In this document: positions 1-33,040 of the stretch, piece after piece
Layout: each line of letters starts with the position of its first letter
Position numbering within the stretch: the stretch's first letter is position 1
Source: Lysobacterales bacterium
GTDB taxonomy: Bacteria > Pseudomonadota > Gammaproteobacteria > Xanthomonadales > Marinicellaceae
Reading direction: 5' to 3'
DNA: 33,040 bases
Assembly: GCA_027067055.1 (NCBI GenBank)
Contig: JAMOMK010000035.1
Coordinates: 1-33,040, forward strand
Made by a program: the position numbers and the translations under genes
Notes under the pieces: generated by a model
Database searches by the model: none
Seen by the model: the letters and a program-made list of their open reading frames with translations, nothing else
Told to the model about the DNA's origin: nothing

Positions 1-21
1 GCTTAATTGTAATATCTTCAC

Positions 22-104
22 GTAGTGGAGTCCCTTGTGGGCTCCTTTTTAAACAAAATCAATGGAGTTCAAGCAAACAAGGCTCCCACAAGGGAAGCCA
101 CTAC
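22..104. repeat. REPIN-like inverted pair of REP hairpins
   Basis: Two 24-base elements lie in inverted orientation at 22-45 and 81-104 (complement), about 35 bases apart. Each begins with GTAG then T, followed by a hairpin of a 4-base outer stem, one bulged T, a CCC/GGG inner stem and a TTGT loop. The outer stem is GGAG/CTCC in the left copy and GGCT/AGCC in the right copy, so the two differing base pairs changed together and pairing is kept. A 5' GTAG tetranucleotide followed by an imperfect hairpin is the hallmark of REP elements mobilised by RAYT (TnpA_REP) transposases. No RAYT gene is in this window. Confidence 0.7.
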
Positions 105-116
105 AGGGAATTTTTT

Positions 117-147
117 CTCGTTCCCACACTCCTGCGTGAGAGTTGAG
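117..147. repeat. Decayed palindromic intergenic repeat
   Basis: The left arm CTCGTTCCCAC and the right arm GTGAGAGTTGAG surround a short centre, giving an imperfect palindrome with several mismatches. It resembles, from memory, the short CGTTCCCACGCTCC palindrome scattered between genes in many gammaproteobacteria. The mismatches suggest an old copy. It lies 12 bases after the REPIN-like pair. Confidence 0.4.
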
Positions 148-248
148 ACATAGGTTTTTATCATACAAGACTGTAAAATTATTCTGATGAAAGGTTAATC
201 CAGTATGGTGGTCAAGCCCAGCATTTCGGTGTTTGATTTAACAATGCT

Positions 249-280
249 GTTGGGTTTCGCAAGCTCAACGCCAATCTACG
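249..280. repeat. Decayed palindromic repeat (TTGGGTTTCGC type)
   Basis: GTTGGGTTTCGC is followed by GCTCAACGCCAATCTACG. The arms TTGGGTT and AACGCCAA pair with one extra base. It resembles the widespread intergenic repeat with TTGGGTTTCGC...GCTCAACCCAACCTACG, recalled and not searched. It sits in the same gene-free strip as two other palindromes. Confidence 0.4.
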
Positions 281-285
281 GATTT

Positions 286-316
286 TCTTCGTTCTTCACG
301 CTCCACGTGGTAATGC
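286..316. repeat. Second decayed CACGCTCC-type palindrome
   Basis: CGTTCTTCACGCTCC is followed by ACGTGGTAATGC. The core CACG/CGTG pairs around a short centre. It looks like a second, differently decayed copy of the repeat at 117-147. It abuts the calcium-repeat gene remnant. Confidence 0.3.
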
Positions 317-400
317 ACAAATATCAATAATGTCGACTCTGGTGGCGATGGCATCAATGATGGTGTGGAATATCCATCTGCTGGTGTGCTCCAAAAGCAA
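317..400 (+). pseudogene. Remnant of a thrombospondin-type-3-like calcium-binding gene
   Basis: One plus-strand frame, open from 314 to the TGA at 458-460, reads NVDSGGDGINDGVEY at about 329-373. This fits the acidic calcium-loop consensus DxDGDGIxDGVE of thrombospondin type 3 repeats, with one Asp changed to Gly. Such repeats normally occur in tandem in large secreted or surface proteins; here there is one repeat, no start codon and a stop at 311-313. The frame then runs into the 3' end of rluB on the opposite strand, where it has no meaning. It is most likely the scar of a deleted gene. Chance resemblance is possible but the motif is 12 residues long. Confidence 0.35.
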
Positions 401-410
401 GCCCTTACTT

Positions 411-1247
411 TTATCTCAAATGTCGAGCTACCAACTCACTTGTTTTGGGTGTGTATTTGATGTCTTGCATGAGGATGTTTTTCTCGCCACGAGTCAGTTC
501 TTGAAACTGTCCTGTGCGTAATTTTTTAGGTAAAAATACACCACCATAACGGACTCTTTTTAGGCGGTTAACTTTGAGGTCTTGAGATTCCCACAAACGA
601 CGAACTTCGCGATTGCGACCTTCTAATAATACCACATGAAACCATTGGTTTGCTTCTCCAATTCCTGCTTGTTGAATGTCGTTGAAGCGGGCTTTGCCGT
701 CTTCAAGTTCAACTCCGTGGCGTAAGTTGTCTAGTTTTATTTGATCTACATCGCCAAAAATTCGACAGGCATATTCTCGGTCGATTTTTGTACTTGGGTG
801 CATTAGGTGGTTGGCTAAATTGCCATCATTGGTGAATAAAATCAAGCCTGTGGTGTTGATGTCTAATCGACCAACATTTATCCAACGTTGGCGTTTGAGT
901 TCTGGTAGGTTGTCAAAGACTGTTGGGCGACCTTTTTCATCTTTTCGCGTACATATTTCACCAAGTGGTTTGTTGTACATTAGTATTTGTAAATCTTGTG
1001 CTTGTGGTTCTATGACCCATTTGCGATTTTTCCAGTTAATAATGTCGCCTTCTTCAAGTGTTTGACCTAATTCAACCACTTTGCCATTGATGTATATTTG
1101 TGCCATTTTGATGGCTTTTTCTATTTGTCTGCGCGAACCTAAGCCACTGCGTGCTAGAATCTTTTGAATGCGTTCCTGTTTTATTTCAGTGACTGTTTCA
1201 TTAGGTGTTTCATTTGATGCTTGGGTTGTTGTTTTTTCTTGACTCAT
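411..1247 (-). CDS. rluB: 23S rRNA pseudouridine synthase RluB (RsuA family)
   Basis: Isomerises a uridine of 23S rRNA to pseudouridine (U2605 in E. coli, by family knowledge). The 278-residue protein has an S4 RNA-binding domain at about 25-72 (RIQKILARSGLGSRRQIEKA) and then the RsuA-type catalytic domain. The catalytic aspartate is D129 in GRLDINTTGL, and the conserved GRNREVRRLWE follows. A polar, Thr-rich tail of about 22 residues precedes S4. The ATG overlaps the scpB stop by 4 bases (ATGA), so translation is probably coupled. The scpA-scpB-rluB order is common in gammaproteobacteria and favours RluB over the paralogues RluE, RluF or RsuA. Length is close to E. coli RluB (291). Confidence 0.9.
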   Translation of the reverse strand: MSQEKTTTQASNETPNETVTEIKQERIQKILARSGLGSRRQIEKAIKMAQIYINGKVVELGQTLEEGDIINWKNRKWVIEPQAQDLQILMYNKPLGEICTRKDEKGRPTVFDNLPELKRQRWINVGRLDINTTGLILFTNDGNLANHLMHPSTKIDREYACRIFGDVDQIKLDNLRHGVELEDGKARFNDIQQAGIGEANQWFHVVLLEGRNREVRRLWESQDLKVNRLKRVRYGGVFLPKKLRTGQFQELTRGEKNILMQDIKYTPKTSELVARHLR

Positions 1248-1855
1248 TCTTCTTCGTTGTTGTTTTTGAATTGTTGTTGGAAGGCATCTTCTTTTGGTTT
1301 GGGCTCTAAGTCAAGCTCTGGCATGATAGTTTCGATATCTTTTATTTCCGCAAGAGTGGGTAAGTCTTGTAATGACTTCATGTTAAAGTAGTCTAAGAAC
1401 TCTTTAGTCGTACCAAACATTGCCGGCTTTCCTGGTACATCCCGATAACCCAAAACCCGAATCCAGTCTCTATCCATCAAGGTGCGAATAATGTAACTGC
1501 TCACAGCAACGCCTCGTACTTCTTCAATTTCACCACGTGTTACGGGTTGTCTGTAGGCGATTAATGCGATGGTTTCGAGTAAAGCTCGAGTGTATTTTTT
1601 TGGTTTTTCTTCCCATAGTTTAGTAATCCATGGTTGTAGGGTTTGCTTAGTTTGTAGGCGAAAACCACTGGCAACTTCTTTTAGTTCTATGCCGCGATCT
1701 TCAAAATCTTTAGCAAGATTTTCTATAGCTTTAGCGATATCATTATGTGTTAACTCACTTTCAGACAATATGTTTTGTAAGCGTTTAATTGTCACTGGCT
1801 CACCAGCAGCTAATAATACGGCTTCAATAATGTTTTTTATTTGTTTAAGTTCCAC
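1244..1855 (-). CDS. scpB: Segregation and condensation protein B
   Basis: ScpB dimerises and, with ScpA, forms the non-SMC part of the SMC-ScpAB condensin that organises and segregates the chromosome. The 203-residue protein has the two winged-helix domains of the family; the signature region is LLETIALIAYRQPVTRGEIEEVRGV and GYRDVPGKPAMFGTT (cited by its parts). The C-terminal 30 residues are acidic and low-complexity. The start codon is GTG at 1855, sharing one base with the TAG stop of scpA, with a good AAGGAG ribosome site inside the end of scpA. No smc gene is in the window. Presence of ScpAB implies Smc rather than MukBEF, by family knowledge. Confidence 0.93.
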   Translation of the reverse strand: MELKQIKNIIEAVLLAAGEPVTIKRLQNILSESELTHNDIAKAIENLAKDFEDRGIELKEVASGFRLQTKQTLQPWITKLWEEKPKKYTRALLETIALIAYRQPVTRGEIEEVRGVAVSSYIIRTLMDRDWIRVLGYRDVPGKPAMFGTTKEFLDYFNMKSLQDLPTLAEIKDIETIMPELDLEPKPKEDAFQQQFKNNNEEE

Positions 1856-2739
1856 TATTCTTCTCCTTCTACAGCTAATGACTTGATGTAAATTTGCCCA
1901 TAGTTTTCTTCTTGAGTGATATCTAATACTTGAGATTTAAGTAATTCTAATACAGCTAAGAATGTCACGACAACACCTTGGCGTCCTTCATGAACATTGA
2001 ACAATGATTCAAAAGTGAAAAATTTCTTATCGCGAATAACATCAAGTAGGTAAGTCATTTTATCACGAACACTTAAAGGTTCTCTCTCAATTTCATGAGA
2101 GATTTTTAAATCAGCTCGAGCTAATACATCTTTGAATGCCATAATAATGTCACGCATATCCACTTCAGGAGGAATAACAAAGCTTTTTTTCGATTCCACA
2201 TGTGCACTGACGATACGGTAATCTCTAATTTCTCTTGGCAGTTCGTCAATATCTTGAGCAGCAGTTTTAAAACGTTCATATTCTTGAAGCCTGCGAACAA
2301 GTTCGGCACGAGGGTCATGCTCTTCTTCGCCTTCAGCTTCGATTTTGGGTAATAACATGCGTGATTTTATTTCTGCAAGCATGGCTGCCATGACTAGATA
2401 TTCTGCAGCTAATTCAAAGTTCATTTCACCCAAAAGATTAATGTATTCGATGTATTGGTTGGTGACTTCGTTAATTGGTATATCTAATATGTTAAGATTT
2501 TGTCTGCGAATTAAGTACAGTAATAAGTCTAAGGGTCCTTCAAAAGCTTCTAAGATAACTTCTAAAGCATCAGGAGGGATATACAAGTCAGTGGGCATTT
2601 GTGTGTAGGGCTGCCCCTCGACAATAGCAAATGGCATTTCTACTTGAACAGCTACTTTGTTGGCAACAAGTTCCTTTGTTGAAGGGTTTTTAGACAAAAT
2701 CAACGACTCCCTTTCCTTCACGGATGATAGTTGGTCCAT
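1855..2739 (-). CDS. scpA: Segregation and condensation protein A (kleisin)
   Basis: ScpA is the kleisin that bridges the two heads of the SMC dimer and carries ScpB. The 294-residue frame contains the conserved DLYIPPDALEVILEAFEGP and LDLLLYLIRRQNLNILDIPI near residues 51-90, then ELAAEYLVMAAMLAEIKSR. The start is uncertain. ATG at 2739 overlaps the end of yciO by 50 bases, whereas recognisable homology begins near M35 (ATG at 2637), which would leave a 52-base gap after yciO. Neither has a strong ribosome site. I list the longer form because the residues just before M35 look like those of related proteins as I remember them. Confidence 0.9.
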   Translation of the reverse strand: MDQLSSVKERESLILSKNPSTKELVANKVAVQVEMPFAIVEGQPYTQMPTDLYIPPDALEVILEAFEGPLDLLLYLIRRQNLNILDIPINEVTNQYIEYINLLGEMNFELAAEYLVMAAMLAEIKSRMLLPKIEAEGEEEHDPRAELVRRLQEYERFKTAAQDIDELPREIRDYRIVSAHVESKKSFVIPPEVDMRDIIMAFKDVLARADLKISHEIEREPLSVRDKMTYLLDVIRDKKFFTFESLFNVHEGRQGVVVTFLAVLELLKSQVLDITQEENYGQIYIKSLAVEGEE

Positions 2740-3307
2740 TCTCTAATAATTCCACTATTGTTGATGGCTCTGTTGGCGTGTATCCAGAGTCAATTATGTA
2801 TTCTAAGGCGTGACCAATTTGCTCATCAATTTCAAAAGCATCCAATTCTTCAACAGGTGCATTGTGTATTTCTAATGAAGAACTCATGAATGGTTCGCCC
2901 AATTCAGTGACTAATTCTGTTACGACTTTATGGTCGGGTAGTCTGACACCTATAGATTTACGGTGTTGGTGCTGTAATTTTTTTGGAACTCTGCGCGTAG
3001 CAGGGAGAATAAAAGTGTATGCTCCAGGTGTATGTGATTTAATGATTTTAAATGAGATGTTGTCCACAATGGCAAATTCACTTATTTGTGAGATGCTTTC
3101 ACAAATAATACTGTAAAAATGTAATTTATCAATATGTCTAATTTTAGCAACGGTCTTCATTGCTTGTACATTATCTAGTGCCCAGCCAATGGCATAGCCA
3201 GAATCCGTAGGGTATACAATTAATTTACCTTTTCTTATGGCGTCAGCAGCTTGTTTTATTAAGCGTGGTTGCGGATTGTCTGGGTGAACGTGTAAAATTC
3301 GAGCCAT
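2690..3307 (-). CDS. yciO: YciO-type Sua5/YrdC family protein
   Basis: A 205-residue protein of the Sua5/YrdC/YwlC fold, whose best known member makes the threonylcarbamoyl-AMP precursor of t6A in tRNA. The exact job of YciO is less settled. The sequence follows E. coli YciO closely: HPDNPQPRLIKQA near the N-terminus, IVYPTDSGYAIG, TPGAYTFILPATRRVPK, then STIVELLENGPTIIREGKG at the end. The Lys/Arg-rich nucleotide pocket (K-x-R near RKSIGVRLPDH) is present. It begins 2 bases after the asparaginase-domain gene and has a good AAAGG site 7 bases before its ATG. It leads into scpA, as in E. coli relatives where yciO lies near scpA-scpB-rluB. Confidence 0.88.
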   Translation of the reverse strand: MARILHVHPDNPQPRLIKQAADAIRKGKLIVYPTDSGYAIGWALDNVQAMKTVAKIRHIDKLHFYSIICESISQISEFAIVDNISFKIIKSHTPGAYTFILPATRRVPKKLQHQHRKSIGVRLPDHKVVTELVTELGEPFMSSSLEIHNAPVEELDAFEIDEQIGHALEYIIDSGYTPTEPSTIVELLENGPTIIREGKGVVDFV

Positions 3308-3309
3308 TG

Positions 3310-3795
3310 TTATACCTTTACAAAGCGATTTTCATCGCGATTTTTTGCTACATGTTGTGGATTCCAAACGACTCCATTCATAATAACCCAAGCCCCCTCT
3401 TTGAGAGTTTGAACCGCAGCAATAGCGCAACCAATATTAAATATAGCATCTGTGCTGGCAAAGCGTGCAGGAGTTAATGCGCCCGTTAGGACAATGGTTT
3501 TGCCAGGTATTTTTGATAAATAATTTGCTGTAGCAACCATTGAATCAGTTCCGTGAGTAATCAAAAAGTGTTTTTCCTCTGATTTTTCAATAACTTTTTT
3601 AATGAGTTCACGGTCGTCATCATTAATGTAAAGAGAATCTTTTTTCATTAAAGACATCACTTCAAAGTGGAAAGCAACTTTAAATGTGTGTAGCAAATCA
3701 CCTATGACAGGCGTGCCAATTTGGTATTCACTTGCATCATCAAAGTAAAGTTTGTCAATTGTGCCACCAGTGGTAATTATTTTTAATCGCTTCAT
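3310..3795 (-). CDS. Single-domain asparaginase-like protein
   Basis: A 161-residue protein equal to only the N-terminal domain of type I/II L-asparaginases. All four catalytic positions of that domain can be placed: T12 in TTGGTI, T83 and D84 in HGTDSM, and K151 in VAKNRDE. The C-terminal domain, which in classical tetramers completes the neighbouring subunit's active site, is absent. The frame ends cleanly 2 bases before yciO, with no trace of a lost C-terminal half, so this is a natural short form and not a broken gene. It has no signal peptide, so it is cytoplasmic. It is the first gene of the scp operon. Actual substrate unknown; amide hydrolysis is the family expectation. Confidence 0.75.
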   Translation of the reverse strand: MKRLKIITTGGTIDKLYFDDASEYQIGTPVIGDLLHTFKVAFHFEVMSLMKKDSLYINDDDRELIKKVIEKSEEKHFLITHGTDSMVATANYLSKIPGKTIVLTGALTPARFASTDAIFNIGCAIAAVQTLKEGAWVIMNGVVWNPQHVAKNRDENRFVKV

Positions 3796-3908
3796 TTTAA
3801 ATTATTTTATGTCAAAAAATCTATTTTATCCATAAATGCAGCAAAACCCAATTCAAATTTACAATGTTCTGTTGCATAATACAGTTCTAACCATAATACC
3901 TAATAAAT

Positions 3909-6572
3909 ATGCTAAAGAAAACTTATTTTTTAATTGCATTCATGCTGATGTCAATTCACGCTTACTCTCAAGAAGGTGATGTGATTGAAAGCAAGAACGA
4001 AGAAATAGTAGCAATGAGTTTAGTGGCAACTCAAGATGTTGTGTTGGAGTTAAGGGGTAATTATGGGATTAAAGCCTCAGTTGAACTGACTAAAGCTTTA
4101 TGGCAAGTACTGCATTCATACAGTAACCAACAACAAGCCCAAATCATTTGGCAATCTGCTATAAGTAAGGCGACTACTCTTGATAACTCGTTATCCACCG
4201 TTGTGAACTCTTACTATAATGCAGGAGAAGTAATGATTACTTATGTTAATGGCATGAGTGAGAAAAAGTGGAATGAAAAGAGACGTTTTAATGTGGTTAA
4301 CAAAGAAAAATTAAATAATTTTTTAAAGATGAATGATGATTTAACTATTTATTTTAATTTGCTCCCTGTGTGGGATTTGTTATTGCAAAATGTTGATAAA
4401 CAGGAAAATATTGACTGGCAAACTGTCTTTCAAAAGAGTCTGAAAGTATTTGAACAAAAAGAGCTTGTTCAGGATTCTGGTGACAAGAAGTTCTTGCCAT
4501 TAGCAGAGTCAGAATCCCAAAGTAAGGAAGTTTTGAGTGAGGTGACAACAATTGTTGCTGAATTTAATGCTTGGACACAAAGTGACAATAGACTTCTTGA
4601 TTTGTCTATTTTAATGCAAAAGGTAGAGCTGGTAAAAGATAAAGGTCTAAGTCATGCCTTGATTCGTTTTGTTTTAGCAAAGGATAGTGAACAACTATTA
4701 TCCTCAACAATGAGTTGGTTTGCACTTGCTCAGCAATTCATTGGTGAAGTTAATTCTTTTAGTGAAAGCGATTTAATCTTTTATCAGCAGTTTATTGAAG
4801 AAAATGACACATGGTTTTTAACCAAAGAGCAGGATTTAATCGCTGTTGATACAAGGTTGCCAGAACTTGTTGAGTCGAGCTTTCATCAATTAAAACCCAT
4901 TGTCAAAAACCCACATGGTATTGCAAGTGTTGAACTAACTTCAGTTTATGAACTTCTTTATCCTAATTTTGATAAATACATGGGGTCTCCATTTCGTAAA
5001 AAAATTAGAAGAGATTTAGAAGTTTGTTTAAATATCAGTGAAGAATTTGCTCCTTATCCGCAAGAACCCATTGATGAAAAACAATTTAAAGGGTGTGTTG
5101 ATGATATTTATAACTCAGCAGTTAATGAAGCAACATCACGTGAGCTATCAGGTACTTTAATAAAAGTTGAAAATAAACAAGCATTGGATCGAGCATTGGC
5201 TTTACCTGTTTGGCAGACAATAAATATTCTTTACGCTAACTTGGCATCAGTTGAGTGCCTCAAGACAACCAAGCAATTACCCAACCCATTAGAATGGACC
5301 ATGGCTGCTGAATCTATGTTGTGGTTTGCTGATAGGTGGCCTGCTTATATGGAAAAATTCCAACAAAGGAATAAAATTCAAGGTATTATTTCTAAAGGAG
5401 AGGTATTGATTGATGGTCTGGAGTGTACGGCAGGAAAAAATCGTGAATTATTAAATTCTGAATTTAATCGAGTGGTGCAATCATGGAAGCAAGTTGAAAC
5501 GGATATACAAAAAGTGATAGAAGAATTCAATGCGGCTTTCTTAAAAATAGGCAGTGACCTAGATTTAATAGATGATACGCAAAGTAAAAGTAATTACCGC
5601 GTGGAGGGGGCTAAGATTGCCGCATGTGATGTGCAAAATTCTTGTGGGGTTTTGGTAGAACTCGAGCCATCAAGAGCTTTGTATAGCCTTTTCCCTAGCC
5701 ATTTACTAGTGGCAGATCAATTAAAACAAGGCAATGTAAAGCTGTGCTATGACGATGTAGGCTGGGAAGATAGGCGTGCAGCACCGACGCATTTAGATAA
5801 TAATAATGTGGCGAATTATAGGGGTAAATTTAGTTTTTCATTAAAAGGATTTTACAATGAGCAATTAGTGTTCTCTCGCAAAATTACAGACAAACAAGAA
5901 TACAATTATATCTTTGCGGCTAATACAGAGGAGGTCTTGAATACCTACTGCCCATTATCGATAGTCGGTGACAAAATTTCTACAAAACTAGAAAGAGGTA
6001 CTTTTGGGCTGGTTCCCAATAGGTTGACTTTCTTGACGGCTTCGCGAGCTAATGAGACTGATATTTTGGTTGGTAACTGGGCATCAGGAGAAGAGTGGGA
6101 AAACGCTATACTTAGTGACGATGTTGAAGTGGTGTCGGAAGATAATTTAGAAGAATTGCAAACGAATATTTTGACAGCTTATCAAAAAAAGGCTAAACAG
6201 CTACAAGATATAATCTATAAAAGTATATTGAAAACGCAACCAAATGCATCCGATGTGCAAAAGGGTTTAGCGATAAGTTTTGCCACTATGCAACGGCATG
6301 AGAAATTATTGTTCTCATACAATTATATTTTGCAAATGGATAGATTAATGCAAGATGATGATTTGCATGGACTTTTCTTTGGAAGTAATAAAATGGTTGA
6401 TGCCTCTTCTATAAAGAATCACTTCAATAATCAAATGAATATTAATACGTTGCAAAGTGAAGTTGAACACAATTTAAAATCAAACCAAGAAAAATGGAAT
6501 GCTTTGTCTAACCAAATGTCCAACTCTCATATTCTTTCTCTGCTTTACCGACTGGATTCAATTTATCCATAG
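3909..6572 (+). CDS. Exported protein of unknown function, 887 aa
   Basis: I do not recognise the family. A signal peptide is clear: KK at 3-4, a hydrophobic run to about 17, and likely cleavage after AYS at 20. There is no lipobox. Residues 21-370 look largely helical and contain no cysteine. From 373 on there are eight cysteines (373, 396, 450, 506, 573, 579, 613, 681). Residues about 570-730 look beta-rich and form the most distinctive stretch, with CDVQNSCG, LCYDDVGWEDRR and GKFSFSLKGFY. The last 130 residues are again helical and rich in Asn and Gln. It has no membrane segment beyond the signal, so it is periplasmic or secreted. It is 66 bases upstream of dsbD on the same strand, which fits a disulfide-containing protein. 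The ATG at 3909 has no clear ribosome site. Confidence 0.6.
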   Translation: MLKKTYFLIAFMLMSIHAYSQEGDVIESKNEEIVAMSLVATQDVVLELRGNYGIKASVELTKALWQVLHSYSNQQQAQIIWQSAISKATTLDNSLSTVVNSYYNAGEVMITYVNGMSEKKWNEKRRFNVVNKEKLNNFLKMNDDLTIYFNLLPVWDLLLQNVDKQENIDWQTVFQKSLKVFEQKELVQDSGDKKFLPLAESESQSKEVLSEVTTIVAEFNAWTQSDNRLLDLSILMQKVELVKDKGLSHALIRFVLAKDSEQLLSSTMSWFALAQQFIGEVNSFSESDLIFYQQFIEENDTWFLTKEQDLIAVDTRLPELVESSFHQLKPIVKNPHGIASVELTSVYELLYPNFDKYMGSPFRKKIRRDLEVCLNISEEFAPYPQEPIDEKQFKGCVDDIYNSAVNEATSRELSGTLIKVENKQALDRALALPVWQTINILYANLASVECLKTTKQLPNPLEWTMAAESMLWFADRWPAYMEKFQQRNKIQGIISKGEVLIDGLECTAGKNRELLNSEFNRVVQSWKQVETDIQKVIEEFNAAFLKIGSDLDLIDDTQSKSNYRVEGAKIAACDVQNSCGVLVELEPSRALYSLFPSHLLVADQLKQGNVKLCYDDVGWEDRRAAPTHLDNNNVANYRGKFSFSLKGFYNEQLVFSRKITDKQEYNYIFAANTEEVLNTYCPLSIVGDKISTKLERGTFGLVPNRLTFLTASRANETDILVGNWASGEEWENAILSDDVEVVSEDNLEELQTNILTAYQKKAKQLQDIIYKSILKTQPNASDVQKGLAISFATMQRHEKLLFSYNYILQMDRLMQDDDLHGLFFGSNKMVDASSIKNHFNNQMNINTLQSEVEHNLKSNQEKWNALSNQMSNSHILSLLYRLDSIYP

Positions 6573-6638
6573 AAAACTGAAGGAAAATATTGGTCATTAG
6601 GGGCTAGGCTCATTAACAAACATAAAAAATACAAATTC

Positions 6639-8834
6639 ATGAATACAATTAAACTTATTACTCTTTTATTATTTATCAGCTTTACTCAATTTAGTCTTGC
6701 TCAAGATGAGGAGCTGCTTGATGTTGATGATGCTTTTGCACCAAGAATTTTGAAAATTGATGCTGATAGCATTGCTTTGCGATTTGATATTGCCCCCAAA
6801 TATTATTTATACAAACATGCTTTTAAGTTCCCCAACGAAAATCAGAATGTGGTTTTTGGAGAAGCTCAAATACCAAATGGGCACAAAAAAGAGGATGAGT
6901 TTTTTGGTGAAGTTGAAACGTACCACGATAAGATTGATATTGTTGTTCCATATACCAATAAGGATGTGAAACGCACAACAAAGTTTAAGTTTAAATACCA
7001 AGGTTGTGCGGAGGCGGGGGTCTGTTATCCACCTCAGACTAAAGAAGTTGAAATAAAATTACCCATTCAACAAATTGCAACACTACCGACTAACTCTTTA
7101 GACTCTCCAGCTGGTAATGGTTTAGGGCTTAATTTGGCTAGTTCAGGTTGGAATGGTCAAAGTGATTCGGTGTTGCCAGAGTCAGAAGCTTTTACTTTTG
7201 AAACGATTGCATTAGATGCCAATAATTTATCAACGCGTTTTACTATGGGTGATAATATTTACTTATACAAAGACAAGCTTAAATTGAAATCTTTAACTAA
7301 GGGAATTGATATTGGTGAGCTTAAGTTTCCAAAAGGTAAAATCAAACAAGACCCGCACTTTGGAGAGGTAGAGGTGTTTTTTGGACAAATAGAAGTAGCT
7401 GTTTTGGTTAAACGTCAAGTCGGCTCTCCCAATCAACTACAGTTACAAGCCGAATTTCAAGGCTGTGTTGATGAAGGTATTTGTTATCCACCTTCACGCA
7501 GGCTTATAACTGTTGACTTGCCAGATAATACAATCACTGCAAACTCAGTTGATAATAGTGACTCTCAAAAACTTTCTGAACAAGCTCAGATTCAAATAGA
7601 TTTAGAAAAAAATTCGTGGTGGAAAACAATTCTCAAGTTTTTTGGTTTTGGGTTGTTGTTGGCATTAACGCCATGTATTTTTCCCATGATTCCAATTTTG
7701 TCAGGTTTGATAATGGGGCAGGGAGAAATTACTCGAAGCCGCTCTTTTATGTTGTCATTGGTTTATGTGCTGGCTATGGCATTGGCGTATACGACTGCAG
7801 GAGTCATTGCTGGATTGTTGGGAGCTAATATACAAGCGGCTTTACAAGTGGACTGGGTTATTATTTCTTTCAGTTTGGTTTTTGTGGCTTTGGCAATGAG
7901 TATGTTTGGTTTTTATGATTTGCAGTTGCCAGCGTCGTGGCAATCGAAATTATCTAATGTCAGCAATAACCAAAAATCAGGGTCATACATTGGTGTTGGA
8001 ATAATGGGCTTTTTATCTGCCATTATTGTTGGTCCTTGTGTAGCCCCACCACTAGCTGGAGCCGTATTGTATATTTCTAACACAGGAGATCCAATTGTCG
8101 GTGGCTTTGCTTTGTTTGCTATGTCAATGGGAATGGGCGTGCCACTGTTGTTAATAGGAGCCTCTGCAGGAAAATGGATGCCACAATCAGGCGGGTGGAT
8201 GAATGTGGTTAAATCCTTCTTTGGTATTGCCTTAATCGCTATGGCAATTTGGTTTTTATCCCGCATTATATCGCCTAAAGCAACTATGATTCTTTTTGGG
8301 GTGTTAGCACTGTTGTCATCTGTATTTTGGTATCGTTATGCGGTTAAAAATATTAAAAAAGGCAGTAAGTTAATTTGGTTGTTTTTAATCTTTAAAGTCA
8401 CTTTAATAGCAGTTGGGGCAGCACAAATATACGGTGCAGTCAAGGGGCATACTAATTTTATGCAACCGTTAACACAGAAGCAGGTATTTAAGTTTCAAAA
8501 AGTTACAAGCTTAGAAGAGCTGCAGGAAGTCATTGCTCAATCAGATAAGACTGTGTTGTTGGATTTTTATGCTGACTGGTGTGTTGAATGTGTGCACATG
8601 GAGAATACGACATACAGTGATGGTGCGGTGAAAGATCTATTGTCTAGTTTCACTGTGCTAAAAGCAGATGTCACTGAACAAAATGAGTCAGACAAAGCGT
8701 TAATGAAGAAATTTAAAATTGTCGGACCTCCAGCCACCTTGTTTTTTGACAAGCAAGGTCAGTTGATACAACAATCAAGCTTTTTTGGTTATAAAAATGC
8801 AAAAGAATTTATTGAACATTTAAGGAACCTCTGA
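6639..8834 (+). CDS. dsbD: Thiol:disulfide interchange protein DsbD with two alpha domains
   Basis: DsbD passes electrons from cytoplasmic thioredoxin across the inner membrane to periplasmic partners such as DsbC and cytochrome c maturation proteins. In order: signal peptide 1-21 (SLA/Q); a first alpha domain about 22-142 with C123 and C129 in QGCAEAGVCYPP; a second alpha domain about 183-295 with C276 and C282 in QGCVDEGICYPP; a membrane domain about 330-605 with C346 (LTPCIFP) and C467 (GPCVAPP); and a thioredoxin domain about 615-731 with C648-V-E-C651. E. coli DsbD (565 residues) has only one alpha domain, which explains the 731-residue length. There is no obvious ribosome site. It follows the unknown 887-residue exported protein and precedes a secreted protease. 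Confidence 0.93.
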   Translation: MNTIKLITLLLFISFTQFSLAQDEELLDVDDAFAPRILKIDADSIALRFDIAPKYYLYKHAFKFPNENQNVVFGEAQIPNGHKKEDEFFGEVETYHDKIDIVVPYTNKDVKRTTKFKFKYQGCAEAGVCYPPQTKEVEIKLPIQQIATLPTNSLDSPAGNGLGLNLASSGWNGQSDSVLPESEAFTFETIALDANNLSTRFTMGDNIYLYKDKLKLKSLTKGIDIGELKFPKGKIKQDPHFGEVEVFFGQIEVAVLVKRQVGSPNQLQLQAEFQGCVDEGICYPPSRRLITVDLPDNTITANSVDNSDSQKLSEQAQIQIDLEKNSWWKTILKFFGFGLLLALTPCIFPMIPILSGLIMGQGEITRSRSFMLSLVYVLAMALAYTTAGVIAGLLGANIQAALQVDWVIISFSLVFVALAMSMFGFYDLQLPASWQSKLSNVSNNQKSGSYIGVGIMGFLSAIIVGPCVAPPLAGAVLYISNTGDPIVGGFALFAMSMGMGVPLLLIGASAGKWMPQSGGWMNVVKSFFGIALIAMAIWFLSRIISPKATMILFGVLALLSSVFWYRYAVKNIKKGSKLIWLFLIFKVTLIAVGAAQIYGAVKGHTNFMQPLTQKQVFKFQKVTSLEELQEVIAQSDKTVLLDFYADWCVECVHMENTTYSDGAVKDLLSSFTVLKADVTEQNESDKALMKKFKIVGPPATLFFDKQGQLIQQSSFFGYKNAKEFIEHLRNL

Positions 8835-8952
8835 TTTAGCAAGCATAGATCAATAATAATAAAATTGGTACTATTAAGAAGTCTTCATCGTCCTGAATTA
8901 TGATACTATGTCGCAGGGTTGATATCAAGATGTTTGTAGTTTTAGTGATATG

Positions 8953-8995
8953 TGTGACATTTCTATACCAAGGTGTTATTATTAAAGGCTATACT
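8953..8995 (+). promoter_or_regulatory. Candidate promoter of the S8 protease gene
   Basis: A good -10 (TATACT, 8990-8995) places transcription start near 9002, only about 17 bases before the ATG. No -35 hexamer is visible at the right spacing. TGTGACATTTCTA begins at 8953, centred about 41 bases before the inferred start, where an activator of class II type would bind. TGTGA is a CRP-type half site but the second half is poor. Activator dependence is an inference. Confidence 0.35.
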
Positions 8996-9018
8996 ATTTA
9001 ATATTGAAAGAGGGTTTT

Positions 9019-11400
9019 ATGAAATTCAAAGTAATCTTAAGCTTGTTAGTTAGCTTTTTGTTGGTTTCTGTTGTGTCAGCTTCAGAACGAAGCATGTATA
9101 TAATTAAGTTGAAAAAAGAAAGTTTGGTACACTATAAAGGTGACGTTGCTGGACTTAGGACGACATCACCTGCTGCACTTGGAGTTAGAAAACTAGATGC
9201 AAAGTCAGCAGATTCTATAGCCTATTTATCTTTTTTGGAGAATGACTTAACACAAGTTAAATCAAGCATTAGTTCTCTTTTTCAAAGAGATTTAGGAAAA
9301 ACACATGATTATTTTTATGCAAGCTATGGTTTTGCCCTTGAGCTAACGCAGGACGAGGCAATTTTATTGGCTAACCAAAGTTATGTGCTTAGTGTTGAAA
9401 AAGATAAGCAATACGAATTAAATACAGATGCCGGGCCAAAATTTATAGGAGCAAACACCTTGTGGGATGGCACTAATATGCCTGACAGCTCCCTTAATCA
9501 AGGTGAGGGTGTTATTGTTGGTATAATTGATACTGGTATAAATATGACACATCCTTCATTTTCAGATTTGCCAGAAGATGGTTATGACTTTGCTGCAGCC
9601 AACCCTTTGGGTGCAGGAAACTTTGTCGCAGGTTCGGCTTGTAGTGCTACTTTTGTTTGTAATGACAAGTTAATTGGAGCTTGGGATTTTGCAGATGATG
9701 GTACAGAGACAGACGGTCCCGAGGACTCTAACGGTCATGGGTCACATGTGGCAAGTACTGCAGCTGGAAATGCCATTACTGCACCACCAGGTGGGTTTGT
9801 CAGTGTGACTGGAGCTGTTTTAAATGCACCTGAAATCTCAGGAGTTGCACCACATGCCCACATAATTTCATATGATGTATGTGTTAACAGTTGTAGTGGC
9901 TTTGCTATTTCTTCTGCTATTAATCAGGCAATTGCTGATGGTGTTGATGTTATCTCATTTTCTATAAGTGGGGGCTTAAGCCCTTGGTCTTCGTCAAATT
10001 CAGATAGAATATATTTAGATGCGGTAGCGGCAGGTATTATGGTGTCTACCTCTGCTGGTAATACAAGTGCTTCGACACCAACTACTTTTGGCAATGTTAA
10101 TCATAGAGGTCCGTGGTTGCTTTCGGTAGCCATGTCAACACATAATAGGGCAAATAGTAATGCAGTGACGATTACTGATCCTGCTCCTGTTCCTACTTCT
10201 TTAGTTGACATGTATGGTTTACTAGGGTCAGTGGATAATTTTACAGGTGATGTAGATGCTGGTTTATTGTATGCTGGAAATGTTGAGCCGGGCAATGAGG
10301 AAGGCTGTACTGCATTTGCAGACAATACGGCATTTACAGCTAAAATAGCCTTGATAATACGAGGAAGTTGTAATTTTTCCGTAAAAATTGATAATGCTGC
10401 TGCAGCTGGAGCTGTTGCCGCTATTATTTATAATGGAGTTTCAGATTTGCCCATAGTAATGGGTGCCATTGACTCAACGACTATCCCTGCTGTTATGATT
10501 GGCTTGGCAGATGGGGATGCTATTGTTAGCTTTATTTCCACGGTTGTTGCAACTGATGTTAATGCATTTATTTCTGGTACTGCAATTTATTCACTAATTG
10601 ACTCTTTAGGCAATATATTAAGTGATGGAAGTTTAATAGGTCCTAATAATTCATTTAATGTAACAAAGCCAGACATTAATGGACCTGGAATTGCTATTTT
10701 TGCTGCTGTAGCCTCTGCATCAGGACCCTCGCCTCAGTTTGATTTTTTGACAGGAACCTCGATGTCAGCTCCCCATGTTTCAGGTTCATCTGCTTTACTT
10801 ATTGCTGCTCAACCTGAATGGAGTCCGTCACAAATCAAAGCTGCAATAATGATGACAGCAGATACATCAGGGCTTAGAGGTTCAGGAGATCCAGTCAACG
10901 CAGATGATGTTGGTAGTGGTACTATTGACTTAAGAAAGGCCGCTAAGGTTGGTTTGACAATGGATGAAACCTTTGCAAATTATTTGGCAGCTGACCCTGC
11001 GGCAGGAGGCACTCCAGAAACTTTAAATATTCCAAGTGCACGTAACTCAGTTTGTGGAGCTTCTTGTAGTTGGACGCGTACATTAACTAGTCAGTTGCCT
11101 GTTAATACTAGTTGGACAGTTGCAGCTGTAACAGATGGAACATTCTCCTTATCTGTTTCACCGATGAGTTTTGATGTTATTGTTGAAGCTGTTGACAATC
11201 CTGATGTGATATTTAAAAATAGTTTTGGTGATGATATAATTATCCCTATTGTAACTCAGAACATTTCATTTACTGCAACAGGAGTTCCAACTACAGCTGC
11301 AGAAATGTCTTATGGAGAAATCATCTTAACTGAAGTTAATGGTTTGTCACCTGATTTAAGAATAACCGTAGCGGTAAATCAAGTGTTGCCATCTAACTAG
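9019..11400 (+). CDS. Secreted subtilisin-like S8 serine peptidase with PA insert
   Basis: A secreted endopeptidase of 793 residues. The signal peptide ends near residue 21 (VVSA/S). An I9-type inhibitory propeptide spans about 25-135. The peptidase S8 domain follows with the triad D171 (IIDTGI), H240 (NGHGSHVA) and S581 (GTSMSAPH), and the oxyanion N348 (SAGN). A protease-associated (PA) domain is inserted at about 410-520, before the catalytic serine. The last 140 residues look beta-rich. Eight cysteines fall in four close pairs (208/214, 288/292, 430/451, 679/683), likely disulfides. I chose ATG 9019 over an in-frame TTG at 9004: it starts a proper signal peptide and has AGAGGG just upstream. 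A strong terminator follows. Confidence 0.92.
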   Translation: MKFKVILSLLVSFLLVSVVSASERSMYIIKLKKESLVHYKGDVAGLRTTSPAALGVRKLDAKSADSIAYLSFLENDLTQVKSSISSLFQRDLGKTHDYFYASYGFALELTQDEAILLANQSYVLSVEKDKQYELNTDAGPKFIGANTLWDGTNMPDSSLNQGEGVIVGIIDTGINMTHPSFSDLPEDGYDFAAANPLGAGNFVAGSACSATFVCNDKLIGAWDFADDGTETDGPEDSNGHGSHVASTAAGNAITAPPGGFVSVTGAVLNAPEISGVAPHAHIISYDVCVNSCSGFAISSAINQAIADGVDVISFSISGGLSPWSSSNSDRIYLDAVAAGIMVSTSAGNTSASTPTTFGNVNHRGPWLLSVAMSTHNRANSNAVTITDPAPVPTSLVDMYGLLGSVDNFTGDVDAGLLYAGNVEPGNEEGCTAFADNTAFTAKIALIIRGSCNFSVKIDNAAAAGAVAAIIYNGVSDLPIVMGAIDSTTIPAVMIGLADGDAIVSFISTVVATDVNAFISGTAIYSLIDSLGNILSDGSLIGPNNSFNVTKPDINGPGIAIFAAVASASGPSPQFDFLTGTSMSAPHVSGSSALLIAAQPEWSPSQIKAAIMMTADTSGLRGSGDPVNADDVGSGTIDLRKAAKVGLTMDETFANYLAADPAAGGTPETLNIPSARNSVCGASCSWTRTLTSQLPVNTSWTVAAVTDGTFSLSVSPMSFDVIVEAVDNPDVIFKNSFGDDIIIPIVTQNISFTATGVPTTAAEMSYGEIILTEVNGLSPDLRITVAVNQVLPSN

Positions 11401-11427
11401 TTTCTTCTTGATGTCAGTTGATTCTAC

Positions 11428-11461
11428 AAAAAGCCCTGCAAATTATTGTAGGGCTTTTTTT
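11428..11461. terminator. Bidirectional intrinsic terminator
   Basis: The stem 11428-11441 pairs with 11446-11459 around an ATTA loop. It has a GC-rich core (AGCCCT/AGGGCT), one G-T pair, an A-run on the left and a T-run on the right, so it works in both directions. It ends the plus-strand protease gene and the minus-strand thrA, whose stop codon touches it. Confidence 0.9.
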
Positions 11462-13916
11462 AAAAGCTAATTTTAGATGGAATAATTTTCATGATGTCAG
11501 AAAAGATACCAGCGGCAGTAACGTCGGCTCCTGCTCCATAGCCACGTAAAACCATTGGTATTGGTTGGTAATACTGGCTGTAAAAGGAAATGGCATTTTC
11601 GCCATCTTTTACAGAGTAAAGGGCGGAACTAGCAGGAATCTTCTCTATTTTTACTGAACACTGTTTAGGTGTGACTGTACCTATATAACGTAACACACAG
11701 TTTTCATTTTGTGCTTGTTGGTTTAATTCTTTAATGTTTTTATCTAGTTGTGGAAGTTTGTTCATGAACTCTAGAGTACTAGGGCAATCGATAAGGTCTT
11801 GAGTTAATAAGGAGTCTATTTTGACATCACTTAACTCTAAATCTAGTCCTGACTCGCGAGCAACAATAAGGACTTTGCGGGCAATATCCATGCCACTTAA
11901 ATCATCGCGTGGGTCAGGTTCTGTAAATCCTTTTTCTTTTGCTTTTAACACAGCATCAGACAGTGGTAACCCTTCATCAAGCTTACCAAAAATGTAGGAC
12001 ATTGAACCAGATAAAATACCTTCAAATTTAACCAGTTTATCGCCTGCACGCAATAAGTTTCTGAAGGTATCAATTACGGGCAACCCAGCACCGACATTGG
12101 TTTCATAATTGAATTGACGATGCGTATGAAGCGCAGTTTGTTTTAATTGTTTGTAATAATCATAGCTAAGAGTGTTTGCTTTTTTATTGGCTGCGACAAC
12201 ATGGTATCCCGCTTCAAAATAATCGCAATAATCTTCAGCAATTACGGTGGAAGATGTGCAATCAACTATAATTGGGTTAATCATGTTGGATTGTTGTCTA
12301 AATGCTTTGAGTTGTTCTTTATTAAATTCTTTTACACCTGTTTGTAATGATTTTTTATATTGGCTAAGGTCGATGCCATTCTCATTTAATAATGCACCTT
12401 TAGAATTAATAATGCCGCATACTTTTATATTGATGTTTTGTTTGTTCAAATAAGCTTGTTGTTTTTGAATTTGCATTAAAAATGCATCGCCTACAAGACC
12501 ACAACCGATAAGTATGATTTCTACTTGTTGACGCGAATCAAAAAATAATTGATGGCAACTTTTCAAGCCACGTTTAATTCGGCCTTCTTCAATGACTGCT
12601 GAAATAGAACGTTCGTTTGACCCTTGAGCGATGGCAATAATATTAACATTGGCTATAGCTAATGATTGGAAAAATTGCGCTGCAGTTCCACGGCGTTTTT
12701 TCATGTTATCAGAAATTAATGTAATAATAGCTAAATTATCTTTAAATGAAATCGGTTCAAGCATGTGATTCTTTAGTTCAAGTGCGAAAGTTTCTTCCAA
12801 ACACTGTTGAGCCAATAGTTTGGAATGGGTGTCAATGCAAAAGCTAATTGAATATTCAGAAGATGACTGAGTTATTAGTACGATGCTAATGTTTTTATCA
12901 CTCATGGTGTCAAATACGCGCGCTGCCATACCGACCATGCCTTTCATTCCGGGTCCACTGACAGTAACCATTGTGATGTTTTCAAGGCTCGATATGGCTG
13001 TGGCAAAATTATCTGTCGTATGGGAGTTTTGGCTGATGATTGTGCCCTCTGACTCTAAGTTAAACGTATTTCTAATGACACAGGGAATATCTGCTTGCAT
13101 AAGCGGTGTTATGGTCTTTGGATGCAAAACACTTGCACCAAAGTAAGAAAGCTCCATTGCTTCATAATAGCTTAGTTGTGGGACCAAATAAGCAGAGCCA
13201 ACTTCACGTGGATTGGCGTTATACACACCATCAACATCTGTCCAGATTTCACATTTATCAGCATCAAGACTTATGGCAAGCAAGGCTGCAGAGTAATCTG
13301 AGCCATTACGTCCTAAAGTGGTTGGTTTTCCAGATGGACTTGAGGAGCAAAAGCCTGGCATGAGAAGAACTTCAGTATTGCAATCTTTGTACTGTGCAAA
13401 GTTAGATTTACATTGTGCAATGTCAACTTCGCCACTAAAGGCATCTTCTGTTGTTTTAATATGTGCTCTAGCATCAATAACATCCACGTTTAATCCAAGA
13501 GATACAAGCTGTGTGTACATAAGTGAAATTGAGAGTTGCTCTCCTAGTGTAATCAGCCATGCATAAATATCATCTGGGCATTGACCCAGCAAAGACACGC
13601 CCTGTAATTTTGCCTGTGCTTCTTGAAATAAGTAACTAATACTGGTTTGTTGTTTTTGTGCTTCTAAGCGGCAGGCGCAATTAAGCTCAACTAGTGCTTT
13701 GTTGTGAAAATCCTCAAGAGTATCAACTTTACTTTTCCAGTCTCCACCATCAATAGCTGTTGATATAATATCTATAAGGCTATCTGTCACTTTGCCCATA
13801 GCTGATAAGACAACACCAACTTTTGTCTGTTGTGAAGCTTGAAAAATAATTTGTGCAACTGTACTAAGTTTCTTGGCTGTGGCAAGTGATGTACCACCGA
13901 ATTTTTTAACATGCAT
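11460..13916 (-). CDS. thrA: Bifunctional aspartokinase I / homoserine dehydrogenase I
   Basis: Catalyses the first and third steps from aspartate to threonine and methionine: aspartate phosphorylation and reduction of aspartate semialdehyde to homoserine. The 818 residues (E. coli ThrA 820) show the kinase KFGGTS at 4-9, a central kinase region with TTLGRNGSDYSAALLA, two ACT regulatory modules at about 310-460, and the dehydrogenase from about 465, with nucleotide-binding GCGLVGDAF and ETNVGAGLPVIDTFRNLL. Threonine feedback is expected for the family. thrB and thrC are not adjacent, unlike the E. coli thrABC operon. The leader is only about 30 bases, so there is no room for a leader-peptide attenuator. 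No clear ribosome site precedes the ATG. Confidence 0.95.
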   Translation of the reverse strand: MHVKKFGGTSLATAKKLSTVAQIIFQASQQTKVGVVLSAMGKVTDSLIDIISTAIDGGDWKSKVDTLEDFHNKALVELNCACRLEAQKQQTSISYLFQEAQAKLQGVSLLGQCPDDIYAWLITLGEQLSISLMYTQLVSLGLNVDVIDARAHIKTTEDAFSGEVDIAQCKSNFAQYKDCNTEVLLMPGFCSSSPSGKPTTLGRNGSDYSAALLAISLDADKCEIWTDVDGVYNANPREVGSAYLVPQLSYYEAMELSYFGASVLHPKTITPLMQADIPCVIRNTFNLESEGTIISQNSHTTDNFATAISSLENITMVTVSGPGMKGMVGMAARVFDTMSDKNISIVLITQSSSEYSISFCIDTHSKLLAQQCLEETFALELKNHMLEPISFKDNLAIITLISDNMKKRRGTAAQFFQSLAIANVNIIAIAQGSNERSISAVIEEGRIKRGLKSCHQLFFDSRQQVEIILIGCGLVGDAFLMQIQKQQAYLNKQNINIKVCGIINSKGALLNENGIDLSQYKKSLQTGVKEFNKEQLKAFRQQSNMINPIIVDCTSSTVIAEDYCDYFEAGYHVVAANKKANTLSYDYYKQLKQTALHTHRQFNYETNVGAGLPVIDTFRNLLRAGDKLVKFEGILSGSMSYIFGKLDEGLPLSDAVLKAKEKGFTEPDPRDDLSGMDIARKVLIVARESGLDLELSDVKIDSLLTQDLIDCPSTLEFMNKLPQLDKNIKELNQQAQNENCVLRYIGTVTPKQCSVKIEKIPASSALYSVKDGENAISFYSQYYQPIPMVLRGYGAGADVTAAGIFSDIMKIIPSKISF

Positions 13917-13953
13917 TTTATTTACTATTTATTTAGTCTTCTAAGAAAGACCG

Positions 13954-13962
13954 ACTATAGCA
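13954..13962 (-). promoter_or_regulatory. Candidate extended -10 promoter of thrA
   Basis: On the minus strand TGC-TATAGT matches an extended -10 (five of six bases plus the TG). No good -35 is seen 17 bases upstream, as is usual for extended -10 promoters. Transcription would begin near 13947, about 30 bases before the thrA ATG. Confidence 0.45.
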
Positions 13963-13977
13963 AATGCGCTATTTAAT

Positions 13978-14001
13978 CTCTATTAGAAACAACTAATAGA
14001 G
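13978..14001. other. Perfect 9-bp inverted repeat, possible transcript end
   Basis: CTCTATTAG (13978-13986) and CTAATAGAG (13993-14001) flank a 6-base loop. It begins 7 bases past the stop of the exported-protein gene at 14008 and precedes the thrA promoter. No T-run follows on the minus strand, so it is a weak terminator candidate, or an mRNA 3'-end stabiliser or protein-binding palindrome. Confidence 0.45.
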
Positions 14002-14007
14002 TTAAAA

Positions 14008-14784
14008 TTATAAATTATGCTGGAATTTGATGTATTGAACGTTGCCTGAAAGGCTGTCAAAATTAGTTATTTGAGTGCTGCTGGTATTGCTTTTTATTTG
14101 TTGTTTGGAGCCAAAAGAGAATGTAGTATTTTCAGAAAAATGCCAATCAATCTCAAATCCCATTCGCGCCTGGTCTGACAAGAAATTGTTATTCTCAATA
14201 ACACTATCCGTAATTAATGACGCACCAAATTTTTTATTTTTAATACCCAAGGCAAATGAGCTCATGTTAACGTTGTCTGTGTTAAAACCAATTAAGTTGG
14301 CGCCATTTAATTTTCCATAGTCTAGATTAATACCAAGTTTCAGTTCATTGCCAATGCCAATATCGGATGACAAGCCAATCTTATAACCTTTGAGTCTAGT
14401 ATTTGTATCCAAAGTTGGTTGTAAAGATCGAGACGCAGATTTGTTTAAAGAACGAGTAGGGGTGTTCTGTGAGGGAAGGTTAAAGTAATTTTTATAGTTT
14501 GCATCTTCAAAAAGGTTTACATTTATACTAAATAAATTTGAAAAACTCCAAGCCATCTCGACTTCATCACGAAAAGAGTTTGTCTTTTTTGAGGATAACG
14601 AAAAAAGTTTACTGGGTTGAGATGCGTTTGTTTTTATCCACTCATCATCTTGATTTTCTTGGAGGTGATAATTAATAAGTTGAGGGTCAATTCTTTGGAA
14701 ATTAAGAGAATTTTCATCTTTTGCATTGGCAAGCATAGAGAACAGTGTCAAAGCCAGCAATAATAGATTACAAATTAATTTCAC
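14008..14784 (-). CDS. Exported beta-rich protein of unknown function
   Basis: I do not recognise the family. The 258-residue product has a signal peptide cut after NANA or ANA near residue 22. Residues 23-120 are polar. From about 128 on, short amphipathic strands alternate with Gly/Asn turns (KGYKIGLSSDIGIG, LKLGINLDYGKLNG, MSSFALGIKNKKFGASLI, MGFEIDWHFSENTTFSFG), as in small outer-membrane beta-barrels. The end (YIKFQHNL) lacks the terminal Phe or Trp usual for barrels inserted by BamA, which tempers that idea. The start is GTG, with AGGAG 11 bases upstream. Upstream lies a pair of GTGACA repeats. It is transcribed towards thrA but a hairpin and a promoter intervene. Confidence 0.5.
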   Translation of the reverse strand: MKLICNLLLLALTLFSMLANAKDENSLNFQRIDPQLINYHLQENQDDEWIKTNASQPSKLFSLSSKKTNSFRDEVEMAWSFSNLFSINVNLFEDANYKNYFNLPSQNTPTRSLNKSASRSLQPTLDTNTRLKGYKIGLSSDIGIGNELKLGINLDYGKLNGANLIGFNTDNVNMSSFALGIKNKKFGASLITDSVIENNNFLSDQARMGFEIDWHFSENTTFSFGSKQQIKSNTSSTQITNFDSLSGNVQYIKFQHNL

Positions 14785-15192
14785 TTTAGTTTCAACTCCT
14801 AAAACTCTAAATTTAACAGATATTTAGAACACATAGCTCATGTAAAGTTCCCACGAATGTCTTAATAGTAGCATAATATAATAAAAATACAATTAAAATT
14901 GTGACACATTTCTAGGATGTGACATTTAGTATGCTACATGGTTAATATATATTTTCACTATTCTATTGAAGGCTTTTAGTTACGTTTATAGAGTCAGAAT
15001 TTGTGAAGCTGGAAGAATGAAGTATTGAGAACCTAATTAACTCTGGCCCCAAAAAAAATGTTGAATATTTTTGATTAACATTAGGTTCTGTTGGGTAATG
15101 TAATTTCCATACTTATTTGTAATTTTACTTGGATTGGAATTATGAGAGTGTAAGTACTAGTATTGTTAGGGCTAATTGAAGTCTGCTCATTT
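14785..15192. other. 408-base gap with regulatory-looking repeats, no gene seen
   Basis: No coding frame with support was found. Near 14901-14924 are two GTGACA copies. A 9-base inverted repeat GAACCTAAT (15029-15037) / ATTAGGTTC (15080-15088) encloses a small 5-bp hairpin (15058-15062 with 15077-15081) that is followed on the minus strand by seven T. The latter could be a weak terminator for lpxC. An AT-rich stretch near 14873-14878 (TATTAT on the minus strand) may be the -10 of the downstream exported-protein gene. Confidence 0.5.
14901..14924. repeat. GTGACA direct repeat upstream of exported-protein gene
   Basis: GTGACA occurs at 14901-14906 and 14919-14924, in the same orientation with an 18-base period. 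The first is followed by CATTTCTA, the second by TTTAGT. A very similar string, GTGACATTTCTA, lies upstream of the S8 protease gene at 8954. The pair is about 46 bases before an inferred transcription start near 14866. A shared activator site is possible but unproven. Confidence 0.3.
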
Positions 15193-16098
15193 TCATGCAA
15201 ATACTGGATAGAGTAGATTCTCTTCTTGTTCTTTATCAGTGTAGTTAACATATTCCCAGCAATCAGTTTGTTTTAAAAGTTTCCGTGCTAACTCGTTATT
15301 TAATGCATGCCCTGACTTATAACCATGAAATGCGCCAATAACTGGGTGACCCAGTTGATAGATGTCACCAATAGCATCTAATATTTTATGTTTAACAAAC
15401 TCATCTTCATAGCGTAACCCATCTTGATTGAGTACACGATAATCATCTAGTACGATGGCATTATCCATGCTACCACCTATAGCAAGATTGTTATCTCTTA
15501 GCATTTCTATATCACGCATAAAGCCAAAAGTACGGGCACGTGATATTTCTTTTATAAAAGCATTGCTTGATAAGTTTATTTCTTTGGATTTAGTGTGTTC
15601 AGAAAAAGCAGGGTGATTAAACTCAATATCAAATCGCAGTTTAAAACCGTTATAAGGTTCAAAGCGGGCAATTTTATCATCATGTTTAATTTCAACAGCT
15701 TTAGTTATTTTTATAAATTTTTTGGCTTTGTCTTGTAATGAAATACCTGCCGATTGGATTAGAAATACAAAGGGTCCTGCACTACCATCCATTATTGGTA
15801 CTTCTGATGCGCTTAGTTCAACAATACAATTATCAATGCCCATACCACAAAAAGCTGCCATTAAATGCTCAACTGTTGCAACACGAATGCCATCTTTAAT
15901 CAGTGTTGTGGACATACTTGTATCACCAACTAATTCAGCATTAGCTTTAAGGTATTTAGGAGTATCTAAATCTGTTCTAACAAATATTATTCCAGTATCA
16001 ACATCTGCTGGTTTAAGTGTAATATAAACCTTTTGACCTGTATGAATGCCAACGCCTGTAGCTCTGACAGTATTTTTCAGGGTTCTTTGTTTTATCAT
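15193..16098 (-). CDS. lpxC: UDP-3-O-acyl-N-acetylglucosamine deacetylase
   Basis: Zinc hydrolase performing the committed step of lipid A synthesis in the cytoplasm. With the ATG at 16098 the protein has 301 residues (E. coli 305) and begins [11 protein letters not shown] as the family does. A longer frame from 16140 adds 14 residues with no homology. Zinc ligands can be placed at H78 (VEHLMAAF), H237 and D241 ([10 protein letters not shown]), with catalytic H264 (SGHALNN). It follows ftsZ as in E. coli but is separated by 208 bases containing a terminator-like hairpin. TGC-TAAACT at about 16131-16139 on the minus strand could be its own extended -10. The conserved LpxC C-terminal tail, target of FtsH in E. 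coli, is short here and ends LLYPVFA. Confidence 0.95.
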
Positions 16099-16239
16099 TA
16101 TTCTTTTTACTGCACTCTTAATATTTGTGAAGTTTAGCACATTAACCGTTTTATTAAAAATAAAGGTTGCTAATTAACCACTGCATGTATTATTTTTACC
16201 ACACAGGTGCTGTTTTTGTGGGTTTTTCAGCCACAATAT

Positions 16240-16275
16240 AAAAATAATTGCAGCTTCGGAGGTGAAACTGCAATT
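16240..16275 (-). terminator. Terminator-like hairpin between ftsZ and lpxC
   Basis: On the minus strand, 16275-16264 pairs with 16257-16246: a 12-bp stem with one G-T pair around a 6-base loop ACCTCC. It is followed by ATTTTTATA. It lies 31 bases past the ftsZ stop. A second small stem (TTGTGG/CCACAA) follows downstream. It probably lessens or ends transcription of the division cluster before lpxC. Confidence 0.65.
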
Positions 16276-16306
16276 GATCATACCTTTTCTGTTCTCGGAA
16301 AAGCTC

Positions 16307-17482
16307 CTAATCGGCCTGATTTCGTAAAAATGCAGGAATATCAAGATAGTCTTCAGATAGCATTTGGTCCTTCTCAGCCTTAATAACGCTGCTTTCTTCA
16401 ATGTTATCTATCTGATGGGCTGCCGTTGCTGAACTTACAGCATGAGACGGACGTTTTGTCCTATAAGAAGGTGAAATTTCAACATGTTCTTCAGTTGGTT
16501 TAACCAATTGAACTTTTTTCTCGCCTTTGCCATTTATTCCTGTAGCAACGACTGTTACACGCAATTCGCCTTCCATTTCCATATCAATTGATGTGCCTAT
16601 GACCACTGTGGATGTATCTGAAGTGTATTCTTCTACCATTTCACCAATTTCTTGAATCTCTCCTAAACTTAAATCCATTCCACAAGTGACATTGACTAAA
16701 ATACCTTTTGCTCCATGCATATCTATGTCTTCAAGTAACGGACTGTTAATTGCTAATTCAGTTGCAACAGCAGCACGATCATCACCTCGACCAATGCCTG
16801 TACCCATCATTGCCATACCCATTTCTGACATAACAGTTTTTACATCTGCAAAATCGACATTAACCATGCCAGGGTTGGTAATCAAATCTGAAATACCCTG
16901 AACTGCACCATGCAAAACATCATTAGATGCTTTAAATGCATTAAGCAGTGTCACATCTCTATCGAAATGACTAAGTAGTTTCGCATTTGGGATAGTGATT
17001 AATGAATCAACACTTTCTTCAAGCTCAGTAATGCCTTTATCAGCAACCATCATTCTTCTTTTTCCTTCAAAAGGAAATGGCTTTGTCACTACAGCAACAG
17101 TCAGAATATTCATTTCTTTTGCAATTTGAGCCACTACTGGTGCAGCACCAGTACCTGTGCCACCACCCATGCCTGCAGTTATGAAAACCATGTCTGTACC
17201 TTCTAACATTTCTTTGATGCGCTCTCTGTCTTCCAAAGCGGCTTGGCGTCCAACTTCAGGATTTGCACCAGCTCCAAGGCCTTTAGTTACATTCTGACCT
17301 ATTCTAATTATGTTTTTACACTTTGTTTTATCTAGTGCCTGCACATCTGTATTGGCACAGATAAATTCTACTCCTTGGATGTCAGCTTCAACCATTTGTT
17401 GTACAGTGTTGCCACCGCCGCCACCAAGACCGATTACTTTGATTACAGCACCGCTGTTGTCATTTTCCATTATTTCAAACAT
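16307..17482 (-). CDS. ftsZ: Cell division GTPase FtsZ
   Basis: Tubulin-like GTPase that polymerises into the Z ring at the division site. The ATG at 17482 gives 391 residues starting MFEIMEND and has a perfect GGAGGT ribosome site 7 bases upstream; a frame from 17518 would add 12 unrelated residues. The glycine-rich T1 loop is at about 18-24, the tubulin signature GGGTGTG at 106-112, and the T7 loop region NVDFADV follows. A variable linker leads to the C-terminal peptide DIPAFLRNQAD, which binds FtsA and ZipA. It lies 125 bases after ftsA, the widest gap inside the cluster, with two hairpins in the leader. Confidence 0.98.
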   Translation of the reverse strand: MFEIMENDNSGAVIKVIGLGGGGGNTVQQMVEADIQGVEFICANTDVQALDKTKCKNIIRIGQNVTKGLGAGANPEVGRQAALEDRERIKEMLEGTDMVFITAGMGGGTGTGAAPVVAQIAKEMNILTVAVVTKPFPFEGKRRMMVADKGITELEESVDSLITIPNAKLLSHFDRDVTLLNAFKASNDVLHGAVQGISDLITNPGMVNVDFADVKTVMSEMGMAMMGTGIGRGDDRAAVATELAINSPLLEDIDMHGAKGILVNVTCGMDLSLGEIQEIGEMVEEYTSDTSTVVIGTSIDMEMEGELRVTVVATGINGKGEKKVQLVKPTEEHVEISPSYRTKRPSHAVSSATAAHQIDNIEESSVIKAEKDQMLSEDYLDIPAFLRNQAD

Positions 17483-17508
17483 TTTATTACCTCCGAAAAT
17501 GTTTAAGT

Positions 17509-17557
17509 GAGAGTACAAAATATACTCTCTGTTAGTTTAATGAATGCACTTGCATTC
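17509..17557 (-). promoter_or_regulatory. Two hairpins in the ftsA-ftsZ leader
   Basis: Minus-strand order: GAATGC/GCATTC (17557-17552 with 17547-17542, loop 4), then GAGAGTA/TACTCTC (17529-17523 with 17515-17509, loop 7). The second ends 15 bases before the ribosome site of ftsZ. Neither is followed by a T-run on the minus strand, so they are not terminators for ftsA. They may be an mRNA processing or stabilising site that raises FtsZ output over FtsA. Confidence 0.45.
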
Positions 17558-17607
17558 TCTTTTTTTAGTTAAAAATACTTGTAAATGCCTGCCAAGCATC
17601 CACTTTG

Positions 17608-18831
17608 TTAAAATTCAGAAAAAAACCATTTCTTGAATTTACTCAACCAATTGCTAGGTTCGTTGAGGTTGTTACCACTTTGTTCGTATTGGTTTCCATA
17701 AAGGAGTAAACCGACGCCGGTTGAATGTACTGGATTTTTAACAACTTCCTTTAAACCCGATATATTCTGTGGTGTACCAATTCTTACTGGTAGGTGAAAA
17801 ATTTCTTCAGCTAATTCGACGGTTCCTTCCATCTTAGATGCACCACCAGTTAAAACGATTCCTGCCGCTATTAATTCGGCATAACCGCTTCGTTGTAGTT
17901 CTGCTTGCACTAAAGTAAAAAGCTCTTCATAGCGAGGCTCTACCACTTCAGCAAGTGTTTGTCTTGCCAGTCTTCTTGGCGCTCTATCGCCAACACTTGG
18001 TACTGATATCGTCTCTTCTGCGGATGCTAGTTGGCGTAAAGCACAAGCGTATTTTAATTTTATTTCTTCTGCATATTGTGTTGGAGTTCGCATCGCAACA
18101 GCAATATCATTTGTGACTTGATCACCAGCTATAGGAATGGCAGATGCATGCCTTATGGCTCCATGGGTAAATACGGCAATATCAGTAGTGCCTGCCCCTA
18201 TATCAACTAAACAAATGCCTAGTTCCTTTTCATCATCCGTTAAAACCGCTGCTGAGGATGCTAATTGTTCTACAATTAGTTGATCAATATTAAGTCCGCA
18301 TCGCGCCACACATTTTGATATGTTTTGCGCTGCCGAATCTGAGCCTGTGATTAAATGAACGCGGGCTTCTAATCTTACTCCAGACATACCAATTGGGTGT
18401 CTGATACCATCTTGACCATCAATGACATATTCTTGTGGTAAAACATGTAAGACACGTTGGTCAGCGGGAATAGCAACAGCTTTGGCAGCATCTAGAACTT
18501 TATCAACATCACTTGCTGTGACTTCTTTGTCTTTTATTGCCACAATACCATGTGAATTAATACTGCGAATATGAGAACCTGCAATACCAGCATAAACTGA
18601 TTTAATTTCACATCCTGCCATTAGTTCTGCCTCTTCAATGGCTCGGCGAATAGACTGTACTGTTGATTCTATATCAACCACTACGCCACGTTTTAATCCT
18701 CTAGATGGAGAAGAACCAATACCAACGACTTCAAGCGAGTCGTCTTTGTGTTGTTCTCCAACAATAGCAACAATTTTAGAGGTTCCAATATCTAATCCAA
18801 CTACTAAAGAATTGTCTGTTTTTTTAACCAT
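17608..18831 (-). CDS. ftsA: Cell division protein FtsA
   Basis: Actin-like ATPase that tethers FtsZ filaments to the inner membrane and recruits later division proteins. The 407 residues (E. coli 420) contain the phosphate-1 motif GLDIGTSKIVAIVG near 13, the SHS2/1C subdomain characteristic of FtsA, the phosphate-2 LVDIGAGTTDIAVF, and adenosine motif LTGGASKMEG. The amphipathic membrane-targeting helix is visible at the extreme C-terminus (NWLSKFKKWFFSEF). Its start overlaps the ftsQ stop by 8 bases. Confidence 0.97.
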   Translation of the reverse strand: MVKKTDNSLVVGLDIGTSKIVAIVGEQHKDDSLEVVGIGSSPSRGLKRGVVVDIESTVQSIRRAIEEAELMAGCEIKSVYAGIAGSHIRSINSHGIVAIKDKEVTASDVDKVLDAAKAVAIPADQRVLHVLPQEYVIDGQDGIRHPIGMSGVRLEARVHLITGSDSAAQNISKCVARCGLNIDQLIVEQLASSAAVLTDDEKELGICLVDIGAGTTDIAVFTHGAIRHASAIPIAGDQVTNDIAVAMRTPTQYAEEIKLKYACALRQLASAEETISVPSVGDRAPRRLARQTLAEVVEPRYEELFTLVQAELQRSGYAELIAAGIVLTGGASKMEGTVELAEEIFHLPVRIGTPQNISGLKEVVKNPVHSTGVGLLLYGNQYEQSGNNLNEPSNWLSKFKKWFFSEF

Positions 18832-19600
18832 TCGAGTTTCCGTATTCCTGTATTTTGGTGAGTTCTAGTTTAGTCTTATCACTGTGATTTAATTTTTCAA
18901 ACTGTTTATATTTTTTCTGCCACTTGACTGCATAGCCATTGGTGTATCTCAAATCAATATAGCTTGGTAATGTTTCGTTTGTATTAAGTAAAGACTCCCA
19001 TGTTTCTGCAAGTCTAACTAATTTCGCATCTTGATAATCTGATCCAATAATAATGTTAATGCCATTATTTAATTCTATATTCCAACTACCTATAGTACTT
19101 ATTTCACAGGCAGTAATTTCAAAACCAATATTTTTTATAATGTCATTAAAACGCATGTACTTACTCCACACAATTTTAGAATTATTGGTTTTACTCTTAA
19201 AGTGTGGCAATGATGATAAGTCTTCTAAGCTATCGACCTCAAAAATATCACCATTATTGTTGAGTAATTTTTGTTCATTCCAAACGGCAACTGCTTTATG
19301 TTCTTTGAGTTTAATGCGAAGAGTGTTAGGCCATTTTTTAGTAACACTAATATCACTCACCCACGGAATTTGCATGAGATTGTCTCGAATTTTATTTGCA
19401 TTGAGCTTAAAGAATGATCGTTGTTTGTTTGTTGCAACAGTTAGTCGTATTTGTTCGGAATTTACTCGCTTAAATTCTGCATCAACAACTATATTGGATA
19501 TTTCCCAGTGTTCAGACTTAATCATTCCTGACATAAATGCAGCCATCAACAAAAAGGTAAATGAAATCATAAGCAGTGATAGTTTGGCACCTTTAGTCAT
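18824..19600 (-). CDS. ftsQ: Cell division protein FtsQ
   Basis: Bitopic inner-membrane protein that links early cytoplasmic and late periplasmic division proteins through FtsB and FtsL. The 258 residues show a short cytoplasmic start, one membrane helix at about 7-27, a POTRA domain at about 34-105 (VNSEQIR..., NPWVSDI-like IPWVSDISVTKKWPNTLRIKL) and the FtsQ beta domain beyond, ending in YAVKWQKKYKQFEKLNH. A good AGAGGTG ribosome site lies inside ddlB, and the gene overlaps ddlB and ftsA by 8 bases each. Order ddlB-ftsQ-ftsA-ftsZ as in E. coli. Confidence 0.94.
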   Translation of the reverse strand: MTKGAKLSLLMISFTFLLMAAFMSGMIKSEHWEISNIVVDAEFKRVNSEQIRLTVATNKQRSFFKLNANKIRDNLMQIPWVSDISVTKKWPNTLRIKLKEHKAVAVWNEQKLLNNNGDIFEVDSLEDLSSLPHFKSKTNNSKIVWSKYMRFNDIIKNIGFEITACEISTIGSWNIELNNGINIIIGSDYQDAKLVRLAETWESLLNTNETLPSYIDLRYTNGYAVKWQKKYKQFEKLNHSDKTKLELTKIQEYGNSNG

Positions 19601-20516
19601 TTTTCACCTCTGTAAAAGCAGTGGATAAAATATTTAGAACCAATTGATTAAAATCCCATCCAACTGCTTGTGCAGCTTTGGGTACTAGGCTTGTTTGTGT
19701 CATTCCAGGTGTTGTATTAGCTTCTAAAAACCAATGTTTATCCTGTTTGTCCACCATAAAGTCTATGCGACACCAGCCTTTTAGATGCAGTACATTAAAG
19801 GCATTTAGTGCATCTTGTTGTACTGCCTTTTCTAGTTTTTCACTGTAACCACTTGGACAAAAATATTCTGTTTGCGTGCTGTTGTACTTAGCTTCATAGT
19901 CGTATAAATCAATACTGGGTTTAATTCGAATGACTGGCAATGCTTGTCCTTTAACAATGGCAACGGTGCACTCACTGCCTTCGATGAACTCTTCGATAAG
20001 TATGGAGTCCACCAACTTTAATGCCTTGTTTACGCATGTATGTAATTCATTTTTATTATCCGCATAAAACAATCCAACACTCGAACCTTCTTGAGTGGGT
20101 TTAACTATCCAAGGTCCTGTGCCTTGTATTTGTACTTGATTGTTATTTGTGACGACTTGTGAGGATGGTGTGCTTATGCCATGTGCTTGAATAATAGTTT
20201 TTGCAATACTTTTATCCCAACTCAAAACGGCACCCTTTAGGTTGCAACCAGTGTAAGCAATGCCCATGGATGACAGAAAACCTGCCAACTCACCATTTTC
20301 ACCCGCTTCTCCATGGAGAATATTGAAAACAGCATCAAATGATTTTAAGTCGCTTTTTAATAGTTTATCTATACCATCAATTTGAATGGCGTTAATGGAT
20401 TGTGCAGTTAAAGCATTGGTTACAGCAAGACCTGATCGTAGAGATACTTCTCTTTCAGCGGATTTCCCACCCATAATGACAGCAATTTTTAATTCAGATA
20501 AAGGCTTATTAAACAT
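19593..20516 (-). CDS. ddlB: D-alanine--D-alanine ligase
   Basis: ATP-dependent formation of the D-Ala-D-Ala dipeptide used by MurF. 307 residues, as in E. coli DdlB (306). N-terminal IAVIMGGKSAEREVSLRSG is the family signature; the ATP-grasp part has KPTQEGSSVGL, EEFIEGSECTVAI, and the metal and substrate site FLEANTTPGMTQTSLVP. The AGAGGA ribosome site sits inside the end of murC, with an 8-base overlap. Confidence 0.97.
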   Translation of the reverse strand: MFNKPLSELKIAVIMGGKSAEREVSLRSGLAVTNALTAQSINAIQIDGIDKLLKSDLKSFDAVFNILHGEAGENGELAGFLSSMGIAYTGCNLKGAVLSWDKSIAKTIIQAHGISTPSSQVVTNNNQVQIQGTGPWIVKPTQEGSSVGLFYADNKNELHTCVNKALKLVDSILIEEFIEGSECTVAIVKGQALPVIRIKPSIDLYDYEAKYNSTQTEYFCPSGYSEKLEKAVQQDALNAFNVLHLKGWCRIDFMVDKQDKHWFLEANTTPGMTQTSLVPKAAQAVGWDFNQLVLNILSTAFTEVKND

Positions 20517-21948
20517 GAGTTTGTTCCTCTGTTTTTAAGCCATTATTTTTTTCTATTGCTTTACTAATGTTACCGATACTGCCAGCTCCAACAAATAAGA
20601 CTAAATCGTCATTTTGAATGATGTCATTTAAATCAGTTGTTAAATTATTTATGTCTGCGATATAGATAGGGTCAATTTTGCCACGTGTTCGAATACTACG
20701 GCTTAAGTCTGCTGCACTGTAACCAGAAATAGCCTCCTCTCCAGCCGCATAAACATCGGTGATGACTAAGATGTCGGCATGATTTAAACTTTCAGTAAAT
20801 TCATCGAACAAATCACGCGTTCGAGAATAGCGGTGCGGTTGAAAGACAACGACCAAACGATTATCCCATCCACCACGACAAGCATTTATGGCTGCCCTTA
20901 GCTCTGTTGGGTGGTGTGCATAATCATCTACCAAGGTGAAAGCTCCAGCTTTGCATTGCATGTTTGGGATTAAATTAAAACGGCGACCAATGCCTGCAAA
21001 TTCACTTAATCCTTGTTTAATTTGTTCGGATTCAACACCTAATTCTAATCCTATGGCGATAGCTGCCAAAGCATTTTGAACATTGTGCAGCCCTGGTAAG
21101 TTTATAATTACATTGTTTATTATTATTTCATTGTCTTTGAGTACATCAAAAGACATGTTTTGTTTATGATGCTTGATATGAACAGCACGAATTGTTGCAC
21201 CTTTATTTAATCCATAAGTGATTGTCGGGCGCACAAGAGACGCTGCTAGTTCAGCGACGTGCTCATCATCAATACATAAAATAGCCACGCCATAAAAGGG
21301 CAGGTGGTGCAAAAAGTTTTCGAAGGCTTGTTTTAATTGTGAAAACTGACCACCAAAGGTTTGCAAATGGTCGGCATCAATATTGGTTACTACTGCTAAT
21401 ATTGGTTGTAGTAGTTGAAATGACCCATCACTTTCATCGGCTTCTGCTACTAAATATTCACTTGTGCCAAGTCCTGCATTTGTACCTGCAGAATTTAACA
21501 ACCCGCCAATCACAAAAGTAGGGTCAAGTTGACCTGCAGCAAGAACACAGGCAACCAATGAGGTGGTGGTTGTTTTTCCGTGTGTTCCTGCAACAGCTAT
21601 GCCAATTTTAAAACGCATCAGCTCTGCGAGCATTTCAGCGCGGGATAAAATAGATTTGGATTTTTCTCGTGCTGCAATTAATTCAGGGTTATTCTCTTTT
21701 ATTGCAGAAGAAATGACCACAACTTTAGTGTTGTTAATGTTTTCAGCCCGATGACCGATAAAGACTTTAATTCCCATAGCGCGAAGACGGGCAACCACTT
21801 CACCATCTTGAATATCAGATCCTGAAACATCAAAGCCTAAATTGTGTAAAACCTCAGCGATACCACTCATGCCACTGCCACCAATTCCAATCATATGAAT
21901 GGTTTTCATGCGATTAACAAAACGGTTATTTGGAGTTAAATGGCTCAT
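20509..21948 (-). CDS. murC: UDP-N-acetylmuramate--L-alanine ligase
   Basis: Adds L-alanine, the first stem residue, to UDP-MurNAc in the cytoplasm. I place the start at ATG 21948: it overlaps the murG TGA as ATGA and has GGAG 8 bases upstream; an ATG at 21966 would add 6 residues but deepen the overlap with murG. The 479-residue protein has an N-terminal Rossmann domain (HMIGIGGSGMSGIAEVL), the ATP loop GTHGKTTTTS near 121, EADESDGSF, the DDYAHHPTE motif and PHRYSRT in the C-terminal domain. These are MurC-specific rather than Mpl or MurD. Confidence 0.97.
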   Translation of the reverse strand: MSHLTPNNRFVNRMKTIHMIGIGGSGMSGIAEVLHNLGFDVSGSDIQDGEVVARLRAMGIKVFIGHRAENINNTKVVVISSAIKENNPELIAAREKSKSILSRAEMLAELMRFKIGIAVAGTHGKTTTTSLVACVLAAGQLDPTFVIGGLLNSAGTNAGLGTSEYLVAEADESDGSFQLLQPILAVVTNIDADHLQTFGGQFSQLKQAFENFLHHLPFYGVAILCIDDEHVAELAASLVRPTITYGLNKGATIRAVHIKHHKQNMSFDVLKDNEIIINNVIINLPGLHNVQNALAAIAIGLELGVESEQIKQGLSEFAGIGRRFNLIPNMQCKAGAFTLVDDYAHHPTELRAAINACRGGWDNRLVVVFQPHRYSRTRDLFDEFTESLNHADILVITDVYAAGEEAISGYSAADLSRSIRTRGKIDPIYIADINNLTTDLNDIIQNDDLVLFVGAGSIGNISKAIEKNNGLKTEEQTHV

Positions 21949-23006
21949 GCAATCATCTCCAAACAAATTTCTGCCACTTTCAGTGCGCTTTGTGGTTTGT
22001 GCAGTGATTGAGAATTCTTTGCCATGGAATCGCGCAATGCTTTATTATTCACTAATGCATCAATTTCCTTTTTTAAATTTTTTATTGAGTCTTTTTCTTG
22101 CCAGATATACCCGGCTTTATTGTCAACAATGTTTTGCGCATTAGATGTTTGGTGGTCATCAACTGCATGAGGATACGGTACAAATATTGCCGGTAAGCCG
22201 CAGGCATTTATCTCTGCAATTGTCAATGCACCGGCTCGGGCAATGACAAAATCTGCCCATGTGTATATTTCAGGCATGTTTTTAATAAATTCCAATACTT
22301 CTACATTCTCTTTATTTTGGTAATTAGCCAATGTTTTGTCGTAATTATTCTTGCCACATTGGTGTTTGACGGCTATTTTGCTTGATGATAATAAGGGGTT
22401 GAGCAACTCAGGAATGCGTGAATTCAAGCTCATGGCACCAAGAGAGCCTCCGACAATAAAGATATTGACTTTATCTGAGTCTTTCTTATGTGATGAAATA
22501 TTTTCTATTTCTTGACGAACAGGATTTCCAACCCATTGTGAGCGGTACAATCCTTTTAAGTTAAATCCAGTAAGAACTTTTTTTGCCCATTTTGCTAAAT
22601 ATCGATTAGTCATGCCAAATTTACTGTTTTGTTCGTGTACAAGTAATGGAATTCCTTTAAACTTAGCTGCCAAACCGCCTGGTCCTGCGACATAGCCACC
22701 CATGCTGATAGCGGCCTTGACATTTTCCTTTTTAAAATACTTTCCAGCATTACGCATGGCTCCAATTAATTTGAAAGGCATGGTTATTAAACCTTTGATT
22801 CCTTTACCACGTAAGCCTTTTATCGCTAATAATTTAATTGGAATATTGTGTTCTGCGACAATACGTTCTTCCATGCCACCCACAGCTCCAAGCCAAACCA
22901 CTTTATGCCCCATTTGAATGAGTTCATTGGCAACAGCGATTCCAGGAAAAATATGACCGCCTGTTCCACCAGCCATGATAGCAATTGTTACACCAGTTTG
23001 AGTCAT
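21945..23006 (-). CDS. murG: MurG, lipid II-forming GlcNAc transferase
   Basis: Peripheral inner-membrane glycosyltransferase that converts lipid I to lipid II. 353 residues against 355 in E. coli. The N-terminal G-loop AGGTGGHIFPGIAVA and the second loop GGSLGAMSLN are intact, as is the C-terminal UDP-GlcNAc site with ARAGALTIAEI and PYPHAVDDHQTSNA. The ATG overlaps the ftsW TGA by 4 bases. Confidence 0.97.
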   Translation of the reverse strand: MTQTGVTIAIMAGGTGGHIFPGIAVANELIQMGHKVVWLGAVGGMEERIVAEHNIPIKLLAIKGLRGKGIKGLITMPFKLIGAMRNAGKYFKKENVKAAISMGGYVAGPGGLAAKFKGIPLLVHEQNSKFGMTNRYLAKWAKKVLTGFNLKGLYRSQWVGNPVRQEIENISSHKKDSDKVNIFIVGGSLGAMSLNSRIPELLNPLLSSSKIAVKHQCGKNNYDKTLANYQNKENVEVLEFIKNMPEIYTWADFVIARAGALTIAEINACGLPAIFVPYPHAVDDHQTSNAQNIVDNKAGYIWQEKDSIKNLKKEIDALVNNKALRDSMAKNSQSLHKPQSALKVAEICLEMIA

Positions 23007-24193
23007 GCTTCTTGCTCCTGGTATTTGCGAATGGCTTTGATATTGTGCATGCGATTTTCATAACTTACTCGCATGACGATGGCAAGACTGAGTAAGTTCA
23101 TTAAAATAGCGGAACCACCAGATGAAATAAAGGGCAGGGTTAAGCCTTTTGTTGGTAATAATCCTAAATTCACACCCATGCTTAAAAAAGCTTGTAAGGC
23201 AATCCATACAGCAATACCTGAACAAGCAAATGAAGCAAATTCTTTACCATTGTTAAAAGCTTCTTTTGAAATAGCAAAAATACGCATAATGAAAATCAAG
23301 TACATTGCAATTAAAAACAGTACACCAATAAAGCCCATTTCTTCTGCATAGACTGAAAAGATAAAGTCAGTGTGTGCTTCTGGTAAGTAAAACAATTTCT
23401 GCACGCTACCGCCAATACCATTACCTGAAAACTTGCCGCTACCAATAGCGATAAGTGCTTGAACTAATTGAAAGCCACCATCAAACGGATCTGCCCACGG
23501 GTTTTGAAAGCTAATTAAGCGTTGCACACGATAGGGTTCAGCGATTGCAATAAGAGCCATAGAAGAAGTTGAAACAACGCCAAGAATGGTAAGGTCTCTG
23601 TATCGGGCTCCAGCGATATAAACCATAAATAAAGTAATCACTAATAACAATACAGCAGAACCAAAATCGGGTTGAATAAGCAATAATGCTGCTAACATAA
23701 CGGCTATTAATAACGGTTTGATAACGCCGAAAAACTTAGTTTGAACACCTTCTTTATGACGGACAATGTAGCCTGCCAAATACACAATCATTGCAAGCTT
23801 CACAGCTTCTACCACTTGGAATCGGGTAAACCCAAAGTTAATCCAGCGTTGTGCACCATTGATTTTAACGCCAATACCGGGAACTAATACCAGAATTAAT
23901 AAAATAATGGCAATGACGATTAGCACTCGAGAAAGTTTTTGCATCCAGTCGGTCTTCATTGCGAGTATAATAGTGCTTAATAACATGCCAATGCCAATGA
24001 AAACGACGTGACGTTTAAGGTAGTAAAAAGCATCGTGGTTATATTTTTCAGCAATAGCAAATGAAGAGGATGCCACCATGATTATGCCTATAGCAATCAA
24101 GCAACCCGCAGAAATCATCAGCCAAAAGTCAACACCAACTATAAAGTAGCTGTTTGAAGTTGTCTTGTTTGCTTGTTTAGAAGTTAAATTCAT
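23003..24193 (-). CDS. ftsW: SEDS peptidoglycan glycosyltransferase FtsW
   Basis: Septal lipid II polymerase that works with FtsI. The 396-residue protein has about ten hydrophobic membrane segments. SEDS signatures include AQRWINFGFTRFQ (the first loop), LIQPDFGSAVLL, HTDFIFSVYAEEMGFIG and, near the end, GLLPTKGLTLPFISSGGSA. The N-terminal cytoplasmic tail is about 20 residues. The start is one base after the mraY stop. In E. coli murD lies at this junction; here nothing does. Confidence 0.96.
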   Translation of the reverse strand: MNLTSKQANKTTSNSYFIVGVDFWLMISAGCLIAIGIIMVASSSFAIAEKYNHDAFYYLKRHVVFIGIGMLLSTIILAMKTDWMQKLSRVLIVIAIILLILVLVPGIGVKINGAQRWINFGFTRFQVVEAVKLAMIVYLAGYIVRHKEGVQTKFFGVIKPLLIAVMLAALLLIQPDFGSAVLLLVITLFMVYIAGARYRDLTILGVVSTSSMALIAIAEPYRVQRLISFQNPWADPFDGGFQLVQALIAIGSGKFSGNGIGGSVQKLFYLPEAHTDFIFSVYAEEMGFIGVLFLIAMYLIFIMRIFAISKEAFNNGKEFASFACSGIAVWIALQAFLSMGVNLGLLPTKGLTLPFISSGGSAILMNLLSLAIVMRVSYENRMHNIKAIRKYQEQEA

Positions 24194-24194
24194 T

Positions 24195-25277
24195 TTATCT
24201 AATTTTTAAAGTTGCCAGTCCAATGAGTACAGAAATTAATGCCATAATCCAAAAGCGAACAACCACTTTAGGTTCAGGCCATCCTTTGAGCTCAAAATGG
24301 TGGTGAATTGGTGCCATTTTGAAGATTCTTTTACCACGTAATTTAAATGACCCTACCTGCAAAATAACAGAAACAGTCTCCATAACAAAAACACCGCTCA
24401 TGATAAAAAACACCAGCTCTTGTCGTGTAATAATCGCAACAATACCTAATGCACCACCAAGTGATAATGCACCAACATCCCCCATAAACATTTCGGCAGG
24501 ATAGGTGTTGAACCACAAGAAGCCCAGCCCAGCTCCAACAATAGCTGCACAGAAGATGGCCAGTTCACCTGCATTTGGGATGTGAGGTATAAATAAATAG
24601 TGTGAAAAAATCGTATGTCCAGTTAAGTAAGCGATAATGCCTAAGGCTGAGGCCACTAAAATCACTGGCATAATGACTAAGCCATCCAGTCCATCGGTTA
24701 AATTAACAGCGTTAGATGAACCGACCATAACGAAATAACCCAATGGAACAACTAGCCATCCCAATGACCAATTAAGGTCTTTAACAAAAGGAATAACCAT
24801 TTGTGTGGTTAGGCTATCATCGCCAAAATAGTAAAGATATAAAACTGCCGTACCACCGAAGACGGATTGCAAAAGATATTTCCACTTAGCAGATAAACCT
24901 TTTGAGTCTTTTAAAGCAAGCTTACGGTAATCATCTAACCAGCCGACTAAACCAAAGCCAAAGAGAACATACATGCAAACCCATACATAATTTACGGATA
25001 AGTCTGACCATAAAAATGTGGCTAACAATATAGCAAAAATAATCAATGCTCCACCCATTGTAGGTGTGCCTTGCTTGGATAAGTGCGATTCTGGTCCAAG
25101 TGAACGTACATTTTGACCAATTTGTTTTTGTTGTAATTTACGAATAAACCAAGGACCAAGCATTAAAGAGAAAACCAAGGCAGTAAGAGCCGCCATAATG
25201 GCTCTAAAACTTTGATAAGAAAAAAGGTTTAACCAGCTGTGATTATCCTGAAACTGTTGGGCTAACCATAAAATCAT
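24195..25277 (-). CDS. mraY: Phospho-MurNAc-pentapeptide translocase MraY
   Basis: Integral membrane enzyme transferring phospho-MurNAc-pentapeptide to undecaprenyl phosphate to give lipid I. Exactly 360 residues as in E. coli, with ten hydrophobic segments. Motifs include [39 protein letters not shown] (Asp-rich, Mg-binding) and the cytoplasmic HHHFELKGW loop. It overlaps murF by 4 bases. Confidence 0.98.
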
Positions 25278-26575
25278 GAGGCTGTCTCCGGTTCGATAAG
25301 TTTTTCGATTAATGTTTCAAGTTTCATGCTTCTAGAGCCTTTAACTAAGATAGTACCCAGAGAGTTCCAGTTTTTATGCATGTAATCGGACAGTGAGTTA
25401 ATCGAATCAAAGTGTTTGTTTTCGCTACTGTGGACAGAAGATGCGTGCTTTGAATCATTGCCGATAGTCAATAAGTGAGTAATGTTTTGTTGTTTAGCAT
25501 AGCTGCCAATTTGAAGGTGTAATTGGCTAGATTTTTCTCCCAATTCAGCCATGTCCCCTAATACTAAGGTTGTTGGTGATTGGTACTCAGATAATACATC
25601 AATAGCAGCTTTTACTGATTGCGGGTTGGCATTGTAGCTATCGTTGATAATTGTGTTGCCATTATGGATGCCTAAGTTTTCTAAGCGTCCAGGTGCGGGT
25701 TTGAAATTTTCAAGTCCTTTTTGTATGTCTATAGCACTTATTTTACAGGAGTGTGCAATTGCGTTAGCACAGGCAGCATTAACCTGATTATGCTTTCCTG
25801 CAATGGGTAAATTAATATGTTTTATTGAGTCTATCGACACATCTGCCTCTACAGATTCACCAAAACTAATTATGTTGCTGATTGTGTTATTATTCCAGAT
25901 GGCAAAATGTTCATCGTCAATTGGCAAAACAGCGCAGTCATTTTTCCCTAAAGTTGAGATGATTTGCCCTTTTTCACTGACTATGTTTTCAAAAGATCCA
26001 AAACGCCCAATATGTGCGGGTGATACATTGGTTATCACTGCTGTATGAATATCAACCAGTGAAATCAGCCAAGAAATATCGCCAAGTTTTGCGGCCCCCA
26101 TCTCAACTACTGCAAACTTATCATCTGCATTAATTGCACATAAAGTTAAAGGTACGCCAATTTCATTGTTCAAATTCCCTTGAGTGGCCGAGCATTGGTT
26201 AGACACTGATAAAATTGAATGTATCATGTTTTTAACCGTAGTTTTACCATTTGAGCCAGTAATAGCAATGATTTTTGCTTGGCTTTGTTTTGCCCATGTT
26301 TTGGCTAGGGTTGAAAGCGCTTTTAAGCAGTTCTCTACAATAAGTTGCGGCCCAATAATATCTTGTGTGCTACTAACTAATATAGCAACAGCTCCATTGT
26401 CAATGGCTTGTTGGCAATAGTCTTCACCGTTAAAGTTGTCACCTTTTAAAGCAATAAATAGTTTGCCCGAACAACTACTGCGAGAATCGGTGCTGACTCC
26501 TCGAAACTGAATGGGTTTGCCAATTAATGTACCGCCAGTTACGGATGTGGCTTGATGGAGGTTCATGTTAATCAT
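25274..26575 (-). CDS. murF: UDP-MurNAc-tripeptide--D-Ala-D-Ala ligase
   Basis: Adds D-Ala-D-Ala to complete the UDP-MurNAc-pentapeptide. I choose ATG 26575 (433 residues): it overlaps the murE TGA as ATGA and has GGAG 8 bases upstream. The ATG at 26581 would lie only 2 bases from that site. Domains: N-terminal [21 protein letters not shown] loop [25 protein letters not shown]-terminal [14 protein letters not shown] and LGDMAELGE. All are MurF signatures. Confidence 0.96.
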
Positions 26576-28062
26576 GCACATTTCTCCAGTTTTTCTCGCA
26601 ATAATTCTTTGACAACAGTTACATCATCAAAGTCTAAGTATTGACCATTGATTAATTGATAGGGTTCGTGTCCTTTGCCTGCAACGAGAATTAAATCATC
26701 CTGATGGGCGTTGCTTATGGCATGGGCAATGCCCTCTTTGCGGTCATGAATGACTGTCGGCTCGGTGTTCATCCCTATTAATATGTCTTGGGCAATCTGT
26801 ACATTATCTTCATAACGCGGATTATCGTCAGTTACAATCACTCTATCGGCTAGTGTTTCGGCGATATGTCCCATCTGTGGACGCTTGCCTTTATCACGAT
26901 TGCCTCCGCAACCAAACACACACCAAATATGACGAGCATTATGTCGTTTCAGAGCAAGTAACACTTGTTTTAATGCATCTGGTGTGTGTGCATAATCTAC
27001 AATCACTAATGGTGAATCCTTGTGGACTTGTACACGGTTCATTCTTCCTGGCACGGGTTTAAAGTGCTGAATTAAAGGGATGATTTCTTCTATTGAAAAG
27101 CCTTGTTGCAGTAAGGTGCCGATAACAAGTAATATATTTTCAACATTAAAATGACCAAGTAACTCTGTTGAAACAGCGTAGCTTGAGTTTTTCCAATTTA
27201 AGGTAAAATTGATGCCCTCAGGTATGAGTTGTATATTATTTGCGCCTAAATCGGCATTGTTTTCTGTAATACTGTAACTTATTTGATTGTTTGTTGAGTC
27301 TTTCAGCCACTTTTTGCCATACTCATCATCACAGTTGATAACTGAATAATTACTTTTATGTTGGGCAAATAGTTTTTTCTTAGCATTGGCATAGTCTTCC
27401 ATTGTTTTGTGAAAGTCTAAGTGGTCACGACTGATATTAGTTAAGCACGTGCCGACAAGTTTACAGCCATTAAGTCTGCCTAAATCCAATCCATGAGAAG
27501 AGGCTTCCAAACTCACATGTGTCACACCTTGTTCAACAAATTCAGCTAACATTTTTTGCAAGGTTAGTGCATTGGGTGTTGTATTTGGTTGTTCTTGCAT
27601 TTTTTCCAAGGTGCCAAAACCCAAGGTGCCAATATAAGCACCTTTTATTCCAAGCTTTTCCCATGCTTGTAACATTAACCACGCACTTGATGTTTTGCCA
27701 TTGGTTCCTGTTATAGCAATAATATCAAGCTTGCTGGATGGTTGATTATAAAAATGTGAAGCAGCCTCACCTAATTTGTCGGCTAAATTTTCAATTTCAA
27801 TAACCGTAATTGATAAGGCTTGTTGACGCGCTTTTGGCTTGGCTTTGTCTTGGTCGACAGATTCTGCCAAAATGGCAGAAGCACCAGCACGTTGCACTTG
27901 ATATGCAAAATCTATTCCATGATTTTCTGTGCCGTTTAGCGCAATAAAAATCTGTCCAGACTTTATTTTTCTGCTGTCCAAACATAACCCTGTCACTTCG
28001 ATACCCAAATCTTGAGATTCTATGTCAAACCATGAAAGTACTGTACTTAAATCTTTACTCAT
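26572..28062 (-). CDS. murE: UDP-MurNAc-L-Ala-D-Glu:meso-DAP ligase
   Basis: Adds the third stem residue. The DNPR motif (TDDNPRYED) marks the meso-diaminopimelate-adding form, as opposed to the lysine-adding one, so the wall is of DAP type. 496 residues (E. coli 495). Other motifs: LDSRKIKSGQIFIAL, ATP loop AITGTNGKTSSAWL, EASSHGLDLGRL, NISRDHLDFH, FGCGGNRDKGKRPQMG, and GKGHEPYQ near the end. It overlaps ftsI by 8 bases and murF by 4. Confidence 0.97.
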   Translation of the reverse strand: MSKDLSTVLSWFDIESQDLGIEVTGLCLDSRKIKSGQIFIALNGTENHGIDFAYQVQRAGASAILAESVDQDKAKPKARQQALSITVIEIENLADKLGEAASHFYNQPSSKLDIIAITGTNGKTSSAWLMLQAWEKLGIKGAYIGTLGFGTLEKMQEQPNTTPNALTLQKMLAEFVEQGVTHVSLEASSHGLDLGRLNGCKLVGTCLTNISRDHLDFHKTMEDYANAKKKLFAQHKSNYSVINCDDEYGKKWLKDSTNNQISYSITENNADLGANNIQLIPEGINFTLNWKNSSYAVSTELLGHFNVENILLVIGTLLQQGFSIEEIIPLIQHFKPVPGRMNRVQVHKDSPLVIVDYAHTPDALKQVLLALKRHNARHIWCVFGCGGNRDKGKRPQMGHIAETLADRVIVTDDNPRYEDNVQIAQDILIGMNTEPTVIHDRKEGIAHAISNAHQDDLILVAGKGHEPYQLINGQYLDFDDVTVVKELLREKLEKCA

Positions 28063-29785
28063 GGCTGACCACCAACTGATTTTGATCTAGTGTGTCTTTT
28101 TGAATCTTCGATGGCGAGATATTAAGTAATCTTAAGCTGTTTTCCATGATGTTTTTAAATACAGGTGCAGCAACATCACCACCACCATATTTTTCACCCT
28201 TGGGATCGTTAATTGTTATTGCAATAACAAGTTTTGGATTTTCTGCAGGAGCAAAGCCGACAAAACTCGCATTGTAAGTATCTGTATATCCGCCTTTTGC
28301 TGAAATTCTAGAAGTGCCAGTTTTTCCGGCAATTGTGTAGTTTTCAATCATGGCTTTGTGACCACCGTTGTGTTGACTGACAACTGTAGTGAGCATTTGT
28401 GTCACTAATTGAGCTATTTTTGGATCAATAATGGCTTTATCATCGTTAACAACATCTTTGATATAAGTTGGTGCACGTAAACGACCGTCATTGGCTATGG
28501 CAGCATATGCTGTAGCTAGTTGTAATGTTGTTACAGAAAAGCCGTAGCCATAAGCAATAGTGGCTTGTTTGGAGTGACTCCATCTTTTGTAATTGGGTAA
28601 ATTGCCGCTTGATTCACCAATGATTTCACTGTGGGTGTTTGAACCAAATCCAAAAAGACGTAAGGTGTCCCACATAAGGTTTTTACTTAAGCTAAGTGAG
28701 ATTTTTGCAGCACCGACATTGCTGGATTTGTTTAAAAGTGTCTCAAGGTTAATCTTGCCCAAGTCACGGTGATCTCGCACTTTAAATCCATCAACCTGCA
28801 ATATCCCCGGACTTGTATCAATAATGCTATTTTCATCGTATTGCCCACTAAGTAATCCAGCAATAACAGTAAAGGGCTTAATAACAGAACCTGCTTCATA
28901 AATATCTTGTAAAGCACGGTTACGCATTCCACCTAGAGATTTTTTTGAAATTTTATTTGGGTTATATGAGGGCTGTGAAACCATAGCTAAAACTTGCCCC
29001 GTAGGAATATCAATAATAACAGCCGCACCTTTTGCTGCTTTATGTTGGTATACGGCAGTTTTTAATGCTTTATAGGCAATATATTGTAATCTTCTATCAA
29101 TACTTAAATGCACATCACCCCCAGGTTGTGCAGGAATCACTTCTTTAATGTCTTTGATGATATGTCCAAAGCGATCTTGCATGACTTTTTTACGACCAGC
29201 TGTACCAGCTAAGTGTTTATCGTAAGTGCTCTCAATGCCTTCTTTGCCAATATCATTAGCATCGGTAAAACCAATTAATTGAGAAATAATTTCTCCAGCA
29301 GGATAAAAGCGTTTAAATTCTTTTCTAAATTCAACACCTGGGATATTAAGCCCTCTTAAATCTTCAACATCTTGCGGGGGAATACGTCTTTTAATGTAAA
29401 TAAATTTTTTATTTTGTTTGTCGACAATTAAGTTTTTAAGTTTTTCTGAATCCAGATTGAGTGACTCCGCTAATTGTAAAACCCTTGGCATTTCATCAAT
29501 TAATTTACCTGGCTGTATGCCAATAGATACCATTGGTGTGCTAATCGCCAAAGGCTCGCCGTTACGATCAAAAATAGTGCCGCGTGGAACGAGTAAATCA
29601 ATTTCTTTAATTTGGCGCATATTGCCTTGTTTGGTATAAAACTCTTTTCCTTTTATCTGGATAGCAAAAGCTCTTACAGCAATAACAAGAAAACAGAGCA
29701 ATAAGAAAGCACCAACAATAGACATGCGCATATTAATATTCACATTTTTTTTCTTTCTAGATTGGATGGCTTTCTTTTTTATCAT
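28055..29785 (-). CDS. ftsI: Division-specific transpeptidase FtsI (PBP3)
   Basis: Cross-links septal peptidoglycan in the periplasm; target of beta-lactams such as aztreonam. 576 residues: basic cytoplasmic tail 1-20, one membrane helix about 21-42, the class B PBP N-module (LVPRGTIFDRNGEPLA at about 65-80), then the transpeptidase domain with S300-V-I-K303 (active serine), S354-S-N356 and K488-T-G-T491. All three penicillin-binding motifs are in order. It overlaps ftsL by 4 bases and murE by 8. Confidence 0.97.
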   Translation of the reverse strand: MIKKKAIQSRKKKNVNINMRMSIVGAFLLLCFLVIAVRAFAIQIKGKEFYTKQGNMRQIKEIDLLVPRGTIFDRNGEPLAISTPMVSIGIQPGKLIDEMPRVLQLAESLNLDSEKLKNLIVDKQNKKFIYIKRRIPPQDVEDLRGLNIPGVEFRKEFKRFYPAGEIISQLIGFTDANDIGKEGIESTYDKHLAGTAGRKKVMQDRFGHIIKDIKEVIPAQPGGDVHLSIDRRLQYIAYKALKTAVYQHKAAKGAAVIIDIPTGQVLAMVSQPSYNPNKISKKSLGGMRNRALQDIYEAGSVIKPFTVIAGLLSGQYDENSIIDTSPGILQVDGFKVRDHRDLGKINLETLLNKSSNVGAAKISLSLSKNLMWDTLRLFGFGSNTHSEIIGESSGNLPNYKRWSHSKQATIAYGYGFSVTTLQLATAYAAIANDGRLRAPTYIKDVVNDDKAIIDPKIAQLVTQMLTTVVSQHNGGHKAMIENYTIAGKTGTSRISAKGGYTDTYNASFVGFAPAENPKLVIAITINDPKGEKYGGGDVAAPVFKNIMENSLRLLNISPSKIQKDTLDQNQLVVSHE

Positions 29786-30054
29786 CTTTTTATGCTTAAA
29801 ATCTGTTCTTTTTCTGGCAATTTCATGCCTAATTGTTTTTTTGCTTGAGCAACGATTGTACTGTTATTAACATAAGTTGATTGCTCGATTTGTAATCGTC
29901 CCCAATCCGCATTTAAATCATTTTCTTCATTTATTAACTCTTGTAATGCAACAAATTGATTTCTACTTTTATGTTGCAAATAAATATAGTTAACAATGAT
30001 AAATAATGTTAAAGCGAGTAACGCTATTGTTAATGCTAATTGTTTAGTCTTCAT
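29782..30054 (-). CDS. ftsL: Cell division protein FtsL
   Basis: Small bitopic inner-membrane protein that joins FtsQ and FtsB and activates FtsWI. Only 90 residues (E. coli 121), mainly because the cytoplasmic tail is very short: membrane helix about 6-24, then a periplasmic coiled coil (LQHKSRNQFVALQELINEEN) and the conserved end with KKQLGMKLPEKEQIL. Identity rests on size, topology, coiled coil and position between rsmH and ftsI. It overlaps both neighbours by 4 bases. Confidence 0.9.
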   Translation of the reverse strand: MKTKQLALTIALLALTLFIIVNYIYLQHKSRNQFVALQELINEENDLNADWGRLQIEQSTYVNNSTIVAQAKKQLGMKLPEKEQILSIKR

Positions 30055-30968
30055 AATTTTTCCGCAATCCGCATGATGGCACTACGCGCTCTTGGGTTTG
30101 TATCTAATTCACTTTTTGAGGCTTTAATCGCTTTTCCTATTAGCTTAATTTGCGCCTCACTTGCTTGCTCTATTGGCATGCGTTTATCAAACTTTCCAGT
30201 GCTTGCTTGTTTTTTGAAAAAACGTTTAACAATTCTGTCTTCTAAGGAGTGAAAACTGATTACCACCAGCCTCCCGCCTTTGTTTAAACTTTCTAACGCA
30301 ATAGGCAAAACATTGTTTATTTGTTCCAGCTCCCTATTAATATGTATTCTTATTGCTTGAAAAGAGCGTGTAGCAGGGTGTTTTTTACTGTATTTGTTAA
30401 TCTTTTCAATAATGCCAACTAGTTCAGAAGTGCTTTCTAAAGGCTTAACTTCTTCTCTATAGATAACAACTTCCTTGGCAATTTTAGTTGCATTTTTTTC
30501 TTCACCATAACGCCATAAGACTTTAGAGATTTCTTTCCAGTCGGCTTGATTTAACCACTGGGCAGCTGTTTGCCCAGCACTTGAGTTCATTCTCATGTCT
30601 AAAGGGTCGTCGTCATTAAAGCTAAAGCCTCTTTCTCTTTGGTCGATTTGTGGTGAAGAAACACCAAAGTCAAACAATATCCCATCAACTTTGCTATTAA
30701 AATTCTCTGCTATCATTCTCTCTAAATCATCAAAGGGTCCGTGTTCAAAAATTAAGTTTGTATGCTCTTTAGCTAAGTTGTGTGCTTCCTCTATGGCTTG
30801 TGGGTCTAGATCTATAACCAACAATTTAGCTTTATCTGTTAACTCGCTTAAGATTTTTTTACTGTGACCACCTCGTCCAAAAGTGCCATCAACATATAAC
30901 CCATCTTTTTTAATAGCTAATGCGGCAACTGCTTCATCCAAGAGAACAGATTGGTGTTGATTACTCAT
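30051..30968 (-). CDS. rsmH: 16S rRNA C1402 N4-methyltransferase RsmH (MraW)
   Basis: SAM-dependent methyltransferase acting on C1402 of 16S rRNA in the ribosomal P site. 305 residues (E. coli 313). Starts with HQSVLLDEAV; SAM motif VDGTFGRGGHSKKIL near 26; FDFGVSSPQIDQRERGFSF with the catalytic region; C-terminal VVISFHSLEDRIVKRFF and NPRARSAIMRI. Starts 3 bases after mraZ and overlaps ftsL by 4 bases. Confidence 0.97.
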   Translation of the reverse strand: MSNQHQSVLLDEAVAALAIKKDGLYVDGTFGRGGHSKKILSELTDKAKLLVIDLDPQAIEEAHNLAKEHTNLIFEHGPFDDLERMIAENFNSKVDGILFDFGVSSPQIDQRERGFSFNDDDPLDMRMNSSAGQTAAQWLNQADWKEISKVLWRYGEEKNATKIAKEVVIYREEVKPLESTSELVGIIEKINKYSKKHPATRSFQAIRIHINRELEQINNVLPIALESLNKGGRLVVISFHSLEDRIVKRFFKKQASTGKFDKRMPIEQASEAQIKLIGKAIKASKSELDTNPRARSAIMRIAEKL

Positions 30969-30971
30969 TTT

Positions 30972-31421
30972 TTAAAGTACCAACAGTTTTACAGCATCAG
31001 ATACATTCTCGCCAATTTCCGGAATTTGATGCCTGTCAGCTATTAATGCTTGCTCGTCCCAGATTTCAAATTTGTCCCCTAATCCCACCATCACAATTTT
31101 CTTTTCAAGCTTGGTTACTTGACGCAAAGTGGCCGGAAGTAAAATTCTAGAGCCTTTGTCTGGTTGAATGTGGTAGGCACTTCCAACCAATCTTCTTTGC
31201 AATGCACGGTGAGCAGGGTCCCAAGTACTTAATTTCATCACTTCGTCGCGAACTTTTTCCCATTGTTCTTGCGAATAAAGCCAAAGCGAGTTATTCTCAT
31301 AGGCGTTATAAGTTAAGACAAATGTGTTTTTCCAGGTATCAGCAAGCGCTTCTCGGTATTTAACCGGAATTGCCAAACGCCCTTTAGCGTCTAAATTGAT
31401 TGCTGTTTCACCATAAAACAT
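30972..31421 (-). CDS. mraZ: Transcriptional regulator MraZ
   Basis: AbrB-like DNA-binding protein that represses its own dcw operon in E. coli by binding repeats just downstream of the promoter. The ATG at 31421 gives 149 residues (E. coli 152), beginning MFYGETAINLDAKGRLAIP; a frame from 31490 adds 23 residues with no homology. AGGA lies 8 bases upstream of this ATG. Two SpoVT/AbrB-type halves are seen: LDAKGRLAIPVKYRE near the start and DKGSRILLPATLRQVTKLEKK near 80-100. Confidence 0.96.
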   Translation of the reverse strand: MFYGETAINLDAKGRLAIPVKYREALADTWKNTFVLTYNAYENNSLWLYSQEQWEKVRDEVMKLSTWDPAHRALQRRLVGSAYHIQPDKGSRILLPATLRQVTKLEKKIVMVGLGDKFEIWDEQALIADRHQIPEIGENVSDAVKLLVL

Positions 31422-31438
31422 AAGATTTGTCCTAAAAT

Positions 31439-31463
31439 ACCACTTATTACCACTAAATTGCAC
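31439..31463 (-). promoter_or_regulatory. Putative MraZ operator boxes
   Basis: Reading the minus strand, GTGCA (31463-31459), GTGGT (31453-31449) and GTGGT (31443-31439) recur with an exact 10-base period. The ribosome site AGGAC (31433-31429) is in the same phase. MraZ is known to bind short G-rich boxes repeated every 10 bases in front of mraZ (TGGG-type in E. coli). Here the box sequence differs but spacing and place agree. Confidence 0.55.
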
Positions 31464-31490
31464 TTTATCGCTATTTTGGGTAAGAGTCAA
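31462..31490 (-). promoter_or_regulatory. Candidate promoter of the mra/dcw operon
   Basis: On the minus strand TTGACT (31490-31485, five of six) and TAAAGT (31467-31462, four of six) are 17 bases apart. Transcription would start near 31455, inside the 10-base repeats and about 34 bases before the mraZ ATG. Confidence 0.6.
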
Positions 31491-31764
31491 CTCCTGTTTT
31501 TAAAAAAATGTAATGAAATCAATGTCTTACTTGACGTTGTAAATTAAGTATATTGCCTAACGTTTTGAATAATAAAGATATTTTATTTTTTATGTATTTT
31601 TGATGCAATTTGCTAATGGTGTAAATGTCATCATTGTTTTCAATTAATCTGTCTTACCGTGTTTACATATTTTGGTCATAATTGTTTACTTTTGTGGTCT
31701 TTATTTTGAGGGTTTTCTCTTGTAATATGTGGGTCAATTAATAGGTAGAGGTAGAAGCGCGAAC

Positions 31765-32199
31765 ATGAAAGAAGTCATTAACAGCATAAGAAAAGTCAGT
31801 ATTGAAGTAAGTAAATGGTTTGGTTACGCAACGGCAGTGGTTGATGGAATTGAGGTTGATCAATCAAGAGCCCCACAAAATAATAGCATGTGTCAATTTG
31901 GGCAATGGTACGATAAAGATGAATGGAATTTGTCAAGTTTTGAAGAGTATGCTCAAATAGGTCATCATCATTTGAAATTACATGCTCTTTTTGATGAAAT
32001 GATGGAGATTGTTAATAAGGAACAAAAATCTTCTTTTTTAAATAAACTTGCAGGTGCTTCAAGTCAGATGCCCAAGAAATACAAAAAGATTTTATTTAGA
32101 AAATACCAAGATTTCAAACATGAATCAGAATTGCTGTTATCACTTTTAAAAATGCTGCAAGTGAAAGTCGACGAAATGGAGCAAGAGTTGGCCGCTTAA
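31765..32199 (+). CDS. Stand-alone CZB-domain protein lacking the first His ligand
   Basis: CZB (chemoreceptor zinc-binding) domains hold zinc by three His and one Cys and sense oxidants or zinc, usually at the C-terminus of chemoreceptors or diguanylate cyclases. This 144-residue protein is little more than the domain. C43 (CQFGQW) and H69/H73 (HHHLKLH) match the motif, and the W18-to-C43 and W48-to-H69 spacings fit, but the first histidine position is V15 and no other His precedes C43. A leucine-rich C-terminal helix (about 119-144) could dimerise. I prefer ATG 31765 because homology starts there; an in-frame GTG at 31729 is possible, and neither has a good ribosome site. There is no signaling partner nearby. 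It converges on metF with 7 bases between stops. The 343 bases between it and mraZ hold the mra promoter and otherwise no gene. Confidence 0.7.
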   Translation: MKEVINSIRKVSIEVSKWFGYATAVVDGIEVDQSRAPQNNSMCQFGQWYDKDEWNLSSFEEYAQIGHHHLKLHALFDEMMEIVNKEQKSSFLNKLAGASSQMPKKYKKILFRKYQDFKHESELLLSLLKMLQVKVDEMEQELAA

Positions 32200-32206
32200 G
32201 GTGTTT

Positions 32207-33040
32207 TTATTGGCTTAGATTTTTTACAATATCCAATGTTGCTTTTGAACGATTTAGCGTATAGAAGTGCAAGCTTGGTGCTCCGCCTTCAATTAATTGC
32301 TCACACAACTTACTAATGAATTCGGTGCCAAATTGCTGAATGGATTTACGGTCATCGCCATAGCTTTGTAATTTATACTTCAACCAGCGTGGCATTTCTG
32401 CACCACAAAAACCACAAAAGCGGTTGATGTTACTAAAATTGGTGATTGGCATAATACCCGGAATAATAGGAATAGTGATTCCCTTTTTTTTGCACTCGTC
32501 TAGATAGGAAAAGTATGCATCAGCATTGAAGAAAAATTGAGTAATGGCTTGATCTGCACCTGTTTCAACTTTTTGTTTGAAGTATTTTAATTCAATTTCT
32601 TTGGTATCAGATTCTGGATGAATCTCAGGATAACATCCCACAGTAATGTTGAATTGGTCATTAAATTCTGTTTTGATAAATTCAATAAGCTCATTAGCGT
32701 GACGAAAATAACCCACCGAACCCATTCCTGATGGCACATCACCACGTAAAGCAAGGATATGGTGAATGTCGTTATCAAGATATTTTTGCAGCAGTGCCTT
32801 TATCGAATCAGGTGTGCCACCCATGCAAGATAAATGTGGGATAACGAGTGGCGTTTTATATTTTTTAAGCTCTAAAACAGTTTCAGTGGTCGCCTCAACA
32901 GTAGAACCACCTGCACCAAAAGTAACAGAGAAAAACTCAGGATTTAGTTTGCGTAGTTTCTCTTGCGTATTACACAAAATGACCTTCTGTTCGTTGGTGC
33001 GAGCAGGGAAGAACTCAAAACTAAATTTCACTTTTTTCAT
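32207..33040 (-). CDS. metF: Methylenetetrahydrofolate reductase
   Basis: FAD enzyme that reduces 5,10-methylene-THF to 5-methyl-THF for methionine synthesis. 277 residues from an ATG that is the very last codon of the window, so an upstream start cannot be excluded; E. coli MetF (296) carries an extra N-terminal stretch of about 20 residues. Catalytic E9 in FSFEFFPART, ALRGDVPSG (folate and FAD-binding Asp), YPEIHPES, ITQFFFNADAY and IPGIMPI are all present, and the C-terminus LHFYTLNRSKAT is complete. The upstream region and promoter lie outside the window. Confidence 0.93.
   Translation of the reverse strand: MKKVKFSFEFFPARTNEQKVILCNTQEKLRKLNPEFFSVTFGAGGSTVEATTETVLELKKYKTPLVIPHLSCMGGTPDSIKALLQKYLDNDIHHILALRGDVPSGMGSVGYFRHANELIEFIKTEFNDQFNITVGCYPEIHPESDTKEIELKYFKQKVETGADQAITQFFFNADAYFSYLDECKKKGITIPIIPGIMPITNFSNINRFCGFCGAEMPRWLKYKLQSYGDDRKSIQQFGTEFISKLCEQLIEGGAPSLHFYTLNRSKATLDIVKNLSQ

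Follow-up and report, generated by a model that had tools for sequence, protein, structure and literature searches.

In Escherichia coli, electrons travel through DsbD from thioredoxin to a transmembrane (TM) cysteine pair, then to the gamma domain, the alpha domain and finally the partner protein. The known partners of the alpha domain (nDsbD) all have the thioredoxin (Trx) fold, as seen in the complexes 1vrs, 1jzd and 1z5y. The K-12 protein (NP_418559.1) has an alpha–beta–gamma architecture with cysteine pairs in alpha, TM and gamma, and its genome record contains one DsbD_N domain, confirming the single alpha ascribed to it by the initial annotation; in this textbook arrangement, one alpha must serve all periplasmic partners. 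In the numbering used here, which follows mature E. coli DsbD by an offset of 19 signal residues, the alpha pair is C103/C109. According to the available text of PMC7347389, Phe70 is packed against C109 in reduced E. coli nDsbD, and the cap loop opens for cDsbD. The same text reports that position 70 is F or Y in 53% of 134 sequences and that a further 36.4% have bulky residues there that would shield the cysteines; Glu is among these shielding residues, while His is absent from the list. It also describes a Phe cap for nDsbD of Neisseria meningitidis. A second reductant exporter, ScsB, is named beside DsbD in the available text of PMC5403849. Our literature search, which included the available text of both papers, found no description of a tandem-alpha DsbD, and the main text of PMC7347389 contains no words that begin with "duplicat" or "tandem".

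The window, a stretch of 33,040 nucleotides, carries a dsbD gene for a 731-amino acid protein with two alpha domains (6639..8834; all features of this gene lie on the plus strand), recognized as an open reading frame and by the whole-protein model NF001419 of NCBIfam (677.9 bits against a cut-off of 330). Its hydrophobic N-terminus ends in SLA and was read by eye as a likely signal peptide (residues 1–21, 6639..6701). The Pfam family DsbD_N (PF11412) matches two stretches, with 199 bits in total, and each is far above the cut-off of 25 when placed separately. Alpha1 (6708..7055, 111.6 bits) contains Cys123 and Cys129, and alpha2 (7164..7517, 95.7 bits) contains Cys276 and Cys282; the two modules end in the QGC-x5-C-YPP motif, as QGCAEAGVCYPP and QGCVDEGICYPP. 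The two similar modules with intact cysteine pairs described in the initial annotation are thus real. Between our own HMM matches lies a linker of 39 residues that is predicted to be flexible from its low pLDDT (7056..7172), and its coordinates overlap those of alpha2, as Pfam places the alpha2 start slightly before that of our HMM. The transmembrane beta domain (DsbD_TM, 7617..8270, PF02683, 322.5 bits) follows, with Cys346 and Cys467 in TPC and GPC contexts as read from the sequence. The gamma domain (8487..8828), with the motif WCVEC (Cys648, Cys651), has a thioredoxin fold according to its Thioredoxin family matches and its alignment to E. coli cDsbD structures, and it aligns to the DsbD C-terminal domain structure 4ip1_A with an E-value of 7.3e-22. 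The eight cysteines of the protein therefore form four pairs by position, and the sequence hallmarks of the DsbD family are present, namely DsbD_N with the C103/C109 pair, DsbD_TM with two cysteines and gamma with CxxC.

The two alpha domains of the window are 30% identical to each other, while their identities to E. coli nDsbD are 32% for alpha1 and 23% for alpha2. When each was searched alone against the PDB by sequence, Neisseria nDsbD (6dnv, 6dps) came first and E. coli nDsbD next, and the sole other row belonged to alpha1, at E 0.58. Unlike the pair in the window, the Neisseria domain was solved as a single N-terminal domain. Chance or misassembly as the source of the double alpha is excluded, because the Pfam scores are high and most relatives have the same layout. 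Directly upstream of dsbD is a gene for an 887-amino acid protein with a signal-like N-terminus (3909..6572, plus strand), which has no Pfam match at E 0.01.

We modeled the alpha1–linker–alpha2 stretch with AlphaFold2, using an alignment of 73 rows. The model contains two beta domains with a mean pLDDT of 89.9 and a pTM of 0.53, and the linker is of low confidence (pLDDT under 50 at model residues 142–155). With its low pTM beside the high pLDDT, the model assigns the two alpha domains no fixed placement relative to each other. In a Foldseek search, nDsbD chains occupied ranks 1–18, and VIA-align gave Z-scores of 12.7–16.8 for ten nDsbD entries. The alpha1 model aligns to nDsbD from the DsbC complex (1jzd_C, Z 16.8), from the cDsbD complex (1vrs_C, Z 16.8) and from 1z5y (Z 16.4), in which the partner is presumably CcmG. 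All ten alignments fall within model residues 1–126, which correspond to alpha1, and the family membership of alpha2 is therefore based on its sequence. The next related structural row after the nDsbD chains is the N-terminal periplasmic domain of ScsB from Proteus mirabilis (6c29_A), which spans both model domains with a Z-score of 10.2 but superposes poorly (rmsd 12.3 over 200 residues); a sequence search with the tandem profile did not find 6c29 at E 0.1.

The double form is not peculiar to the window. We took its order as Lysobacterales (Xanthomonadales); the nearest named loci come from metagenome-assembled genomes (MAGs) titled Alcanivoracaceae or Lysobacterales, and then from Marinicella. 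PF11412 is present in 61/61 near relatives, the source genome included, and by eye mostly as two neighboring matches in one frame. A tandem profile built from 26 proteins, which tells tandem from single forms, detected a tandem DsbD in 192 of 200 order genomes (again including the source genome), a count that rests on E-values of 1.3e-57 or better, G432 being included at 1.3e-57. The eight order genomes below the tandem score are G011, G027, G028, G045, G293, G295, G304 and G417; in G045 the match lies where a contig starts, and in G027 the matches fall on two contigs. Among 232 sampled genomes of the class, at least 83 have a tandem, 127 show only a single-length score and 22 have no match at 1e-10. 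The 83 consist of 82 at E 2e-57 or better, of which G165 is cut at a contig end, plus G191, whose match spans both domains at 5.8e-43; this number is a lower bound because the matches in some of the 127 "singles" lie in short or truncated frames. Two alphas, where the textbook protein has one, are therefore carried by at least a third of the class genomes sampled. Named tandem carriers include Marinicella, Thioalkalivibrio, Thiomicrorhabdus, Sulfurivirga and Woeseiaceae, and single-domain loci were found in Nitrincola, Neptuniibacter, Marinobacterium and Methylophaga; two further loci, L027 and L050, appear single only due to cut contigs. Outside the class, 75 genomes sampled from the rest of the phylum gave no tandem DsbD in a profile search at E 1e-20, and one single-length match (G464).

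Since the double alpha is found throughout the order and is common in the class, it is an old lineage trait and not a one-off, and a claim of novelty by distribution was rejected. The initial annotation had foreseen this outcome if the double form were common in the order and its two domains equivalent. The first part holds, whereas the domains are not equivalent by sequence, as they differ at the tip of the cap. The new part is this cap asymmetry, which is nearly fixed in the order of the window.

To describe the asymmetry, we compared 85 distinct order sequences drawn from families f1–f12, which share ancestry, so that the counts are not independent events. They comprise 50 order loci without names (largely best-scoring), 15 named loci and 20 loci added for under-sampled families. 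The named loci were placed in the order by title and tree position, some of them being MAGs whose titles go no deeper than class or phylum. Loci that were cut, copies with identical domains and the loci L037 and L063 were excluded. Both cysteine pairs are complete in all 83 class tandems and in all 85 order sequences, and Y42, D68, Q101, G102, C103 and C109 are invariant in both alphas of the latter. This invariance makes it barely credible that one alpha is a spacer or regulatory remnant without redox function, although the N-terminal region of ScsB, in which two Ig-like parts share a single catalytic pair, can also be aligned over the two model domains. It is likewise very improbable that an old duplication without selected function was kept by inertia in an otherwise ordinary DsbD. 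The wide and old distribution and the lack of a clear partner correlation (see below) would suit such a neutral origin, but the retention of cysteines and motif in two domains that are only 30% identical in the window argues for selection on both.

The alignment to E. coli nDsbD called for by the initial annotation revealed where the two domains part. The alpha1 cap loop of the window, D86-E-F-F-G90 (6894..6908), is of the Phe type, matching the D-E-F-aromatic-G pattern of E. coli (D68-E-F-Y-G72). In contrast to the single Phe-capped alpha of E. coli, the window has a second alpha whose loop, D238-P-H-F-G242 (7350..7364), carries His at the position of Phe70. This difference is consistent across the order: among the 85 sequences, the tip at position 70 of alpha1 is F in 60, L in 11, Y in 8, A in 4 and N in 2, whereas that of alpha2 is H in 53, E in 27, Y in 3, N in 1 and S in 1. 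Grouped, F, Y or L occupies the alpha1 tip in 79/85, and H or E the alpha2 tip in 80/85. Position 99 also differs, with K/R in alpha1 of 64/85 and in alpha2 of 2/85, and D/E in alpha2 of 34/85. Of the two excluded loci, L037 has the caps DEFFG and DPHFG, while L063, from a MAG titled Lysobacteraceae, has DEFFG in both alphas and its alpha2 groups beside its own alpha1; this exception may be a re-duplication or a mistitled MAG. Several Marinicella loci, such as L041, L042, L044 and L053, have A, Y or N at the alpha1 tip and Glu at the alpha2 tip.

Outside the order, the cap asymmetry is a weak tendency: among 80 tandems, the tip is hydrophobic in alpha1 only in 17, in alpha2 only in 5, in both in 53 and in neither in 5. 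The tandem DsbDs of Thioalkalivibrio and Thiomicrorhabdus loci share the layout and the two intact pairs of the window protein, but, unlike in the order of the window, both of their alphas have a hydrophobic tip (F in both alphas of Thioalkalivibrio; L, V or I in Thiomicrorhabdus). Position 70 varies in single-alpha DsbD too. The published figures for cap conservation in nDsbD could mix two kinds of domain.

The trees bear on the age of the duplication. In an order-focused quick tree of 190 domains (order and named loci), the alpha1/alpha2 labels need 6 changes, and the order alpha2s form one branch with an SH-aLRT of 95 (45 alpha2 rows and the cut L050). The alpha1s are less tidy, with those of family f12 (L017, L032) on the alpha2 side. 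The D1/D2/S labels of this tree need 15 changes against a shuffled mean of 72.8, although near-copies cluster anyway. From this tree, the duplication probably arose before the order itself. A class-wide tree of 190 domains, of low support and few columns, needs 22 changes of the D1/D2 labels and places the window alpha1 (win_D1) beside singles on a long branch. With modest support, 57/82 alpha1s group together in that tree, and 57/82 alpha2s group with 21/26 singles and 8 alpha1s. Singles also scored better with the class alpha2 profile than with the alpha1 profile in 26/32 cases, hand-picked from listed rows and named loci. The membrane-proximal alpha2 thus seems to correspond to the classical single domain and alpha1 to be the copy that was added, as a tendency rather than a proof; the one order single that was read, G011, points the other way, with 101.1 bits for the order alpha1 profile against 82.7 for alpha2. 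A single ancient duplication for the whole class is unsupported, given the 22 label changes, the placement of f12 and the close alpha pairs within some tandems: the two alphas of L214 (G218) are 93% identical, which is a recent duplication or conversion, and together with L218 (64%) they show later re-duplication or conversion in some lineages.

Such close pairs, like the same cap occurring twice in L063, would be expected if the two alphas were redundant copies doing the same job, the second raising the local concentration of output domains or the chance of capture by gamma. The retention of all catalytic residues in both alphas, and the frequent sharing of a cap outside the order (F at both tips in 26/83 class tandems), also agree with redundancy. 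However, the consistent difference at the cap tip in the order, the contrast in K/R at position 99 and the largely separate lineages of alpha1 and alpha2 in the order-focused tree speak against it, and we consider redundancy possible but somewhat unlikely.

We instead favor, tentatively, a reading in which one gamma would supply two competent output arms that act in parallel, the second being tuned differently. The DsbD of the window would then be a transmembrane exporter of thiol reductant in which both N-terminal output domains are redox-competent. By analogy with E. coli, electrons would pass from cytoplasmic thioredoxin to the TM cysteine pair and the gamma thioredoxin domain, and this one gamma could reduce either of the two tethered alphas. 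Each alpha may hand electrons to partners of the Trx fold in the periplasm, for example DsbC or CcmG. The alphas, on flexible tethers, would most likely work in parallel: the alpha1–alpha2 linker is 25–74 residues long across the loci compared, which would let each alpha reach gamma and partners alone and so favors parallel use.

The initial annotation had also suggested a relay in series. In a route from gamma to alpha2, then to alpha1 and the partners, the chain order alpha1–alpha2–TM–gamma would be suitable, a hydrophobic cap tip is retained by the outer alpha1 and mostly missing from alpha2, and position 99 tends to opposite charges in the two domains. However, this relay has no direct support and requires thiol exchange between two Ig-like alphas, for which we know of no precedent, the known nDsbD partners being of the Trx fold; moreover, the long linker, predicted to be flexible, does not suggest a docked pair. 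Docking through the charges at position 99 was rejected as too weak, since K/R and D/E occur together in only 23/85 order sequences. The relay thus seems quite improbable.

In the favored parallel arrangement, alpha1 keeps the hydrophobic cap, and alpha2, with its ionizable His or Glu tip in most of the order, would probably be tuned otherwise, in charge, thiol reactivity or gating, for another partner or exchange rate. An ionizable tip should retune the alpha2 thiols. Since Glu is counted as shielding in the available text of PMC7347389, a cap with Glu, and perhaps one with His, may protect the cysteines sufficiently. A more specific version is a two-channel DsbD in the order of the window, with alpha1 as the classical shielded donor and alpha2, whose tip is almost always His or Glu, as a second type of alpha that has its own redox potential or pH response and its own partner or relay role; we regard this version as unlikely. 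The cap difference in the sequences keeps alive the proposal of different partners or different roles for the two alphas, while demonstrating neither. The doubling, with the order alphas diverging at the residue presumed to gate the active site, sets up a natural experiment on how a single electron source is shared among partners and on whether the Phe cap is needed.

Gene content offered no clear rule for partner specialization when 83 tandem and 127 single genomes were compared. CcmG is present in 70/83 tandem and 101/127 single genomes (p 0.47), with no enrichment, and DsbC_N in 75/83 against 93/127 (p 0.0025), a modest difference that is uncorrected for kinship or genome size. Both cysteine pairs are kept in the tandems of 13 genomes without CcmG and 8 without DsbC_N (2 without both), and hence neither alpha is dedicated to either CcmG or DsbC. 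In the genome of the window there are two DsbC_N matches and a single CcmG match, so that its DsbD may supply more than one partner of the isomerase type. A ScsB paralog in this genome was considered and rejected, as the second PF11412 match is the tail of a DUF255 protein. That protein is a 785-amino acid ORF (L248:2424-4778, minus strand; G000:C88:14923-17277) that begins with DUF255/Thioredox_DsbH and has at its C-terminus a DsbD_N match of 30.9 bits containing a CSDKIC pair; it is a DsbD_N domain joined to a different protein of the thioredoxin type. Weak DsbD_N matches also occur in long ORFs of relatives.
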